Assembly (NCBI RefSeq): GCF_001854805.1
Contig: NZ_MBLO01000259.1
Span: 1 to 64,000, forward strand
From: Pseudofrankia coriaricola
Lineage (GTDB): Bacteria; Actinomycetota; Actinomycetes; Frankiales; Frankiaceae
Direction of reading: 5' to 3'
Length of the DNA: 64,000 nucleotides
Part shown: piece by piece, positions 1 through 64,000 of the stretch
How the letters are laid out: each line of letters opens with the position of its first letter
Position numbering within the stretch: position 1 is the stretch's first letter
Translations under genes and position numbers: made by a program
The notes under the pieces: model-generated
Database searches by the model: none
The model's input: only the letters and a program-made list of their open reading frames with translations
What the model was told of the DNA's origin: nothing

Positions 1-1
1 G

Positions 2-595
<594 letters not shown>

Positions 596-773
596 CGACG
601 GGCTAACCATGCTCGTTGACCTCCGGTCAACTTCGCCGGAGGTCGTCAGAAGATATCTGCTCCGGGGGGGCGACCCCCGGACCCCCGATGTCGCGCTTCG
701 CGCGACGAGGGGTCGGGCTCCCGCCGGGCGGATGCCTCTGACGCGGAAGTTCACAGCAGGACAGCACGTAGGA

Positions 774-800
774 GGGGCGGTCCCGGGAGGGGCCGCCCCT
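774..800 (+). terminator. Hairpin terminator-like structure downstream of groEL
   Basis: GGGGCGG at 774-780 pairs with CCGCCCC at 793-799, and the stem is extended inward by further pairs around a short GGGA loop. It is followed by TTCGTGT. The 596-906 gap otherwise holds C/G-rich sequence with a second small hairpin (GTCGCGC/GCGCGAC, about 689-705) and no gene. It is well placed to end the groEL transcript. Confidence 0.55.
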
Positions 801-906
801 TCGTGTCTGCTCCGCTCGAAAACCGGTCGACCACAAGAAGTGATCGGGCGCGGGATGTCGCGCGGCCGGCATGGCCTTTGCGACTGGCCAGTGCAAGGCT
901 TGGCGC

Positions 907-1959
907 ATGTCGCAGAATTCCCCCACGCCGGGCTGGTACCAGGACCCGTCAGGTGCGCCGGGTCTCCGGTGGTGGGACGGCACCCAGTGGACGACGCACA
1001 CGCAGCCAGCACCACAGGGCCAGCCGACGCCACCGCACCAGGCGCAGCCGCAGCCCGGCCAGCAAGCGCCGGGTGGGTCCCAGGCCGGCCCATACGCACC
1101 CCAGGCTCCTCAGGCACAGCCCCAGCAGCAGCCTGGCGGCTACCCGCCGGGGCCCGGCCAGTCGGGGCCGGGATGGCAGCAAGGGCCCGGGCAGCAGGGG
1201 CCTGTTCCGGGGCAGCAGGGGCAGTGGGGGATGGCTCAGGGCGGTCCGGGCGCGCCAGGTGGGTACGCGCCGGCGCCGGTGCAGACGGCCTACACGCCGG
1301 ACAAGGTCCAGCAGCAGGTCCAGCAGCAGGCCGGGGTCGCTCCGGCCGGCCCGGGCGGAGGCTCGATCTTCTCCGAGCCGGTGCTGGTCGTGAACCAGAA
1401 GACCCAGCTCATCGAGGTCACCAACCAGTACGCCGTCTTCGACCAGCAGGGCCGCCAGATCGCCTCGGTGGTCGAGGTCGGGCAGAGCACGGCGAAGAAG
1501 GTCGCCCGGGTACTCACGTCGCTCGACCAGTACATGACCCACAAGCTGGAGGTGCGCGACCCGGGCGGCATGGTCCAGCTGGTGCTCACCCGCCCGGCGA
1601 AGCTGCTCAAGTCGCGGGTCGTCGTCACCCGGCCCGACGGCTCCGAGATCGGGCAGATCGTCCAGCAGAACGCGATCGGGAAGATCCGGTTCGGCCTGAT
1701 GGTCGGCGAGCACCAGATCGGCATGATCAAGGCGGAGAACTGGCGTGCCTGGAACTTCGCCATCGTCGACCACAACGACGTCGAGGTCGCCCGGATCACC
1801 AAGACCTGGGAGGGGGTGCTGCGCACGATGTTCACGACGGCCGACAACTACGTCGTGCAGATCCACCACCGCCTCGCGGACCCGCTGCTCAGCCTGGTCA
1901 TCGCCTCGGCCCTGACCGTCGACACCGCGCTCAAGCAGGACTCCCGCGGCTGGAACTAG
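907..1959 (+). CDS. DUF2510 plus scramblase-like (LURP-one-related) protein
   Basis: A 350-residue protein. Residues about 5-27 form a DUF2510 module (GWYQDPSGAPGLRWWDGTQW), a short Trp-rich motif common in actinobacterial membrane or secreted proteins. Residues about 28-150 are a Gln/Pro/Gly-rich low-complexity linker. From about 155 to the end it matches the phospholipid-scramblase/Tubby-like fold (LVVNQKTQLIEVTNQYAVFD onwards, with RTMFTTADNYVVQIH near the end). The role is unknown; membrane association is likely from family knowledge. The ATG at 907 is chosen because AAGG lies 8 bases upstream and the DUF2510 motif starts a few residues later; an in-frame ATG at 871 lacks this. It appears monocistronic. 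Confidence 0.85.
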   Translation: MSQNSPTPGWYQDPSGAPGLRWWDGTQWTTHTQPAPQGQPTPPHQAQPQPGQQAPGGSQAGPYAPQAPQAQPQQQPGGYPPGPGQSGPGWQQGPGQQGPVPGQQGQWGMAQGGPGAPGGYAPAPVQTAYTPDKVQQQVQQQAGVAPAGPGGGSIFSEPVLVVNQKTQLIEVTNQYAVFDQQGRQIASVVEVGQSTAKKVARVLTSLDQYMTHKLEVRDPGGMVQLVLTRPAKLLKSRVVVTRPDGSEIGQIVQQNAIGKIRFGLMVGEHQIGMIKAENWRAWNFAIVDHNDVEVARITKTWEGVLRTMFTTADNYVVQIHHRLADPLLSLVIASALTVDTALKQDSRGWN

Positions 1960-2151
1960 CGCCGCCACGAGCGTTCGCCCGGCAGCACTCGACTGATTGA
2001 TCACCACCGGCGTGTCGTCGTGGTCGCGGATCCGACCAGATCCCGACCACAGCGACACCCACAGCGATCATGAATGATCGTGAGTGGGGCGGACGCCTGC
2101 TGACGCGGTGCCAGGTGAGTGGTCCGAGCGAGCAGGCAAGACGGCCAGGGC

Positions 2152-2322
2152 CCGGAAGATCCGGTTGAACCGGAAGATCCGGTTGACCGCCGGTTGCGGG
2201 GGGCTGAGGGAGACTCGCGCGGCGGATGCCCACAGCGGGCCGATTGGTTGAAGGTCGCGCGACAGTTGAAGGTCGCGCGACAATAGACGAAACTCGCGCG
2301 GCCGGAGGCCCACGGCGGGTCG
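2152..2322. repeat. Short tandem and nested repeats upstream of the Uma2 gene
   Basis: The 1960-2387 gap holds no convincing gene. It contains an 18-bp unit twice (2152-2169, 2170-2187; CCGGAAGATCCGGTTGAM), another 18-bp unit twice (2247-2264, 2265-2282; GTTGAAGGTCGCGCGACA), and a longer imperfect repeat of about 30 bp (2213-2243 versus 2291-2322) that surrounds the second pair. A 14-bp inverted sequence around ATGATCGTGAG lies near 2070-2085. Repeats are seen directly; function is unknown. Confidence 0.7.
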
Positions 2323-2387
2323 AAGGCCCGACTTCGGTCAACAACCTCTTAGACAGACGGGCGGGCGGGCGACAGGATGGCCGCGTG

Positions 2388-3086
2388 ATGCAGCAGGCAG
2401 TCACACAGGCACGCAAGCACCTTCCCACGGTGATCCTGCCCGCCCCGCCGGTGACGGTGGCCGCGCTGGAGGCGGCCGAGGCTGACGACGGGCGGGTGGA
2501 ACTCCTCGACGGGCTGTGCGTGCTGCGCCCATGGCCGACACCGCTGCGCACCCGCGTCATCCAGCGGCTCGCCGAGCGGCTCGCCGACGCCGCCCCCTCA
2601 GGCGCGTACGTCTACCCGCACGGCGTGAGCATCGAGGTCTCCGCGCGCACGCTGCTCGCCCCGGACATCATCGTCGGCCCAGCCCCCACCCTGGTGTCGG
2701 TCCCGTCCCCCACGCCCGTGCCAGGGCCAGGGCCAGGGCTGACGGCCGTGGCGCCGGCGCAGGGCGCCAGCGGGCAGGCGCCCGCGGGCGCAGTCGCGAG
2801 GAGCCGGATCGGCGATCTGCCGTTCCTCGTCGTCGAGGTGGCCGACGAGAGCACTCGCCGCTACGACCGGACCCTCAAGCTGGACGTCTACCGGGAACGC
2901 GGGATCCCGTCCTGCTGGCTGGTCGACCCGGACCCGGCCGCGGCCACCGCCACCGTCGAGGTGTACGACCTCATCGACGGCGCCTACGTCCGCACCGGCG
3001 AGGTCCGCGGCACCGCCCCGCTGACCGTGAGCCGCCCGTTCCCAGTCACGATCGTCCCCGCCGACCTGATCGACCCCCCCGAGTGA
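2388..3086 (+). CDS. Uma2-family (DUF820) putative endonuclease
   Basis: A 232-residue Uma2/DUF820 protein with a PD-(D/E)xK nuclease fold. Candidate catalytic residues are Asp in LLAPDIIVGP, Glu in FLVVEVADES, and Lys in the following TLKLDVYRERGIPSCWLVD helix. A Pro/Ala-rich insertion (about residues 105-150) sits between the first Asp and the Glu, longer than in compact family members. Uma2 genes are abundant in Frankia, cyanobacteria and streptomycetes, often as stand-alone genes; their substrates are poorly known. The ATG at 2388 is favoured because AGGATGG lies about 8 bases upstream and the conserved part starts soon after; an in-frame GTG is directly before it. The gene is followed by repeat element R1-A. 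Confidence 0.85.
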   Translation: MQQAVTQARKHLPTVILPAPPVTVAALEAAEADDGRVELLDGLCVLRPWPTPLRTRVIQRLAERLADAAPSGAYVYPHGVSIEVSARTLLAPDIIVGPAPTLVSVPSPTPVPGPGPGLTAVAPAQGASGQAPAGAVARSRIGDLPFLVVEVADESTRRYDRTLKLDVYRERGIPSCWLVDPDPAAATATVEVYDLIDGAYVRTGEVRGTAPLTVSRPFPVTIVPADLIDPPE

Positions 3087-3139
3087 CCCACGCCCGCAGG
3101 GACATCCCATGGGGTACGGCATCAAGCCGCCGGTGGTCG

Positions 3140-3472
3140 CGATGTCGTTCTGGCGAGCAATGTACGCAACCCAGCCACCGATGGTGACGGCGCATCAGCG
3201 CAGCACCCGGGGTCCCTGCCGGATCGACGGACGGGGTCCCTGCCGGATCGGCGAAGCCGATCTGGGAGGTCGTGATCTGGGAGGTCTGCCAGCCACCTCG
3301 TCAGCCCGGAGCCAGCCTTACCACCGCCATATGCCAGGACCCGGAACCACGTGGGGAGGGCGCTCAGCGCCCGCGGACCTCCCAGATTGGCTCCGCGAGC
3401 TCCGCCAATCCGGCAGGAACCCCGGGCGCTGCCCGGTTGCGGGCGCGGAGCGTCCGGCAACGGGAGCGCCTT
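3140..3472. repeat. Dispersed mosaic repeat R1, copy A
   Basis: Fills the convergent gap between the Uma2 gene and the XPB helicase gene. In order: a module with AACCCAGCCACC and GGTGACGGCGCATCAGCGC (3167-3202); a twice-repeated GGTCCCTGCCGGATCG module (3210-3270); the core ACCACCGCCATATGCCAGG, continuing through an ACCACGTGGGGAGG motif to GGGCGCTCAGCGCCC (3320-3372); and a terminal hairpin module (3425-3470) ending at the helicase stop codon. Similar modules in other combinations occur near 31456-31660, 37909-38269 and 40386-40520. The similarity is visible by eye; exact boundaries need alignment. Confidence 0.75.
3425..3470 (-). terminator. Conserved hairpin abutting the XPB stop codon (R1-A end module)
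   Basis: Read on the minus strand, GGCGCTCCCGTTGC right after the helicase stop pairs with GCAACCGGGCAGCGCC across a 16-base loop. The related hairpin in R1-C keeps the pairing with a T-A to G-C compensatory change. There is no U-tract, so it would be an L-shaped or bidirectional terminator, or an RNA 3'-end protecting structure. Confidence 0.5.
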
Positions 3473-5108
3473 AGGCGATGTCGGCGGCGTCGACGATGGT
3501 GTAGGCGTAGCCCTGCTCGGCCAGGAAGCGCTGGCGATGGGCGGCGTACTCCTGGTCGAGGGTGTCGCGGGAGACGACCGTGTAGAAGTGCGCGGAGCGG
3601 CCGTCGACCTTGGGGCGCAGCACGCGGCCGAGGCGTTGCGCCTCCTCCTGGCGGGAGCCGAACGTGCCGCTGACCTGGATCGCGACGCCCGCCTCCGGCA
3701 GGTCGATCGAGACGTTCGCGACCTTGGAGACGACCAGTGTGGTGATCTCGCCGGTCCGGAACGCCTCGAACAGCCGCTCCCGCTCCTTCGTCCGGGTGCT
3801 GCCCTGGATGACGGGTGCGTCGAGGTTGCGCCCGAGCGTCTCCAGCTGGTCGAGGTAGGCCCCGATGACGAGCACCCGGTCGTCGGAGTGCTTCCGGACC
3901 AGCCGCTCGACCACACCGTGCTTGGACAGCGCCGTCGCGCACATCTTGTAACGCTCGTCGGGCTCGGCGACGGCGTAGGACATCCGTTCGTCCTCGGTGA
4001 GGGTCACCCGCACCTCGGTGCATTCCGCCGGCGCGATCCAGCCCTGCGCCTCGATCTCACGCCAGGGCGCGTCGTACCGCTTCGGGCCGATCAGGGAGAA
4101 CACGTCGCCCTCGCGGCCGTCCTCGCGCACCAGCGTCGCCGTCAGGCCGAGCCGCCGCCTCGACTGGATGTCGGCGGTCATCCGGAACACCGGGGCGGGC
4201 AGCAGGTGAACCTCGTCGTAGAGGATGAGACCCCAGTCGCGGGCGCCGAACAGGTCGAGGTGCAGGTATTCGCCACCGCGACGCGCGGTCATGACCTGGT
4301 AGGTGGCGATCGTGACCGGCCGGACCTCTTTGCGCTCCCCGGAGTACTCGCCGATCTCGTCCTCGGTCAGCGACGTGCGCCGCAGCAGCTCGCTGCGCCA
4401 CTGCCGGCCGGCGACCGTGTTGGTGACGAGGATCAGGGTGGTGCTGCTCGCCCTCGCCATCGCCGCGGCGCCGACGATCGTCTTGCCCGCGCCGCTGGGC
4501 AGCACGATCACGCCCGAGCCGCCCTCCCAGAAGCCCGCGACGGCGCCCTTCTGGTAGTCGCGCAGCTGCCAGCCTTCCTCACGCAGCTCGATCGCGTGGG
4601 CCTCGCCGTCGACGTAGCCGGCCAGGTCGTCGGCCGGCCAGCCGAGCTTGAGCAGCGCCTGCTTGAGCCGGCCCCGCTCGGACGGGTGGACGATGACCGT
4701 GTCGTCGTCAACCTTCGCCCCGAGCATCGGCGCGATCCGTTTAGCCCGGGTGACCTCGACCAGCACCGCCCGGTCGATGGCACGCAGCACCAGGCCGTGT
4801 ACCGGATCGTTCTCCAGGCGCAGCCGGCCGTAGCGGTCCATCGTGTCGGCCACGTCGACTAGCAGTGCGTGCGGCACGGCATAGCGGGAGTAGGTGACCA
4901 GCGCGTCGACGACCTGCTCGGCGTCGTGCCCGGCGGCACGGGCGTTCCACAACGCGAGCGGGGTGATCCGATAGGTGTGGACGTGCTCGGGCGAGCGCTC
5001 CAGCTCGGCGAACGGCGCGATCCCCGCCCGCGCCTGGGTCGCGAGCGGGTGGTCGACCTCCAGCAGCAGCGTCTTGTCCGACTGGACAATGAGCGGCCCG
5101 TCAGCCAT
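3471..5108 (-). CDS. xpb: XPB/Ssl2-type DNA repair helicase
   Basis: A 545-residue superfamily-2 helicase of the bacterial XPB (ERCC3) type. An N-terminal Helicase_C_3-type domain covers residues about 10-130. Then come QLRDYQKGAVAGF (Q-motif region), Walker A LPSGAGKTIVGAA, the DEVH box LILYDEVHLLPA, motif III LGLTATLVRED, and the XPB-specific RED motif inside LVREDGREGD. The C-terminal RecA domain carries VSKVANVSIDLPEA and QEEAQRLGRVLRPK. Bacterial XPB unwinds DNA 3' to 5' in vitro; its repair role is not settled. The ATG at 5108 is chosen because GGGGAAG lies just upstream; a GTG four codons earlier has no such site. In mycobacteria the gene neighbours the Helicase_C_3 protein; here that partner is 14 kb away (19529-22087). 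Confidence 0.95.
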   Translation of the reverse strand: MADGPLIVQSDKTLLLEVDHPLATQARAGIAPFAELERSPEHVHTYRITPLALWNARAAGHDAEQVVDALVTYSRYAVPHALLVDVADTMDRYGRLRLENDPVHGLVLRAIDRAVLVEVTRAKRIAPMLGAKVDDDTVIVHPSERGRLKQALLKLGWPADDLAGYVDGEAHAIELREEGWQLRDYQKGAVAGFWEGGSGVIVLPSGAGKTIVGAAAMARASSTTLILVTNTVAGRQWRSELLRRTSLTEDEIGEYSGERKEVRPVTIATYQVMTARRGGEYLHLDLFGARDWGLILYDEVHLLPAPVFRMTADIQSRRRLGLTATLVREDGREGDVFSLIGPKRYDAPWREIEAQGWIAPAECTEVRVTLTEDERMSYAVAEPDERYKMCATALSKHGVVERLVRKHSDDRVLVIGAYLDQLETLGRNLDAPVIQGSTRTKERERLFEAFRTGEITTLVVSKVANVSIDLPEAGVAIQVSGTFGSRQEEAQRLGRVLRPKVDGRSAHFYTVVSRDTLDQEYAAHRQRFLAEQGYAYTIVDAADIA

Positions 5109-5437
5109 ATGCTTCCCCACAGATCTGCCAGTGCAGTGGTCCCTGCCCGCCCGTACGTTCCGCCGTCATCCGAACTCGGCAGGCAGATCTGCGGGGACCC
5201 CTCGCCTGAACAAACGTCAAAGACGTCATTGGACTTGCGGCCGGGCCTCGGAAAGGCACGCCGACGGGCACGCCGCAGGCTGGGCTGGGCTGGCAAGCAT
5301 GAGGTCGACGTTACCCGCTCCCGACAACTCGACCGCACGCACACCCTGCGAGGTCGAGGTCGAGAGGCTGGCCACGCACCGAGGGGCGCCCGAGTCCGCG
5401 GTGACGCGGCGGTCATGCCCTAGCCTTACGACGTCCA

Positions 5438-5556
5438 GCCGAAGGCCGCGCGATCGTGGCGAAGCCCGGCGCGACCAGAGGCCGAGATCCATGTCCCGGC
5501 CGAAGACCGCGATCGTGGCTAAGCCCCGCGCGGCCGGCGGCCGAGATCCATACCAG
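5438..5556. repeat. Imperfect ~60-bp tandem repeat between XPB and the SEC-C gene
   Basis: Unit 1 spans 5438-5498 and unit 2 spans 5499-5556. Both read GCCGAAG..CCGC then GATCGTGGC, AAGCC and GCCGAGATCCAT, with about a dozen differences and a 2-bp gap. The gap 5109-5664 is the divergent control region for the helicase (minus) and the SEC-C gene (plus); I see no convincing gene in it. Confidence 0.6.
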
Positions 5557-5664
5557 CGGACGCCAGCGGAACGGCTGCGTCCTTGACATCGGGAGCCCGC
5601 CATCGCTCGCCGAACCGCCCCAGCACCCAGGACCTCCACCGCGGCGAGCGGCGCCCTCGGCAGC

Positions 5665-6666
5665 GTGCCCGAGGCGGGGCCGCGCCAGCCGTGCCCATGC
5701 GGCTCGGGCCGCCGTTACAAGGCCTGCCACGGCGCCAGGACGCGTCCCGCGCCGGTGCTGCGGCCGTTCGTCGGCCGCGCTGACGAGCCGGACCTGGTCG
5801 CGCTGCGAGAACTGGTGCCCAGCGCGACCGCGCCGGTGGCCCTGCACCCCGACCACCTCGCCAAGCACCCCGAGCACGCCGGCCGCAAGATCACTATCGG
5901 CACGATGCTGCCGCAGGCGGCGCCGGCGCTGGTCCGTGACACCGGCGAGATCCTGCTGGCCACCCAGACCCTCACCCCCGGCCTCGACGCGTCCGCCGAC
6001 ATCGCGGGCGCGCTGCTGGCGGCGCTCGCCGCGGAGCCAGGCACCGTCGTCGACGACGGTCCGGTCTCGGCGCTGGCCGCCGTGGAACGCCTGCCGCAGG
6101 GGCTCGCCGGCCTTCCCCGCCTTGTCGACCTGCTCGCCCCGGCCCCGCTGGAGGTCACCGTGCACCCCGGCTTCGGCTGGTGGCTGCCGCCGGCCGAGGA
6201 CGACTCCCCCGGCCTGTCCAGCGAGGTGCAGGCCAGTCTCGAACGGGCGAACGCCACGGTCGTGCCCACCGCCCGGCTGAGCTCCGTCGAAGCCGCCTAC
6301 TGGACCCAGCCCGGCGACAAGCGCCACCTGCGCTGGGTGCTGCCATTCCCGGCCGAGGAAGACGGCGGGGCCGGCCTGGCGAGAGCCGGAGCCGAGGAGC
6401 AGCTGCTCGACGCGCTCGCCCGGCTCGCCGCCGCCGGCGCGTTGACCGTCGGAGACGGGTCGCGTTTCGTCGGCTCGTTCCGGGCCGACGGGCTGGTCGT
6501 CCCGGTCTGGGACCTCGCGCCGGACGCCGACGCGGACAGCTGCGAGGAACCTGCGGCTGCGCTGCGCGCCGCGCTGGACGGCGTGCTGGCCGACCGCCGC
6601 CCGCTGACAGGCGAGGAGCGCCGCGTCCGCGCCGGCGTCGTCGGCCGCACCCTGACGCTGCGCTGA
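5665..6666 (+). CDS. SEC-C motif protein, DUF5926 family
   Basis: A 333-residue protein starting with a zinc-binding SEC-C motif, PCPCGSGRRYKACHG (residues about 9-23), the same module found at the C-terminus of SecA. The remainder fits the actinobacterial DUF5926 family, with conserved-looking AAYWTQPGDKRHLRWVLPFP near residue 210. It is predicted cytosolic and its function is unknown. It is often annotated as a preprotein translocase because of the SEC-C motif, but it lacks every SecA ATPase motif. The GTG at 5665 is the only usable start: the frame is open back to a stop near 5584 with no ATG, GTG or TTG between. The ribosome-binding site is weak. Confidence 0.85.
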   Translation: MPEAGPRQPCPCGSGRRYKACHGARTRPAPVLRPFVGRADEPDLVALRELVPSATAPVALHPDHLAKHPEHAGRKITIGTMLPQAAPALVRDTGEILLATQTLTPGLDASADIAGALLAALAAEPGTVVDDGPVSALAAVERLPQGLAGLPRLVDLLAPAPLEVTVHPGFGWWLPPAEDDSPGLSSEVQASLERANATVVPTARLSSVEAAYWTQPGDKRHLRWVLPFPAEEDGGAGLARAGAEEQLLDALARLAAAGALTVGDGSRFVGSFRADGLVVPVWDLAPDADADSCEEPAAALRAALDGVLADRRPLTGEERRVRAGVVGRTLTLR

Positions 6667-6767
6667 GCGCCGTGGTCCCTTGCCGGGGGACGCGAGGATG
6701 ATGGCGGCGATACCGCCGATGCCGCCGCGACCGAGACGAGGCCACTCCTGATGCCGGACCGTGCCTG

Positions 6768-7988
6768 ATGGCGGACTTCGACGTCGTCGTGATCGGGGCC
6801 GGGCCGGCAGGGGCCGCGGCCGCGCGGGTCGCCGCGGCGGCGGGAGCCCGCGTCTGTCTGCTCGAACGCGCCGTGCTGCCGCGTTACAAGACCTGCGGCG
6901 GCGGGCTCGTCGGGATGTCCCGCGACCAGATCGCCGCCGCCGGGCTCGACTGGGCCGGCCTCGCGCGCGCCCAGGTCGACGCGCTCACGATGACGCTCGA
7001 CGGCCGGCTGAAGGTCACCCGGCGCCGCCGCGACGGCCAGCCGATCCTCGCGATGGTGATGCGCCCCGAGTTCGACGCCGCCCTGGTCGACGCGGCCAAG
7101 GCGGCGGGCGCCGAGGTGCGGACCGCGACCACGGTCACCGAGGTGCGCGACGCCGGCGCGGACGGGGTCGCGGTGGCGGTGCGCGGCGGGCCCGACCTGG
7201 TCGCCTCGGTCGTCGTCGGCGCGGACGGGACGTCCTCGCGCGCGGCCAGCTACGTCGGGGTGCGCTGCGACCAGGTGGACGTGGGCCTGGAAGGCGAGTT
7301 CCGGGTGCCGTCCTACCTCGCCGCCCGGTGGGAGCGGCGGATGTTGCTGGACTGGGGCCCGGTGCCCGGTTCATACGGCTGGGTGTTCCCGAAGTTTCGC
7401 CGGACAGGGGCCGCCGGAGGTGCGAAGGAAGAGCATTTTCGCACCTCCTTTGGCCCGGAGGGCGACGTCCTGACCGTCGGCGTGATCGGGTCGCGCGACG
7501 AGGGCCCCGCGCTGCGCGCCTACTACGAGAAGTTCGTCGCCTCGCTGGGCATCGCGGACCTGCCCCGCCAGCACGACTCCGGACACCTCACCCGGGTGCG
7601 CGCCGGCGACTCACCGGTGCGCCGCGGCCGGGTGCTGGTCGCCGGGGACGCCGCCGGCCTGCTCGACCCGTGGACGCGGGAGGGCATCTCGTTCGCGCTG
7701 CGCTCCGGCCGGCTCGCGGGCGCGGCGGCGGCCGCGGCGGCGGGCGGCGACCCGGCCGCGCTGGGCACCTACCCGGAGCGGGTCGAGGCCGTGTTCGGCT
7801 CAGAACTCGCCGCAGGCCGGGTACTGCTCGGGCTGTACAGCCGCCGGCCGGACCTGATGCACACGATGATGTCGGCCGGCCCAGGTGCGTTCGGCCTGTT
7901 CACCCGGATCATCGACGGCCGCTCGACGATCGCCCGCCAGCTGCGCCGCCCCGGCGTCACCGCCACCGTCGCGGCCCTGTCGCGCTAG
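6768..7988 (+). CDS. Geranylgeranyl-reductase-family FAD oxidoreductase
   Basis: A 406-residue flavoprotein. The N-terminal Rossmann motif is VVVIGAGPAGAAAARVAAAA with the ADP-ribose-binding acidic residue in LLERA. YKTCGGGLVG follows, then the FAD-binding GD motif as VLVAGDAAGLLDPWTREGIS at about residues 287-306, all standard for the geranylgeranyl reductase/ChlP family. Such enzymes reduce isoprenoid double bonds in archaeal lipids, chlorophyll side chains, carotenoids or menaquinone. Because menaquinone genes mqnB and mqnD lie in the same window, a MenJ-like role (partial saturation of the menaquinone tail) is a reasonable but unproven guess. The ATG at 6768 is set by the Rossmann motif. 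It lies about 100 bp after the SEC-C gene in the same direction. Confidence 0.88.
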   Translation: MADFDVVVIGAGPAGAAAARVAAAAGARVCLLERAVLPRYKTCGGGLVGMSRDQIAAAGLDWAGLARAQVDALTMTLDGRLKVTRRRRDGQPILAMVMRPEFDAALVDAAKAAGAEVRTATTVTEVRDAGADGVAVAVRGGPDLVASVVVGADGTSSRAASYVGVRCDQVDVGLEGEFRVPSYLAARWERRMLLDWGPVPGSYGWVFPKFRRTGAAGGAKEEHFRTSFGPEGDVLTVGVIGSRDEGPALRAYYEKFVASLGIADLPRQHDSGHLTRVRAGDSPVRRGRVLVAGDAAGLLDPWTREGISFALRSGRLAGAAAAAAAGGDPAALGTYPERVEAVFGSELAAGRVLLGLYSRRPDLMHTMMSAGPGAFGLFTRIIDGRSTIARQLRRPGVTATVAALSR

Positions 7989-8049
7989 GGCCAAGGCCAC
8001 GCGAGACCCGACGCGCGCCGCGCGGGACCTACCAGCATGGCTCGGGCGG

Positions 8050-9165
8050 TCAGTGGTCGTCGGCGGAGCGCAGCGCTGTGTGTAGCGAGGCTGGGGTCAG
8101 GTAGCCGGCGAGGCTGCCGGGGCCGTCGCCGTTCCCGTCGTCGTAGACGGGCAGCCGCGCGTCGGCACGCGCCAGGAGAGCGGTGAGCGCCTCTGAGAGC
8201 GTCGCTCCGACGACGATGGGCTGCTCCGGGCGATACGCCGCCGACCCGCCCGCGACCCCGGGGCCGGATCCGCCGGCTACAGCGGCGGCGGACGTGGGAG
8301 CCGCCGTGGTCTCCGCGGGCACGGCGCCCGCCGGTTGCGCGGCGCGCGCACCGGCCGCGGGCGGCTCGAGGGCTTCGCGGCGCAGCGGGATGACATCCAG
8401 GCGACGCAGGGTGCGTTCGGCGCCGGTGAAGTCGGCGACGAACGGGGTCGCCGGCCGCGCCAGGATCCGAGCGGGGGTGTCGATCTGCTCCAGGCTCCCG
8501 CCTTCGGGGCCCGCGCGGAGGACCGCGACCCGGTCGGCGAGCCGGATCGCCTCGTCGATGTCGTGCGTGACGAAGACGATCGTCTTGCTGATCTCCCGGC
8601 GCAGCCGGGCGAACTCGTCCTGGAGGCGTGCGCGGGCGATCGGGTCGATGGCGGAGAACGGCTCGTCCATCAGCAGCACCGGCGGGTCGGCGGCGAGCGC
8701 CCTGGCGACCCCGACCCGCTGCTGCTGCCCGCCGGACAGCTCATGCGGATAGCGGTCGCCGACGACCGCCGGGTCGAGCCCGACCAGTTCCAGCAGCTCG
8801 TCGGCGCGCGCCCGGGTCCTGGCCCGGTTCCAGCGCAGCAGCCTGGGCACGCAGCCCACGTTCGCCCGGACCGTCAGGTGCGGGAACAGGCCCACCTGCT
8901 GGATCACGTAGCCGACCCGGCGGCGCAGTTTCACCGGGTCTAGCGCGCGCACGTCCTCGCCGGCGAGCAGGATCCGCCCGGCGGTCGACTCCACCAGCCG
9001 GTTGATCATTTTCATGGTCGTGGTCTTGCCGCACCCGGACGGCCCGACCAGACAGACCAGCTCGCCGTCGCCGATCTCGAACGACAGATCCGCGACCGCG
9101 ACCGTTCCATCCGGGTAGGTCTTCCCTACCCCCTCCAGTACGATCATCGGCTCGGCAGCCGGCAC
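8050..9165 (-). CDS. Glycine betaine/proline-type ABC transporter ATPase
   Basis: A 371-residue ATPase of the OpuCA/ProV class that powers uptake of compatible solutes. Walker A GPSGCGKTTTMKMI (about 42-55), signature LSGGQQQRVGVARALA, Walker B VLLMDEPFSAIDP and H-loop VFVTHDIDEA are all present. The phrase YVIQQVGLFPHLTV is typical of this subfamily. After residue 245 an Ala/Pro-rich linker leads to a single CBS-like segment (DARLPVYDD...GSLAGYLTP); family members usually have two CBS domains that sense ionic strength, so this one looks reduced. The GTG start at 9165 has TGAGGAG 8 bases upstream. It is transcribed divergently from the two permease genes across 169 bp; the probable binding protein is at 30412. 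Confidence 0.92.
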   Translation of the reverse strand: MPAAEPMIVLEGVGKTYPDGTVAVADLSFEIGDGELVCLVGPSGCGKTTTMKMINRLVESTAGRILLAGEDVRALDPVKLRRRVGYVIQQVGLFPHLTVRANVGCVPRLLRWNRARTRARADELLELVGLDPAVVGDRYPHELSGGQQQRVGVARALAADPPVLLMDEPFSAIDPIARARLQDEFARLRREISKTIVFVTHDIDEAIRLADRVAVLRAGPEGGSLEQIDTPARILARPATPFVADFTGAERTLRRLDVIPLRREALEPPAAGARAAQPAGAVPAETTAAPTSAAAVAGGSGPGVAGGSAAYRPEQPIVVGATLSEALTALLARADARLPVYDDGNGDGPGSLAGYLTPASLHTALRSADDH

Positions 9166-9334
9166 GCGGCCCGCTCCTCAATCCGTGAGGTCGGCGACGG
9201 GATCCGCCGACCGCGACGGGACTCGCCCAGACGGGATACGCCCAAGGGAAACAGGCAGTGGCGACGCCGGCCATCCGCTCATTCCGGGCAGGACAGCGGG
9301 TATTCGCACCCAGCCGGTCGGATAGCGTGCGGGC

Positions 9335-10081
9335 ATGGCGTCGGCGGGTGGGAACTGCCTCACGCGCAACGAGTGGATCTGCGGCCGGTACCTGAGTACC
9401 AGGTCCGACGAGATCCTCGCGGCGCTACGCGAGCACATCGACCTCACGGTCACCTCGGTCGCGCTCGGGGTCGCGGTGGCGGTACCCCTCGTGCTCGTCG
9501 CGCGCCGCTGGCGGCCCGCGGTCGGCGTAGTCGGCGGTGCCACCAGCATCCTGTACACGATCCCCTCGCTGGCCTTCTTCGCGCTGTTGCTGCCGGTGTC
9601 CGGGCTGTCCACGACGACGGTACGCACCGGCCTGGTGATCTACACGCTCGTCATCCTCTTCCGCGGCTTCATCGCGGGCCTCGACGGGGTCCCGCCGGAC
9701 GTCCTGGAGTCCGCGCGCGGGATGGGCTACGGCTCGGTGCGGCTGCTGCTCACCGTCGAGCTGCCGCTGGCGCTGCCCGCGATCGTCACCGCGCTGCGGG
9801 TCGCCACCGTCTCCACGGTCGCGCTGGTGACGGTAGGCGCGACGATCGGCCACGGCGGCCTCGGCAATCTGATCTACGACGGCCTCGGCAGCACGTTCAG
9901 GGCCGAGGTGCTCACCGCCTCGGTCCTGTGCCTGGCGCTCGCCGTGGTCGCGGACCTGCTGCTCGTCGGGCTGGAACGGCTCGTCACCCCGTGGCGGCGG
10001 GCGCGCGGCACCCGGCGGCCGGCCGGCGCGGCCACCGCGGCCAAGGCGGCCGCCGCGACGTCCACCGAGGCGCACTCGTGA
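9335..10081 (+). CDS. ABC transporter permease (compatible-solute type) 1
   Basis: A 248-residue integral membrane permease. It has about six hydrophobic segments (VALGVAVAVPLVLVA, SILYTIPSLAFFALLLPV, TGLVIYTLVILFRGFI, and others) and the BPD EAA-type loop VLESARGMGYGSVRLLLTVELPLALPAIV, which contacts the ATPase. The N-terminal phrase NEWICGRYLSTRSDEILAAL is typical of OpuCB-like permeases. The 3' end overlaps the next permease by 4 bp (GTGA), indicating translational coupling. The ATG at 9335 is the first start and precedes the conserved N-terminus; the ribosome-binding site is weak. Confidence 0.9.
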   Translation: MASAGGNCLTRNEWICGRYLSTRSDEILAALREHIDLTVTSVALGVAVAVPLVLVARRWRPAVGVVGGATSILYTIPSLAFFALLLPVSGLSTTTVRTGLVIYTLVILFRGFIAGLDGVPPDVLESARGMGYGSVRLLLTVELPLALPAIVTALRVATVSTVALVTVGATIGHGGLGNLIYDGLGSTFRAEVLTASVLCLALAVVADLLLVGLERLVTPWRRARGTRRPAGAATAAKAAAATSTEAHS

Positions 10082-10878
10082 GCACGGTCGCCGACGCCAC
10101 CCGCTGGCTGACCGACGGTGCGCACTGGTCCGGCGACGACGGGATCCCGGCGCGCCTCGGCGAGCACCTGATCCTCACGGGAGCGTCGGTCGGGATCGCC
10201 GCGGCCGTCGCGTTGCCGGTCGGGATCTGGCTGGGCCACCGTGGGCGAGGCGGGGCACTCGCCGTCAACATCTCGGGCGCGCTGCGCGCGGTGCCGACGT
10301 TCGCCGTGCTGGTGCTGCTGGCCATCGGCCCGCTTGGCATCGGTGACCGGACGACGATCGTCGCGCTGGTCATCTTCGCGGTCGCCCCGCTGGTGGCGAA
10401 CAGCTACGTCGGCGTGCGTGAGGTGGACGCCGGCGCGCGCGAGGCGGCCCGCGGCATGGGCATGTCCGGCTGGCAGCTGCTCACCCGGGTGGAGCTGCCG
10501 CTCGCGCTGCCCCTGATCATGCTGGGTGTCCGGCTCGCGGCGGTGCAGGTGGTGGCGACGGCGACCATCGCCGCGCTCATCGGCGGCGGCGGGCTGGGCC
10601 GCTTCGTCGTCGACGGCCTCGCCCAGCACGACCAGCCGCAGGTGCTGGGCGGCGCCGTCCTCGTCGCCGTGCTGGCTCTCAGCATGGACGGCCTGCTGCT
10701 CGGGCTCACCCGCCTGCTCGCCCCGGCCGGTGCCACCACCCGCCGGGGAGCGAGTCGACGCGGGCATGCCCGCCCGGCCGGCTCCACCGTGAGGTCGGTG
10801 ACGAACTCGGTGACGAACTCGGTCGCGGGCCCCGCTGTCGGGCCGGCGCCGGCGACCAGGCGTCCGGATCAGCCGTAG
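10078..10878 (+). CDS. ABC transporter permease (compatible-solute type) 2
   Basis: A 266-residue permease paralogous to the preceding gene, with the start set by the GTGA overlap at 10078. Hydrophobic segments include ILTGASVGIAAAVALPVGIW and TFAVLVLLAIGPLGIG, and the EAA loop reads AREAARGMGMSGWQLLTRVELPLALPLIM. It ends in a Thr/Ser/Pro-rich cytoplasmic tail. With its partner it should form the translocation channel of the osmoprotectant importer. Its last 10 bases overlap the convergent kinase gene (ends 10869). Confidence 0.9.
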   Translation: MSTVADATRWLTDGAHWSGDDGIPARLGEHLILTGASVGIAAAVALPVGIWLGHRGRGGALAVNISGALRAVPTFAVLVLLAIGPLGIGDRTTIVALVIFAVAPLVANSYVGVREVDAGAREAARGMGMSGWQLLTRVELPLALPLIMLGVRLAAVQVVATATIAALIGGGGLGRFVVDGLAQHDQPQVLGGAVLVAVLALSMDGLLLGLTRLLAPAGATTRRGASRRGHARPAGSTVRSVTNSVTNSVAGPAVGPAPATRRPDQP

Positions 10879-11969
10879 GGGCGCCAGCGCACGGTCCGGT
10901 CGCCGGTACGCAGGCTCTGGAGGCGGACCCGGAACTGCGCGGCGGCGGTCGGGTTGCTGGAGAGGATCGGCAGCACGCTGGTGACCAGTTTCAGCTCGCG
11001 GACGGCCCGCAGCACCGGCCAGCCGTCCCACCGAGTGACGTCCACGCCGTAGGCCGCGGCGAGCTGGGTGTGCGAGCCGGGCGGGTAGGCGAACCGTGTC
11101 GCGCCGACGGCCAGGGGGATGAGGTCCCACTCGGCTGGGCCGATGCTCACCGAGTCGAAATCACAGAGCACCACCTGCCCGTCCGGTCGCCTGATGAGGT
11201 TGCCGAGATGGGCGTCCCCGTGGATCACCGCGGTCGGCAGCTGGTAGCGGACGGTCCGCAGGCCGGCCTCGACCCGGCCGACCAGCTCTTCGAGGAACAC
11301 CCGGTCGGCGGCCGGCAGCGCCTCCGCGTCGGACATCCGCCGCCGGACGTCGTCGAGCGGATCCCACCGGGGCAGCGCCGGCCTGGGCGGCGCCAGGGCG
11401 TGCAGGCCGCGCAGCGCGGCGCCGAGCTCGGCGGCCGTGGGTGCCGGCGGGGCGCCAGGACCCGCGTCGACCCAGATCGTGGCCTGTGCGCCCCCCGCCG
11501 CCACCGGCGCCGGCACCGCCGGCAGCAGCCGGACCGCCGGCACGCCCTCGTCCTCGAGCCAACGGGCGACCTGGACGACCTTGGGTATCCGGTGCGTCAT
11601 CGCCGCCGAGGTGGCGACACGTACCACGGCGCCGGCCCGCGGCAACCGGTAGACGGAGTTGACGGTGAGCTTGAGCGCGACCGCGTCGGTGTCGTCCAGC
11701 CCGGCCACGGCGCAGATCGCCGAGAGGGCCCGGCGGGATGCCTCGGCGGTGAACCGGCCGTCGGCGCCCGGTAACTCGGGATCCCGCTCGGAAGCAGGCG
11801 AGTCACCTCGCTCGTCACCCGGTCCGCCCGCCTGCGTTCCCCCCCGGGAACCGCCCGTCAGCCGTTCACTTCCGGGAGCGCCCGAACGGGCATGCCAGGT
11901 CCACCGGCCGCCGTGGCGGCACCCGGCGGGCCGTTGCCCGGCCGCTGCTCGGACGCCGAGCGCTGCCAT
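10869..11969 (-). CDS. Aminoglycoside phosphotransferase (APH)-family kinase
   Basis: Member of the APH/choline-kinase fold. The catalytic loop is AVIHGDAHLGNLIRR with the metal-binding DFD motif in QVVLCDFDSVSIGPAEWDL. The ATP-binding Lys should lie in the N-terminal lobe around AVALKLTVNSVYRLP, though the usual VLK pattern is not obvious. The substrate is unknown. The only in-frame start upstream of the conserved FTAEASRRALSAI segment is the ATG at 11969, which places the first 112 bases inside the preceding TPR gene. The encoded first ~37 residues do not look conserved, so a non-canonical start near 11860 or a long overlap are both possible. Likely co-transcribed with the TPR gene. Confidence 0.82.
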   Translation of the reverse strand: MAALGVRAAAGQRPAGCRHGGRWTWHARSGAPGSERLTGGSRGGTQAGGPGDERGDSPASERDPELPGADGRFTAEASRRALSAICAVAGLDDTDAVALKLTVNSVYRLPRAGAVVRVATSAAMTHRIPKVVQVARWLEDEGVPAVRLLPAVPAPVAAGGAQATIWVDAGPGAPPAPTAAELGAALRGLHALAPPRPALPRWDPLDDVRRRMSDAEALPAADRVFLEELVGRVEAGLRTVRYQLPTAVIHGDAHLGNLIRRPDGQVVLCDFDSVSIGPAEWDLIPLAVGATRFAYPPGSHTQLAAAYGVDVTRWDGWPVLRAVRELKLVTSVLPILSSNPTAAAQFRVRLQSLRTGDRTVRWRPYG

Positions 11970-13387
11970 TCGCGGACCAGGGTGGCCAGCTCACGCACCT
12001 CCGGCACCTCACCGTGTACGCGGGTCGCCGCCAGCACCTGGTCGGCGCGGCCGGACACCGAGGCGACCGTGCGGCCCCAGGAGATCTGGATCGCCTCGCT
12101 GGCCAGCGAGCACACTCGCTCGAGCTCGAGCCGCCCCGCCCTGGCGAGAGCCAGCGACAGGTCGAGGCGGATCACCGAGCGGAAGCCCGGGGCGTCCATC
12201 CCGTCCAGCTTCGGCAGCGCCAGCTCGGCATGCTCCTCGGCGGCTCGCGGCCGCCCGAGCAGGCACAGCGCCGTTGTCGCGTTGTACGCGACCTCCACCG
12301 GGTTGAACTCGTCGAAGCTTGGGCCGGGCCGTCCCCAGCGGTCCGGCGGGATCTCGTCGGCGAGGTCGTAGGCGTGGTCCAGCGCGCGGGCGGCGCCCTG
12401 GACGTCGCCCAGGCCGGCGAGCGCCCTCGCCTCCTGGCAGACCAGCCGGGCGCGCACGGGCCCGCCCGTGGCGTGGCGCTGTCCGTCCCTGGCCAGCCGC
12501 AGCGCCTCGTCGGGCCGGCCGTCGTAGAACTCGGCGACGGCGCCGACCTCACGAGCCGAACCGCACAGCTGTCCGTCGCCGGCGGCGAGCCCGGCGGCGT
12601 ACCCCTGGGCGGTGAGCGCCCGGGCGGCGGTGACGTTGCCCTGCTTGAAGGCGGCGTCGGCGCGCAGCACCGCGACGCGGCCCGCCACCACCCGCAGCCG
12701 CTTCCACTGGCCGTCGGCCATCCGGCGGCGAGCCAGCCGCTCCAAGCCGCGGTGCAGCCGCGCGGTCTGGGCGAGGACGTGCGTAGGCGGGATCACCTCG
12801 TGCGCGCCGAGCGCCTGGCCGAGGAGGTGCTCGGCCCGATCGAGGGCCAGTTGGACGGGACTGGCGGCGAGCATGCCGGATACCTCCAGGATCTGGCCCT
12901 CGAGAAGCAACGCGCCCATGGCCACGCCGACGGCCATCCGATGGAACTGACGGCGATCTGAGGACCCTGTATCGGAATCGTCCTCGCCGCGAGGCGTCGC
13001 GACGGCCTCCGACGTGGTCTCACGTGTGGTCTCCGCCGGCGGGTGAGCGGGCGTCCCCTGACGGGGGTCGGTCGTGGGCGCCGGTCGCGGCGCGCTCTCG
13101 GCCGGCTGGGATCGCCGACCGCCGGTCAGGCCCGGGTAGTCCCCCGGATGGTCGTCAGGAGACCGCCGGGCGACCGGGATGACCGCCTGCCCGGTGGGGC
13201 CTGGCGACGCGGGCCAGCGGGTCGCGCCATCGAGGCCGGCTCCGCCGGCCGCGGCGGGCGCGACGGCACCGTCACGCCCGTCGCGCATGTCGTGCCCGTC
13301 GCCGGTGTCGGCCGATGCCGACGGCGCGGCCGCGTCGGCGGCATCGTTCCCAGGGTCCTGGGGCAGTCCACCCGTGGCTTGCGGCAT
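11858..13387 (-). CDS. TPR-repeat protein resembling regulator sensor halves, no DNA-binding domain
   Basis: A 509-residue protein. Residues 1-145 are Pro/Ala/Asp-rich and probably disordered. From DRRQFHRMAVGVAMGALLLEG (about 147) it becomes an all-helical TPR-like array (repeated Ala-rich helices with GRPDEALRLARDGQ and GRPRAAEEHAELALPKL). The helical part resembles the C-terminal half of XRE-TPR regulators of actinobacteria, but no helix-turn-helix is present, so a protein-protein interaction role is more likely than direct DNA binding. The ATG at 13387 has AGGAGGGA 6 bases upstream. The downstream kinase gene overlaps its 3' end. Confidence 0.75.
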   Translation of the reverse strand: MPQATGGLPQDPGNDAADAAAPSASADTGDGHDMRDGRDGAVAPAAAGGAGLDGATRWPASPGPTGQAVIPVARRSPDDHPGDYPGLTGGRRSQPAESAPRPAPTTDPRQGTPAHPPAETTRETTSEAVATPRGEDDSDTGSSDRRQFHRMAVGVAMGALLLEGQILEVSGMLAASPVQLALDRAEHLLGQALGAHEVIPPTHVLAQTARLHRGLERLARRRMADGQWKRLRVVAGRVAVLRADAAFKQGNVTAARALTAQGYAAGLAAGDGQLCGSAREVGAVAEFYDGRPDEALRLARDGQRHATGGPVRARLVCQEARALAGLGDVQGAARALDHAYDLADEIPPDRWGRPGPSFDEFNPVEVAYNATTALCLLGRPRAAEEHAELALPKLDGMDAPGFRSVIRLDLSLALARAGRLELERVCSLASEAIQISWGRTVASVSGRADQVLAATRVHGEVPEVRELATLVREWQRSASEQRPGNGPPGAATAAGGPGMPVRALPEVNG

Positions 13388-14038
13388 CGGGTGTCCCTCC
13401 TGTGAAAGGCCGAATCGCCGATGAACCGGCCGTATGGACTAAAATCGGGCTACTTTTGGGACCTTCGACCCTAGCGAAGAGACTAGATCGCCTTTGTGGC
13501 AGCGCATACCTGCTCCCGAGAGGGCCCACGGTCGGACCACGCGCGGCGCGGCCCGGCCGGCCCGACCGCCTCGTGATGCCACCCACGCCATCCCGAGCCA
13601 TACGGGCCTCGCCGCCCCGCGGAGGCGCGGCCTTGCCTACGGACAGTCAGGAATACTCGCGACGACAGCCGCCGCGGCATCCCCTTCCGGCAGATCGTAC
13701 GAGCGTCCCTGGACCAGCCTCGCGACCTGTCGATGCCGGACTTGTCCGGCATGGTCCCGACTTGTGACCCGGCAAGGCCGCGTGTGCCCAAGCGGATCCC
13801 GTCAGCGAGCCGTTGGCATCCTTCGCATGAATCTGACTACTGAAGGTTATGGGCACGGCCTCTCGGTGGCCGTCGCGGGGCGGCGCGCCCGTTCGGTGCG
13901 CCCGATGGCCAGGGCCTGCGCCGCACGCCACAGGCCTCCCAGATCCCGGACGGCGGTGGCCGGCATCACGTCCTCAGCCGCCACCTGGCGGCCGGCGAAC
14001 CCCGTCTGGCCGAGGGGGTTCTCGGTAGCCTCGGGAGC
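13388..14038. other. 651-bp divergent intergenic region
   Basis: Separates the TPR gene (minus) from the GNAT gene (plus). Open frames here have non-biased codon use and no ribosome-binding sites, so I call no gene. An AT-richer patch at 13432-13462 (TATGGACTAAAATCGGGCTA) could carry the TPR promoter, but no clear -35/-10 pair is seen. Confidence 0.5.
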
Positions 14039-14989
14039 ATGTCGGCTCGTGGGGACGCGGTGAGCTCCGGCCGGGAGCCGGTAGCCACGGACCCACTGGT
14101 CGCGCCCCGCCGGTTCACGGATCTCGCCGACCCCGCGGCCGACGCGGCCCTCACCCACACCACCGGGTTCGCGGACCGGGCAGCGCTGGCCGCCCACCTG
14201 GAGGTGCTGGCCTTCCGCGGCTGGCCGGCATTACGTACCCAGACGCTCGACGGCTGGGTGCTGCGGGACTCCGCCGGCGCCACCCGCCGCGGCAACTCGG
14301 TCTGGACATGCGGCGACGTCGCCGACGCGGCGGCGGCCATCGCCGAGGCCGAACGGTTCTACGCGCGCGCCGGCCGCCCATCGACCTTCCAGCTCACGCC
14401 CGTATCGCGGCCCGAAGGGCTGGGCGTCGCGTTGGACACGGCCGGCTACGACGACGACAGCGGCCCGACCGATGTGTGCGTCGCGGACCTGGCCGTCCTC
14501 ATCGCGGGCGTCGCGGGCATCGCCGAGTACGCGGCCGGCCGGACGCGACCGGGCACGGCCGTCCGGACCTGGCAGGATGACGCGCCGGACGAGAGCTGGC
14601 TGGACGTCGGCGCCGCCGGCGGGATGTCGATGTTCGGCCCGTACCGGCCGGCGAGCGTCGCGATCCTGTCCCAGATCACCCTGCCCGTGGTCTACGTCAC
14701 CGCGGCGCTGGACGGCAGACCGGTCGGGGTGGGCCGAGGCGTCGTCGACGGCGAGTGGCTCGGCATCTACAGCATGGCGACACTGCCGGCCGCGCGCGGC
14801 CGAGGCGCGGCTACCGCGGTGCTCGCGGCGCTCGCGCGGTGGTCGGCGGCGCTCGGCGCGCGGCGCGCCTACCTGCAGGTGGAGGAGCGCAGTGCCGCGG
14901 CGCGCCGGCTCTACGCCGCCCTCGGCTTCCTCCCGGTCTACCGCTACACCTACCGCCGGCGCCCGGCCGCGCCGATGAGGCCCGCATGA
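14039..14989 (+). CDS. GNAT-family N-acetyltransferase
   Basis: A 316-residue protein with a tandem-like GNAT layout. The functional acetyl-CoA-binding motif is in the C-terminal half: GIYSMATLPAARGRGAATAVL (about 240-260), followed by YLQVEERSAAARRLYAALGF and the terminal strand VYRYTYRRR. The N-terminal half (WPALRTQTLDGWVLRDSAGATRRGNSVW) fits the degenerate first lobe seen in many actinobacterial GNAT pairs. The substrate is unknown. The gene overlaps folP by 4 bp (ATGA), so it is translated with the folate genes; whether it acts on a folate intermediate is open. Confidence 0.85.
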   Translation: MSARGDAVSSGREPVATDPLVAPRRFTDLADPAADAALTHTTGFADRAALAAHLEVLAFRGWPALRTQTLDGWVLRDSAGATRRGNSVWTCGDVADAAAAIAEAERFYARAGRPSTFQLTPVSRPEGLGVALDTAGYDDDSGPTDVCVADLAVLIAGVAGIAEYAAGRTRPGTAVRTWQDDAPDESWLDVGAAGGMSMFGPYRPASVAILSQITLPVVYVTAALDGRPVGVGRGVVDGEWLGIYSMATLPAARGRGAATAVLAALARWSAALGARRAYLQVEERSAAARRLYAALGFLPVYRYTYRRRPAAPMRPA

Positions 14990-15879
14990 CCGGCGCGGAG
15001 CGCGATCCGGCCCCCACCGCGGACCTCATGGCGCGGCTGCTCGTGCCGGGGCCGACCCGGGTCATGGGCGTCGTGAACGTCACCCCCGACTCGTTCTCGG
15101 ACGGCGGCACCTACGCCGACCCGGTCGAGGCCGTGCGTGCCGGGCTGCGGATGGTCGCGGACGGCGCCGACCTGGTCGACGTGGGCGGGGAGTCGACCCG
15201 GCCGGGCGCGGCCCGCGTCGACGTGGCGGAGGAGTGCCGCCGGGTGCTGCCGGTGGTCGCCGCGCTCGCCGCCGCCGGGGCCGCGGTCAGCGTCGACACC
15301 ACCAGGGCGGCCGTCGCCGAGGCGGCGCTAGACGCCGGGGCGGTGCTCGTCAACGACGTGTCCGCGGCGGCCGAGCCCGACCTGCTCGCGCTCGTCGCCG
15401 AGCGAAGGGCGTACTACGTGCTCATGCACGCCCGGGGAGCGAGCGTGGACATGGCCAAGCGGGCGTACTACGGGGACGTCGTCGCCGACGTGGTCACCGA
15501 GCTCGCCGAGCGCCTGGCCGCCGTGCTCGACGCGGGCGTGCGCCGGGAACGCGTGATCATCGATCCGGGCATCGGGTTCGCCAAGCGCTTCGAGCACAAC
15601 TGGGCGCTGCTGGCCCATCTCGACGCCGTCGCGGCCCTGGGCCGGCCGCTGCTGGTCGGCACGTCCCGCAAGTCCTTTCTCGGCGCCGTGCTCGCGGCGC
15701 CCGACGGCGCGGCGCGCCCGGTGGAGCAACGCGAGGACGCCACCCAGGCGACCACCGCGCTGCTGGCCTACCAGGGCGTGTGGGGCGTGCGGGTACACAC
15801 AGTGCGGCCGGCGGTGGACGCGGTCCGGGTCGTCGGCGCCTGGCGGGCCGCGGAACGTGACGGTTCGTTTGGCGCCTGA
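14986..15879 (+). CDS. folP: Dihydropteroate synthase
   Basis: A 297-residue enzyme that joins 6-hydroxymethyl-dihydropterin diphosphate to p-aminobenzoate to give dihydropteroate. Diagnostic motifs are RVMGVVNVTPDSFSDGG (about 22-38), VDVGGESTRPGA, VLVNDVSAA, YVLMHARG, IIDPGIGFAKRFEHN and LLVGTSRKSFLG. The ATG at 14986 overlaps the GNAT stop by 4 bp. It belongs to the folP-folB-folK series but is separated from folB by about 470 bp, longer than in most relatives. Several actinobacteria carry two DHPS-like genes; the intact motifs argue for an active enzyme. Confidence 0.97.
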   Translation: MTGAERDPAPTADLMARLLVPGPTRVMGVVNVTPDSFSDGGTYADPVEAVRAGLRMVADGADLVDVGGESTRPGAARVDVAEECRRVLPVVAALAAAGAAVSVDTTRAAVAEAALDAGAVLVNDVSAAAEPDLLALVAERRAYYVLMHARGASVDMAKRAYYGDVVADVVTELAERLAAVLDAGVRRERVIIDPGIGFAKRFEHNWALLAHLDAVAALGRPLLVGTSRKSFLGAVLAAPDGAARPVEQREDATQATTALLAYQGVWGVRVHTVRPAVDAVRVVGAWRAAERDGSFGA

Positions 15880-16347
15880 CGGCCGAAGGCGTCCGCTCGG
15901 GCGAGCCTCCAGCCTCCACTGGCTCACCCGAGGTTCCCGCCGGACCGGCTGCCGCGCGAGGTAGGCGCCAAGTGGACGGGCCGGTGGCCGGACCTCTCCT
16001 GGCCGATCGGCGGGGAAGGAAGCGTGGTAGGCATGAGCACGGCCCGCGAGACGTTGAGAGGTGGAGTCCGTGGGCGGGCCGGCGCCCACGGCTTCCGGGT
16101 CGGCTTCCGGACCTCCCCGATTGGCTTCGCCGGTCGAGCAGGAACCCCGGATCAGGAAGGAACCCGGGTGCCGACGGCCCTCCAGGCGTGACGCGCACGC
16201 CGGGCGCGGGAGGTAGATCAGAGCGGACCGACGAGACAGGTCGGGCCGCAGCGGCGGCACGGGAGCCGGCGACGAGCCGGCGGGAGGCAGGATGGTGGTG
16301 CGACGGTGGTGACGGCGCGCGCGGATCAGGCGAACCCGGAGTGGGCG
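15880..16347. other. 468-bp gap inside the folate cluster with an R1-like fragment
   Basis: No gene is convincing. Positions 16100-16160 (ACCTCCCCGATTGGCTTCGC followed by AGCAGGAACCCCGG) resemble the 3' part of repeat R1-A at 3376-3424, so this may be a degraded R1 copy. The start region of folB, including a possible in-frame GTG at 16306 with a distant AGGA, lies at the end. Confidence 0.45.
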
Positions 16348-16737
16348 ATGGGTCAGCGGCCGGCATGGGCGCTGCCCGCTGACCGGATCGCGCTGACCGG
16401 GCTGCGGGTGCGCGGCTGGCATGGTGTCCTCCCGGCCGAGCGTGAGCTCGGCCAGGAGTTCGTCGTCGACGTGACCCTGTGGCTCGACACGGCACCCGCC
16501 GCCGCCAGTGACGACGTGACACTCACCGTGCACTACGGCGAACTGGCCGAGGCGCTGGCCCGCGTCGTCGCCGGTGAGCCCGTGGACCTGCTCGAGACGC
16601 TCGCGGCCCGGCTCGCGGACGTCTGCCTCGCCGACCCGCGGGTGGAGCGGGCCGAGGTGACCGTCCACAAGCCGGCCGCGCCCATCCCCGTCCCGTTCGG
16701 CGACGTCGCGGTCTCCGTCGTCCGGGACCGCCCGTGA
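16348..16737 (+). CDS. folB: Dihydroneopterin aldolase
   Basis: A 129-residue FolB that cleaves 7,8-dihydroneopterin to 6-hydroxymethyl-dihydropterin and glycolaldehyde. Key features are DRIALTGLRVRGWHGVLPAE near the N-terminus, with the Glu used in pterin binding, LGQEFVVDVTL, VHYGELAEAL, LLETLAARLAD, and the closing VHKPAAPIPVPFGDVAVSV with the active-site Lys. I prefer the ATG at 16348 because GGAG sits 6 bases upstream; an in-frame GTG at 16306 would add 14 residues. It overlaps folK by 4 bp. Confidence 0.93.
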   Translation: MGQRPAWALPADRIALTGLRVRGWHGVLPAERELGQEFVVDVTLWLDTAPAAASDDVTLTVHYGELAEALARVVAGEPVDLLETLAARLADVCLADPRVERAEVTVHKPAAPIPVPFGDVAVSVVRDRP

Positions 16738-17309
16738 CCGGTGCTGGGCCGAACGACCCGGCCCGGCCGGAGGTGGAACCCGGGCCGGCCGCGGCGAGTG
16801 GACCAGCCGTCCTGGCGCTCGGCTCGAACCTCGGCGATCGAGAGGCGACGCTGCGCGCCGCCGTCGCCCTGCTCGACAAGCGGCTCGGGGTGCTCGCCGT
16901 GTCACCGGTCTACGAGACCGTGCCCGTCGGTGGGCCACCGCAGGACGACTACCTCAACGCGGTGCTGCTCGCCGGGGCGGCGTCCCCGCGGGAGCTGCTC
17001 GCGGCGGCGCGGGAGGCCGAGCAGGCGGCCGACAGAGTCAGGACCGTGCGCTGGGGGCCGCGCACCCTGGACGTCGACGTGATCGCCTGCGGTCCGGTGG
17101 TCAGCGACGATCCGGAGATTCTCCTGCCGCATCCGAGGGCCCACCTGCGTGCGTTCGTCTGCGTGCCGTGGCTGGACGTCGCTCCCGACGCGGCGGTACC
17201 CGGCCACGGGCGGGTCGCCGACCTGGTCGCCGGCCTCGCCGCGACCGGGGAGACCGCGGGCCTGCGCCGCACAGCCGTGAACCTCGGCGAGGGCCTCGCG
17301 CTCGGATGA
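16734..17309 (+). CDS. folK: 6-hydroxymethyl-dihydropterin pyrophosphokinase
   Basis: A 191-residue HPPK that transfers diphosphate from ATP to 6-hydroxymethyl-dihydropterin. The signature blocks are AVLALGSNLGDREATLR (about 23-39), SPVYETVPVGGPPQDDYLNAV and RWGPRTLDVDVIACG, followed by LPHPRAHLRAFVCVPWLDVAPDA. A Pro/Gly-rich N-terminal extension of about 22 residues precedes the fold. The GTG start at 16734 is fixed by the 4-bp overlap with folB. Completes the pterin branch with folP and folB. Confidence 0.96.
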   Translation: MTGAGPNDPARPEVEPGPAAASGPAVLALGSNLGDREATLRAAVALLDKRLGVLAVSPVYETVPVGGPPQDDYLNAVLLAGAASPRELLAAAREAEQAADRVRTVRWGPRTLDVDVIACGPVVSDDPEILLPHPRAHLRAFVCVPWLDVAPDAAVPGHGRVADLVAGLAATGETAGLRRTAVNLGEGLALG

Positions 17310-17373
17310 GACGTACCCATGGTTCCCGCGCCAGCCGGCCGAGCGGGGCGGCGCGTCTTCGGGGACGGCGCGG

Positions 17374-17811
17374 ATGAGGCCGACGCGGGCACGCGACCTC
17401 GTCGGCGCCGCCGTGGTCGCCGGTGTGCTGGCCTACCTGCTGCTGGTCTGGACCTACCGGTCGCTGCCGCAGCTGCCGCGCACCGGCCCGCTGTCGGTGT
17501 TCATCGTCGCCCTGCTGGAGGTGCAGACGGCGAGCATCACCCGCCGCAGGCTCGCCGGCAGGCCCGGTACCAAACCCATCATGCCGATCACCGTCGCCCG
17601 GCTCGCCGTCCTCGCCAAGGCCAGCTCACTCACCGCCGCGGTCATGGCCGGAGGGTGGGCCGCGCTGCTCGGTTACACCGCGTCCAGGACCGACGAGTTC
17701 GGCACCGCCAGCGCCGACCTGGTCACAGCGGGCCTAGGTCTTGGCTCCGCGCTCAGCCTTGTCGCCGCGGCGCTGCTCCTCGAGCACGTCTGCCGCGTCC
17801 GCCACCGATAG
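17374..17811 (+). CDS. DUF3180 membrane protein
   Basis: A 145-residue integral membrane protein with four predicted helices: VGAAVVAGVLAYLLLVWTY, LSVFIVALLEVQTASI, AVMAGGWAALLGY and GLGLGSALSLVAAALLLEHV. The pattern and the position directly after folK match DUF3180, a family regularly found downstream of folK in actinobacteria. Function is unknown. The ATG at 17374 has GGGGA about 8 bases upstream. Confidence 0.87.
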   Translation: MRPTRARDLVGAAVVAGVLAYLLLVWTYRSLPQLPRTGPLSVFIVALLEVQTASITRRRLAGRPGTKPIMPITVARLAVLAKASSLTAAVMAGGWAALLGYTASRTDEFGTASADLVTAGLGLGSALSLVAAALLLEHVCRVRHR

Positions 17812-18014
17812 TCACCACGCACCCCGCCGTCCGGACCAGAACTCGGCCACTTACGCTATGCACTGACTGTGACCGATACGGCCCTGCTCGCCGCGTGCCG
17901 CCGAGGTCCGCGCGCGCATGTGGCACCGCCGCCAGGTCGCCGCTTCAGATCGCCGCTTCAGATCGCCGCTGTCACCCGGGCAGGCGGTACGCGTGGACCC
18001 AGGAGGTTCCCGCC

Positions 18015-19406
18015 GTGGTCATCAAGGTCGAGGGGGCTCGGGGCGACAGTTGGGACGACTGGTCGGGTGACGACTGGTCCGACGACCGCCGGGCCGCCGG
18101 CCACGCGCCGACGGCCGACCACGCCGCCGGCGGCCGCCGTGGGGACCCGTGGGATGAGCCGCCGCCCTCCTCGCCGGCGGTGCCAGACGCGGCGAACGGC
18201 TGGTATGGCTCCCCCAACTGGGACGTGTCCGTCGGCGAAGCTGACGGCGGGTTCGAGCGGCCGCCGTACGCGCCGCCCGGGGAGGACGGGCGCCCGCCGC
18301 CCGCCGCCCGGTCCCCACACGCCGACTACCCCGGCCACACCGACTACACCGACTACACGGCCCATGGCGACCATGTCGAGCGCACCGACCGGATCTTGCT
18401 TCCCGGCCGCGGGCGCCCCCGCCAGCCCGAGGGCGATGAGTTCCGTGGCGCGGCTGACCGCGACGGCTGGCCCGACCACGGGCGCCAGGCCACCCGGGAT
18501 GCTCGCGGCGACCAGTCCGACCAGTCCGACCAGTCCGGCTACGGCGGCCGTGGCGGCCGTGGCGGCCGAACCGACGGGTCCACCTGGGACGAGCCTGACG
18601 GGAGCGGCGGGACCGGACGGACCGGCGGCACTGGCCGAGCCGGACGAGCTGGCGCGACCAGCCGAACCGAAGCCGCCCACGCCCGCCGCCACGACCGTTC
18701 TGAAAGAACCGGGCGAGCCGAGCATGAGGGAACCGGACGGACGGCCGGGACCGGACGAACCGGCGCGACCGGCCGAACCGAAGCCACTCACGCCGACCGC
18801 CCGGATCGCTCCGACCGCTCCGACCGCTCCGGGCGTCGTGACAGGACCGGGCGAGCCGAGCGCGAGGGAATCGGGCGGGCGGGACGGGCTGGCGCAACCG
18901 GCCGGACCGAAGCCGCTCGGGCCGACCCGGCCGGCGGAACCAGCCGGACCGGACGGACCGGCGGCGCTGGAGGTCCGAGCCGGCCTCGCCGGGCCGACCG
19001 CGACGGCCGGGCCGCCCGAGCGAGTGGCGGGGCAGGCGCGCCGGACAACGGGCTGGACGCGGTCAGCGCCACCAACCTCAATCTTTCGATCCGCGGCGAC
19101 CTCGCCCCGGCGAGGCCGGCCCGTTCGGGCCGTGCGCCGTCGAGCGCGGCCTCGCTCGACGATGCCGAGGCCACCGGCTGGCGGCCCGGAACGGGAGACA
19201 TGCCGGCCCGGCGGCCCCGGCGCCCGCCTCCCGAGCACCGGCCGATCGCCAGGACGGTGAAGACACTCGTGCTGGTCGGCGTCGCGTCCGTCGGCGTCTC
19301 CCTGGGCCGCCAGCTCGCGCTGCCGGGCGACGCGAGCCTGCAGATCCGGATCTCCGACTGGGCCAGGGACCACCGCCTCGGGTTCATCGTCGAGGCGGGT
19401 TTCTGA
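18015..19406 (+). CDS. Disordered Gly/Arg/Thr-rich protein with C-terminal membrane helix
   Basis: A 463-residue protein. GTG at 18015 is chosen because AGGAGG lies 8 bases upstream. Residues 1-350 are acidic then Gly/Arg/Thr/Asp-rich low complexity, including DQS repeated three times (9-bp DNA repeat near 18510-18538) and many GRTG/RAGATGRTE units. A single hydrophobic helix (TLVLVGVASVGVSLGRQLAL, about 417-436) is followed by SLQIRISDWARDHRLGFIVE. That last segment resembles the juxtamembrane region just before the catalytic domain of actinobacterial phosphodiester glycosidases, but the gene stops there. Either it is a small anchored protein or the remnant of a truncated longer gene. Third-position G/C bias supports this frame over two overlapping open frames. 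Confidence 0.65.
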   Translation: MVIKVEGARGDSWDDWSGDDWSDDRRAAGHAPTADHAAGGRRGDPWDEPPPSSPAVPDAANGWYGSPNWDVSVGEADGGFERPPYAPPGEDGRPPPAARSPHADYPGHTDYTDYTAHGDHVERTDRILLPGRGRPRQPEGDEFRGAADRDGWPDHGRQATRDARGDQSDQSDQSGYGGRGGRGGRTDGSTWDEPDGSGGTGRTGGTGRAGRAGATSRTEAAHARRHDRSERTGRAEHEGTGRTAGTGRTGATGRTEATHADRPDRSDRSDRSGRRDRTGRAEREGIGRAGRAGATGRTEAARADPAGGTSRTGRTGGAGGPSRPRRADRDGRAARASGGAGAPDNGLDAVSATNLNLSIRGDLAPARPARSGRAPSSAASLDDAEATGWRPGTGDMPARRPRRPPPEHRPIARTVKTLVLVGVASVGVSLGRQLALPGDASLQIRISDWARDHRLGFIVEAGF

Positions 19407-19528
19407 CGCGGGCCGTCAGCCCGTGCCGCAGGCCGGGCCGCTGACGACGGGCTTCGACGAGAGCGGCCCGCGGGCCCCACGCCGACGCGCGCCGACGGTC
19501 CATAAGGACGCTGGGCTACCGTCGGAGC

Positions 19529-22087
19529 GTGTCATCGGCGGTCAGGCAGGACGATGAGGAGCCGGCCACGCTCGCGGCGTGGCTGCGCGCCCGCTCTGAC
19601 GACGAGCTGACCAGGCTGTTCGAGCTACGCCCCGACCTCGCCACCCCGCCACCCCCTGACTTCGACATCCTCGCCGCGCGCCTGGAGATCCGGGTCAGCG
19701 TGCTGCGCGCGCTGGACACCCTTGACGCGTTCACCCTCGAGGTCGGCGCCATCCTGACGCTGCTGCCCGCCCCGGTCTCCATTCGGCGGCTGGCCGTGCT
19801 CTGCGGTGGCCTCGACGTCGGGCCGTCGGTCGCCGCGCTGCGTGCCCGTGGCCTGCTCTGGGGCCCCGCCGACGCGCTGCGGCTGGTCGCGACGGCGGGC
19901 GACGTGCTCGGAGACCGGCCGCTGGGCCTCGGCCGGCCAGCGCGGGACTGCCTGGCCACCTACGGCCCCCCGCAGCTCGCCCGCCTCGCCGCCGCCCTCG
20001 GCGTGCCCTCGGGGTCTGACGGCGACGGCCGCGACCGCGGCGCGGCCCGGTCGTCCGAGTCCCGCGGGCCGCTCGTCGCCGCGATCAGCGCCCGGCTCTC
20101 GGATGCCGACCTGGTGCGCCGGCTCGCCGCCGAGTGCTCTCCCGCGGCCGGGCGCATCCTGGACCGGCTGGCGCAGGGGCCGGCGCGGGGCGCCACCGCC
20201 GACGCGGGCCGCCTGCTCACAGTCTCCGCCGCGCGCACCCCCGTCGAGGAGCTGCTCGCCCGTGGCCTGCTCGTCGGTGTCGAAGCCGAAGAGGTGGAGA
20301 TGCCCCGCGAGGTCGGGCTGGCCCTGCGCGGCGACACGCCCACCGGGACGCTGCACCCGCATCCGCCCGCCCTGACCGGACGTACCGTCGCCCCGGCCTC
20401 CGTCGACCCGGCGGCCGCGCTCGCCGCCGACACGATGGTCCGCCACGTCGCCACCCTGCTGGACGGGTGGGGAACGACGCCGGTGGTCCCGCTGCGCACC
20501 GGCGGGCTCAGCGTGCGCGACCTGCGGGCCGTCGCCAAGCTGCTGGACATCCCCGAGCCGGTCGCCGCATTCGTCGTGGAGCTGGCCTCGGCCGCCGGGC
20601 TGGTCGACGCCACCGCCGGCGTCGACGTGCGGATCATGCCGACGACCGCGTTCGACAGGTGGAGCGTCGACCTGCCGGCGCATCGGTGGGCGATGCTGGT
20701 CGATGGCTGGGTCAGGTCGGCCGCGGTCGCCTCGCTGGTGGGGGAACGGGACGAGCGCGGCCGGCAGATCTCGGCATTGTCGGTCGACGTGCGCCGGGGT
20801 GCCGCCGTCACGACCCGCCTGGAGGTGCTGGTGGCGCTGGCGGCCGCGCCGGACGGCGTGGCGCCCGCCCCGGAGTCGGTGCGCGCGCTGCTGGCCTGGC
20901 GCGCGCCGAGACGCGGCGGGCCGCTGCTGGACCGGATGGTCGACGCGACCATCCGGGAGGCGGAGCTGCTCGGGCTGACCGGCCGCGGCGTCCCGGCGAC
21001 GACCGGCCGGCTGCTAGCCGAGCTGCTCACCCCCGCGCGCCCGCCGCTGCCGGGCGGAGCCGGCGGCGCGGCCGGCTCGATCGCGCCTGGTGGCGCGAGC
21101 CCGTCGGGGCCGCCGGGGTCGCTCGCCGACGCGCTCGCGGACGCGCTCGCGCCGCTGCTGCCCGAGCCGGTCGAGGAGCTGCTGCTGCAGGCCGACCTGA
21201 CCGCCGTCGCGCCCGGCCCGCTGGTGCCCCAGGTCGCGGCGGAGCTGGCCCAGCTGGCCGACATCGAGTCGACGGGCGCCGCGACCGTCTACCGGTTCTC
21301 GGAGGCGTCGCTGCGCCGTGCGTTCGACGCCGGCCGTGCACCGGCCGACATCCACGACCTGCTCGCCCGGCTCGGCCGGGGCGGCGTGCCGCAGGCGCTC
21401 GCCTACCTGGTCGACGACACCGCCCGTCGGCATGGCCGCCTGCGCTCCGGCCCGGCGGAGTCCTACCTGCGCTGCGACGACCCGGTGCTGCTCTCCGAGG
21501 TGATGGTCTCCCGGCGCACCCAGGCTCTCGGGCTACGCCGGATCGCCCCCACCGTCGTGATCTCCCGGCTGCAGGTCTCCGACCTGCTGGACGGCCTGCG
21601 CGCCGCCGGGTTCGCCCCGGCGGCCGAGGGCCCGGACGGACGGGTCGTCGTCAGCCGGCCAGAGGCGCACCGGACACCGGCACGAGCCCGCGCCGCGGCG
21701 GCCGACCCGGCCGCGGTACGCCGCGGCCAGCTGCGCGACGCGGTGCGGCTCGTGCGCCGCGGCGACGAGAACGCGCGGGCACTGCGGCTCGCCGGTGTCG
21801 GCCCGGGGGGCACGGGAGGAAGCCAGGTGGACGGCCTGGTCCGGGCCGCGCCGATGATCCTGGTCCGGCTGCAGGCCGCGGTCCGCGACCGGCGCCGGGT
21901 GGTGCTCGGCTACGTCGACCAGCAGGGGACGCCGAGCGACCGGATCGTGCGGCCGACCGCGCTCGACGGCGGTTGGCTGACCGCCTGGGACGAGAACAGC
22001 GGCGCCCCTCGCCGCTTCGTCCTGCATCGCGTGACCGCCGTCGCCGACGTCGCCGACCCTTTCGCCTTTCCCGACGCCACGGGCTGA
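19529..22087 (+). CDS. Helicase-associated protein (Helicase_C_3 family), XPB partner-like
   Basis: An 852-residue actinobacterial protein of the Helicase_C_3 type, related to mycobacterial Rv0862c, which is encoded next to XPB. No Walker motifs are present, so it is not itself a helicase. The N-terminus ([33 protein letters not shown]) is the usual opening of this family. The middle is a series of winged-helix-like segments. Residues about 640-720 ([48 protein letters not shown]) form the Helicase_C_3 domain, and the C-terminus ([31 protein letters not shown]) resembles a WYL-like fold. A role with XPB in DNA repair is inferred from the mycobacterial pairing. The GTG at 19529 is the first start; its GGAG is very close. 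Confidence 0.85.
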
Positions 22088-22218
22088 CCACCACATGCCG
22101 CCTCAGCAAGGTGGCCTGCGGATCGTGGACGAGCAGATCTCGGACGCGCTCGCGGCCACGGTTCGGCGTCGCCCAGTCCTACCGACCTGGCCGACCCCCA
22201 CCGCAAGCCGCCGCTGTC

Positions 22219-22941
22219 TCAGTCCGGATGCGCCGGGTGGCCCGGGTAGCTGTCCGACAGGGCGTACCGCAGCAGGACGATGTCGTCGATCCTGGTGACC
22301 TCGGCGAGACGGGCGGGGCTGACCGGGTTCCACGGGAAGGCGCCGCCGTGGACGAAGCGAGGGGCGCGCGGGTCGCCGACGAAGAACGGCGCGATCGCGA
22401 GCTGCAGCTCGTCGGCGAACCCCGCTGTCAGGAACTGGGTGTGGACGGTGCCGCCGCCCTCCACCATGAGCCTTCCGACACCCCTGGACGCCAGGTCGTC
22501 GAGCATCCGGCCCAGGTCGGCTGGCTCGCCGACATCGACGATCTCGGCGACCGCGCTGACGCGGTCCCGTGTCTTCTCCAGTGCGGATGTAGTCGCATAG
22601 ACGACCTTCGGGGCATCTCCGGCCGTGAAGAACAGGGCCTCGGGGTCGAGGTCGCCACGACCGGTGAGAGTTGCCTTCAAGGGGTTCACGGGCCGGCCAC
22701 GCCGGGCCCGGGCGTCGCGGCGGGCCTGGGAGCGAACGAGCAGCTTCGGGTTGTCCGCCCGGATGGTGCCCGCGCCGATGAGGATCGCGTCGCATCCGGC
22801 CCGCGCCTCGTCCACCCGGTCGAAGTCGGCCTCGTTGGACAGCCGCAGCCTGCGCTCACTCGCGTCGTCGATGTACCCGTCGATCGACGCGGCGCAGCTC
22901 AACAGCACATACGGCCGGCCGCTCACCCGCGCGTTCCCCAT
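22219..22941 (-). CDS. RibD C-terminal-type reductase (dihydrofolate-reductase-like fold)
   Basis: A 240-residue protein with the RibD_C fold. VLLSCAASIDGYIDD opens the domain; CDAILIGAGTIRADNPKLLVR is the NADPH/substrate region; VGRLMVEGGGTVHTQFL is the hallmark glycine-rich motif. There is no deaminase domain, so it is a stand-alone reductase. Such enzymes act in riboflavin synthesis (reducing the ribosyl-pyrimidine intermediate) or on deazaflavin/pterin-like substrates; no other rib gene is nearby, so the substrate is undecided. ATG start at 22941. It converges on the helicase-associated gene across 131 bp. Confidence 0.87.
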   Translation of the reverse strand: MGNARVSGRPYVLLSCAASIDGYIDDASERRLRLSNEADFDRVDEARAGCDAILIGAGTIRADNPKLLVRSQARRDARARRGRPVNPLKATLTGRGDLDPEALFFTAGDAPKVVYATTSALEKTRDRVSAVAEIVDVGEPADLGRMLDDLASRGVGRLMVEGGGTVHTQFLTAGFADELQLAIAPFFVGDPRAPRFVHGGAFPWNPVSPARLAEVTRIDDIVLLRYALSDSYPGHPAHPD

Positions 22942-23007
22942 GTCCGCACGCTACGCGGGCCCTGAGCCCTGGCCGCCCGGCCCTGGTGCCCGGCCCCGGC
23001 CGGCGGG

Positions 23008-26000
23008 TCAGGAGAACAGGCGGTCGTTGTAACGGGGCTGAGGAATGGGATAGCCGGCGTCGTCGAGATCTGGTGGGGCGAAGCGCTCGGCGACGGCGGC
23101 GGCGAGCTCCTGGTAGGCGCGGCGCGTCTCCCGCTTCAGCTCGTGCAGGTCGATCCGCCCGCCGGTGGCCAGGTGCGGGTCCCATGGCACGCGCACCACC
23201 CGGCGAGTGCGCGCGGCGAAGTGCTGCTCGAGCGAGTCGACGTCCACCCCGTCGCCGTTCTGCGGGAACATCGAGATCACCGCGACCGCGTCACGGACCC
23301 GGTCGGCGTAGCCGTGCGCGTCCAGCCAGTCCAGCGTGGCGCTGGCGGACGTCCCGCCGTCGGCGCTGGAGCTCGTCACGATGACCAGCGTGTCGGCGAG
23401 CCCGAGCACGCCGCCCATGGCGCTGTGCAGCATGCCGGTGCCGCAGTCAGTCAACAGGATCGAGTAGTAGCGCTGCAGCAGATTGTCGACAGCGCGGTAG
23501 TCCGAGTCGGCGAACGCCTCGGAGATCTCGGGATCGTCCGCCGAGGCCAGCACGTCCAACCGCGAGTCCGAGCGGGCCATGTACTGACGGATGTCGACGT
23601 AGCGATGCAGCCCGGGGGCGTGCTCGAGCAGGTCGCGAACGGTGTACGGAGAGGGCCGTTGCACCTTTGTTCCCAGGGTGCCGCGGTCCGGGTTGGCGTC
23701 GATCGCCACGACCCGGTCGTCGCGCAGGTCGGCGAGCGTGGAACCGAGGCCGATCGTGGTCGTCGTCTTGCCGACGCCGCCCTTGAGCGACATCACGGCG
23801 ATCCGGTGGCAGTCGATCAGCGACGTCCGGATATGCGCGAGCAGCCGATTGTGCCGAGCCTCGTCGGGCGACGGCCCGGGGTTCACCGCGCCGCCGGACA
23901 TCTGGTAGACGACCTTGCGCCAGCCTCGGGCCGCCGTCTCCTGGGACGGCCCCAGCAGGGCGTCGCTGTAGAGCGCCGCCCCGGGGTGCCCGGTACCGTG
24001 CCGGACGCCCGTCCGGCTGGACACGTCGTCGGCGGCGGGTCCGCCCACGTTCCCCGAGCCGTCCGGCATGTTCCGCCGCCGGGGCGGCGAGTAGGGCGCC
24101 CCGATGTCGTCCCTGGCCTCCCGGCCCTCTCTGGCGTCGCGGCCGTCCCTGGCCTCCCGGCCCTCTCTGGCGTCGCGGCCGTCCCTGGCCTCCCGGCCGT
24201 CCCTGACGTCGCGGCCGTCCCTGACGTCGCGGCCGTCCCTGACGTCGCGGCCGTCCCTGACGTCGCGGCCGTCCCTGACGTCGCGGCCGTCCCTGGCGTC
24301 GCGGCCGTCCCTGGCGTCGCGGCCGTCACGGATCGGGCGGCCGCCGCGGTTGTCCGCCGGCGCCGCGCCGGGCCGGCGCCCCGCGACGTCGAACTGGTCC
24401 CACGATTCGCGCTGGCCGGGCTGAACCCGGCCGAGGCCTGGCTGAAGGGAGGCCACCGCCCGGCCCGCCTCCGGGTAGCCCGAAGGCTCGTGACCCACCG
24501 GCGGAGGGCCGGGCGGCGGCCGGCGCCTCCCGCCGTCGCCCCCGGGGGGCGGGGCCACCGGCGGCCGTGGCGGTGCCACCAAGCCGGCGGCGGCCGCGGT
24601 GGGCGGCGGCTGCGCGCCGGGCGGGGCCATGCCCGGTGACGGGGGCGGCGGCTGGGGGAGCGGGCTCGGTGCTGGTGCTGGGAACTGCGTCGACGGTTGG
24701 AAGCCGGGCGCCTGGTCGTGCAGCGGGGCGAAGGCGACCGGCGCGCCGGGGACGCTCACCGGCGAGCCGCCCGGCGCGCCAGGAGGCGCCGGCGGCCGCG
24801 GTGGGTAGCCCTGGCCCGCCGGCCCATGTGGGCTGGGCGGGACACCAGCGATCCCCGGCTGGGCGCCTGGCGCGCCCGCGCCCGGACGGCCGCCGGCGAT
24901 GGTCGCACCCGCGGCGCCATACGGGCCGCCCGGCGCCTGGCCGACCGGGAAATCGTCGAACAGTGGGTCGAACGCCTGGGTCGGCAGGCCGGCCGAGGCC
25001 GGGCGCTCACCGGGCCCCGGGCGGCCGGCACCGGAACCGGCGCGGTCGCGGCCCGGACTGGCGGGCGGCCTTCCCGCCCTGTCGGCCGAGCCTTCCACCA
25101 CCCACGGCCCAGCGGCTGGTTGGGGGCGGACGGACGAGCCGGCGTCACCGCCAACGGCGATGCCACCAACGGCGATGCCACCAACCTGGCCCCCGACGCC
25201 CTGGCCAGGCCCACCACCGTGCACCAGACCGGCGCCGTGACCCGGCCCGGCCCGGTTGCCCCGCGCGGCTCCGTTGCCCAGTCCGGCGACGGAGCCCAGC
25301 CCGGGCCCACGGCCGGCGTTGGAGCCGCCGTCCACACTCATCCCCGGGCCGGCGCCCACGCGCCGCCCGTCATCCGCGCCACCGAAGACGATCGGGCCGC
25401 CGGGCTGTGGCGATCCGCCACCGGGACCATCGCCGCGCCCACCGGCTGAGACATCCCAGCCGCGCGGGCGAGCCGGCGGCTCGCCAGGAAACTGGCCGGC
25501 GGGCCCGCCGCCGTGCGGCTGGCTCGCGAGCGGCGGCCCGGACGCCGGCCGGCTGCCTGGCGGCGCAGGTGGCACGCCGGGGGGTGAGAAGGCACCGGCC
25601 TGCCGGGGGGGGCGCGGCCGGGAAGGCGCGTTGGGGTCCTCCACGGCGAGGCCGGTCGGCCAGGACGGATGCCCCGGCGCGTAGGGAACACCGCGACCAG
25701 CGGCCGCCTCCCGCGCCGGCTCACGCGTGCCGGCGGGCCCCCGCCCACCGAGCACGAACGGGTCGCGCGCGGCGACGCCGAACGGGTCGGCGGGCGCCGG
25801 CGCCGCCTCGACCCTGGCGGACGACGGGTCTCGGCCCGCGACACGGTCGGCCGGGCCAGCGGGCCTCGCGGCGGGACGGCCTGGCGGTGTGCCGGGAACT
25901 GGCGGTGTGCCGGGAAAAGGGTGCGCCGCGTGGTCCAGCTGCCAGTCCTCGACGCGCCCGTCCACGCTGAATGACCCACCGGGGCCCGATGCCGGCACGC

Positions 26001-27180
26001 CCCGGTAGGGCGACGCCTGGCCAGGCGCGGCGCGCGGCGGGACGGCCGGCCGCGGTGGCGGCGCGGCATGGATGGACGGATGGTCCGGAGCTCCGACCGA
26101 CCACCCATCGGGCATCGGCCTTGGTGGCCCACTCGGCATCGCCCCCGCGTCGACGGTGAAGCCAGCGAGCGGATCGGGCCGTTGCCCCCGCCCAGCCCCG
26201 TTCGGGCTGCCGGCCGCGGGGCCACCGGGCGGCGGGAAACCAGGGCCGGCCGGAGCCGGCGGACCAGACGCGCCAGCCGTGCCGGCCTGGGCCGCGGCCC
26301 AGGGGTCGGGGCGCCAGCGGGGGGTGCCCGCCGGCGGGGCGGGCGGATGGCCGGGCATCCTGGAGCCCGCGTCGAGATCGATGGGGCCCTGTCCGGACGC
26401 CATCGGGGCAGCCGCCGAGCCAGGCACGAACGCAGGTCGCGCGCCACCCGCGGACGGGAACGGCGCGGGGGGAAGCGATGACGGCCGCGGCGATGACGGC
26501 GGCGGGCCGGGCCGCGAGCCGCGAGGGGGCGCACCCCTGGCCTCGTCGGCCGCCGGCCGCCAGCCGGCGGCCCCGGCGCCACCAGATCCGTTCAGCGCCC
26601 CCGGTCCGGGTGGGCCGCCGACACCGCCCGGAGCACCGAACCCGCGCGGATCACCATGCCCATCCGGGGCACCGAATCCGTTCGGGGCGCCGTGACCGTG
26701 CGACGCGTCGAATCCGTTCGGAGCGTCGAAAGTGCTGGGGGCGCCGAACCCGCCATGCCCGCCCGGCGCCGCCGGTGCCTGCCCGAAGGCGGCGTGCGAC
26801 GACGGCCACCGCCCGTCCGGGGCGCCGCCAGGCGCGACCGGGCCGGGACCGGCCGGCGCGCCGTACCGCGGGTTCTCTCCGCCGGGCGGCGGAACCGGTG
26901 GGGGCGGCGGAGGCTGGCCCGGCAAGCCCACGCCCGGCAGGCGTCCGGCCGGGCGGGTCCCCGGAGGGCCGTCGGCGCCATACGCGCCGGCAACGCCGGT
27001 TTCTTGCCCACCAATGGGCTCGCCGGCGGCGGCTCGGCCCAGGTATCCGTCGGCGAAGGGCAGCGCCGTGGGGTCGAGACGGTTCGCGCCCGCGGGCGCC
27101 CTGGCGACGTCCACGCGCGGCTGACCGGCGTACCGGGAGGGATACCCGTCGCCGGCGTCGAAGTCCGCGTCGCTCCTCAT
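23008..27180 (-). CDS. Giant Pro/Gly-rich MinD/ParA-like ATPase
   Basis: A 1391-residue protein. Residues 1 to about 1090 are Pro/Gly/Ala-rich, with a Asp/Arg/Gly repeat tract at about 950-1025, and are almost certainly disordered. The C-terminal 300 residues are a MinD/ParA-type P-loop ATPase: IAVMSLKGGVGKTTTTIGLG (deviant Walker A), VVAIDANPDRGTLGTKV (switch I) and ILLTDCGTGMLHSAMGG (Walker B region). The domain order matches EspI-like and SCO5717-like actinobacterial proteins, some associated with type VII secretion. No ESX gene is visible here, so a partner system is unknown. I use the ATG at 27180; a GTG at 27216 is in frame but has no ribosome-binding site. Confidence 0.85.
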   Translation of the reverse strand: MRSDADFDAGDGYPSRYAGQPRVDVARAPAGANRLDPTALPFADGYLGRAAAGEPIGGQETGVAGAYGADGPPGTRPAGRLPGVGLPGQPPPPPPVPPPGGENPRYGAPAGPGPVAPGGAPDGRWPSSHAAFGQAPAAPGGHGGFGAPSTFDAPNGFDASHGHGAPNGFGAPDGHGDPRGFGAPGGVGGPPGPGALNGSGGAGAAGWRPAADEARGAPPRGSRPGPPPSSPRPSSLPPAPFPSAGGARPAFVPGSAAAPMASGQGPIDLDAGSRMPGHPPAPPAGTPRWRPDPWAAAQAGTAGASGPPAPAGPGFPPPGGPAAGSPNGAGRGQRPDPLAGFTVDAGAMPSGPPRPMPDGWSVGAPDHPSIHAAPPPRPAVPPRAAPGQASPYRGVPASGPGGSFSVDGRVEDWQLDHAAHPFPGTPPVPGTPPGRPAARPAGPADRVAGRDPSSARVEAAPAPADPFGVAARDPFVLGGRGPAGTREPAREAAAGRGVPYAPGHPSWPTGLAVEDPNAPSRPRPPRQAGAFSPPGVPPAPPGSRPASGPPLASQPHGGGPAGQFPGEPPARPRGWDVSAGGRGDGPGGGSPQPGGPIVFGGADDGRRVGAGPGMSVDGGSNAGRGPGLGSVAGLGNGAARGNRAGPGHGAGLVHGGGPGQGVGGQVGGIAVGGIAVGGDAGSSVRPQPAAGPWVVEGSADRAGRPPASPGRDRAGSGAGRPGPGERPASAGLPTQAFDPLFDDFPVGQAPGGPYGAAGATIAGGRPGAGAPGAQPGIAGVPPSPHGPAGQGYPPRPPAPPGAPGGSPVSVPGAPVAFAPLHDQAPGFQPSTQFPAPAPSPLPQPPPPSPGMAPPGAQPPPTAAAAGLVAPPRPPVAPPPGGDGGRRRPPPGPPPVGHEPSGYPEAGRAVASLQPGLGRVQPGQRESWDQFDVAGRRPGAAPADNRGGRPIRDGRDARDGRDARDGRDVRDGRDVRDGRDVRDGRDVRDGRDVRDGREARDGRDAREGREARDGRDAREGREARDDIGAPYSPPRRRNMPDGSGNVGGPAADDVSSRTGVRHGTGHPGAALYSDALLGPSQETAARGWRKVVYQMSGGAVNPGPSPDEARHNRLLAHIRTSLIDCHRIAVMSLKGGVGKTTTTIGLGSTLADLRDDRVVAIDANPDRGTLGTKVQRPSPYTVRDLLEHAPGLHRYVDIRQYMARSDSRLDVLASADDPEISEAFADSDYRAVDNLLQRYYSILLTDCGTGMLHSAMGGVLGLADTLVIVTSSSADGGTSASATLDWLDAHGYADRVRDAVAVISMFPQNGDGVDVDSLEQHFAARTRRVVRVPWDPHLATGGRIDLHELKRETRRAYQELAAAVAERFAPPDLDDAGYPIPQPRYNDRLFS
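24112..24332. repeat. 18-bp in-frame tandem repeat inside the MinD-like gene
   Basis: About twelve consecutive 18-bp units of the form CGGCCGTCCCTGACGTCG (plus strand) encode the six-residue pattern DGRDVR and variants (DGRDAR, EGREAR). Five central units are identical, while flanking units differ in one or two bases, the classic pattern of recent slippage expansion. Every unit keeps the reading frame. Confidence 0.9.
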
Positions 27181-27559
27181 GATCCCGCCCGGTCCGCCCC
27201 GCCATGGGCGGGACACTCACGATCCGGCCTGGCGCCCGCTCGGTCCACAGGAACCCCTTCCGTCGGGGGCTGGACACACCGAGGACTAGAACACCGGTGG
27301 GCTAGCCCATGGCGCGGAAATGGCCAAAGATCACTATAAGCACCCACCCCATAGTCCCATGCCACACTCTGGTCGGCCTACCCGAGGGGCTTAGCTCGCC
27401 TCGGTTGCGGTCACGGTTGCGGCTTCGCCTTGCCCAGCGCCCCCACACCTTCTCACGGCTCACCCATGCCCACCCGGCCGTGGAGATCACCACCAGCCCG
27501 CCCCGCGCCAGCGCCGAGCCACAGCGCGGCCGGCGCGGGGCCAGGTCGGGCAGCGCCGG
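27181..27559. other. 379-bp intergenic region upstream of the MinD-like gene
   Basis: No gene. An AT-richer patch at 27325-27362 contains TATAGT on the minus strand (27334-27339), a plausible -10 element about 155 bp upstream of the MinD-like start. No clear -35 is seen. Pyrimidine-rich sequence follows to the end of larC. Confidence 0.35.
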
Positions 27560-29122
27560 TCAGGTCGGTGCGGGGCCGCCGTCGGCGGGCTCGGAGACGC
27601 CCGACCACTCGCCGCGGTGCGCGAGCGCGTTCGCCGCCGCGAGCACTCGGCGGGCAGGCCAGCCGAGCTGATCCGCGACCAGCGCCACGTCCTCCCACTC
27701 GGGCTGGGCCACGCCTCCGGCACCCCGGTCACCGGCGTCCTGGTCCCCGGCACCGTGGTCCCCGGCGCGGGCGCTGGGGAGACCGGGCGAGACCTTGACC
27801 CGGATCGGGTGGCCGGCGACCTCGACCACACGCACGCCGCGGGCCAGCGCGCGCTTGCGCACCGCCGTCTCGCGCAGCCCCAGGGTCGAGGTATGCGCGA
27901 AGACGGCGGCCCGCACGGCGGGCGCGGCCGCGAGGGGCACCAGTGCGCGCAGGGTGTGCGCCGGGCGGCCCTTCTTCATCAGGATCGGAGTGAGCCACGC
28001 GTCCACGGCGCCCGCCGCGAGCAGCGCCGCGAGCACCGACGGCCATACCCGCGGGTCGAGATCGTCGACGTTGGCCTCGAGCACCAGTTCGTCGGTCGCG
28101 ACGAGATCGCCCGGCTCGCCGGGTCCGCCGGGCTCGCCGGGTCCGCCGGGCTCGCCCAGTCCTCCGGGCTCGCCCAGTCCTCCGGGTCCGCCGTGGTCGG
28201 CGATCTCGGCGGCCTGGTCTGTCAGCTCGGGCGCCGGAACGGTATAGCCGCCATGATCGTGGCCGCCACGCGAGTGGCCATCATGATCGTGACCATCATG
28301 CGAGTGGCCGTCATGCGCCCGACCAGCGGATGGCGGCACCATGGGCGCGGCGGAGGAGGCGCCGCCCCGCCGGCCACGGCCGCCGTCCGCGTCCTCGAGC
28401 GCCTCACCGACGACGACACGGACGATGTTGGGGCGGCCGGGCAGGTCCCGGGTGCCGGCCCCCGCGCCGACGGCGGTGACACGCAGCGGCGGCAGGTAGC
28501 CGTAGCCGGTCGCCGCCGTGACGACGATGGCGGCGCCGGTCGGCGTGCACAGCTCGACCTGGGCCGGGCCGCCGGCGGCCGGCGCGCCGGCGGCTCGCAG
28601 CAGCTCCAGCACGGCCGGCACGGGAACCGGCAGCACGCCGTGCGCCGTCGCGGCCCGCCCACCGCCGAGCGCGACCGGAGTGGCCACCAGCTCGTCCAGC
28701 CCGAGGTGGGCGAGGCCGGCACTCGCGCCCACCACGTCGGCGATGGCGTCCAGCGCGCCGACCTCGTGGAAGTGGACCTCGTCCGGCGCGATTCCATGCA
28801 CCCGTGCCTCGGCCGCCGCGAGCGCGGCGAAGATGGCCGTCGCGCGGTCCCTGACCGGCTCGGCCAGGGGCGCGCCGGCGAGCAGCGCGCGGATGTCGGC
28901 CCAGGTGCGGACGGTGTCGCCCGGGGGCACGACGACGTCGATCTTGGTCGCGGCGAGGCCCGCGCGCCGTACCTGGCGAACCTCGAACCGGACGGGCAGC
29001 CCCAGCGTGTCGACGGCGGCGGCGATGACGTCGAGCGGCACCCCGGCACCGACCAGGGCGCCCAGCAGCATGTCGCCGCTCGCGCCGCAGGACAGGTCCA
29101 GCCAGCCAACCCGCCGCGTCAC
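27560..29122 (-). CDS. larC: LarC, nickel-pincer cofactor nickel insertase
   Basis: A 520-residue LarC (DUF111). It inserts nickel into the bis-thiocarboxylated pyridinium mononucleotide in a CTP-dependent step, giving the nickel-pincer nucleotide cofactor of lactate racemase and relatives. Seen: WLDLSCGASGDMLLGALVGA at the N-terminus, PDEVHFHEVGALDAIADVVG, ELCTPTGAAIVVTAATGYG, then the second-half motif ANVDDLDPRVWPSVL. In Lactiplantibacillus plantarum the two halves are joined by a programmed frameshift; here they are fused in one frame. Between them lies an insert of about 65 residues: a His/Asp-rich stretch (about 267-292) and GEPGG repeats (about 305-332), making the protein roughly 100 residues longer than usual. 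GTG start; overlaps larB by 4 bp. Confidence 0.95.
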   Translation of the reverse strand: MTRRVGWLDLSCGASGDMLLGALVGAGVPLDVIAAAVDTLGLPVRFEVRQVRRAGLAATKIDVVVPPGDTVRTWADIRALLAGAPLAEPVRDRATAIFAALAAAEARVHGIAPDEVHFHEVGALDAIADVVGASAGLAHLGLDELVATPVALGGGRAATAHGVLPVPVPAVLELLRAAGAPAAGGPAQVELCTPTGAAIVVTAATGYGYLPPLRVTAVGAGAGTRDLPGRPNIVRVVVGEALEDADGGRGRRGGASSAAPMVPPSAGRAHDGHSHDGHDHDGHSRGGHDHGGYTVPAPELTDQAAEIADHGGPGGLGEPGGLGEPGGPGEPGGPGEPGDLVATDELVLEANVDDLDPRVWPSVLAALLAAGAVDAWLTPILMKKGRPAHTLRALVPLAAAPAVRAAVFAHTSTLGLRETAVRKRALARGVRVVEVAGHPIRVKVSPGLPSARAGDHGAGDQDAGDRGAGGVAQPEWEDVALVADQLGWPARRVLAAANALAHRGEWSGVSEPADGGPAPT

Positions 29123-30033
29123 CGCGGTCCGATCGGGCCCACCGGCACCGCGACGGCGGCGGCCGTGCCCTCCGGCTCGTTACCGTCACCGGCGGCATCG
29201 ACGCCGGCGGTATCAGCGCCGGCAGCGGTGACGGCGGTCGCGGCGCGGGCGACGGCGGCGGCGCGGGCGACGCGGGCGGCGAACAGGCCGGCGCCGAAGC
29301 CGTTGTCGATGTTGCAGACGGCGATCCCCGGCGCGCATGCGGTCAGCATCCCGAGCAGCGCCGCGATCCCGCCGAACGCGGCGCCGTACCCGACGCTGGT
29401 GGGAACGGCGATGAGTGGCACCCCGACCAGGCCGCCGATGACGCTGGGCAGGGCACCTTCCATCCCGGCGACCACCACGAGGCAGTCGGCGCTCGCGAGC
29501 ACGTCGCGCACCGCGAGCAGCCGGTGCAGCCCGGCCACGCCGACGTCGCGCAGCGTCTCGACACCCGCGCCGCTGGCCGCGGCCGTCAGGGCGGCCTCGT
29601 CGGCGACCGGAGCGTCGGAGGTGCCCGCGCAGACGACGACGACCCGGCCGCGCGCCGGCGGGAACTGGCCGACGGCGACGCTCGTGAGCGGGCGGGCCGT
29701 GTCGGTCGCCGTGGCGTCCGGCCAGCGGGCGAGCAGAGCGTCGACCGTCTCCCTGCCGGCCCTGGTGACCAGGGTGGGCCGGCCGTCACCGCTCGCCGCG
29801 CGCAGCGCGGTCACGATCCCGACCGTCTCGGTCGCCGTCTTGCCGGCCGCGTAGACGACCTCCGGGTCGCCGGTGCGCACGCCGCGGTGGGTGTCGACCC
29901 GCGCGTACCCAAGATCGACAAAACCTGCGCCGTCGCCGAGCGGCCCGGCCGCGAGCCGGGCCATCGCCTCGTCCGTGTCGACCCGCCCGGCGGCCACCTC
30001 GGTCAACAGCGTGCGCAGCTGCTCTGTGTCCAT
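29119..30033 (-). CDS. larB: LarB, pyridinium-3,5-biscarboxylic acid mononucleotide synthase
   Basis: A 304-residue LarB, the enzyme that carboxylates and hydrolyses nicotinic acid adenine dinucleotide in the first step of nickel-pincer cofactor synthesis. The N-terminal helical part includes DLGYARVDTHRGVRTGDPEVVYAAGKT. The C-terminal half is a PurE-like (AIR carboxylase) domain: VVCAGTSDAPVADEAALTA, DVGVAGLHRLL, CLVVVAGMEGALPSVIGGLV and AVCNIDNGFGAGLFAARVAR. An Ala-rich tail follows. The ATG at 30033 is chosen because conserved MDTEQLRTLL starts there and GGAGGTGAG lies about 12 bases upstream; a GTG at 30048 is an alternative. It is translationally coupled to larC, and the LarE step is encoded at 38900-40327. 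Confidence 0.94.
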   Translation of the reverse strand: MDTEQLRTLLTEVAAGRVDTDEAMARLAAGPLGDGAGFVDLGYARVDTHRGVRTGDPEVVYAAGKTATETVGIVTALRAASGDGRPTLVTRAGRETVDALLARWPDATATDTARPLTSVAVGQFPPARGRVVVVCAGTSDAPVADEAALTAAASGAGVETLRDVGVAGLHRLLAVRDVLASADCLVVVAGMEGALPSVIGGLVGVPLIAVPTSVGYGAAFGGIAALLGMLTACAPGIAVCNIDNGFGAGLFAARVARAAAVARAATAVTAAGADTAGVDAAGDGNEPEGTAAAVAVPVGPIGPR

Positions 30034-30300
30034 CGGTGTCAGTCTCACCTCCGCCGCCGATCCGCTGCCGCCTGCCCGGCGCCCGATCGTACGTTCGCTC
30101 GCCGGCAGCCGGCAGCCGGCAGCCGGCGTCCGGCGCTGACGGAGTTGACGGAGCTGACAACGTGCCCTCACCCGGCGGCTACTCCTCACCACCGTTCGTC
30201 CGCGTCCCGCGACCGCACTCGCTTCTATTACACGAGAATTACAGTTCTGTGGTTCTGCACCGGGATTAGGCAGCATCTGGTTGCGTCGCCTCGGTCTGCC

Positions 30301-30326
30301 GGACAACGTCATGCGGAACGTTGTCC
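30301..30326. promoter_or_regulatory. Perfect 9-bp palindrome upstream of the binding-protein gene
   Basis: GGACAACGT, 8-base spacer, ACGTTGTCC. It lies about 85 bp upstream of the binding-protein start, in the 378-bp divergent gap with larB. The dimensions suit an operator for a dimeric regulator. The same gap holds three to four copies of CAGCCGG near 30105-30135 and an AT-rich patch at 30226-30250 that might contain a promoter. Confidence 0.5.
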
Positions 30327-30411
30327 AGCACGCTCCCACTATGACGAAGCCTGGCCAGCCACCGGCGCGCCAGGCAGGGCACAGGGCGCCCCATACCCAG
30401 GAGAGTTACCT

Positions 30412-31440
30412 GTGGCAGAAACGACACAGTTCGCCGAAGATCCCCGGCCGCGGCGCCGCGACCGCCCACGCCTCGGCCGGCTCCTCGGCCGCGGCATCGG
30501 GCCACGCGCTGTCGGTGTCGCGGCCGTGCTGGCAGTCACCCTCGGCGCGGCAGCCTGCGGCGGCTCCGACGGCTCCGGGCAGACCGGCGCCGCCAGCACC
30601 GGTGGCCCCAAAGGGACTCTGACGATCGCTGACGCCGGCTTCACCGAGAGCAAGATCCTGGCCGACATGTACGGCGAGCTGCTCACCAAGGCCGGCTACA
30701 AGGTGGACCGCACATCGGTGCAGAGCACCGAGATCGCCCAGTCGTCGCTGGAGAGCGGCCAGATCGACGTCATGCCGCAGTACGTCGCCACCTACGCCGA
30801 CCTGCTCAACTCGCTGGTCAACGGGAAGGACGCGGCGTCGGTCTCGTCGTCGGACCTGGACACGTCGATGGCGGCGCTGCGCAAGCTCGCCACCGGCAAG
30901 GGCCTGACCGCGCTGGACCCGGCGGACGCCGTCGACCAGAACGCCTTCGCCGTCAGCAAGGACCTCGCGACCAAGAACAACCTCAAGACGCTGTCGGACC
31001 TGGGCGCCAGCGGCCTCGAGGTGAAGATCGCCGCCGGTCCCGAGTGCGCCACCCGGCCGTTCTGCCAGCCTGGCCTGGAGAAGACCTACAACATCAAGGT
31101 CTCCGGGATCGTCGAGACCGGCGTCGACACAGCGCAGACGAAGTCCGCGGTCAAGGACGGCACCGCCCAGCTCGGCCTGGTGCTGACCACGGACGCCACC
31201 GTCGACGACTACGACCTGGTCGTGCTCGACGACGACAAGAAGCTGCAGAACGCCGACAACCTGGTTCCGATCGTCAACACCAAGTCGCTCACGCCGGAGA
31301 TCAGCGCGGCGCTGAACGCGCTGGCGCCGGTGCTGACCACCGCCGACCTCGCCGACCTGAACAAGAAGGTCGACTCCGACCGGGAGCGCAGCTCCGACGT
31401 CGCCAAGGAGTACCTGAAGAGCAAGAACCTGCTCACATAA
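30412..31440 (+). CDS. Glycine betaine/choline-type ABC transporter binding lipoprotein
   Basis: A 342-residue secreted substrate-binding protein of the OpuAC/OpuCC class. After an Arg-rich N-region and hydrophobic VGVAAVLAVTLGA it carries a lipobox-like AAAC, so it should be lipid-anchored outside the membrane. The mature part begins KGTLTIADAGFTESKILADMYGELL, typical of quaternary-amine-binding proteins, followed by SGQIDVMPQYVATYADLLNSL and LGLVLTTDATVDDYDLVVL. GTG start at 30412 with AGGAG 8 bases upstream. It is an orphan here: its most likely partners are the ATPase/permeases at 8050-10878, about 20 kb away. The gene is followed by repeat R1-B. Confidence 0.92.
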   Translation: MAETTQFAEDPRPRRRDRPRLGRLLGRGIGPRAVGVAAVLAVTLGAAACGGSDGSGQTGAASTGGPKGTLTIADAGFTESKILADMYGELLTKAGYKVDRTSVQSTEIAQSSLESGQIDVMPQYVATYADLLNSLVNGKDAASVSSSDLDTSMAALRKLATGKGLTALDPADAVDQNAFAVSKDLATKNNLKTLSDLGASGLEVKIAAGPECATRPFCQPGLEKTYNIKVSGIVETGVDTAQTKSAVKDGTAQLGLVLTTDATVDDYDLVVLDDDKKLQNADNLVPIVNTKSLTPEISAALNALAPVLTTADLADLNKKVDSDRERSSDVAKEYLKSKNLLT

Positions 31441-31455
31441 GGCGGTCCCGCCGGG

Positions 31456-31660
31456 CGCCGCCGGTCGGGCGCTGAGCCTAACCTCCCGGATCGTTAACCT
31501 CCCAGATCGGCTCCGCCGATCCAGCAGGGACCCTGTCGCCGATCCGGCAGAGACCCTGCTCCCCGCGTGGTGCCGGGCCCTGGGCATATGACGGTGGTCT
31601 GGCTGGTCGCGAGGTGGACGATGTGGGTGCGTCCGCGCCAGCGCTGATGCGCGGTCGCCT
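31456..31660. repeat. Dispersed mosaic repeat R1, copy B (inverted orientation)
   Basis: Lies between two convergent genes. Read on the minus strand it contains GCATCAGCGC, the core ACCACCGTCATATGCCC with GGGCCCGGCACCACGCGGGG, two GGGTCYCTGCYGGATCGGC units ending in GGAGCCGATCTGGGAGGTT, and GGCTCAGCGCCC. The order differs from copy A, where the GGTCCCTGCCGG units come before the core, so the family is mosaic. Confidence 0.7.
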
Positions 31661-31734
31661 TCTGTGATCATGTTGCGCGAACAAGTCACTATGGCGACGC
31701 ACCTTGCCTGGCAGCAAAGCCGGGACAGGGAACG

Positions 31735-33585
31735 CTAGTCAGTAGGAAGATCGGCCCTGGGCGGCGGCATCGATGGGTGCCGCCGTTCCTCGTTGAGCGG
31801 GAGGGTCGTGTCCGAATCGAGGCCGTCCGCCCGCGTACCGGCGCGCGGGCCCCACCGCCGGCGGCGGGCCGGCAGGGTCACGTCCGGGTCGAGGGCGGGC
31901 GCCCCGGCGCCCGGCCAGCCGGCACCTCCACCCGGGCCCATGCCGGCCGCCGGCGGCAGGTCCGCGGACTGCCCGGGCTGACCGGGCTGACCGGGCTGGG
32001 CCCAGTCCGGTGTCGTCGGTGGCACCCGAACCGCTCCTGGCCGCGTGCGGCCTCTCCATCGCCGGGTGGGCCTCGGCTCGTCCCTGGGAGACGCGACGGT
32101 CGGTGACCAGGCGGCCGGCGGCGACTGGTCACCGGGCGGCGGCATCATCGTCGGAAGGACGGCCGGGTCGGCCCGCCAGGACGGGTCGGCTGACCAGGAC
32201 GGATCGGACGGCCAGTCGCGCGCCGTCTCCGGCGCGGCGGCCCCGGCCCGGCGGGCCGCGCGGACCCGCCGTAGCTCCCGTGCCTGGCCGAACACGGTCG
32301 CGCCGGCCGCCACGGCGGCCAGGACGAAGCCCAGCGGGCCGGGCATCTCTATCAGCCCGACCGCGCCGCCACCGACCCAACCAAGTTGCAGGACGGTCTC
32401 CGAGCGGGCGAACGCCGAGTTGCGCACGTCCTCAGCGGTGTCCCGCTGGATGATCGCGTCCAGGGCGAGCTTGGCCATCGAGGCGGCCAGCATCGCCAGC
32501 AGCGCGGCGAGCAGCGCCGTGAGCTTCGCGTAGGTGACCGCCGCCAGCGCGCAGCCGCCGGTCGTCAGCAGCAGCGCGAGCGTCAGGAGGCGCTCGGGGC
32601 GGCGCCGGCCGAGCCGCCCGCCGATGACGACGCCCAGCCCGCTGCCGACCGCCGCCGCGGCGGCCAGCACGCCGAGCCACAGGGAGGTGCCGCCCTCGGC
32701 GCGCAGCAGGAAGGCCAGGTAGAAGGTCAGGAATCCCACGATCGTGCGCAGCACCAGGGTCGAGCGCAGCGCCGCCGGCGACCCCCCGAGCACCGCCCTG
32801 ATCGCGGCGTGCGCCCGGGCCGACCGGCTCTGCTTCCCCGGTCCGGCGAGCATGGGGGCCCGCGGCCCGGTCGCTGAGGCGACCACGTCCCGCAGCCGGC
32901 GCTCCCCCTCGCTCGAGTCGACCCTCTTCGGCAGCTTGAACGCGTACGGCACGCCGGCCAGGTAGAGCACCGCGCAGACCCGCAGCACCCATGGGTAGCC
33001 GACGTAGGGGATCTGCGCGATGCCCAGGCCGATGGGCGCGGCGACGGTGCCGGCGACGATGTTGACCATCGACAGCCGTGAGTTGACCTTGACGAGTGTC
33101 AGCTCAGGCGGCGCTACTCGCGGGATGACCGCGCTGCGCGCGACCCCGAACGCCCGAGAGAGCATGAGCAGGCCGAGCGCGAGCGGGTAGACCGCGATCC
33201 CGGTCAGCGAGGTGGCCAGCTGCCAGGCAAGCATCCCGCGCCCGAGGCAGAGGGCGGCGAGCGCCGAGCGCCGCCCGTAGGAGAACCGGTCGAGCACCGG
33301 CCCGATCACGGGCGCGAGCAGCACGAACGGAACCATCGTGATCAGCAGGTAGAGGGCGACCTTGGAACGAGCCTCACCCGTCGGGACGGAGAAGAACAGC
33401 GCCCCGGCCAGCACCACGGTGACCAGCGCGTCGCCCGCGGCATTGATCACGGAGAGGTCGAGCAGGGCGGCGAGCCCTGACCGGTCCGCGCCATCGCGCC
33501 TTGTCGACGCGCGCAGCCGTGTGATGCCCGTGCCCATCCCGGCGCGGGCCTTTCCCACCGTTCGGCCGATCCCGCCAGTGCCCAC
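31735..33585 (-). CDS. Major facilitator superfamily transporter with long C-terminal tail
   Basis: A 616-residue protein. Residues about 35-430 hold about 12 hydrophobic helices of an MFS permease (LLDLSVINAAGDALVTVVLAG, VALYLLITMVPFVLLAPVIG, LTFYLAFLLRAEGG), with the cytoplasmic-loop-like motif GPVLDRFSYGRRSAL. The last ~180 residues are a Pro/Arg/Trp-rich hydrophilic tail with DPSWSADPSWRADP repeats, unusual for MFS proteins. The substrate is unknown. The position next to DUF3027 and near a cold-shock gene recurs in actinobacteria. GTG start at 33585; a downstream ATG at 33537 is an alternative. It is divergent from the DUF3027 gene across 81 bp. Confidence 0.85.
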   Translation of the reverse strand: MGTGGIGRTVGKARAGMGTGITRLRASTRRDGADRSGLAALLDLSVINAAGDALVTVVLAGALFFSVPTGEARSKVALYLLITMVPFVLLAPVIGPVLDRFSYGRRSALAALCLGRGMLAWQLATSLTGIAVYPLALGLLMLSRAFGVARSAVIPRVAPPELTLVKVNSRLSMVNIVAGTVAAPIGLGIAQIPYVGYPWVLRVCAVLYLAGVPYAFKLPKRVDSSEGERRLRDVVASATGPRAPMLAGPGKQSRSARAHAAIRAVLGGSPAALRSTLVLRTIVGFLTFYLAFLLRAEGGTSLWLGVLAAAAAVGSGLGVVIGGRLGRRRPERLLTLALLLTTGGCALAAVTYAKLTALLAALLAMLAASMAKLALDAIIQRDTAEDVRNSAFARSETVLQLGWVGGGAVGLIEMPGPLGFVLAAVAAGATVFGQARELRRVRAARRAGAAAPETARDWPSDPSWSADPSWRADPAVLPTMMPPPGDQSPPAAWSPTVASPRDEPRPTRRWRGRTRPGAVRVPPTTPDWAQPGQPGQPGQSADLPPAAGMGPGGGAGWPGAGAPALDPDVTLPARRRRWGPRAGTRADGLDSDTTLPLNEERRHPSMPPPRADLPTD

Positions 33586-33666
33586 CCTGCAGAGTGTGCC
33601 CGCGAAACAGCCGCAGGGCCACGACCACGCCGGGCGTACTGGTCACGACTAGGCGACAATGTATCC

Positions 33667-35226
33667 GTGGACGACGTGACAGGCGCTGACAACCAGGCAA
33701 GCGCACCCCCGGCGACGCCGGAGGTGGTTTCGGCTACACCTGAGACCGCGCCGCCGGATATGTCGGACGCAACCGGGGCGCCAGACCCCGCTGCCGACGA
33801 GGAGGCCCCGGGCACACTCACCGATGAGGCCACCAAGGCGGCCGCTCCCTCGGCCTCGTCTGCTGAGGCACCGACGGGGGATCCCTCGGTTCCCGAGGCC
33901 CCGGCCGTTGAGCCCCCTGCCCTGGAAGCCCTACCGGTCGAGCAGCCAACCGCCGACCAGGCTCCGGCTGAGTGGGACACGCGGCCAGCCGGGACGCCGC
34001 CGGAGCTGGCCGCCTCCGCGGCGGCCACCGAGGCCGCTGAGGCCGCCGCGCGGCCCGAGCCGGTCGCGGCGGCCACCATCGAACCCGGGCCGGAACCGGC
34101 CCCCGCGCCGACGGCCGAGCCCGAAGCACTGCCCGAGCCCGCAACGGTCCCGGAGACGGCAACGGTCCCGGCGACGGCAACGCTGCCCGAGACCGCAACG
34201 CCGGCTGGATCCGCAACGCTGCCCGAGACCGCAACGGTGTCCGGATCTGTACCGGTGCCCCAGCCGACCGCCAAGGCCTCCACGGAACCCGAGACGGCCG
34301 CGCTGGCCGGACCGGAGTCGGCCACCGAGACCGAGACCCGGGCGGCGGTGGACGACGACGAGACGGTCGACGAAGGGGGCCGCGGTCGCGCGGTGCGGGC
34401 CGTCCGGGGGCCCGACCCGGTCTGCGCGGCCGCGGTCGACGTCGCGCGCGAGGCAGCCATCGAGGAGGCCGGCGGCGCGGACGCGGTCGGCGAGCACCTC
34501 GGCGTCGAGGCCGAGGGCGAACGGCTCGCGCTGCACCGGTTCGCCTGCCTGACGCCCGCATACCGGGGCTGGGTATGGGCCGTCGTCACCGCGAGGGCGC
34601 CGCGGGTCCGCAGGGTGACCATCGACGACGTGGTCCTGATGCCCGGCGAGGGCGCGCTGCTCGCGCCGCCCTGGGTGCCGTGGTCGCAGCGGCTGCGCCC
34701 GGGTGACGTCGGCGTCGGGGATCTGCTGCCGACCGCCGTCGATGACCCTCGTCTGGCGCTGCGCCGCAGCGATGTCGAGGAGTTCGCCGACACTGACGCC
34801 TTCCTGGAGCTCGGCCTCGGCCGGCCGCGGGTGCTGTCCATCTTCGGTCGCGAGGAGGCCAGCACGCGTTGGTACGCCGGGGATCCCGGCCCGGACGCGC
34901 ATGTGGCGAAGGTCGCCCCGGCGACCTGCCTTACCTGCGGCTTCCACGTCCGGTTGGCCGGCGGGCTCGGCCGCCTGTTCGGCGTATGCGCCAACGAGCT
35001 GGCGCCGGACGACGCCAAGGTGACCTCCATCGACCACGGCTGCGGCGCCCACTCCGAGGCCTTGGTCGCGCCCTCGGCGCATCCCGAGCCGGTTCCCTTC
35101 GACGAGGACCCCTCCGACCTGGAGCCCACGGACGTCGAACTGGTCGGCGCGGCGGCGGGTGGCGCAGGCCAGGACGCCGCCGGCGCCGGCCATGGTGGCC
35201 GCCCGGAGCCCTACGGTCACGCCTGA
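33667..35226 (+). CDS. DUF3027 family protein
   Basis: A 519-residue protein. The first ~235 residues are Pro/Ala/Glu/Thr-rich low complexity (long ATVPETATVP-like runs). The DUF3027 domain starts at PVCAAAVDVAREAAIEEAG and includes RFACLTPAYRGWVWAVVTAR, PPWVPWSQRLRPGDVGVGDLLPT and RWYAGDPGP. A zinc-knuckle-like CLTCGFHVRLAGGLGRLFGVC and DHGCGAHSE near the C-terminus may bind metal. The role is unknown; it is a conserved actinobacterial gene near cold-shock genes. GTG start at 33667. Repeat R2a begins three bases after its stop codon. Confidence 0.87.
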   Translation: MDDVTGADNQASAPPATPEVVSATPETAPPDMSDATGAPDPAADEEAPGTLTDEATKAAAPSASSAEAPTGDPSVPEAPAVEPPALEALPVEQPTADQAPAEWDTRPAGTPPELAASAAATEAAEAAARPEPVAAATIEPGPEPAPAPTAEPEALPEPATVPETATVPATATLPETATPAGSATLPETATVSGSVPVPQPTAKASTEPETAALAGPESATETETRAAVDDDETVDEGGRGRAVRAVRGPDPVCAAAVDVAREAAIEEAGGADAVGEHLGVEAEGERLALHRFACLTPAYRGWVWAVVTARAPRVRRVTIDDVVLMPGEGALLAPPWVPWSQRLRPGDVGVGDLLPTAVDDPRLALRRSDVEEFADTDAFLELGLGRPRVLSIFGREEASTRWYAGDPGPDAHVAKVAPATCLTCGFHVRLAGGLGRLFGVCANELAPDDAKVTSIDHGCGAHSEALVAPSAHPEPVPFDEDPSDLEPTDVELVGAAAGGAGQDAAGAGHGGRPEPYGHA

Positions 35227-35228
35227 GC

Positions 35229-35535
35229 TGTGTTTCTGGTTCGCTCCGTGCGGGCACGGCGCTACGGCCCCTTACTCGCTTCGCTCCCAAGGGACCTCCG
35301 CGCCGTGTCCTCCTCCGCTCACGTGCGCTCCGGCGACCTCCGCTGCGGCCCAACCACTTCGCTTCGCTCGTGGCCGGGCCTCCGCGGAGGCGCGCCTCCG
35401 CGCCAGCCCGGGTGCTTGCCGCTGTGACGTCACCAACCCGAAACCGCCATCACGGGGGGCCACTTCGCCGCGCTCGTAGGGCCTTCGCGGAGGCGCGCCG
35501 CCGCGGCCAGCTCGGTCGCTCGCCGCTGTGACGTC
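35229..35535 (+). repeat. Dispersed repeat R2, copy a, directly after the DUF3027 stop
   Basis: Begins with TGTTTCTGGTTCGCTCCGTG and runs through repeated CGCTTCGCTC, CTCCGCGCCGTGTCCTCC and CCGCGGAGGCGCGCCTCCGCG blocks. Its first ~79 bases from CTGGTTCGC to GTGTCCTCCT are identical to the reverse complement of copy d (about 62032-62111). The second half repeats the first half imperfectly. It can fold into several strong GC hairpins. Confidence 0.75.
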
Positions 35536-35963
35536 GCAGTCCACGATCGCCCGCCCGAAACCGGACCTCTGCCTCGGCGACATGACCGCTGCCGCGATTC
35601 GAACGGGCGGTGACGACGTGTTCGGGCAGGCGGGCGACCTGTGCGGGTGACGATTCGGGAGCCGGTGGGCGCCCCGCACCCCGCCACGCACCGTCGACGG
35701 CGATGCTAAGGTCCGTCAGCAAAGTCCTGTTTGCCCTCCTTGGAAACCCCGTGCTGTCACCGCGCCGTCCGACACGGTGGCGCTTCCCGGCGGGTCTGCT
35801 GATTCCTTCGATGGCGCACGGAACCGACCATCGGGCACCAGGCGGGCCCCGGACCGCGAAGGAACCTGACAGGACAGGGCCGACTACATGCTCAAAGCGT
35901 AACAATAGTGCAACGCAACGTAACAGCGATACGAAAGCCAGGAACCATGCCTCGGACACGCCG
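35536..35963. other. 428-bp leader region of mqnB
   Basis: No gene. It holds an AT-richer A-rich patch at 35895-35945 (GCGTAACAATAGTGCAACGC, then GTAACAGCGATACG) in which GTAACA is repeated; this is a plausible promoter or operator zone about 30-60 bp upstream of mqnB, but no -35/-10 pair is assigned. Confidence 0.4.
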
Positions 35964-36869
35964 ATGAGCCGCACCTTGATCGTCACCGCTGTGCAGGCGG
36001 AGGCGGACGCGGTGTGCGCGGGCCTGATGGGTAGCTGGTCGCGCTCCCGCGGACGTTCCACCGAGGCGCCGAGCGCGCCCGTCTCGCCCGACTGGGACCG
36101 CCAGCTTCTGACCACGTCCACTCTCGGCCCCTACGTCGGGCGCCGCCGCGGCCCGGTGACGGTGCTCGCCGCCGGCACCGGCGGGCCCGCGGCCGCGGCC
36201 GGCACGGCGGTGGCGCTCGCCGTCGCGCAGGCGGCGGGCGACCCGTTCACCCTCGTGCTGTCGATGGGGGTCGCCGGCGGGTTTCGTGGCTGGGCCGAGA
36301 TCGGCGATCTGGTGGTCGCCGGGCGGCTCGTCGCCGCCGATCTGGGCGCCGAATCCGGCCTCGACGACCTGCGCGAGCCGCAGGGCCAGATCCACGAGAT
36401 GGACCGCAGCCTCGGCTTCCACAGCACCGGCGCGCCACCGCTGCCACGCACCACCAGCTCGTCCATCGACGGCAAGTTCCTCACCCTGGATGACCTCGGC
36501 CTCGGCTCTTCCACGATCGTCCCGGATCCCGAGCTGGTGGAACGGCTGCGCACGGTGCTCGGGCTGACCGGACGGCGGGTGGCCACCGGCCCGGTGCTCA
36601 CCGTCGCCACCGTCACCGGCACCGAACTGCGCGCGGCAACCCTGACCGCCCGCCTCGACCCGGTCGCGGAGGGGATGGAGGGCTACGCGGTCGGCGTCGC
36701 CGCCGCGGCCTTCGGGGTGCCCGTCAGCGAGATCCGCGCGATCAGCAACCAGGTGGGCCGGCGCGACCGGAGCAGTTGGAACATGCCGGGCGCGCTCGCC
36801 AGCCTGCGCACCGCGGCGGGCGCCCTGGTCGCCCACCCCGAGGGCCTGCTTCAGCCGCTGCGCACCTGA
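35964..36869 (+). CDS. mqnB: Futalosine hydrolase (futalosine menaquinone pathway)
   Basis: A 301-residue nucleoside-phosphorylase-fold protein. MSRTLIVTAVQAEADAV opens the fold, VLAAGTGGPAAAAGTAVALA is the glycine-rich nucleoside-binding loop, and LVLSMGVAGGFRG and MEGYAVGVAAAAFGVPVSEIRAISNQVGRRD contain the substrate-binding Met-Glu and catalytic Asp regions. MqnB removes hypoxanthine from futalosine to give dehypoxanthine futalosine, the alternative route to menaquinone. Adjacency to mqnD strengthens the call. Two internal low-complexity inserts (about 25-45 and 140-165) make it longer than many relatives. ATG at 35964. An R2 element follows the stop and separates it from mqnD by 110 bp. 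Confidence 0.93.
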   Translation: MSRTLIVTAVQAEADAVCAGLMGSWSRSRGRSTEAPSAPVSPDWDRQLLTTSTLGPYVGRRRGPVTVLAAGTGGPAAAAGTAVALAVAQAAGDPFTLVLSMGVAGGFRGWAEIGDLVVAGRLVAADLGAESGLDDLREPQGQIHEMDRSLGFHSTGAPPLPRTTSSSIDGKFLTLDDLGLGSSTIVPDPELVERLRTVLGLTGRRVATGPVLTVATVTGTELRAATLTARLDPVAEGMEGYAVGVAAAAFGVPVSEIRAISNQVGRRDRSSWNMPGALASLRTAAGALVAHPEGLLQPLRT

Positions 36870-36872
36870 CTG

Positions 36873-36970
36873 GTTTCTTGGTTCGGCTCCGTCCGGGCGG
36901 CGCGCGGAGGTCCCGTGGGAGCGAAGCGAGTACGGGGCCGGAGCGCCGCGCCCGGACGGAGCGAACCAAA
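36873..36970 (+). repeat. Fold-back R2 element (copy b) between mqnB and mqnD
   Basis: A ~95-bp element with long inverted ends: the left end TTGGTTCGGCTCCGTCCGGG matches the reverse complement of the right end CCCGGACGGAGCGAACCAA except for one extra G, and pairing continues into GGCGCG. Between them lies GAGCGAAGCGAGTACGGGGC. The layout resembles a miniature inverted-repeat element without visible target-site duplication. It begins three to four bases after the mqnB stop. Confidence 0.75.
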
Positions 36971-36979
36971 ATAAACAGC

Positions 36980-37903
36980 ATGACGGCAACCGAGGTGACC
37001 CAGCCCAACACGACCGCCGAGCCTCAGGGCATGGCGCCGCTGAGTCTGGCGATCTCGCCGTGCCCGAACGACACATTCGTGTTCCACGCGCTGGCGCACG
37101 GTCTGGTGGCGGGAACGCCACCTGTGTCGGTGACGTTTGCCGACATCGACGTGCTCAACACCCGGGCGGCCGACGGCCTGGACCATCTGGTGAAGGTTTC
37201 CTATGCCGCGCTGCCGTGGCTGCTCGACGGCTACCGGCTCCTGCCGTCGGGCGGTGCGCTCGGCCGTGGCTGCGGCCCGCTGGTCCTCATGGCCCCCGGC
37301 CGCGCCGCCGGCGGCGACCCGGGCGGTGACCGGACACCGGGCGCCACGGGGCCGGGGATCCTGCGTGGCGCGAGGGTCGCCATCCCCGGCATCCGCACCA
37401 CCGCATACCTGCTGTTCCGGCTGTGGGCGGCCGGCGTCGACGTCGCCTCGATCGACGTGCTCCCGTTCGATCAGATCATGCCCGCGGTCCGTGACGGCCG
37501 CTACGACGCGGGCCTGGTGATCCACGAGTCCCGGTTCACCTATCCGTCCTACGGACTGGTCTCGGTGGCCGACCTCGGCGACTGGTGGGAGGGAACCACC
37601 GGCCTGCCGATCCCGCTCGGCGCGATCCTCGCCCGCCGGGATCTGCCGGCCGGCGCCGGCGACCTGGGCGCCGCCGTCAGGGACAGCGTCGCGGCCGCCT
37701 TCGCCGACCGGACGGCGTCCGCCGACTGGGTGCTCGCGCACTCCCAGGAACTGGCGCCGGAGGTCGCCGAGGCGCACATCAACCTCTACGTCAACGACTT
37801 CAGCCTCGACCTCGGTGACGAGGGCTACGCCGCCGTCGAGGAGCTCCTCGGCCGCGCCGCCGCCGAAGACCTCGTCCCCCGCCTCTCCACCCCCCTACGC
37901 TGA
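36980..37903 (+). CDS. mqnD: 1,4-dihydroxy-6-naphthoate synthase (futalosine pathway)
   Basis: A 307-residue MqnD, the lyase-type enzyme that converts cyclic dehypoxanthine futalosine to 1,4-dihydroxy-6-naphthoate. LAISPCPNDTFVFHALAHG is the family's hallmark N-terminal motif, followed by DIDVLNTRAADGLDHLVKVS, LGRGCGPLVL, VAIPGIRTTAYLLFRLW, DAGLVIHESRFTYPSYGL and DLGDWWEGTTGLPIPLGAIL with the catalytic His-containing HESRFTY segment. ATG at 36980; an internal ATG at 37031 also lies just before the conserved core. The ribosome-binding site is poor because the R2 repeat ends about 10 bases upstream, so translation may depend on that structure. mqnA, mqnC and mqnE are not in the window. Confidence 0.95.
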   Translation: MTATEVTQPNTTAEPQGMAPLSLAISPCPNDTFVFHALAHGLVAGTPPVSVTFADIDVLNTRAADGLDHLVKVSYAALPWLLDGYRLLPSGGALGRGCGPLVLMAPGRAAGGDPGGDRTPGATGPGILRGARVAIPGIRTTAYLLFRLWAAGVDVASIDVLPFDQIMPAVRDGRYDAGLVIHESRFTYPSYGLVSVADLGDWWEGTTGLPIPLGAILARRDLPAGAGDLGAAVRDSVAAAFADRTASADWVLAHSQELAPEVAEAHINLYVNDFSLDLGDEGYAAVEELLGRAAAEDLVPRLSTPLR

Positions 37904-37908
37904 ACCAC

Positions 37909-38118
37909 CATCGACCCGCGCTGGGGCTATGCCATTCCGGTGAGGAATGCGCGCAACCCAGCCACAGCTGGTGACGGCGCCTCAGCGCAGTACCAACTCA
38001 GCCACCTCGCCAGCATCGACCCGCGCTGGGGCTACGCCGTTCCGGTGAGAAATGCGCGCAACCCAGGCACAGCTGGTGACGGCGCCTCAGCGCAGTACCA
38101 ACTCAGCCACCTCGCCAG
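37909..38118. repeat. Near-perfect 105-bp tandem duplication (part of R1-C)
   Basis: Units 37909-38013 and 38014-38118 differ at only about four positions. Each carries CATCGACCCGCGCTGGGGC, GTGACGGCGCCTCAGCGC and CAACTCAGCCACCTCGCCAG. It starts about five bases after the mqnD stop codon. The high identity points to a recent duplication. Confidence 0.92.
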
Positions 38119-38269
38119 CTCGGACCCAGCCGGACCACCGCCATATGCCAGGGCCCGGCACCACGCGAGGAGGGCGCTCAGCGCCCGACACGGGGCGAGC
38201 GCGCCCAGCGCCTCGCCCCGACAGGCGCCGCCCGGGTGCGGGCGCGGAGCGTCCGGCACCGGGAGCGCC
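38119..38269. repeat. Dispersed mosaic repeat R1, copy C (core and end hairpin)
   Basis: Contains the core ACCACCGCCATATGCCAGGG, ACCACGCGAGGAGG, GGGCGCTCAGCGCCC (38172-38187) and the end hairpin GGCGCCGCCCGGGTGC paired with GCACCGGGAGCGCC (38224-38269). The hairpin ends at the stop codon of the cold-shock gene, exactly as in copy A at the helicase stop. It lacks the GGTCCCTGCCGG module. Confidence 0.75.
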
Positions 38270-38665
38270 CTAGGCTTCGAACTCGCTGGCTACGGCGTGG
38301 ACGACCTTGGCGACGCGCTGGGCGACGCGGCGGTCGGGGTAGCGACCGCGTCGCAAATCACGCTGGACCTCGTCGAGCATCTTGATCATGTCCTCGACCA
38401 TGCTGTGCAGCTCGTCCGGGCTACGCCGGGCGGCCTGTGCCGCCGCCTTCGCGACCGACGGGGGCGCGGCGAGCACCCGGACGGACAGGGCCTGGTCGCC
38501 TTTGCGGCCGGCGGCGATGCCGAACTCGACGCGGTCGCCCGCGCGGAGCTTCTCGACACCGGGTGGAAGAGCCTCCTTGTGGACGAACACGTCGCCGCCG
38601 TCGTCACGGCTTAGAAAGCCAAATCCCTTGTCGACGTCATACCACTTGACCTTGCCGGTGGGCAC
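38270..38665 (-). CDS. Cold-shock domain protein with C-terminal helical extension
   Basis: A 131-residue protein. Residues 1-65 form a cold-shock domain with RNP1 [11 protein letters not shown] and RNP2 DVFVHKEAL, so it should bind single-stranded nucleic acid. Residues 70-131 add an Ala/Arg-rich helical tail ([44 protein letters not shown]). This longer type corresponds to mycobacterial CspB-like proteins rather than the 67-residue CspA. GTG at 38665 is chosen: the domain starts two residues later and GAGG lies about 7 bases upstream. A hairpin (38705-38743) lies in its upstream region. Confidence 0.92.
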
Positions 38666-38704
38666 GGGCGACCTCGTTCTGCGACACGACGGGATGGAAC
38701 AGGG

Positions 38705-38743
38705 CCAAAGAAGGCGCGGCCACACGTACTTGGCCGCGCCTTC
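38705..38743 (-). terminator. 12-bp stem terminator between larE and the cold-shock gene
   Basis: GAAGGCGCGGCC (38710-38721) and GGCCGCGCCTTC (38732-38743) are perfect inverted repeats with a 10-base loop. On the minus strand the stem is followed by TTTGG. It can end the upstream HAD-LarE transcript, or act as an attenuator in the cold-shock leader, 45 bases before that start. Confidence 0.65.
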
Positions 38744-38899
38744 GCCGGCCTTCGCCCCAGGAAACCGGGACGGCTCGACCAGCCAACGACGGTCATCAGG
38801 CTATAGGGCGAGCGCCCGTCAGGCGCAGAGATTCCTTCTCCCCGCAGATCGGCTGGCCCGCGGCCGGCTCGGCTCGAAGCAGGAGCCAGGAGCCAACGG

Positions 38900-40327
38900 T
38901 CAGGAAAGTAGCTCGTTCATCGCGCCGGAACGGAAGCCACGCCGGTCGACCTCGACGGCGGGGAAACCCTCCACGACGGCGACCAGGTCCGGCCGGTCGG
39001 CGAGCACCGCCACCAGCCCGGCGTCCACCTCGATCCGCGCGCGATCGCCCAGGTCGCGCACCCGCAGGTCGCGGACGTCGAGCCCGGCCTCCGCCAGCGC
39101 GTGCCGCAGCGCCCCCTCGGCCCGCTCGACCCGCTCGAGCCTGCGGGGCGTCACCTCGATGCCATAGGCGATCCGGCTGGCGAGGCAGGCGGCGGCCGGC
39201 TTGTCAGCGGTGACGAGCCCGAGCCGGCGCGAGGCGGCACGCACCTGGCGCTTCGTCAGACCGGCGTCGAGCAGCGGGGTGGCGGCCCCGCGCTCGGCCG
39301 CCGCCCGGATGCCGGGGCGGAACCCGGCGACGGCGTCGTCGGCGTTGGTCCCGGTGACGACATGCGCGAGGCCCAGCTCGGCCGCGAACGGCAGGAGAGT
39401 CTCGGTGAGCTCCGCCTTGCAGAAGTAGCACCGGTCGGCACCGTTCGCCCGGTAGCCGGGCCGGGACTGCTCGTCGGTCGCGGGCAGTACGTGGCGCACG
39501 CCCAGGTCGCTGGCGAGCGCGCGCGCGCCGGCGAGCTCCGCCGCTGGCAGCGACGGCGAGACGGCGGTCGCCGCGACGACGGCGTCCGGACCGAGCGTGC
39601 GCGCCGCCCACGCGAGCAGGAAGGCGGAGTCGGCGCCGCCGGAGAAGGCTACGAGTACCGAGCCAAGGTCGGTCAGCCGCGCGGACAGGTCCGCGAGCCG
39701 CCGGTCGAGCACGGTGTCGGCCAGCCAGTCGGGAAACTCGGCGAGCGCGCCCAGCACCACGTCGGCGCCCGCGGCCGCGAGGGCGGCCGCGTCGTGCGGC
39801 CCAGTTGTCAGCCCGATGGCCAGCGCGCCACCGGCTCGAGCCCCGATCATGTCGCCCTCATGGTCGCCGACGAAGATGTTGACGCCGTATTCGCGGATCG
39901 CGTCACCCTTGGCGGTGGCATACCGGTTACCGACGACGACGTCCGGCTCGATGCCGATCGCCGCGAGACTGGCGCGTGCCTGCGGCTCGTTCTTGGCGGT
40001 GACCACGACCATCCGGCCGCCCTCCCGGCGCACCGCCTCAACGGCTTCCCTGGCGCCAGGCATCCGCTCGGAGACCGGGACAGCGTGCACCGTGTACAGC
40101 TCGCGGTACAGCGCGGCGGCCGCGGCGACCTCGCCGGGCGGGAACCAGTTCGCGAGCTCGTCCTCCAGCGGCGGCCCCAGCCGGCTGACGGCCAGCTCCC
40201 CGTCGACCGCGACGCCCGTACGCGCCGAGAGCTCGACGAATGTCGCCACGATGCCGCGGCGCGCGTCCAACAGCGTCAGGTCGAGGTCGAACCCGACAAC
40301 CAGCGAAGAAGAAGCACCGTCTGACAC
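38900..40327 (-). CDS. larE: HAD hydrolase-LarE fusion (sulfur transferase for nickel-pincer cofactor)
   Basis: A 475-residue two-domain protein. Residues 1 to about 205 are a HAD phosphatase: VVGFDLDLTLLDA (motif I, nucleophile Asp), VVVTAKNEPQ (motif II region) and NIFVGDHEGDMIGARAGG (motif IV). Residues about 210-475 are LarE, an ATP-dependent sulfur transferase acting on the LarB product: PP-loop VLVAFSGGADSAFLLAW (about 222-238), RCYFCKAELTE (about 299-303), VVTGTNADDAVAGFRPG, and KPAAACLASRIAYG (Cys about 380, the position of the sacrificial Cys in single-Cys LarE). Having the CxxC plus this Cys resembles the iron-sulfur LarE subtype; that is inferred. GTG at 40327 is placed just before the HAD motif; the ribosome-binding site is weak. 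larB/larC are 9 kb away. Confidence 0.88.
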   Translation of the reverse strand: MSDGASSSLVVGFDLDLTLLDARRGIVATFVELSARTGVAVDGELAVSRLGPPLEDELANWFPPGEVAAAAALYRELYTVHAVPVSERMPGAREAVEAVRREGGRMVVVTAKNEPQARASLAAIGIEPDVVVGNRYATAKGDAIREYGVNIFVGDHEGDMIGARAGGALAIGLTTGPHDAAALAAAGADVVLGALAEFPDWLADTVLDRRLADLSARLTDLGSVLVAFSGGADSAFLLAWAARTLGPDAVVAATAVSPSLPAAELAGARALASDLGVRHVLPATDEQSRPGYRANGADRCYFCKAELTETLLPFAAELGLAHVVTGTNADDAVAGFRPGIRAAAERGAATPLLDAGLTKRQVRAASRRLGLVTADKPAAACLASRIAYGIEVTPRRLERVERAEGALRHALAEAGLDVRDLRVRDLGDRARIEVDAGLVAVLADRPDLVAVVEGFPAVEVDRRGFRSGAMNELLS

Positions 40328-40385
40328 CCCCTGAGCGTAACGACCGCTCTCCTCGGTCCGACCTGTTCGATGCGGCGGCGGGCGC

Positions 40386-40520
40386 TGGACGCGCCGCCCG
40401 CCGTCGGACGCTGAGCGTCCTCCCAGCGTGGTGCCGGGCACAGGCGTATGGCCGTGGTTCAGGTGGTGCCAGGTTGAGGACGTAGCTGGGTTGACGCAGC
40501 GCTAATGGCGCTGTCACGTT
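40386..40520. repeat. Dispersed mosaic repeat R1, copy D (inverted orientation)
   Basis: Read on the minus strand: GTGACAGCGCCATTAGCGC, then CAACCTGGCACCACCTGAAC, ACGGCCATACGCCTG, CCCGGCACCACGCTGGGAGG and GGACGCTCAGCGTCC. The last palindrome reads GGGCGCTCAGCGCCC in copies A and C, so both arms changed together. It occupies most of the 263-bp gap between the kinase gene and the HAD-LarE gene. Confidence 0.65.
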
Positions 40521-40590
40521 CTATGGCTGGTCGCGCGGACTAGTCGCGAGCGAGGCGGATCGCGGGCATGGGGTTCGGTCCGGCGGTGCC

Positions 40591-42453
40591 TCAGAGCTGG
40601 ATGGTCACACCATCGCCGAGAAGGCCGTCGTGCAGCTCGAGACGCGATGGATGGGCGTCCGACGGGATGTCGAACACGAGCGTCCCGCTGACCTCCCCGC
40701 CCGGCTTGATCGAGTTCCAGAGGCTCTCCAAGAAGTACCAGCGGGAGCCCGAGTAGGCCTCGTGCTTGCCGCCGCTCTGGTCGAACATGAACTGCTGGTT
40801 GGCCACCAGACCACGCGCGGTGTTCCCGGTGTTGTGGACGCTCACCTTGACCAGGCAGTACTGCCCGTCCGGATGCTTCTTGATGATCACACCGATCTCG
40901 GTCACGCCGCAGCGCAGGTCCTTGATGATGAACTCCAGCGATCCGTCGCGGTAGACCCGCTCGGTGGGCGTCGGCGTCCCGGGCGCCGTCGGCTTCGACG
41001 TCCCGGACGAGCCAGAACCGTCGTCGCTGGACGCACCCGGGTTCAGCGCGATCGCGGCGATCGCCGCCGCTCCCAGGACGAGCAGCAGGACGGTGAGCCA
41101 CAGCCCGACGCGGCTGCCACGGTTGCCCGGCCCACGCCGTCGCGCAGGCGGCGGACCGCCTGGCCCGCCGCCCGGTGGGCCGCCTCCAGGCCAGCGCCGT
41201 TCCCCCCCGACGGGGGTCGACGGCCGTCGCGGCGACACGATCTCCCCGGGGGCTCCGGGGTGGGCGGCCTGGCCCCGGTTGGGTGGGACGTACCCCTGGG
41301 CCGCTTCCCGGCTGCCCGGTGGGCGCTGACCCGTCGGGCCGTTGTTGGTGGCGCCGTAGCCGGGCGGCGCGACCCGCGTCCTGGGCAGCGCTCGGCCCTG
41401 GCCCGCGCCGCCTTGGTCCTGGCCTTGCTGACCGGGGCCTTGCTGACCGGGGCCGTGCAGATCTGGGCCGTGCAGATCTGGGCCGTGCAGATCTGGGCCG
41501 GTCAGTGCCGCCACGACGGGACCGGCCATCACGTCCGCCCGATCCGCGGCGAGCCCGAGCAGTTCTTCCCCGGGGGCGAGGCCCGCGCCGCCGGTCGGGC
41601 CCGTCTCGACGAGGGCGAGCAGCAGGTCGCGAGCGCTGGGGCGGGCGTCGGGGTCCTTCGCGAGCGCCGCGGCGACCACGCCGTACAGCGGCGGCACGAG
41701 GCCGGTCAGGTCGGGTTCGGCCGAGACGGTCCGGTAGGCGAGGTCGATGTCCTGCCCCTCGCCGAAGGGGTGCCGGCCGGTACCGGCGTAGGCCATGAGG
41801 ATGCCCCAGGTGAACACGTCCGCGGCCGGCCCGATCGACTGCCCGTTGATCTGTTCGGGCGCCATCCAGCCCGCGGAGCCGAACCCCCACGACGTCGGCT
41901 TGGCCTTGCTGTCCGCCGCCACCGCCTGGGCGATGCCGAAGTCGATGACCCGGGGACCGGACAGTGACAGCAGCACGTTGCTCGGCTTGAGGTCACGGTG
42001 GATCAGCCCGGCCCGGTGGATCGCGGTCAGCGCGGTGGCCACCCCGACCGCGAGGCCGGTCAGCGTCGACGACATGAGCGGGCCGCCCCTGGCGATCGCC
42101 TGGTCCAGACGCAGGCCGTCGATGAACTCGGTCACCAGGTACGGCGCGGCCGCGTCGGGGTCGGCGTCGAGCACCTCGGCGGTGCAGAACGGGGCGACCC
42201 GGCGGGCGGCGGCCACCTCCTGGCGGAACCGGCGGCGGAACTCCTCGTCCGCCGCCAGGTCAGGCCGGATGACCTTCACCGCGACCAGCCGGCCGGCCGG
42301 CCCCCGGCCGAGGTAGACCGTCCCCATCCCGCCGGTTCCCAGCCGGCTGAGCAGGGCATACGGGCCGATCCGGCGCGGGTCGTGCGAGGCGAGATGCTCG
42401 CCCGGCACCCCGGAGGCCGGGCGTCGCGCCGCGCCCGCCACGTCCTCCGTCAC
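40591..42453 (-). CDS. Membrane Ser/Thr protein kinase with extracellular DUF4352-like domain
   Basis: A 620-residue Hanks-type kinase. RLGTGGMGTVYLGR is the Gly loop, VAVKVIRP has the ATP Lys, HRDLKPSNVLL the catalytic loop, and IDFGIAQ the DFG motif; the activation segment reads SAGWMAPEQI. After the kinase (about 30-290) comes a Gln/Pro/Gly-rich linker containing GPDLH three times (a 15-bp DNA repeat near 41455-41500), a transmembrane helix (LWLTVLLLVLGAAAIAAIAL, about 445-464) and an extracellular beta-rich domain with DUF4352-like features (SLEFIIKDLRCGVTEIG, YCLVKVSVHNTGNT). It has no PASTA repeats and probably senses another ligand. GTG start at 42453. Confidence 0.9.
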   Translation of the reverse strand: MTEDVAGAARRPASGVPGEHLASHDPRRIGPYALLSRLGTGGMGTVYLGRGPAGRLVAVKVIRPDLAADEEFRRRFRQEVAAARRVAPFCTAEVLDADPDAAAPYLVTEFIDGLRLDQAIARGGPLMSSTLTGLAVGVATALTAIHRAGLIHRDLKPSNVLLSLSGPRVIDFGIAQAVAADSKAKPTSWGFGSAGWMAPEQINGQSIGPAADVFTWGILMAYAGTGRHPFGEGQDIDLAYRTVSAEPDLTGLVPPLYGVVAAALAKDPDARPSARDLLLALVETGPTGGAGLAPGEELLGLAADRADVMAGPVVAALTGPDLHGPDLHGPDLHGPGQQGPGQQGQDQGGAGQGRALPRTRVAPPGYGATNNGPTGQRPPGSREAAQGYVPPNRGQAAHPGAPGEIVSPRRPSTPVGGERRWPGGGPPGGGPGGPPPARRRGPGNRGSRVGLWLTVLLLVLGAAAIAAIALNPGASSDDGSGSSGTSKPTAPGTPTPTERVYRDGSLEFIIKDLRCGVTEIGVIIKKHPDGQYCLVKVSVHNTGNTARGLVANQQFMFDQSGGKHEAYSGSRWYFLESLWNSIKPGGEVSGTLVFDIPSDAHPSRLELHDGLLGDGVTIQL

Positions 42454-42758
42454 CCGCGCCCCCGGTCTCCTGGCCCGATGACCCCGGTCACCCTCGCCGT
42501 CGTCCCGCCTGTTCTCGCATCCGCCTCGCCACGTCGCCTGCCAGTGAACACCGCCCGACCCGGCGCGACCCGCCAGCCGCAGTCTCCCTCATCACCCCGC
42601 TTCTCCGCCCCCCGCGTTCAGGTAGCCGACACACCGTCCCGTCCTCGTCCGCTGTTTCCTCGTCGTTACACGGCCTCTGCCCGTTCAGCCACGACTCCGG
42701 TTCGGCCGCCCCTTCGCCGCGGAGGCAACGGAGACTTCACAGAAATCCGAAGATTGGC
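42454..42758. other. 305-bp gap upstream of the kinase gene
   Basis: Pyrimidine-rich on the plus strand, with no gene, repeat or clear promoter that I can support. Confidence 0.4.
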
Positions 42759-42971
42759 TCAGGACGCCGGCAGATCGGGCAACGGCCTGTTGGGCTCCTC
42801 TGGCGGGAGGAACGAGACACGGCGACCGCAGCCCTCGCAGACAGCGTTCACGGTTCCCGGCTCCTCGTCAGAGGGAACGAGGTGAGCCAGCGGGACGATC
42901 CCCGAGCACCAGGGGCAGGCCAGCCACGGGCCATCAGTCAAGCCGTCATGGACCGAACCGCCAGCTGTCAT
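42759..42971 (-). CDS. Small zinc-ribbon-like protein
   Basis: A 70-residue protein with two CxxC pairs: ACPWCSGIVPLAHLV and AVCEGCGRRVSFLP, a four-Cys zinc-ribbon layout. The function is unknown; the size and motif suggest a nucleic-acid or protein-binding zinc knuckle. I take the ATG at 42971; GGAGGT lies directly next to it, which is unusually tight, so the in-frame ATG at 43010 is a real alternative (83 residues). It is divergent from the Fpg/Nei gene. Confidence 0.7.
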   Translation of the reverse strand: MTAGGSVHDGLTDGPWLACPWCSGIVPLAHLVPSDEEPGTVNAVCEGCGRRVSFLPPEEPNRPLPDLPAS

Positions 42972-43167
42972 ACCTCCACGATCGCACGCGGTAGGGGACA
43001 CTGGCCTCATGCCGGAGCTGCCCTGACCTTCCTGCCCCTGGGTCCCGTCTCCTGCTTCTGAATGAGTTGCCCGCGGGGTCCCCGCCGATTGGCTGCCGAC
43101 TGGCACAGGCGCCGAACGCGCCGGCGGGCGCCAAACCCCGACCTAGCCAATCGGTGGGGGAGGTCCC

Positions 43168-44046
43168 ATGCCGGAGCTGCCGGAGATGGAAGCGCTTGCG
43201 TCGGTCCTGAGGGAACGCGCGGTCGGCAAGGTGGTCGCGCGGGCGGAGCCGGTGGCGATCAACGCGCTGCGCACCGTATCTCCAGGGCCGGGCGACCTGC
43301 TGGACGCGACACTGGTCGACGCCACCCGGCACGGAAAGTTCCTGGATCTGGTCTTCGCCGCGGCGGGCGGCGAGCGGCTCGACCTGGTCGCCCACCTGTC
43401 CAGGGCCGGCTGGCTGCGCTGGAAGGAGAACCAACCGGCCGCGCCGGGCCGGGGCGGCCGCGGGGGTCTCGCCTTCCGGCTGGTGTTCACCGACGGGTCC
43501 GGCTTCGACCTGACGGAGGCGGGTACCCAGAAACGCCTCGCCGTCTACCTGGTGCGTGACCCGGCCCAGGTGCCGGGCGTCGCCCGGCTTGGGATCGACC
43601 CACTCGACGACGCGTTCACCGTCGACGCGCTCGCGGGACTGCTCGCCGCCGCCGGGCGCGCCCAGACAAAAGGGGTTCTCACCGACCAGTCGGTGCTTGC
43701 CGGCGTGGGTAACGCCTATTCCGACGAGGCGCTGTGGGCGGCACGGCTCTCGCCGTTCGCGCCGGCGAGCGGTCTTGGCGCCGAGCAGGTCTCGGCGCTG
43801 CACGCCGCGCTGGTCGGGGTGCTGCGCGCCGCGGTCGACGCGGCCGGCGGCCTGGGCGCCGCCGACCTGAAGGCGGAGAAGAAGGCGAACCTGGCCGTCC
43901 ACGGCCGCACCGGGCAGGCCTGCCCGCGGTGCGGCGACACCGTACGCCAGGTCTCCTTCGCGGACCGGAGCCTGCAGTACTGCCCCACCTGCCAGACGGG
44001 CGGTCGGGTCCTCGCCGACCGCCGCCTGTCGCGCCTCCTCAAGTAG
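43168..44046 (+). CDS. Fpg/Nei-family DNA glycosylase
   Basis: A 292-residue base-excision repair glycosylase/AP lyase. It starts MPELPEMEAL: Pro2 is the Schiff-base nucleophile and Glu3 the general acid of the family. Middle motifs include GKFLDLVFAA, LVAHLSRAGWLRW, and the helix-two-turn-helix LTDQSVLAGVGNAYSDEALWAARLSP. The C-terminal zinc finger is CPRCGDTVRQVSFADRSLQYCPTCQTGGR with four Cys. It excises oxidised bases; which lesions is unknown, as it belongs to the divergent actinobacterial subfamily rather than classical MutM. GGGGGAGG lies about 6 bases upstream of the ATG. A 14-bp copy of its start (ATGCCGGAGCTGCC) also occurs at 43009. Confidence 0.94.
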   Translation: MPELPEMEALASVLRERAVGKVVARAEPVAINALRTVSPGPGDLLDATLVDATRHGKFLDLVFAAAGGERLDLVAHLSRAGWLRWKENQPAAPGRGGRGGLAFRLVFTDGSGFDLTEAGTQKRLAVYLVRDPAQVPGVARLGIDPLDDAFTVDALAGLLAAAGRAQTKGVLTDQSVLAGVGNAYSDEALWAARLSPFAPASGLGAEQVSALHAALVGVLRAAVDAAGGLGAADLKAEKKANLAVHGRTGQACPRCGDTVRQVSFADRSLQYCPTCQTGGRVLADRRLSRLLK

Positions 44047-44143
44047 CGAAGGCCGAGGCACCTCCCCGCGCCATCGGCGGAGTGGCGCGCGGCGGGCCGG
44101 CCCCAGTCGCGAGACTGCCGCGGCGGGGTGCGAGGATGGCGAC

Positions 44144-44488
44144 GTGGGATCTGACCAGGTGCCGACCGTCACGGTCGCCGACATTCCACCGGGAACCCCG
44201 GGCGAGCTGTTCCTGCTCGACGTGCGCGAGCCGGAGGAGTGGGCGGCCGGCCACATCGACGGGGCGGCCCACATCCCGATGGGGGAGCTCACCGGCCGTC
44301 TCGGCGAGGTCCCGCGCTCGGCGCGCGTGGTCGCGGTCTGCCGCTCCGGCAACCGTTCAGCCAGGGTCACCGCCTACCTGGTCGGCGGCGGCTGGGACGC
44401 CCACAACCTTGAGGGCGGCATGATGGCCTGGGCCGCGCTCGGCCGCCCGATGACGGCCGACACGTCCGTCCCACCCTTCGTCCTGTAG
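44144..44488 (+). CDS. Single-domain rhodanese
   Basis: A 114-residue rhodanese-like protein. FLLDVREPEEWAAGHIDGAAHIPMGEL is the standard N-terminal part and VAVCRSGNRSARVTAYL contains the active-site Cys in the six-residue CRSGNR loop; NLEGGMMAW closes the fold. It probably moves sulfane sulfur or senses persulfide. GTG at 44144 with AGGA about 8 bases upstream. It is downstream of the glycosylase in the same direction and converges on the TetR gene, separated by a hairpin. Confidence 0.9.
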   Translation: MGSDQVPTVTVADIPPGTPGELFLLDVREPEEWAAGHIDGAAHIPMGELTGRLGEVPRSARVVAVCRSGNRSARVTAYLVGGGWDAHNLEGGMMAWAALGRPMTADTSVPPFVL

Positions 44489-44489
44489 A

Positions 44490-44507
44490 CGGCGGGTCTG
44501 CCCGCCG
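44490..44507. terminator. Hairpin between the convergent rhodanese and TetR genes
   Basis: CGGCGGG (44490-44496) pairs with CCCGCCG (44501-44507) around a TCTG loop, directly after the rhodanese stop codon. A 7-bp stem serving both strands is likely; no T-run is present. Confidence 0.45.
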
Positions 44508-44550
44508 CGGACGTCTGCCGGCGGCTGCCCGCGTTCTCCCACCGGGCGGC

Positions 44551-45222
44551 TTACCCGAGCTCGGCGGTGGTCAGGGGCGCACCGGCCAGCTGGGCGAGCG
44601 AGACCGGCGGATCGTCGAGGCGGCTGTTGTGGTCGCTGGGACGCAGCGCATCGAGCATCAGGTCGACATAGCGGCGCCACGTGCCCTCGGCCGACGCGTC
44701 CGTGAGTTCGAGGATCACCCGCAACGCGCGTAGCAGGACGATCAGGTCCGCCAGCACCACATCCGGGCGCAGCAGTCTGACACGCTGAGCATCGGCGAAC
44801 ATCTCCCCGATCAGCGGCACCACCTCGTCGAAGACGGCCGCGCGGGTGCGTCCGGTCCAGAGCCGGCGGGAGACGAATGCCCAGCGGCAGGCGTCGTCAC
44901 TCAGCCCGGTCACCAGGAACTCGCGCAGCGCCCGCCCGGGAGGCTGCGCCTCAAGAGCGGCGACGGCGAGTTCGCGCACCCGCGCGACCGCCGTCACGAG
45001 CGTCTCCTCCACGAGCGCGTCCTTGTTCGGGAACCGGCGGTACAGCGTTCCCATGCCGACGCCGGCGCGCCGCGCTATCTCGTCCACGCCGACGCTCAGG
45101 CCCTGCTCGACGAACAGTTCGCGGGCCGCCCGTAGGATGCGCTCCCGGTTCCGTTCCGCGTCGCGGCGCAACGGCCGGCCTGGCACAACCACCTTGACCA
45201 CCTGCGAGCCCCCCACGTGCAT
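44551..45222 (-). CDS. TetR-family transcriptional regulator
   Basis: A 223-residue regulator. The N-terminal DNA-binding domain (about 20-66) reads RERILRAARELFVEQGLSVGVDEIARRAGVGMGTLYRRFPNKDALV, a typical TetR helix-turn-helix. The C-terminal ligand domain (RALREFLVTGLSDDACRWAFVSRRLW, LLRALRVILELTDAS) resembles the SbtR-like/TetR_C_33 type. The ligand is unknown. It is divergent from the secreted HNH nuclease gene across about 217 bp, so it may control that gene and itself; no perfect operator palindrome is seen. ATG at 45222; a GTG shortly downstream is an alternative. Confidence 0.92.
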   Translation of the reverse strand: MHVGGSQVVKVVVPGRPLRRDAERNRERILRAARELFVEQGLSVGVDEIARRAGVGMGTLYRRFPNKDALVEETLVTAVARVRELAVAALEAQPPGRALREFLVTGLSDDACRWAFVSRRLWTGRTRAAVFDEVVPLIGEMFADAQRVRLLRPDVVLADLIVLLRALRVILELTDASAEGTWRRYVDLMLDALRPSDHNSRLDDPPVSLAQLAGAPLTTAELG

Positions 45223-45439
45223 GCGGCCACTGTAAGGGCCCCAAGCCGGCGGGATCGACCCGTTCGATCACACACCCGAATTCGTGGGTCGCAACCAGCA
45301 CCAGAGGTGCCAAAGCTCACGATGGGGGCGGCTCGTGCATCTCGTCGGCTACCCGGAAAACTGGACCGATGAGGCAGACTGCCCACGGACGATCGGGCGG
45401 CAGCCGCACGGGCGGCGGACAAAGGACAGGCGGGCCTAG

Positions 45440-46195
45440 ATGAGCAAGTTGGTGTCGCGACGAGTGAGCGTGGCGGCCGCCGTGGCATTGGTGGCCAGTG
45501 TGGTCGCCGCGATGCTGTTGACCTCGTGCGATGGGGTCCAGCAGGCCGTCGACAGTCTCGCGAGCGCGTCGCCCACGCCCGCGGACGGCGCGGCGACGGG
45601 CGGCGGGGGCGGAGTAGCCGCGGATGGCTCGGCGCTGGCGGTGCTGGCCACCTTGCAGGTGCAGCCGCTGAGCACCGAGAAGAAGTACCAGCGCGACGAG
45701 TTCGGCACCGCCTGGAAGGACGTCGACCACAACAGCTGTGACACCCGCAACGACATCCTGCACCGCGACCTGCGCTCGGTCACGGTCGGTAAGAGCGACG
45801 ACTGCATCGTCCTCACGGGCGAGCTGACCGACCCGTACACCAACCGGATCATCCGCTTCAACCGGTCCAGGGACGCCTCGGCGGTACAGATCGATCACGT
45901 CGTCGCGCTCGCCGACGCCTGGCGCACCGGCGCGTACGCCTGGACCGACGACACGCGGCTGGCGTTCGCCAACGATCCGCAGAACCTGCTCGCCGTCGAC
46001 GGCCCGACAAACATCAAGAAGAGCGACCAGGACGCGGGCGAGTGGCTCCCGCCCGCCAAGGGCTACCAGTGCACCTACGTCGCACGTCAGGTCGGCCTGA
46101 AGGCCCGCTACCACCTTTGGGTCACCCAGGCCGAGGCCGACGCCATGCGCGGCGTCCTGTCCACCTGCCCCGCCCAGCCCGAGCTCGGCGAATAA
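45440..46195 (+). CDS. Secreted HNH-family nuclease lipoprotein
   Basis: A 251-residue protein with a signal sequence (VAAAVALVASVVAAML) ending in the lipobox LLTSC, so it should be lipid-anchored outside the cell. After a Gly/Ala-rich linker comes an HNH nuclease domain of the DUF1524/GmrSD-C type: CDTRNDILHRDL, QIDHVVALADAWRTGA with the metal-binding His, and FANDPQNLLAVDGPTNIKKSDQDAGEWLPP with the Asn and second part of the beta-beta-alpha metal site. Family members include extracellular nucleases of streptomycetes. It likely degrades external DNA for nutrients or defence. ATG at 45440, with AGGCGGG upstream. Confidence 0.9.
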   Translation: MSKLVSRRVSVAAAVALVASVVAAMLLTSCDGVQQAVDSLASASPTPADGAATGGGGGVAADGSALAVLATLQVQPLSTEKKYQRDEFGTAWKDVDHNSCDTRNDILHRDLRSVTVGKSDDCIVLTGELTDPYTNRIIRFNRSRDASAVQIDHVVALADAWRTGAYAWTDDTRLAFANDPQNLLAVDGPTNIKKSDQDAGEWLPPAKGYQCTYVARQVGLKARYHLWVTQAEADAMRGVLSTCPAQPELGE

Positions 46196-47388
46196 CCCGA
46201 GCCGACGCCACCGGCGGCGCGAAGGATCAACGCCTTCGCGCCGCCCTCGGCCGGATCTCCTCCTCGGACGCACGCGCCGACGGACTGGCTCTCCGTGGTC
46301 CATGCGGGATGCGTCGACCAAGGCAGCGAACTCGTCCTTCAGCGGTCGAGACGGCGGCGGCTGGGCGGGTCACGGGTCGGTGTGCTGGTGTCGCCCCGCG
46401 CACCGGTGGCGAGCCGGTCCGAAGTCCGCGGACCGCCGTCGGCGCGTGGCGCGTCACGTAGGCCACCCGCGAGGTACCGGCGGTCACCGCCAGCCGTCCT
46501 TACCTCGGCAGCAGTCACCCGATTTCGAACACACCCGCAACAACCGCCCTCGATTCCACTCAGGTATCGGCGACGGCGACGAATTCTCCATCCCTGTCAT
46601 CACGCCTCCCCCACCGGCAGCAATTCCATCCCCGCAATTCGGGATAAACACCCCGACCAGGCCCGTCTCGACAGGCGGGCCCGAATCGAAAGAAAGAAGG
46701 AAAGCAGCCAAACCGGCAAAATCGCCGCCGGCTCCACCCATCAGGGCCACCGGCACTCCGACGGCGGAGCCTGGTCCGACCGCCGCCCTTCACCCGTCGG
46801 AGATCGCCGGCAACCATTCGGCCGCGATCTCCAACACCCGCCTGGGTCCAGCGTCCCGACGGGTCAGAAACCACAGCCCGCTCTGGCACCCCCCGCGAGC
46901 CCGGGACGAACACGGAGCGAAACCCAGGACCGATCTCCGCCACCGCGCCACCACGGCCGACCGCACCCGCGCTGAAAACGGCATCCCAGCCAGGCCCCAG
47001 CCTTCTCCACGCCAGCCACTTGGCCGCCCAGCCCGGCGGGACCGGGAGGCAAAGCCCCAGCTCGACGCACGCCGCCCCACGACGACCGCGGGCACTCCAC
47101 CCGAGAAACCAAGACCACCCACAGCACCGGCACCCGGTAACGCCAGCCTCAGTACCACCCCAATCAATGGACCAGGAGAAACAATCCCTCCACTCAGCCC
47201 CTGAACCTCACCCTCAAATCAACACCACAACCAAGACTCGAAGCACAGCAAGGAAGCACACCCAGCCAAACCTCAATTTCCGCAATGCTCAGAAAAACTC
47301 ATCGCAACCCAAAAATTCAACCTGAACCAGCCACCACAAAAAGGCAAGGAACCAAAAAACGAAACCCACCCAAATCGTTCCGGGGGGT
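46196..47388. other. Long gene-free tract with strong A+C strand skew
   Basis: About 1.2 kb without a supportable gene. From about 46500 onward the plus strand is rich in A and C and poor in T and G (for example runs of AAAGAAAG, CCAAACC, ACCACAACC), unlike the GC-balanced neighbours, and overall GC falls toward 47350. Long open frames exist but give Arg/Pro/Thr-rich products with no family features and no ribosome-binding sites. The tract lies at the 3' side of tRNA-Leu. Confidence 0.6.
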
Positions 47389-47438
47389 CCAGGGGGACGA
47401 AGCCCTCCCTGGCGCGGGGACCGGGGCTCGGCCCCGGA
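47389..47438 (-). terminator. Hairpins downstream of tRNA-Leu
   Basis: On the minus strand, CGGGGC-CGA-GCCCCG (47422-47437) is followed by CCAGGGAGGGC-TTCG-TCCCCCTGG (47389-47412) and then GTTTCGTTTTTT about 35 bases later. The second hairpin has a stable UUCG tetraloop. It most likely terminates the tRNA transcript. Confidence 0.6.
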
Positions 47439-47502
47439 GCAATATAACGCGGGAGCCCGGGAGCAAATCCAAAGGATTCGCGAACAGGGAAGCCCGATCG
47501 CG

Positions 47503-47585
47503 TGGGCGAGGGGGGAGTTGAACCCCCACGTCCTTTCGGACACACGGACCTGAACCGTGCGCGTCTGCCATTCCGCCACTCGCCC
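47503..47585 (-). tRNA. tRNA-Leu (anticodon CAG)
   Basis: Read on the minus strand: acceptor stem GGGCGAG/CTCGCCC, D-arm with GGCGGAATGGCAGACGC, anticodon stem CACGG/CCGTG around loop TTCAGGT (anticodon CAG at plus 47550-47552), a long class-II variable arm (GTCC-GAAA-GGAC), and the T-arm GGGGG-TTCAACT-CCCCC. The discriminator base is A and CCA is not encoded. The long variable arm and anticodon make this a CUG-reading leucine tRNA. Confidence 0.97.
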
Positions 47586-47953
47586 GAGTGGTCTTATCTC
47601 GTGACCGGAGCTACCGTACCACGTCAGCGTGGGGCGCAGACGTGGGCCGCCCTCGCCGTCGGGCGCCGGGCGCGTGCCGGGACTGGCTGCGGGTCAGGCT
47701 GTATGGCGTGGGCGGCTGGGCTCGGGCCGACGCGGGCCGGCGGCGGACCGTGCGCTCCGGGGCGGACCTATGGCACCGGGGTCGGCGGGGTATCGATGAG
47801 ACGACCTGCGCGAAGCGCCCGAAGACGGTGGCGCCCGGCGCCTCGTCCGATAGCGTCCCCTGCCGACCAGCGTCCCCTGCCGACCAGGCTGGCCACCACC
47901 CCGGCCCCAGACCACGACCGGCCCCGCCTACACACTGAACCTGTAACCAGTCC
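47586..47953. other. Intergenic region between tRNA-Leu and fhaA
   Basis: No gene supported. It should contain the tRNA promoter (minus strand) and the fhaA operon promoter (plus strand). CCCCTGCCGACCAG is duplicated in tandem at about 47868-47889. No clear -35/-10 pair is assigned. Confidence 0.4.
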
Positions 47954-48001
47954 CGTCGGGCGCTCGACACCCGACGACGGGGGCGTTCTCACGCCCCCGT
48001 C
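47954..48001 (+). promoter_or_regulatory. Two back-to-back hairpins in the fhaA leader
   Basis: CGTCGGG (47954-47960) pairs with CCCGACG (47970-47976), and immediately afterwards GACGGGGGCG (47976-47985) pairs perfectly with CGCCCCCGTC (47992-48001). The second ends 35 bases before the fhaA start. They share base 47976, so only one may be complete at a time, which would suit a switch between structures; transcription termination or attenuation is a simple alternative. Confidence 0.5.
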
Positions 48002-48036
48002 ATACGATCCACAGATCGGGCGAAGGGAGGTCGGGC

Positions 48037-49659
48037 ATGGGCGTGCTGCAGCGCTTCGAACGCCGCCTGGGCGGCCTCGTGGAGGGCGCGTTCGCGAAGG
48101 TCTTCAAGGGCGGCGTCGAACCGGTCGAGATCGCGGGTGCCCTGGCGCGGGAGACCGACGACCGGCGGGCGATCAGTTCGAACCGGGTGCTGGTGCCGAA
48201 CCAGTTCGCGGTGGAGCTGGCGAGCGGAGACTATACGCGTCTGGCGCCCTATTCCCGGGCGCTGTGTGACGAGCTGGCGGAGATGGTCCGTGAGCACGCG
48301 GCCGAGCAGCGGTACACGTTCGTCGGGCCGTTGAGCGTGAAGCTGTCGGAGGCGCAGGATCTCGACGTCGGTGTGTTCCGGATCCGCAGCAGCGTGGCCT
48401 CGGCCGATCCGGGGGTTGTCGCTGGCCCGCGCGGCGCCGGCCCGCGCGGCGGCGGCCCACGCGCGACGCCAGGTACCCCCCACCTGATGATCACGAGCAA
48501 GGATGCGCCGCCGGGGACGGAGCGGGAGTACGCGCTGACGGGCGAGTCGACGCTGATCGGCCGCAGTGTGGAATGCGATATCCGGCTTACGGACACCGGG
48601 GTGTCACGCCAGCACGGCGAGATCCGGAGCATGCCGGACGGCCATTTCCTCTATGTCGACGCCGGTTCGACGAACGGCAGCATCGTGAACGGCCGTCCGG
48701 CGACGCAGGTGAAGCTGGTCAACGGGGATCTGATCGAGCTCGGCAACGCGCTGATCACGTTCGTTCGGGAGGACGCGCGGCCGGCTCGGACGTCGACGCC
48801 GCCACCGGCGGACCCCTCCCGCCGCCCCGGCGGCCAGGAGCCGTATCGCCCACGTGAACGGGATCGCCGCCCCGAGCCGCCCTACGCGGACCGTTCCAAC
48901 CCGCGCGCGGAGCCCTACCAGGACGCGCCGCCCGCCGGCCGGCCGGACCCGTACGCGGACCGGGATCGTCCCCACCCGCGTGGCGAGCCGTATCGAGACC
49001 GTTCCAACCTCCATGGAGAGCCCTTCCAGGACGCACCGACGCCGCCACCGCCACCGGCGGCGGCGGCGGCCCGGTCGGAACGGCCCATCCGGCCCGTCCG
49101 ACCCGTCCGGCCCGTCCGACCGGATCGGCCAGGTCGGCCGGATCCATATGCCGACCGCTCCAGTCCGCCGCCGCGGGGTGAGCGCCATCGCGAGGACGCC
49201 CCCGGAACCCCGTCAAGCCCACGTAACGAGCCGTATCGAGATGCGGGCGGCCGGGACCCGCGCGACGGACGGGATGCCCGGGATGCCCGCTCCCGTCAGG
49301 ATGCGGACGCCGATCTGTACCCTGATCGGGGAGACAACTATGGCTCCGGTCGCCGTGCCGACGGGCACCCCCGTGGACGCCCGGGCTCTGAACGCTATGG
49401 TTCTGAGCGGTTCAGCACCGAACGTCCCGGTGCTGAACGTCCCAGTACGGAACGTCCCGGTGCGCCGCGGGGAGCGAACGGTTTCGGCGGCCCCCCGGCC
49501 GACCGAGGTGGGCCCGGCCGCGGTGGTCGCGATGACCGTGCTCCCGACGAGATCTACGATGCCGACACCGAACTGCCCAGCGGGACCCCTGCTCGTCCTC
49601 GGCCCGACGACCACCGACGTCGGCCCGGCCCACCCCCTCCGAGCGACCGGAGCTGGTAA
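48037..49659 (+). CDS. fhaA: FhaA: DUF3662 plus FHA domain phospho-binding protein
   Basis: A 540-residue protein. Residues 1-115 are the DUF3662 domain (MGVLQRFERRLGGLVEGAFAK, VLVPNQFAVELASGDYTRLAPY). A Gly/Pro linker leads to an FHA domain (about 150-245) with the phosphothreonine-binding core TLIGRSVECDIRLTD, GVSRQHGEI and DAGSTNGSIVNG. Residues 250-540 are a Pro/Arg/Asp-rich disordered tail with repeated EPYRD and SERxxxERPGxERP units. In mycobacteria FhaA binds phosphorylated pseudokinase MviN and regulates peptidoglycan synthesis downstream of PknB. GGGAGG lies about 8 bases before the ATG. It is the first gene of the growth/division operon. Confidence 0.95.
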   Translation: MGVLQRFERRLGGLVEGAFAKVFKGGVEPVEIAGALARETDDRRAISSNRVLVPNQFAVELASGDYTRLAPYSRALCDELAEMVREHAAEQRYTFVGPLSVKLSEAQDLDVGVFRIRSSVASADPGVVAGPRGAGPRGGGPRATPGTPHLMITSKDAPPGTEREYALTGESTLIGRSVECDIRLTDTGVSRQHGEIRSMPDGHFLYVDAGSTNGSIVNGRPATQVKLVNGDLIELGNALITFVREDARPARTSTPPPADPSRRPGGQEPYRPRERDRRPEPPYADRSNPRAEPYQDAPPAGRPDPYADRDRPHPRGEPYRDRSNLHGEPFQDAPTPPPPPAAAAARSERPIRPVRPVRPVRPDRPGRPDPYADRSSPPPRGERHREDAPGTPSSPRNEPYRDAGGRDPRDGRDARDARSRQDADADLYPDRGDNYGSGRRADGHPRGRPGSERYGSERFSTERPGAERPSTERPGAPRGANGFGGPPADRGGPGRGGRDDRAPDEIYDADTELPSGTPARPRPDDHRRRPGPPPPSDRSW

Positions 49660-49665
49660 AGCCTG

Positions 49666-50214
49666 ATGGATCCAACCCAGCCGAACGAGCTCGTCCTGCT
49701 GCTGGTGAAAATCGGTTACCTGACGTTGCTCTGGGCGTTCGTCCTGCTGGCGGTCCGCGCGGTGCGGGCGGACGTGCTCGGCCCGACGCGCCGACAGGCA
49801 CGGCGTGGCGCGGGCGCGCCTGTCGGCCGTGGCCCCACCCCGCGAGGGCCGGCGAGGCCGCGAGTGGCTCAGCCACGGGCGGGCATACAGGTCCCGTCAG
49901 CACTGAACGCACCCAATGCATACCCGCCAAGCAAGCTCGTGGTCACAAAGGGCCCCCTAGCGGGCACAGTGATCCCACTAACTGGCGAACCGATCACCAT
50001 CGGACGCGCGCCGGACTCGACGTTGGTTCTCGACGATGACTTCGCGTCCGGTCGACATGCGAGACTCGTCCCTCACGACGGGCGGTGGTTCGTCGAAGAT
50101 CTCAACTCCACCAACGGAACGTTTCTCGAACACACGAAAGTGACCACGCCCATGCCGGTATCCCTCGGCGCGCCGGTCAGGATCGGCAAGACGGTCCTGG
50201 AGTTCCGCCGGTGA
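49666..50214 (+). CDS. fhaB: FhaB (FipA-type) membrane FHA protein
   Basis: A 182-residue protein with an N-terminal membrane helix (LVLLLVKIGYLTLLWAFVLLAVRAV) and a C-terminal FHA domain (about 95-180): ITIGRAPDSTLVLDDDFASGRHARLV and DLNSTNGTFLEHTKV. In mycobacteria the orthologue (Rv0019c, FipA) is a PknA/PknB substrate linked to FtsZ/FtsQ during division under stress. The stop overlaps the pstP GTG by 4 bp, indicating coupled translation. Confidence 0.95.
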   Translation: MDPTQPNELVLLLVKIGYLTLLWAFVLLAVRAVRADVLGPTRRQARRGAGAPVGRGPTPRGPARPRVAQPRAGIQVPSALNAPNAYPPSKLVVTKGPLAGTVIPLTGEPITIGRAPDSTLVLDDDFASGRHARLVPHDGRWFVEDLNSTNGTFLEHTKVTTPMPVSLGAPVRIGKTVLEFRR

Positions 50215-51581
50215 GCCTTCGGCTTCACTACGCGATCCGCTCGGACGTCGGCCACGTCCGAGAGGGCAACGAGGACTCGGCCTACGCCGGTCCCTACCTG
50301 CTTGCCGTCGCCGACGGCATGGGTGGTCACGCCGCCGGTGAGGTGGCGAGTTCGACGGTTATCTCCGCGCTCGCCGACCTGGATACCGAGATCGACGCCG
50401 ACGACCTCCTCGAGGCCCTCGTCGCCGCCATGCATGACGCGAACGCGCAGCTACGCGCGATGGCTGCCCGGGACGGGACGCTCGACGGGATGGGCACCAC
50501 GGTCACCGCGCTGCTCGCCTCCGGCGACCAGCTCGGCGTGCTGCACGTCGGGGACTCTCGCTGCTACCTCCTGCGCGACGAGGTGCTCAGCCAGGTCACG
50601 CACGACCACACGCTGGTGCAGGATCTCGTCGACCAGGGCCGGATCACTCCGGAGCAGGCGAACACCCATCCGCAGCGCTCGCTGCTCATGCGCGCGCTCG
50701 ACGGCCGGGAGGTCGAGCCGGACCTCTCGGTGCGCCAGGTCCGGGTGGGCGACCGCTATCTGCTGTGCAGCGACGGCCTGTCCGGCGTCGTCAGCGGCGA
50801 GACGATCCTCGAGGCCCTGCTCGGGACGACCCCGCGGGACGCCGTGGACCGTCTGGTCGAGCTGGCGCTGAAGGGCGGCGGCCCGGACAACATCACGGTG
50901 GTCGTCGCGGACATCGTCGACGACGAGGAGTCGATGGAGGGCGCGCTGGTCGCCGGCGCCGCCGCGGAGAAGGGCACGGTCCCGGGCGCGACCGCCGCGC
51001 GGGTCGGCCCGAACCCCCGCGACCCGGACACCGACTCGGCTGCGGCCAAGGCCGCGCGGATCGGACGAGGCACCCAGCGCGGCGGATTGTCCGCCGAGGA
51101 CTTCGCCGAGGGAGCGGGGCGGGGCCGCGGCGGGCGGCGCCTCATCTTCATCGGCGTGACGGTCGTCGTGCTGCTGGTCGTCACCGCGGTGGCGGGCCTG
51201 GCGTGGATGCGCGACCAGTACTACGTCGGCGTGCAGGACGACAAGGTCGCGATCTTCCAGGGCATCCCGAGTCTCGGCGCGCTGGCCCACCTCCACGCCA
51301 CCTACGACCCGATCTCCACGATCGCTGAGCCGGACCGCAGCGCCGTGCGGTCCGGGGTGCGCGTGGACGACCTCAACGAGGCGCTGGACAAGGTCCATGG
51401 GCTGAAGAAGGTCCAGGACACTGACACCGACGAGTCCAACACGTCGACGTCCCCGAGTCCGAGCCCGACCGCGTCAGCGACCGTTCCGGGCTCCCCGGAC
51501 CCGAGCGCGGCGGCGGCCTCGGCGGCCGCGTGCGCCACCAACCCGGCCTCCTGCCAGAGCGCACCCGTCTCGTTCCCATGA
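50211..51581 (+). CDS. pstP: PstP, PP2C-type Ser/Thr protein phosphatase
   Basis: A 456-residue membrane phosphatase. The N-terminal PP2C domain (about 1-235) has SDVGHVREGNEDSAYAG, LLAVADGMGGHAAGEVAS, LHVGDSRCYLLRDEVLSQVTHDHT, LCSDGLSGVVS and GGPDNITVVVADI, with the metal-binding Asp residues in DGMGGH, SDGL and GPDN. An Ala-rich cytosolic linker leads to a membrane helix (LIFIGVTVVVLLVVTAVAGLAW, about 310-331) and an extracellular part ending in a Ser/Pro/Ala tail. It counteracts PknA and PknB, encoded in the same operon. Start by GTGA overlap with fhaB. Confidence 0.96.
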   Translation: MSLRLHYAIRSDVGHVREGNEDSAYAGPYLLAVADGMGGHAAGEVASSTVISALADLDTEIDADDLLEALVAAMHDANAQLRAMAARDGTLDGMGTTVTALLASGDQLGVLHVGDSRCYLLRDEVLSQVTHDHTLVQDLVDQGRITPEQANTHPQRSLLMRALDGREVEPDLSVRQVRVGDRYLLCSDGLSGVVSGETILEALLGTTPRDAVDRLVELALKGGGPDNITVVVADIVDDEESMEGALVAGAAAEKGTVPGATAARVGPNPRDPDTDSAAAKAARIGRGTQRGGLSAEDFAEGAGRGRGGRRLIFIGVTVVVLLVVTAVAGLAWMRDQYYVGVQDDKVAIFQGIPSLGALAHLHATYDPISTIAEPDRSAVRSGVRVDDLNEALDKVHGLKKVQDTDTDESNTSTSPSPSPTASATVPGSPDPSAAAASAAACATNPASCQSAPVSFP

Positions 51582-53236
51582 CCCTGCCGCCTCGCCGGCA
51601 ATGGTCCGCGAACCTCACGTCAGCCTTCGCCCGCGTCCCTTCGCCGCAGGGGGTAGAGCTACCCCCTTACCGGCGGAGCGAGCTGGTTCTGTTGGTGGCC
51701 GCGGGCATCCTGACGACCGCGGCGCTCTCCGCGCTGACGCTGGCGCATGACGGCCATCTGACCTACCACATCGCCACGTACGCGCTCGGGTTCTACGTGC
51801 TGTGGGGCTTTGTCCACCTGGCGATGCGCCGGTTCGCGCCGGCCGCAGATCCACTGCTGATGCCGCTGTGCGCTGCGCTCAACGGGCTCGGGCTCGTCAT
51901 GATCTACCGGCTAGACCTGGCCAGGTCCGACGCCGCGAAGCAGGCCGGTCGCGCCATCCCACCCAGCGCGGCGCACACCCAGATCGTCTGGACCGCGCTG
52001 TCGGTCATCGTGTTCGCGCTGGTCCTGGCGCTGGTGCGCAACCACAGCACGCTCGCCCGCTACACGTTCACCGCGGGCCTGGCCGGCCTGGTGTTCCTGT
52101 GCCTGCCGGCGCTGCCGGGCATCGGCGCGACGATCAACGGCGCCAGGCTGTGGCTGCGGGTCGGCCCGTTCTCCTTCCAGCCGAGCGAGATCTCGAAGAT
52201 CCTGCTGGCCATCTTCTTCGCCGGCTACCTGCGGACCTTCGGCGCGCTGATGTCGGCGCACGTGGTGACGAAGGCACGCAGGCGCTCGACCGGCAACGCC
52301 GCCGCCGCCCTCACCGGCGCGATCAGGCGGCTGCGGCCGGGGGCGCACGGCCCGGGCGAGCCGGCGGCGCCCGCCGACGTCACCGACTCGAGCGGCACGT
52401 ACACCGGCGTCATCAGCCGGGTGTGGTCGAAGGGGCCACGTTTCTACGTGCCGGCGATCCTCACCTGGGTCGCCGGGCTCGGCGTGCTGGTCATCGAACG
52501 TGACCTGGGCTCGTCGCTGCTGTTCTTCGGGATGTTCCTGGTCGTCCTGTACGTCGCCAGCGAGCGGGCCCGGTTCGTCGTCGTGGGCCTTGGCCTGTTC
52601 ATCGCCGCGGCCCTCGCCGCCTACCACCTGTTCAGCCATGTGCAGGTGCGGGTGGACATCTGGCTGCACGCGTTCGACGGGACGAACCCGAGCAACAAGT
52701 CCTACCAGTTGGTCCAAGGCCTTTACGGCTTTGCCGCGGGCGGGATCACCGGCACCGGCCTCGGCCGGGGCCATCCGAACAAGGTGCCGTTCGCGAACAC
52801 CGACTTCATCATGGCCAGCCTCGGCGAGGAGCTGGGGCTCACCGGGGTCATGGCGATCCTGATGATGTACCTGCTGATCGTCGTGCGCGGGATGCGGGTG
52901 GCGCTGACCGCCCCGGACCCGTTCGGCAAGCTGCTGGCCACCGCGCTGGCCGCGACGCTGGGCATCCAGGTCTTCGTGCAGGTCGGCGGCGTGATGCGGC
53001 TGATCCCGCTGACCGGGGTCACGCTGCCGTTCGTCTCGTACGGTGGGTCGTCGCTGGTCGCGAACGCCGCGATCATCGCCCTGCTGCTGCGGATCAGCGA
53101 TACGGTCCGCCGTCGTCAGGCAGAGGCGCAGGAGGTCCTGGAGGTCGAGCCCGACCAGGTCGCGAACGTGCAGACCGAGATCGTCCGCAGGGTCGAGGTT
53201 CCGGAGACCCAGGAGACCCATGAGCCAGCCGAGTAG
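51578..53236 (+). CDS. rodA: RodA/FtsW-family peptidoglycan glycosyltransferase
   Basis: A 552-residue SEDS-family polymerase with about 10-12 membrane helices (LVLLVAAGILTTAALSAL, LTWVAGLGVLVIERDLGSSLLFFG, and others). RDLGSSLLFFGMFLVVLY contains the conserved Asp-containing catalytic region, and QLVQGLYGFAAGGITGTGLGRG, FIMASLGEELGL and GVTLPFVSYGGSSLVANAAIIALL are characteristic SEDS motifs. An insertion of about 60 hydrophilic residues (about 225-285) separates two helices. SEDS proteins polymerise lipid II with a partner class-B PBP, here the adjacent pbpA. ATGA overlap with pstP; overlaps pbpA by 17 bp. Confidence 0.95.
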   Translation: MTLPPRRQWSANLTSAFARVPSPQGVELPPYRRSELVLLVAAGILTTAALSALTLAHDGHLTYHIATYALGFYVLWGFVHLAMRRFAPAADPLLMPLCAALNGLGLVMIYRLDLARSDAAKQAGRAIPPSAAHTQIVWTALSVIVFALVLALVRNHSTLARYTFTAGLAGLVFLCLPALPGIGATINGARLWLRVGPFSFQPSEISKILLAIFFAGYLRTFGALMSAHVVTKARRRSTGNAAAALTGAIRRLRPGAHGPGEPAAPADVTDSSGTYTGVISRVWSKGPRFYVPAILTWVAGLGVLVIERDLGSSLLFFGMFLVVLYVASERARFVVVGLGLFIAAALAAYHLFSHVQVRVDIWLHAFDGTNPSNKSYQLVQGLYGFAAGGITGTGLGRGHPNKVPFANTDFIMASLGEELGLTGVMAILMMYLLIVVRGMRVALTAPDPFGKLLATALAATLGIQVFVQVGGVMRLIPLTGVTLPFVSYGGSSLVANAAIIALLLRISDTVRRRQAEAQEVLEVEPDQVANVQTEIVRRVEVPETQETHEPAE

Positions 53237-54734
53237 TCCAGGCGACGCGCGGCGGTCCGGTCCGGACCAGCGCGCCGCGCACATGAACCGGCCGATCCGA
53301 CGGGTCATGCTGGTCTGCGGCGCGCTGTTCGCCGGCCTGCTCGTCAACGCGAACTGGGTGCAGGTCGGCGAGCAGCGCAGTCTCAAGCAGGAGCCCACGA
53401 ACAGCCGCGAGATCGCCGCCCGCCTGGACCGCCAGCGCGGGATGATCCTCGCCGGCTCCACCACGATCGCGTCGTCCACGCCGGTGGACGACGAGTTCAA
53501 GTACCTGCGTCAGTACGCGGACGGCCCGCTCTACGCGCCGTTGACCGGCTATTACGCGCTCTACAGCGCGACTGGGCTCGAGAGCACGCAGAACCTGTTC
53601 CTCAGCGGTGACGACGACCGGCTGCTGGCCAGCCGGGTGAGCTCGCTGTTCTCCGGCTCGGAGCGCAAGGGCGGTTCGGTGGTCACCACGATCGACCCGG
53701 CGATCCAGCAGGCCGCCTCGCAGGCGCTGGCGGGCCGCAAGGGCGCGGTGGTCGCTCTCGACCCACGCACCGGCGCGATCCTCGCCATGGTGACGGCGCC
53801 GACGTACGACCCGAACTCGCTGGCCAGCCACGACGTGGACACCGTCCAGCAGCAGTACAACACCCTCAGCGGCGACAAGGCCGAGCCACTGTTGAACCGG
53901 GCCGCGCAGCAGACCTACCCGCCCGGCTCCACTTTTAAGATCATTACTGCCGCCGCGGCCCTCTCCACCGGGAACTACAACCCGGATTCCGTGGTCCCGG
54001 CACCGGACCGGCTACCGCTGCCGCAGAGCACCGTCGAGCTGCCGAACTTCGGCGGCGAGCGGTGCGGCAACGGCCAGACCGACACGCTGATTCACGCCCT
54101 GGCGATCTCCTGCAACACCGCGTTCGCGCAGCTCGGCATGGACCTCGGCGGCGACAAGCTGCGGGAACAGGCCGATGCGTTCGGTTTCGACACCACGATC
54201 GACGGGTTCGAGCTGCCACAGGCCAAGAGCGTCTTCCCGGAGTCCCTGGACAAGCCGCAGACCGCCCAGTCCGCGATCGGCCAGTACAACGTGCGGGTCA
54301 CCCCGCTGCAGATGGCACAGGTGGTCGCGGCGATCGCGAACGACGGGCGGATGATGAAGCCGTACGTCGTACAGGAGCTTCAGGGACCTGACCTCAAGCG
54401 GATTGCCCAGACCGAGCCGAAGGAACTCGGCCAGCCCATCAGCTCTCAGGTGGCCGACCAGCTGACTACCATGATGAAGTCCGTGGTCACGTCGGGTACT
54501 GGCCGGAAAGCACAGATCAGCGGCGTGTCCGTGGCAGGGAAGACCGGTACCGCCGAACATGGGGCGAACGAGCCGCCACACGCGTGGTTCGTTGGTTTCG
54601 CCCCAGCCGACAACCCCACCATCGCCATCGCCGTCGTCGTTGAGGACGGCGGCGGAGAAGTCGGGACCGGCGGTGCCATCGCTGCCCCGATCGCGCAGAA
54701 GGTCATGCAGACCGCATTGGACGTTCGAGGATGA
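53220..54734 (+). CDS. pbpA: Class B penicillin-binding protein (PbpA)
   Basis: A 504-residue transpeptidase with one N-terminal anchor (VMLVCGALFAGLLVNANWVQV). Catalytic motifs are SxxK as PPGSTFKIITAAA (about 236-248, nucleophile Ser), SxN as SCNTAFAQLG (about 296) and KTG as VAGKTGTAEHG (about 440). It cross-links peptidoglycan with RodA. The ATG at 53220 has AGGAG 5 bases upstream; an ATG at 53283 (MNRPIRRVML) matches many annotated relatives but has no good ribosome-binding site. It overlaps pknA by 4 bp. Confidence 0.95.
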   Translation: MSQPSSPGDARRSGPDQRAAHMNRPIRRVMLVCGALFAGLLVNANWVQVGEQRSLKQEPTNSREIAARLDRQRGMILAGSTTIASSTPVDDEFKYLRQYADGPLYAPLTGYYALYSATGLESTQNLFLSGDDDRLLASRVSSLFSGSERKGGSVVTTIDPAIQQAASQALAGRKGAVVALDPRTGAILAMVTAPTYDPNSLASHDVDTVQQQYNTLSGDKAEPLLNRAAQQTYPPGSTFKIITAAAALSTGNYNPDSVVPAPDRLPLPQSTVELPNFGGERCGNGQTDTLIHALAISCNTAFAQLGMDLGGDKLREQADAFGFDTTIDGFELPQAKSVFPESLDKPQTAQSAIGQYNVRVTPLQMAQVVAAIANDGRMMKPYVVQELQGPDLKRIAQTEPKELGQPISSQVADQLTTMMKSVVTSGTGRKAQISGVSVAGKTGTAEHGANEPPHAWFVGFAPADNPTIAIAVVVEDGGGEVGTGGAIAAPIAQKVMQTALDVRG

Positions 54735-56464
54735 ACAACCCGTCGGGTCAGCCCACCCACCAGCCATCCCAGCCGTTCGCCGGAGCCGTTCCGCCGAACA
54801 CCGTTCTCGACAACCGCTACCGCCTCGACGGCCGGATCGCCACCGGCGGCATGGGCGAGGTATGGCGGGGCGTCGACCAGACCCTCGGCCGGCCGGTCGC
54901 GGTCAAGCTGCTGCGCCCGGAGTATGCCAGCGACGAGTCCTTCCTCGTCCGCTTCCGCGGCGAGGCCCGCCATGCCGCCCGGCTCTCGCATCCGGGCATC
55001 GCCTCCGTCTACGACTACGGCGAGGTCGCGACCGTCGACGACCACCCGACGGCCTACCTGGTGATGGAGCTGGTCGAGGGCGAGCCGCTGTCGGCGGTCC
55101 TGCACCGGGAGAAACGGCTCTCGCCCGAGCGGATGCTCGACATCCTCGGGCAGGCGGCGGACGCGCTGGAGGCCGCGCACGCGCTCGGCATCGTGCACCG
55201 CGACATCAAGCCGGGCAACCTGCTGATCCGCACCGACGGCGCGGTCAAGGTCACCGACTTCGGCATCGCGCGGGCAGTCGACGCAGCCCCGCTGACGGCG
55301 ACCGGGATCATGATGGGCACGGCGTACTACGTCTCGCCCGAGCAGGCGTCCGGACGCCCGGTCACCCCGGCCAGCGACGTGTACTCGCTGGGCGTGGTCG
55401 CCTACGAGTGCCTCGCCGGGCGCCGGCCGTTCGACGACCGCAACCCGATCGTCGTCGTCATGGCGCACCAGCAGGACACGCCGCCGCCGCTGCCGGCCGA
55501 CATGCCCTACCAGGTGCGCGCGCTGGTCGAACAGGCGATGGCGAAGAACCCGGCGCGCCGGCCGTCGTCCGCCGGCGCGTTCGCGCGCAGCGCCGCCGGC
55601 ATCCGCCGCGAGGTGTTCGCCTCCGAGCCGCGCTGGGCCGCCGGCGCCGGCGTGAGCCCCGACATGACGGCACGCCACCCAGGCCCCTCGGGGCCGCCGC
55701 CGCGCGGCCGGACCAGAACGCCCTCCTGGGTGGCCGACAGTCCCTCCGGCGTTCCCGCCGGAGACTCGGCGGCTTACCCCGGCGGTGCGCGCCCCGGCTA
55801 CCCCGTCGCGGCGCCCGTGGCCCAGGGTGGTCACGCCAATGCTGGAGGCCCCGGACGGGGCATCCCCAGCCCGGCGACGGCGCACCAGCCCGGCGCCACC
55901 GGCTACCAGCAGGGCGCGCCGGGCTACCAGCCTGGAGCGACGGCCTACCAGCCGGGCGGCGGCTACCAGCAGCGCGGCGGGACCGGTTACCAGCAGGGCG
56001 CCAACGGCTATCAACCCGCCGCCTACCAGCAGGAGCAGCCAGGGCACGCCGCCTACCAGCCGCCCCCGACGGCCTACCAGCCGGCCGCCGCCGGTTCCTG
56101 GCCACCCGGTGAGGCCGACGACCAGCTGGCCGAGACCGGGCTCGCGGTGGCACACCCGGCGGCGGCCGACGCCGAGGACGCCGAGCCGGGCGGCTGGCAG
56201 CCGGGCCGGGCGGCGAGCCGTCGGGCCGGCGCCGGCCGGGCGGGAGCCGGACGGGCCGGAGCCGCCGGCAGGCAGCGCCGGAGGCTGACCCTGCCGGTGT
56301 TGATCGTCCTGCTGGTGATCACAGTGGCTGTCACCGCGCTCATCACGCGCTCCCTCGCCGGCTCGAGAGGTTCCTCGCATGCGGCGGCCTCCATCACACA
56401 GGCGGTGACGACCGGCCCCGGTGGTGGTGGGATCGTCGTCGGGGAGGGAATCGCTGGTGTCTGA
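54731..56464 (+). CDS. pknA: PknA-type Ser/Thr protein kinase
   Basis: A 577-residue kinase. Kinase domain about 28-295: RIATGGMGEVWRGVD (Gly loop), VAVKLLRP (ATP Lys), IVHRDIKPGNLLI (catalytic loop), VTDFGIARA (DFG) and GTAYYVSPEQASG (activation loop). A Gln/Tyr/Pro-rich linker with about ten GYQQGAxGYQPGA-like repeats (about 385-455) leads to a membrane helix (LTLPVLIVLLVITVAVTALI, about 519-538) and a short extracellular tail. There are no PASTA domains. It phosphorylates division and wall proteins together with PknB. ATGA overlap with pbpA. Confidence 0.95.
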   Translation: MNNPSGQPTHQPSQPFAGAVPPNTVLDNRYRLDGRIATGGMGEVWRGVDQTLGRPVAVKLLRPEYASDESFLVRFRGEARHAARLSHPGIASVYDYGEVATVDDHPTAYLVMELVEGEPLSAVLHREKRLSPERMLDILGQAADALEAAHALGIVHRDIKPGNLLIRTDGAVKVTDFGIARAVDAAPLTATGIMMGTAYYVSPEQASGRPVTPASDVYSLGVVAYECLAGRRPFDDRNPIVVVMAHQQDTPPPLPADMPYQVRALVEQAMAKNPARRPSSAGAFARSAAGIRREVFASEPRWAAGAGVSPDMTARHPGPSGPPPRGRTRTPSWVADSPSGVPAGDSAAYPGGARPGYPVAAPVAQGGHANAGGPGRGIPSPATAHQPGATGYQQGAPGYQPGATAYQPGGGYQQRGGTGYQQGANGYQPAAYQQEQPGHAAYQPPPTAYQPAAAGSWPPGEADDQLAETGLAVAHPAAADAEDAEPGGWQPGRAASRRAGAGRAGAGRAGAAGRQRRRLTLPVLIVLLVITVAVTALITRSLAGSRGSSHAAASITQAVTTGPGGGGIVVGEGIAGV

Positions 56465-58541
56465 TGTGACAGAGATGTACGGAACGGAGCCACGGATCAT
56501 CGGTGGCCGGTACGAGCTGGGTGCCGGCATCGGCTACGGCGGCATGGCCGAGGTCTACCGCGGCCGCGACATCCGCCTGGGCCGGGACGTGGCCGTCAAG
56601 GTGCTGCGCTCGGACCTCGCACGTGACCCGAACTTCCTCAAGCGCTTCCAGCGGGAGGCGCAGTCCGCCGCCGGTCTGAACCATCCGGCGATCGTGTCGA
56701 CCTACGACACCGGCGAGGACGTCATCAACGGCGTCCATCTGCCGTACATCGTCATGGAGTTCATCGAGGGACGCACGCTGCGCGAGGTGCTCCAGCAGGA
56801 GGGGCCGTTCCCCGAGCGCCGGGCGATGGAGATCACGTCCGACATCTGCGCCGCGCTCGACTACAGCCACCGCCTGGGCATCATCCACCGGGACATCAAG
56901 CCGGCGAACGTGATGCTCAGCCCGGACGGCTCGATCAAGGTGATGGACTTCGGCATCGCCAAGGCCAACAACGCGACGTCGTCGACGATGACGGCCACGC
57001 AGGCCGTCATCGGCACCGCCCAGTACCTCTCCCCGGAGCAGGCGCGCGGCGCCAAGGTCGACGCGCGCAGCGACGTCTACTCGACCGGTGTGCTGATCTA
57101 CGAACTGATCACCGGCGAGCCGCCGTTCCGCGGCGACAACCCGGTCGCCGTCGCCTACCAGCACGTCCGGGAGCTGCCGGACCCGCCGTCGCGGCGCAAC
57201 CCGCAGCTGTCCGCCACCGTGGACGCGGTCACGCTCAAGGCGCTGGAGAAGGAGCCGGACGACCGGTACGCGACTGCCGGGGAGATGCGCGACGACCTCG
57301 AGCGCGCGATCGCCGGCCGGCGTGTCTTCGCGCAGCTGCCCTCACCGCGGCCGGCCGCCGGCGGCGGGGCCTCCGCGGCGGCCACCCAGCTGGCCCCGGG
57401 CGGCTACGGCGACGACTACCGGGGTGGCGGCGGCGCCCGCTACGGCGACACCGGGTACCGCGACACCGGGTACCGCGACACCGGCTACGACGACCAGACG
57501 GGCCCCTACCCGAGCGGTAGCTACGGCGGTGGCGGCGACTACGACGACCAGCACACGCGGATCGGCGGCTACGGCGGCCGCTACGACGACGAGTTCGACC
57601 GAGCCGGCGCCCCCGGCGCGTCCGACCGCTACGGCCCAGGAGGCGGTCCGGCCGCACCGGAGCCCAGGCGCGGCTCCAACGCGTGGAAGTGGGTGCTCGC
57701 CGGGCTCGCGGTCGTGCTCACCTTCGTCGTCGTGTCGCTGGTAGCGACGTCGCTGTTCAGCAACAAGGGGGGCGGCGGCGACGGCGCGACCGGCGCTACC
57801 CAGGCGACGATCCCGCAGGGCCTGCTCCTCCAGTCGCGGGAGGTGGTACAGAACCAGCTGAGCGACCTGGGCTTCACCAACATCACGGTCGACCGGGTCA
57901 AAACCGCCGACGCTCCGACGGACGTGACCGAGCCCGTCACCAAGATCGACCCGGTCGAAGGCAGCAAGATCGACAAAACGGCGAAGATCACGCTGACAGT
58001 CGCGGTCCCGCCGGACTCGGTCGAGGTCCCGGATGTCACCGGCATGAGCAGGAACGACGCGGTGAACATCCTGACCCAGAAGGGCTTCCAGCCCGATCCC
58101 GAGGACTTCATCGGCCAGGCCACCCAAAAGGCGGGCACGGTGGAGAAGACCGACCCGGCGGGCGGCCAGCCATGGCCCAAGGGCAGCAGCGTCAAGGTCT
58201 ACGTCGTCAGTTCGAAGGTCAACGTCGGCGACTACGTCGGCCGGGATGTCTCCATCGCGCAGTCGGAGCTGACCAGCCTCGGCCTGAAGTACACGATCAG
58301 CGAGCGGGCCATCGCCGACCAGCCGGCGGGCACCGTCCTCGACCAGAACCCGAGGAACGCGACCGTCAACCGCGGCGACACGATCACTCTGGTCGTCGCG
58401 GCGCAGGCGGCCCCGACCGAGACGCCCTCGCCGACGGTCACGCCAAGCACCAAGCCGCCCACCAGCGGGCCGCCGACCGAGACGCCCACCTCGCCCGCCG
58501 GCGGCACCGGGGCGCCCACCACCGCCGCGACTGGCGGGTAG
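56457..58541 (+). CDS. pknB: PknB-type PASTA-domain Ser/Thr protein kinase
   Basis: A 694-residue kinase. Kinase domain about 18-285: GAGIGYGGMAEVYRGRD, VAVKVLRS, IIHRDIKPANVML, VMDFGIAKA and GTAQYLSPEQARG. A Gly/Tyr/Asp-rich cytosolic linker contains GDTGYRDTGYRDTGY. One membrane helix (WVLAGLAVVLTFVVVSLVATSLF, about 408-430) precedes three extracellular PASTA domains (about 450-650; for example VEVPDVTGMSRNDAVNILTQKGF and VGDYVGRDVSIAQSELTSLGL), which bind muropeptides. It couples wall status to FhaA, PbpA and others. GTG at 56457 has GGGAGGG about 8 bases upstream and overlaps pknA by 8 bp. Confidence 0.96.
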   Translation: MSDVTEMYGTEPRIIGGRYELGAGIGYGGMAEVYRGRDIRLGRDVAVKVLRSDLARDPNFLKRFQREAQSAAGLNHPAIVSTYDTGEDVINGVHLPYIVMEFIEGRTLREVLQQEGPFPERRAMEITSDICAALDYSHRLGIIHRDIKPANVMLSPDGSIKVMDFGIAKANNATSSTMTATQAVIGTAQYLSPEQARGAKVDARSDVYSTGVLIYELITGEPPFRGDNPVAVAYQHVRELPDPPSRRNPQLSATVDAVTLKALEKEPDDRYATAGEMRDDLERAIAGRRVFAQLPSPRPAAGGGASAAATQLAPGGYGDDYRGGGGARYGDTGYRDTGYRDTGYDDQTGPYPSGSYGGGGDYDDQHTRIGGYGGRYDDEFDRAGAPGASDRYGPGGGPAAPEPRRGSNAWKWVLAGLAVVLTFVVVSLVATSLFSNKGGGGDGATGATQATIPQGLLLQSREVVQNQLSDLGFTNITVDRVKTADAPTDVTEPVTKIDPVEGSKIDKTAKITLTVAVPPDSVEVPDVTGMSRNDAVNILTQKGFQPDPEDFIGQATQKAGTVEKTDPAGGQPWPKGSSVKVYVVSSKVNVGDYVGRDVSIAQSELTSLGLKYTISERAIADQPAGTVLDQNPRNATVNRGDTITLVVAAQAAPTETPSPTVTPSTKPPTSGPPTETPTSPAGGTGAPTTAATGG

Positions 58542-58566
58542 CGACAACAGGCACTGACGCATCGGC

Positions 58567-58596
58567 GGCTCGGCCCTGGTCCGCCAGGGCCGAGCC
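58567..58596 (+). terminator. 13-bp perfect stem after pknB
   Basis: GGCTCGGCCCTGG (58567-58579), TCCG loop, CCAGGGCCGAGCC (58584-58596). It lies 25 bases after the pknB stop and 40 bases before the amidotransferase start. There is no T-run, so it may be a partial terminator that lowers read-through into the next gene. Confidence 0.65.
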
Positions 58597-58636
58597 ACCG
58601 GGATTACCCGGAAGACAAGTGGGAAGCGGGAGCGGC

Positions 58637-59287
58637 ATGCGCATCCTGGTCGTCGACAACTACGACTCCTTCGTCTTCAACCTCGTTCAATACCTGGGGC
58701 AGCTTGAGGCGGAGTGCCTGGTGCGACGCAACGACGAGGTGGAGCCGGAGCTCGTCGGCGAGCTGGGGGTGGACGGCGTGCTGCTCTCCCCCGGTCCGGG
58801 CACGCCAGAGGCGGCGGGCGCCACCATCCCGATGGTGATGGCCGCCGGGTCGGCCGGCCTGCCCGTGTTCGGCGTCTGCCTCGGGCACCAGGCGATCGGG
58901 GTCGCGTTCGGCGCGACCGTCGACCGCGCGCCCGAACTGCTGCACGGCAAGACCTCGGTCGTCCACCACGACGGCGCCGGGGTGCTCGCGGACCTGCCGA
59001 GCCCGTTCATCGCGACCCGCTACCACTCGCTCGCGGTGGAGGAGTCGACCCTGCCGGCGGAGATCGAGGTCACCGCCCGGACGGAGAGCGGCGTCGTGAT
59101 GGCCATGCGGCACCGGACGCTGCCGATCGAGGGCGTGCAGTTCCACCCCGAGTCGGTGCTCACCCAGGGCGGCCACCTGATGCTCGCCCGCTGGCTCGAG
59201 TCCTGCGGTGACGGCGGTGCCGCCCGCCGGCTGGCGCCCGGGCTGTCCACCGAGGTCGAGACCCTGCGCCAGGCCGCCTTCGCCTGA
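58637..59287 (+). CDS. Class I glutamine amidotransferase, TrpG/PabA type
   Basis: A 216-residue glutaminase subunit. MRILVVDNYDSFVFNLVQYLGQL is the typical TrpG/PabA opening; LLSPGPGTPE is the oxyanion region; VFGVCLGHQAIG has the catalytic Cys; GVQFHPESVLTQGG has the His-Glu of the triad. It supplies ammonia for p-aminobenzoate (PabA) or anthranilate (TrpG). In mycobacteria the same position after pknB is annotated trpG/pabA. With folP, folB and folK in the window a PABA role is attractive, but no synthase component I is adjacent. GGGAG lies 4-5 bases before the ATG. Confidence 0.93.
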   Translation: MRILVVDNYDSFVFNLVQYLGQLEAECLVRRNDEVEPELVGELGVDGVLLSPGPGTPEAAGATIPMVMAAGSAGLPVFGVCLGHQAIGVAFGATVDRAPELLHGKTSVVHHDGAGVLADLPSPFIATRYHSLAVEESTLPAEIEVTARTESGVVMAMRHRTLPIEGVQFHPESVLTQGGHLMLARWLESCGDGGAARRLAPGLSTEVETLRQAAFA

Positions 59288-59403
59288 ACCTGGCAGACAT
59301 GATCGCGGTTTCAGCCCTCAGGTGGTTGTAATCACCGCCGTTCACGACCATCAGAGGACGCTACCGGCGATCACGCCAACGGACTGATCTGGCGGTCACG
59401 GCA

Positions 59404-60198
59404 CTACTCGGGCAGCGGGGTGGCGTAGCGCGCGCTGGGCAGGCTCGCGGCCGGGAAGGTGGCGTTCGTGACCATCTCGACGTCGTAGCCGAGGCCATAA
59501 GCGGCGACGTACTGGCGGTACAGCGCCACGTCGGCGTCGTCCTCAAGGGCGGTGCTGAGGCGGTTCTGATCGCCGATCGCCGAGATCACAAACGGCGGGG
59601 CGTAGACGCCGTCCTCCAGCCGCAGTGTGTTCCCGACGCACCGGACCGCGGTGCGCGCGGTCACCCGTATCCCCATGATCGTCATGGCCCGTGCCCCGCC
59701 GGCCCAGAGCGCGTTGACGACCGCCTGCACATCCTGCTGGTGCACGACGAGGTCGTCCGCGACCGGCGGTCGCAACCCGGGCTGCCATGGCCCGGCGCGC
59801 CGCTCCCGCGGGGTGTCATCCAGCGTCACGGTCACCGCCGCTCCGTGAGTCTCGGCGAGGCCCGCCTGTTCCAGCGCACCGGCTGGAGGTGCCTGCGCGG
59901 CCCTGGTAGGAGCGGCGGTGGCGGGCGGCGTGCCCGGGCCGTCCGCGCGTAGCTGGGCGAGCCGCCCGCGCGCCCGGTCGACACCCGCCCGGTCGGCGGC
60001 GACGACGTCGGCGAGACCGGCCCCGTAGGAGCGCGGATCGCCACGGACGGACGCGCTCCCGCCGTCCTCGCCCGCGGTCACCCCGGCGAGCGCGACGACG
60101 AGACCGGTGAGCCCGGCGCCAAGCACCCCCGCCAGCCGGCGCCGTGGGGAGGCACCCAGCGGGTGTAGCCGGTCCACCCGCCGCGCCGTCCACCGCAC
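59404..60198 (-). CDS. DUF881 family membrane-anchored protein
   Basis: A 264-residue protein with one N-terminal helix (LAGVLGAGLTGLVVALAGVTA) and an extracytoplasmic DUF881 domain: AAVTVTLDDTPRER, DDLVVHQQDVQAVVNALWAGGARAMTIMG, CVGNTLRLEDGVYAPPFVISAIGD and YGLGYDVEMV. DUF881 proteins are conserved near division genes in actinobacteria and in Bacillus; the role is unknown. The GTG at 60198 is chosen because AGGAGG lies 9 bases upstream; an in-frame GTG directly after the AGGAGG (60207) is too close. It is divergent from crgA. Confidence 0.9.
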   Translation of the reverse strand: MRWTARRVDRLHPLGASPRRRLAGVLGAGLTGLVVALAGVTAGEDGGSASVRGDPRSYGAGLADVVAADRAGVDRARGRLAQLRADGPGTPPATAAPTRAAQAPPAGALEQAGLAETHGAAVTVTLDDTPRERRAGPWQPGLRPPVADDLVVHQQDVQAVVNALWAGGARAMTIMGIRVTARTAVRCVGNTLRLEDGVYAPPFVISAIGDQNRLSTALEDDADVALYRQYVAAYGLGYDVEMVTNATFPAASLPSARYATPLPE

Positions 60199-60520
60199 AC
60201 GCGTCACCCTCCTACGGTGAGGACAGTCGCGTCCATCTTGCCGGCCCGCACGGAGCGTCCTTCCCGCGCTGGTCGCCAAGCCCTTTCCGGCCTGGTCGAC
60301 TCCGGCCTGTCCGGCCTGGTCGACGCCTTGTCCCCGACCGAGTGGTTCGCGGCACCCCGGGTTCCCCCCGGCGGACCCGGTGAGAGCCCCGGACTGGCTG
60401 CCTCGCGATGCCGACACCGAAGGCGCCGATAGCGGCCAAGCCCTTACATAGCGAGTCGGTGGGGGTGGGAGGGTAGCCTTCTCGCAGTGTTTGTGTAGCC
60501 CCCGACGAGGAGAATCTTCC
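60199..60520. other. 322-bp divergent region between DUF881 and crgA
   Basis: No gene. TCCGGCCTGGTCGAC occurs twice (about 60288-60302 and 60312-60326), and GCCAAGCCCTT occurs at about 60276 and 60437. The crgA promoter should lie in the AT-richer 60440-60500 part, but no clear boxes are seen. Confidence 0.4.
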
Positions 60521-60784
60521 GTGCCCGAGTCGCGACGTCGCAAGCCGAAGAAGTCCACCTCGGCCCGTCCCACCACGACCGTCGCCGCGAAGCGCCGGGC
60601 GCCCTCGCCACGCTGGTTCGGCGGTATGATCCTGGCGTTCTTCCTGATCGGGATCGCCTACCTGCTGACGTACTACTTCTCCAACGGCGGCGTCCTGGGG
60701 ATGGAGTCGCTGGGTGGGTGGAACATCCTGATCGGATTCGGTTTTGTGGTAATTGGCCTGGGCGTGGCCACCCAGTGGCACTAG
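60521..60784 (+). CDS. crgA: CrgA cell-division protein
   Basis: An 87-residue membrane protein. A basic N-terminus (PESRRRKPKKSTSARP) is followed by two membrane helices: WFGGMILAFFLIGIAYLLTYY and WNILIGFGFVVIGLGVATQW. This matches CrgA, the actinobacterial divisome protein that recruits FtsI/PBPs and links FtsZ to peptidoglycan synthesis in mycobacteria and delays septation in streptomycetes. GTG at 60521 with GAGGAGA about 8 bases upstream. Confidence 0.95.
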   Translation: MPESRRRKPKKSTSARPTTTVAAKRRAPSPRWFGGMILAFFLIGIAYLLTYYFSNGGVLGMESLGGWNILIGFGFVVIGLGVATQWH

Positions 60785-61069
60785 TCGCCATCGCGCGACA
60801 CCAGGAAACGTCCGGCGCCGCGGCCCGGCTGGTCGTGGCGCCCCCGGCGAAGTTGCACGGCTGAGATTTATCCACAACCGTTGTCCACATGTGTGGATAG
60901 AGGTCCACCATAACGACGGAACACAAAGTAGTGGCCTAGCTACCCAATGTGGTCACGTCCGAACGCCTCAGCCGATCCCGACGCTCGCGTCGGTACCCTC
61001 ACGGCCCCAAACACCGTGCACGCCAAGAGCCCGGGCCCGGGGCGGCCGAGCGCGAGCGCGCGGGAGGCG

Positions 61070-61450
61070 TCAGAGCACGGACGCGGGGGTCGTGCCGGGA
61101 GCGATCGCGGCGAGGATCCTGGCCACCGTCTCGTCCGGGTCCTCGACGCCGATGATGAGGCGCTCGAACTCGCTGCCGGGGGCGAGCACGACGACGACCG
61201 CCGGCCGGCCGCGGTAGATGGCGACGAAGTCCTTGCCGCCGCGATGGCGCCAGGTGCCGATCGCTATCACCGCGGGCACCCCCGTCCCCGGGGCGCGGAT
61301 GCCGCGCAGCTCGCCGAACGGGTGCGGCGAGACGCGCACGTCGGCGATCTCCCCGAGGGCCGCCGACACGTCCCCGCGCAGCGCGGCGAGCCGCTCCTTC
61401 TGACTGAGAACGACCTCGACCCGGCCGCCCGCGACCTCCACCTTCGCCAC
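61070..61450 (-). CDS. Uncharacterised PH-like actinobacterial protein
   Basis: A 126-residue beta-rich protein (KVEVAGGRVEVVLSQKERLAALRGDV, VRVSPHPFGELRGIRAPGTGVPAVIAIGTW, GKDFVAIYRGRPAVVVVLA). The RGIRAPGTGVP motif followed by a glycine-flanked strand is characteristic of a widespread actinobacterial family with a PH-like fold that is usually annotated hypothetical. Function is unknown. GTG at 61450; ribosome-binding site weak. It is preceded by a repeat-filled gap. Confidence 0.78.
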   Translation of the reverse strand: MAKVEVAGGRVEVVLSQKERLAALRGDVSAALGEIADVRVSPHPFGELRGIRAPGTGVPAVIAIGTWRHRGGKDFVAIYRGRPAVVVVLAPGSEFERLIIGVEDPDETVARILAAIAPGTTPASVL

Positions 61451-61591
61451 GCGTCCATGCTAGAAGCAGCGCGGCCATACGCAGTAATCGACGCGTCTGC
61501 GCGTTATGCCGGTTCGGGCCACCCGGCTGCCGCGGCACAGCCTCGGGTCGGGTCGGACGGGGTTCGGGTCGGGTCGGACGGGGTTGGGCGG

Positions 61592-61800
61592 GAAGGTTGC
61601 TTGCTGGTTCGCTCCGTCCGGGCACGGCCCTCCGGCAGCCCGCTCGCCTGGCGGCTCGCGGGCTACCTCCGCGCCGTGTCCTCCTGCGCTCACGGGCGCT
61701 GCGGCGACCTCGCTGCGGCCCCCCTACATCGCTTCGCTCGTAGGAGGGCCTCCGCGAGGCGCGCCTCCGCGCCCAGCACGGTCACCCGCCGCTGAACGTC
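61592..61800 (+). repeat. Dispersed repeat R2, copy c
   Basis: Starts GAAGGTTGCTTGCTGGTTCG and continues through CTCCGTCCGGGCACGGC, CTCCGCGCCGTGTCCTCC, CGCTTCGCTCGTAGG and GGCGCGCCTCCGCGCCC. A 21-bp tandem pair (TCGGGTCGGGTCGGACGGGG) precedes it at 61543-61584. It faces copy d in inverted orientation. The wider 61451-62308 gap contains no gene. Confidence 0.75.
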
Positions 61801-61834
61801 ACGTCCGAAGCAGACCCATCCGTAGCGCCACTTC

Positions 61835-62140
61835 GCTTCGCTCGTAGAGACGTCCCGGAGCCCCGCCCACGAGCGCAGCGAAGTGGCCCCGCCCGGTGCG
61901 CGGCTTCGGCTTGGTGACGTACGACGGCACGCAACCGAGCTGGGCGCGGAGGCGCACCTCGCGGAGGCCCGGCCCACGAGCGAAGCGACGTGGGCCGGGC
62001 CGCAGCGAGGTCGCCGGAGCGCCCGTGAGCGCAGGAGGACACGGCGCGGAGGTCCCTTGGGAGCGAAGCGAGTAAGGGGCCGTAGCGCCGTGCCCGCACG
62101 GAGCGAACCAGCAACAACCTTCCCGACCGGCCCGAGACTC
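61835..62140 (-). repeat. Dispersed repeat R2, copy d
   Basis: The longest copy. Read on the minus strand it starts GTTGCTGGTTCGCTCCGTGC and shares a ~79-bp identical block with copy a, followed by GGCCCGGCCCACGTCGC and a second, diverged half with CACTTCGCTGCGCTCGTGG, mirroring the two-half structure of copy a. Together with copy c it forms a large inverted pair. Confidence 0.75.
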
Positions 62141-62221
62141 GTTCCAGAGCGAACCAGAAACAACCTTCCCGCCCAACCCCGGCCGACTCCGACCCCGACC
62201 CATCTCCGCCAACCAACTCGA

Positions 62222-62308
62222 CGGGAAGCGAAGCGAGTACGGGGCCGGAGCGCGCCGCCCGCACGGAGCGAACCAGCAAGCAACCTTCCGGACGGAGCGA
62301 ACCAGAAA
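62222..62308 (-). repeat. Dispersed repeat R2, copy e, directly after the trehalase-like stop
   Basis: Read on the minus strand it begins TTTCTGGTTCGCTCCGTCC right after the TAA of the GH15 gene, then CGGAAGGTTGCTTGCTGG, a second GTTCGCTCCGTGCGG, and CTCGCTTCGCTTCCC. GGAAGGTTGCTTGCTGGTTC is an exact inverted match to the start of copy c. Confidence 0.75.
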
Positions 62309-64000
62309 TTAGGTGGAGGGCGACGGTCGGGCGTAGGCTTCGGCGTCCTCGGCGCGAATGACGTACATCACCGCGGTGATCAGCGCAAGGTGGGTGAACG
62401 CCTGCGGGAAGTTGCCCAGATGGCGCCCGGTCGCCGGGTCGACCTCCTCGGCGAACAGGTCCAGCGGGCTCGCCATGGACAGCAGGCGCTCGCACAGCTG
62501 CCGGGCGCGGTGCAGCTCGCCGATCTCCACCATCGCGGACACCAGCCAGAACGAGCAGATCAGGAATGCACCCTCCTCGCCGCCCACGCCGTCGTCGGTC
62601 TCGTCCGTGCGGTAACGCAGCACGAGGCCGTCGACGGTCAGCTCGTCGGCGATCGCCAGCACCGTCGCCTTCACCCGGTCGTCGGAGGCGGGCAGGAAGC
62701 CGAGCAGCGGCACGAGCAGGGCGGACGCATCCAGCGACGTCGACCCGTAGTACTGGGTGAACACGCCGCGCTCGTCGACACCGTGCGCGCAGACGTCGGC
62801 GTGGATCTCCTCGGCGATGGTCTTCCAGCGGGCCGCGGACTTCAGGTCGCCGCGCATCTGCGCGAGCCGGCGGCCCCGGTCGAGCGCGACCCAGCACATC
62901 ACCTTCGATGTGGTGAAGTGTCTGGGCTCGCCGCGCACCTCCCAGATGCCGCGGTCCGGTTCCCGCCAGTGGGTGGCCGCGGACTCGACGAGCCGGGCGA
63001 GCACCGGCCACAGCCGCTCCGAGAGGTAGTCACGCGACTTGGTGTGCAGGTAGACCGAGTCGAGCACGGTGCCCCACACATCGTGCTGGCGTTGCTTGTA
63101 GGCGTCGTTGCCGACGCGGACAGGGGTGGCCCCGTCGTAGCCGGACAGGTGCCCGAGCACCTGCTCCTGCAGGTCGGACTCGCCGCCGACCCGGTACATC
63201 ACCTGGATGTCGCCGTTCTCCTCGCAGACGTCGGCGATGAACGAGAAGAAGTCGTTCGCCTCGTAGTCGAGCCCGAGCGTGTACAGGCCCCACAGCGCGA
63301 ACGTCGAGTCGCGGATCCAGCTGTACCGGTAGTCCCAGTTGCGCTGGCCCCGGGGAGTCTCGGGCAGCGAGGTGGTCGCGGCCGCCAGCAGCGCGCCGGT
63401 GGGGGCGTAGGTGAGGCCCTTGAGGGCGAGCGCGCTGCGCTGCAGGTGCCGCCGCCAGGGATGGTCGGGGAACATGCCGCGCGAGAGCCACTGCCGCCAG
63501 AACTCGGTGGTGGACTCGACGGCCGCCATGGCCTGCGCGTAGGTCGCGGGCAGCATCGGCTCCTGCGCCCGCCAGGTGAGCGCCACGAACGCCGTGTCGC
63601 CCTCCTTGAGGGTGGTGCGCACCAGCGCGCGGCGGCCGTCGAAGCCGAGCCGCAGGTCGGTGCGCAGCCGCAGCGTGAGGCCGGTGTGGGCGTTGGAGAT
63701 GACCCCGGACGCGTAGCCCTCGCCCTCGTACTCCCAGGACTCGGGCTGGCGGCCGTAGTCGAAGTTCGGCTCGCAGACGAGGCTCAGATCGACCTCGCCA
63801 TGCTCGCAGCGCGCCGTGCGCAGCAGCACGTGCTCGGCATCCCAGTCCATCGGGGTGCGCCGGAGGGTCTTGGACCGGGCCGCGGTGCGGTGCCAGCGGC
63901 CGACGACCAGGCAGTCGGTGACGATCAGCCAGCCGTTCGGCGTCTGCCAGGTCGTCTCCATGACGTTGGTCCCCGGCAGGTAACGCCGGCCAGCCGGAAT
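62309..64000 (-). CDS. GH15-family trehalase/glucoamylase-like enzyme (5' end outside window)
   Basis: At least 563 residues of a GH15 (alpha/alpha)6-barrel enzyme; the frame is open to the window edge, so the start lies beyond 64000 (an internal Met at 63961 is in the middle of the conserved PAGRRYLPGTNVMETTWQT). The N-terminal part is the beta-sandwich domain; the barrel includes RGQRNWDYRYSWIRDSTFAL, YEANDFFSFIADVCEENGDIQVMYRV, ERGIWEVRG-like DRGIWEVRGEPRHFTTSKVM with the probable acid Glu, and the C-terminal DLFAEEVDPATGRHLGNFPQAFTHLAL with the probable base Glu. It best matches the actinobacterial phosphate-dependent or plain trehalases of GH15; substrate specificity cannot be settled from sequence. 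Repeat R2e begins at its stop. Confidence 0.93.
   Translation of the reverse strand: MPAGRRYLPGTNVMETTWQTPNGWLIVTDCLVVGRWHRTAARSKTLRRTPMDWDAEHVLLRTARCEHGEVDLSLVCEPNFDYGRQPESWEYEGEGYASGVISNAHTGLTLRLRTDLRLGFDGRRALVRTTLKEGDTAFVALTWRAQEPMLPATYAQAMAAVESTTEFWRQWLSRGMFPDHPWRRHLQRSALALKGLTYAPTGALLAAATTSLPETPRGQRNWDYRYSWIRDSTFALWGLYTLGLDYEANDFFSFIADVCEENGDIQVMYRVGGESDLQEQVLGHLSGYDGATPVRVGNDAYKQRQHDVWGTVLDSVYLHTKSRDYLSERLWPVLARLVESAATHWREPDRGIWEVRGEPRHFTTSKVMCWVALDRGRRLAQMRGDLKSAARWKTIAEEIHADVCAHGVDERGVFTQYYGSTSLDASALLVPLLGFLPASDDRVKATVLAIADELTVDGLVLRYRTDETDDGVGGEEGAFLICSFWLVSAMVEIGELHRARQLCERLLSMASPLDLFAEEVDPATGRHLGNFPQAFTHLALITAVMYVIRAEDAEAYARPSPST

Follow-up and report, generated by a model that had tools for sequence, protein, structure and literature searches.

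A HAD phosphatase joined to LarE in actinobacteria: a widespread fusion protein whose two activities are probably separable

Introduction

The closest described relatives of the protein analysed here are LarE enzymes, which act in the synthesis of the nickel-pincer nucleotide (NPN). In the available text of PMC11796402, LarE adenylylates P2CMN with release of pyrophosphate (PPi), two sulfur insertions take place, and both PPi and AMP are released. In LarE of Thermotoga maritima, three cysteines, Cys92, Cys96 (C95 in the primers of that paper) and Cys172, hold a [4Fe-4S] cluster that is required for sulfur transfer (PMC9283937, available text). The enzyme of Lactobacillus plantarum (PDB 5udq, 5udt, 6b2o) differs in that it uses a single sacrificial cysteine, Cys176.

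In this work we analysed a 64,000-nucleotide stretch of Pseudofrankia coriaricola DNA (the window), in which one gene encodes a LarE preceded by a HAD phosphatase domain. We know of no HAD domain in T. maritima LarE. Members of the HAD superfamily are Asp-based magnesium phosphohydrolases, and promiscuity is common among those of this class. Among the matches listed by literature searches, no title or abstract start describes a HAD-LarE protein, most subscription papers lying outside the scope of these searches. In the available text of the papers that use the word, 'fusion' refers to StrepTag fusions, and the word 'phosphatase' is absent from that of PMC9283937 and PMC11796402. The architecture is apparently undescribed so far, as a sequence-only reading of the window had supposed. 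That reading took the two domains to be complete and suggested that the phosphatase might serve the Lar pathway; its account of the protein stood, the fusion being genuine and the HAD catalytic residues conserved in relatives, and its account of what the phosphatase does was not supported.

Results

The fusion gene and its copies

The gene lies in a minus-strand open frame that spans 38900..40441 including the stop codon, of which the portion with homologues begins at about the GTG at 40327 (Table 1). One copy was found in the genome (search at E 0.001; 11.2 Mb, 280 contigs), which is Pseudofrankia-like: the nearest named relative, at 92% identity, is Pseudofrankia asymbiotica. The HAD-LarE fusion is real and widespread. 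When named relatives were scanned with one genome per species and the best 80 of 311 loci were kept, it was present as one ORF in 38 of them (L033-L070, with L064 cut by a contig end), and among 216 class genomes it was recovered again in 30, in a single frame in 29 and divided over two contigs in the remaining one (G091). A frameshift or an assembly error, which would have joined two separate genes, is thereby ruled out.

Table 1. Features of the window referred to in the text, with positions in the window
Feature	Position	Strand	Characteristics
HAD-LarE fusion gene	38900..40327	-	GTG start at 40327; 475 aa + stop codon; single frame
HAD phosphatase domain, residues 1-203	39719..40327	-	PF12710/PF13419; D14, D16, T18, T110, K140, D155, D159
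Junction helix, residues 195-221	39665..39745	-	AlphaFold2 model; blocks of ten, mean pLDDT 92-98
LarE domain, residues 207-475	38903..39709	-	TIGR00268; PP-loop SGGADS 229-234, Cys300, Cys303, Cys381
Cold-shock-domain gene	38270..38725	-	usual neighbour of HAD and/or LarE
mqnD-like gene of conserved block	36776..37903	+	PF02621 221 bits
mqnB, futalosine hydrolase, of conserved block	35610..36869	+	TIGR03664 247.8 bits, cut-off 124.7
DUF3027 gene of conserved block	33667..35226	+	PF11228 261.8 bits
larB	29263..29898	-	NF033503 LarB 250 bits, cut-off 175
larC (LarC1 + LarC2 parts)	27560..29122	-	TIGR00299 197 bits (cut-off 90); NF052512 110 bits (cut-off 50)

The HAD half

Residues 11-146 match Pfam HAD (PF12710) with 49.2 bits (cut-off 27), and residues 13-169 match HAD_2 (PF13419) with 43 bits (cut-off 23.8). 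Motif I (D14-D16-T18), motif II (T110), motif III (K140) and an acidic motif IV (D155 and D159) are all present, and we take the catalytic roles of these seven residues from general HAD enzymology. D14, D16, T18, K140, D155 and D159 occur in 76 of 76 fused rows of our alignments and in all HAD-only rows that are not gapped at these positions (28/28 or 30/30), while residue 110 is a Thr in 72 of the 76 and a Ser in the other 4; the 76 fused, 61 LarE-only and 30 HAD-only rows draw on two sources and contain genes that recur in both, the distinct proteins being 56 fused and 27 HAD-only. The catalytic residues have thus not been lost in fused or stand-alone relatives, a loss that would have undermined the phosphatase read from the sequence. 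In six pairs, dN/dS by simple Nei-Gojobori counting is 0.18-0.32 for the HAD half and 0.16-0.26 for the LarE half: both are under purifying selection. That the joined frame is an artefact or its HAD a dead remnant found no support for the window gene, and given the single frames in many relatives, the kept catalytic residues and the dN/dS of the HAD half, we regard it as exceedingly improbable and discard the dead remnant for this gene.

The best profile matches of the HAD domain are phosphoglycolate phosphatase/PpaX-like HADs (TIGR01449, PRK13288; PDB 3mc1, 2ah5, 6f2x). The window HAD reaches 39-44 bits with TIGR01449 against a cut-off of 180, far enough below it to place the domain outside any named family, and 25.7-29.3 bits with PpaX (PRK13288) against a cut-off of 218. 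Weak matches to the PpaX pyrophosphatase were seen in 26 of 27 HAD rows (best E 1.1e-11) and to an inorganic diphosphatase model in 22 of 27. No position sharply distinguishes fused from stand-alone HADs, the largest difference in residue frequency being 0.64, and the best 50 Foldseek matches listed for the predicted structure were all LarE, with no HAD structural neighbour among them.

The LarE half and the Lar pathway

Residues 212-471 match TIGR00268 with 268.3 bits (cut-off 150) over model positions 4-259 of 259, so that, with the HAD profiles matched, both domains are complete, as had been claimed. L. plantarum LarE, which has the family and fold in common with this half, aligns with residues 209-474 (phmmer, best E 3e-29) and ranks first among the Foldseek matches (TM 0.84 by target length). 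In the SGGxDS PP-loop, S229, G231, D233 and S234 are present in 76 of 76 fused rows and G230 in 75, and C300, C303 and C381 are present in 76/76 fused and 61/61 LarE-only rows. T. maritima LarE likewise has a PP-loop and three cysteines, which lie in the corresponding motifs RC-x-x-C and ACL, a correspondence drawn through the residues encoded by the primers of the paper rather than a full alignment (PMC9283937, available text). The phmmer column of the L. plantarum Cys176 holds Ala380 in the window protein, adjoining Cys381. The window LarE carries the three cysteines of the [4Fe-4S] type and is probably dependent on such a cluster.

On the strand of the fusion gene, 9 to 11 kb from it, lie larB and larC (Table 1), the latter also matching PF01969 (383.6 bits), and LarA homologues are encoded elsewhere in the genome (two PF09861 matches, contigs C246 and C243). 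LarB, LarC and LarA homologues thus accompany LarE, the NPN pathway is complete on paper, and this gene content makes it very probable that the LarE half makes NPN. Across the class, 16 of 57 LarB-positive genomes have no PF09861 (LarA) match at E 1e-8; they may hold other NPN users, or a LarA too diverged for the search.

The junction

In an AlphaFold2 model built from 34 fused sequences (mean pLDDT 90.6, pTM 0.84), the last helix of HAD and the first of LarE form one unbroken predicted helix (Table 1). The FPxWL-like pattern that closes HAD was located in 54 of the 56 distinct fused proteins; 29 residues separate it from the PP-loop in 53 of these, and the spacing between HAD motif IV and the PP-loop is 73 in 52 of the 56 and 68-71 in the other four.

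Fused, separate and single genes across genomes

The fused named relatives belong to Pseudofrankia, Parafrankia, Protofrankia, Actinopolymorpha, Nocardioides, Actinocatenispora, Phytomonospora, Actinorhabdospora, other Frankiaceae and MAGs. A fused contig labelled as a Spirochaetaceae MAG (L048) groups among actinobacteria in both of our trees, and its label is probably a binning error. One locus cut by a contig end (L075) was counted as LarE-only, though it is probably fused. In the class survey (n=216, E 1e-15, at most seven candidates scored per genome) we found 30 genomes with the fusion, 6 with both genes separate (three adjacent, three on different contigs), 59 with HAD only, 28 with LarE only and 93 with neither. 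The database search suggested by the sequence-only reading thus recovered the two-domain architecture widely, in eight families (f1, f9, f14, f20, f22, f26, f28 and f40). In a phylum sample (n=119, mostly outside the class) the only full-length match was the genome of the window itself, LarE alone being common.

The single states were searched again with one domain at a time, scoring all candidates for the LarE-only set and up to 43 for the HAD-only set. HAD alone gave superfamily-level matches in 7 of 28 LarE-only genomes (31-36% identity), with at most 50 bits vs at least 98 bits for intact lone HADs, and LarE alone gave a weak match of 35 bits in 1 of 59 HAD-only genomes.

LarB over its cut-off was found in 57 of the 216 class genomes, among them 24 of the 30 fused, all six with separate genes and 26 of the 28 LarE-only ones, but none of the 59 HAD-only genomes, one of which (G012) has a partial match under the cut-off. 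The six fused genomes without LarB are G034, G042, G091, G114, G126 and G136, of which G042 is 98% complete. LarB tracks LarE, which is present in 56 of the 57 LarB genomes (Fisher p 8e-42, class n=216), and does not track HAD (30/57 LarB genomes vs 65/159 others, Fisher p=0.16), while HAD and LarE co-occur slightly above chance (36/64 LarE genomes vs 59/152 others, p=0.024), all of these statistics treating genomes as independent, which they are not. Contrasts within a genus or a family are better evidence than these class-wide counts. In genus g44, which sits among named Nocardioides in the HAD tree, LarB is present in 5/5 fused and 0/6 HAD-only genomes, and of the six HAD-only HADs one (G161) is broken and the other five share 72-83% identity with fused Nocardioides HADs. 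The family of the window shows all three states. Pseudofrankia, Parafrankia and some of Protofrankia have the fusion; two genomes of the Protofrankia group (G025 and G026) have LarE only, together with LarB and LarA; and 6/6 sampled genomes of genus g2, which is probably Frankia sensu stricto, have HAD only, none of them with LarB over the cut-off. Four of these six (G001, G003, G007 and G012) have PF09861 matches (E 8.7e-33 to 1.9e-22) and neither LarE nor a LarB over cut-off, which can be read either as a cofactor user without cofactor synthesis or as a changed LarA.

Stand-alone HADs, for instance those of g2 and of f18 and f19 (at a guess Streptomyces and Micromonosporaceae), are 38-68% identical to the window HAD and have the conserved residues in common with it, but are not fused and occur without LarE and without LarB over cut-off. 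We know of no function assigned to this stand-alone actinobacterial HAD. One lone HAD (L114, 7641-8219 in G001) has an in-frame stop, intact copies being present in several related genomes.

Gene neighbourhood and origin of the fusion

A conserved actinobacterial block extends over 19529-42453 of the window and is found at loci L113-L172. By tblastn with the window proteins it comprises WYL helicase, HAD, (LarE), cold-shock protein, (MqnD, MqnB), MFS and DUF3027, some members being absent or relocated in places. The window also carries, at 23008-27216 on the minus strand, an ORF of 1402 aa with a CobQ/MinD/ParA-type match at residues 1138-1225 only. Among the genes searched, the cold-shock gene adjoins the fusion in 20/20 fused loci, the separate genes in 3/3 split loci, LarE in 9/9 LarE-only loci outside lar operons, and HAD in 14/20 HAD-only loci, the other six lying outside the block. 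By this synteny the stand-alone HAD is orthologous to that of the window in 14 of 20 loci, and HAD is a member of an actinobacterial gene block of older date. Fused and split loci alike have LarE between HAD and the cold-shock gene; the order HAD, LarE, cold-shock gene is kept in 20/20 fused loci, on a common strand in 19 of them (L159 differs).

In the three split loci (L133-L135), HAD and LarE are separate neighbouring genes. In the LarE tree they cluster with a fused relative (95% SH-aLRT), in the HAD tree they fall elsewhere, and they may represent either fission or the older state. In these quick trees, which have many open forks, the fused state changes 12 times (LarE) and 8 times (HAD); these changes and the differing placement of the split genomes mean that the trees do not establish a single origin. 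The nearly constant junction length favours one, and a single fusion event appears most likely. Identical rows were dropped from both trees, and L114 was left out of the HAD tree because of gaps and out of alignment A2 because of its in-frame stop. Lenient tblastn at 33 chosen loci, run to find traces of HAD ahead of LarE-only genes or of LarE behind HAD-only genes, gave nothing above 32 bits besides the genes themselves. The partial ranges in G014 (151-474) and G025 (167-474) are not supported by it as HAD remnants, and in G170, where a match had run across three stops, no LarE remnant was seen: HAD ends and the cold-shock gene follows.

Discussion

We propose that the protein is bifunctional and derives from a fusion of neighbouring genes, combining an NPN-making LarE with a HAD still engaged in an older job, on a substrate probably outside the Lar pathway; we consider this proposal as a whole probable. 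Its activities, its cluster and the order and number of its events are what we infer from the intact domains, conserved residues, synteny and co-occurrence described above. The LarE half would adenylylate the LarB product P2CMN with ATP, releasing PPi, and would insert sulfur from a [4Fe-4S] cluster on Cys300, Cys303 and Cys381, after which LarC would insert nickel. The HAD half would be a magnesium phosphohydrolase of HAD subfamily I, with Asp14 as nucleophile and Asp16 as acid/base, and would continue the older role of the actinobacterial HAD encoded ahead of the cold-shock gene. In this scenario larE would have settled between HAD and the cold-shock gene, and its frame would have joined that of HAD, most likely in a single event; where NPN synthesis is absent, lineages would retain HAD only, and others LarE only. 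Since relatives keep either half without the other, HAD probably does a job unrelated to LarE. This is where the sequence-only reading, in which the phosphatase might serve LarB/LarE chemistry, is not supported: HAD is found without LarE or LarB over cut-off in 59 of the 216 class genomes, LarE without HAD in 28, of which 26 have LarB, and the presence of LarB follows LarE (p=8e-42) and not HAD (p=0.16).

The chief rival is a HAD tied to LarE as a pyrophosphatase or clean-up enzyme. An older free HAD would have been recruited to the nickel-pincer pathway in the fused lineages as a built-in helper, for instance by the adenylylation site, where it would hydrolyse the PPi (or AMP) of both adenylylation rounds and pull P2CMN thiolation forward, the rigid helix fixing the distance. 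LarE does release PPi and AMP (PMC11796402, available text), the weak matches of the HAD rows include PpaX and the inorganic diphosphatase model, and the fused form is widely retained. The constant junction length and the single helix predicted across the junction point the same way: a rigid junction with hardly any indels is also what one would expect if selection kept two cooperating sites in a fixed geometry, and HAD may have a LarE-linked role. The repeated separations count against such a helper, LarE doing without HAD in the 28 genomes and HAD persisting in the 59, as do the lack of any residue that sharply splits fused from stand-alone HADs and the PpaX score of 29.3 vs 218 bits; we hold it to be unlikely.

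Less probable still, and quite doubtful in our view, is the damage control proposed earlier, in which HAD would dephosphorylate off-pathway or over-accumulated pyridinium mononucleotides (P2CMN, PCTMN, NaMN). It would be in keeping with the fusion itself, with HAD residues conserved wherever fused and with the promiscuity common in this class, but it meets the same separability of HAD and LarE and the same independence of LarB from HAD, and the activity would also destroy intermediates that LarE must pass on. We give even less credence, and very little, to a fusion that serves co-expression only, the dose of LarE being set by the HAD/cold-shock transcription unit without any catalytic link. 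The gene order and strand kept in the fused loci agree with it, but by sequence it is hard to tell apart from the bifunctional protein with an older HAD that we favour. Against that favoured explanation itself, the retention of the fused form in eight families would be long for a neutral accident, and the slight excess of co-occurrence of HAD and LarE, the 6/30 fused genomes without LarB, the 6/20 HAD-only loci outside the block and the damage to the lone HADs of L114 and G161 may also be counted.

In conclusion, a two-domain LarE, apparently undescribed, is present in eight actinobacterial families of our sample, and the fusion is probably without the functional meaning that made the architecture striking. 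The gains and losses seen in nature suggest that it would be wrong here to infer a shared pathway from the fusion, tempting as this is. The finding also draws attention to a family of actinobacterial phosphatases that awaits characterisation and sits in a conserved neighbourhood, and to actinobacterial LarE enzymes with three cysteines that probably depend on a [4Fe-4S] cluster.
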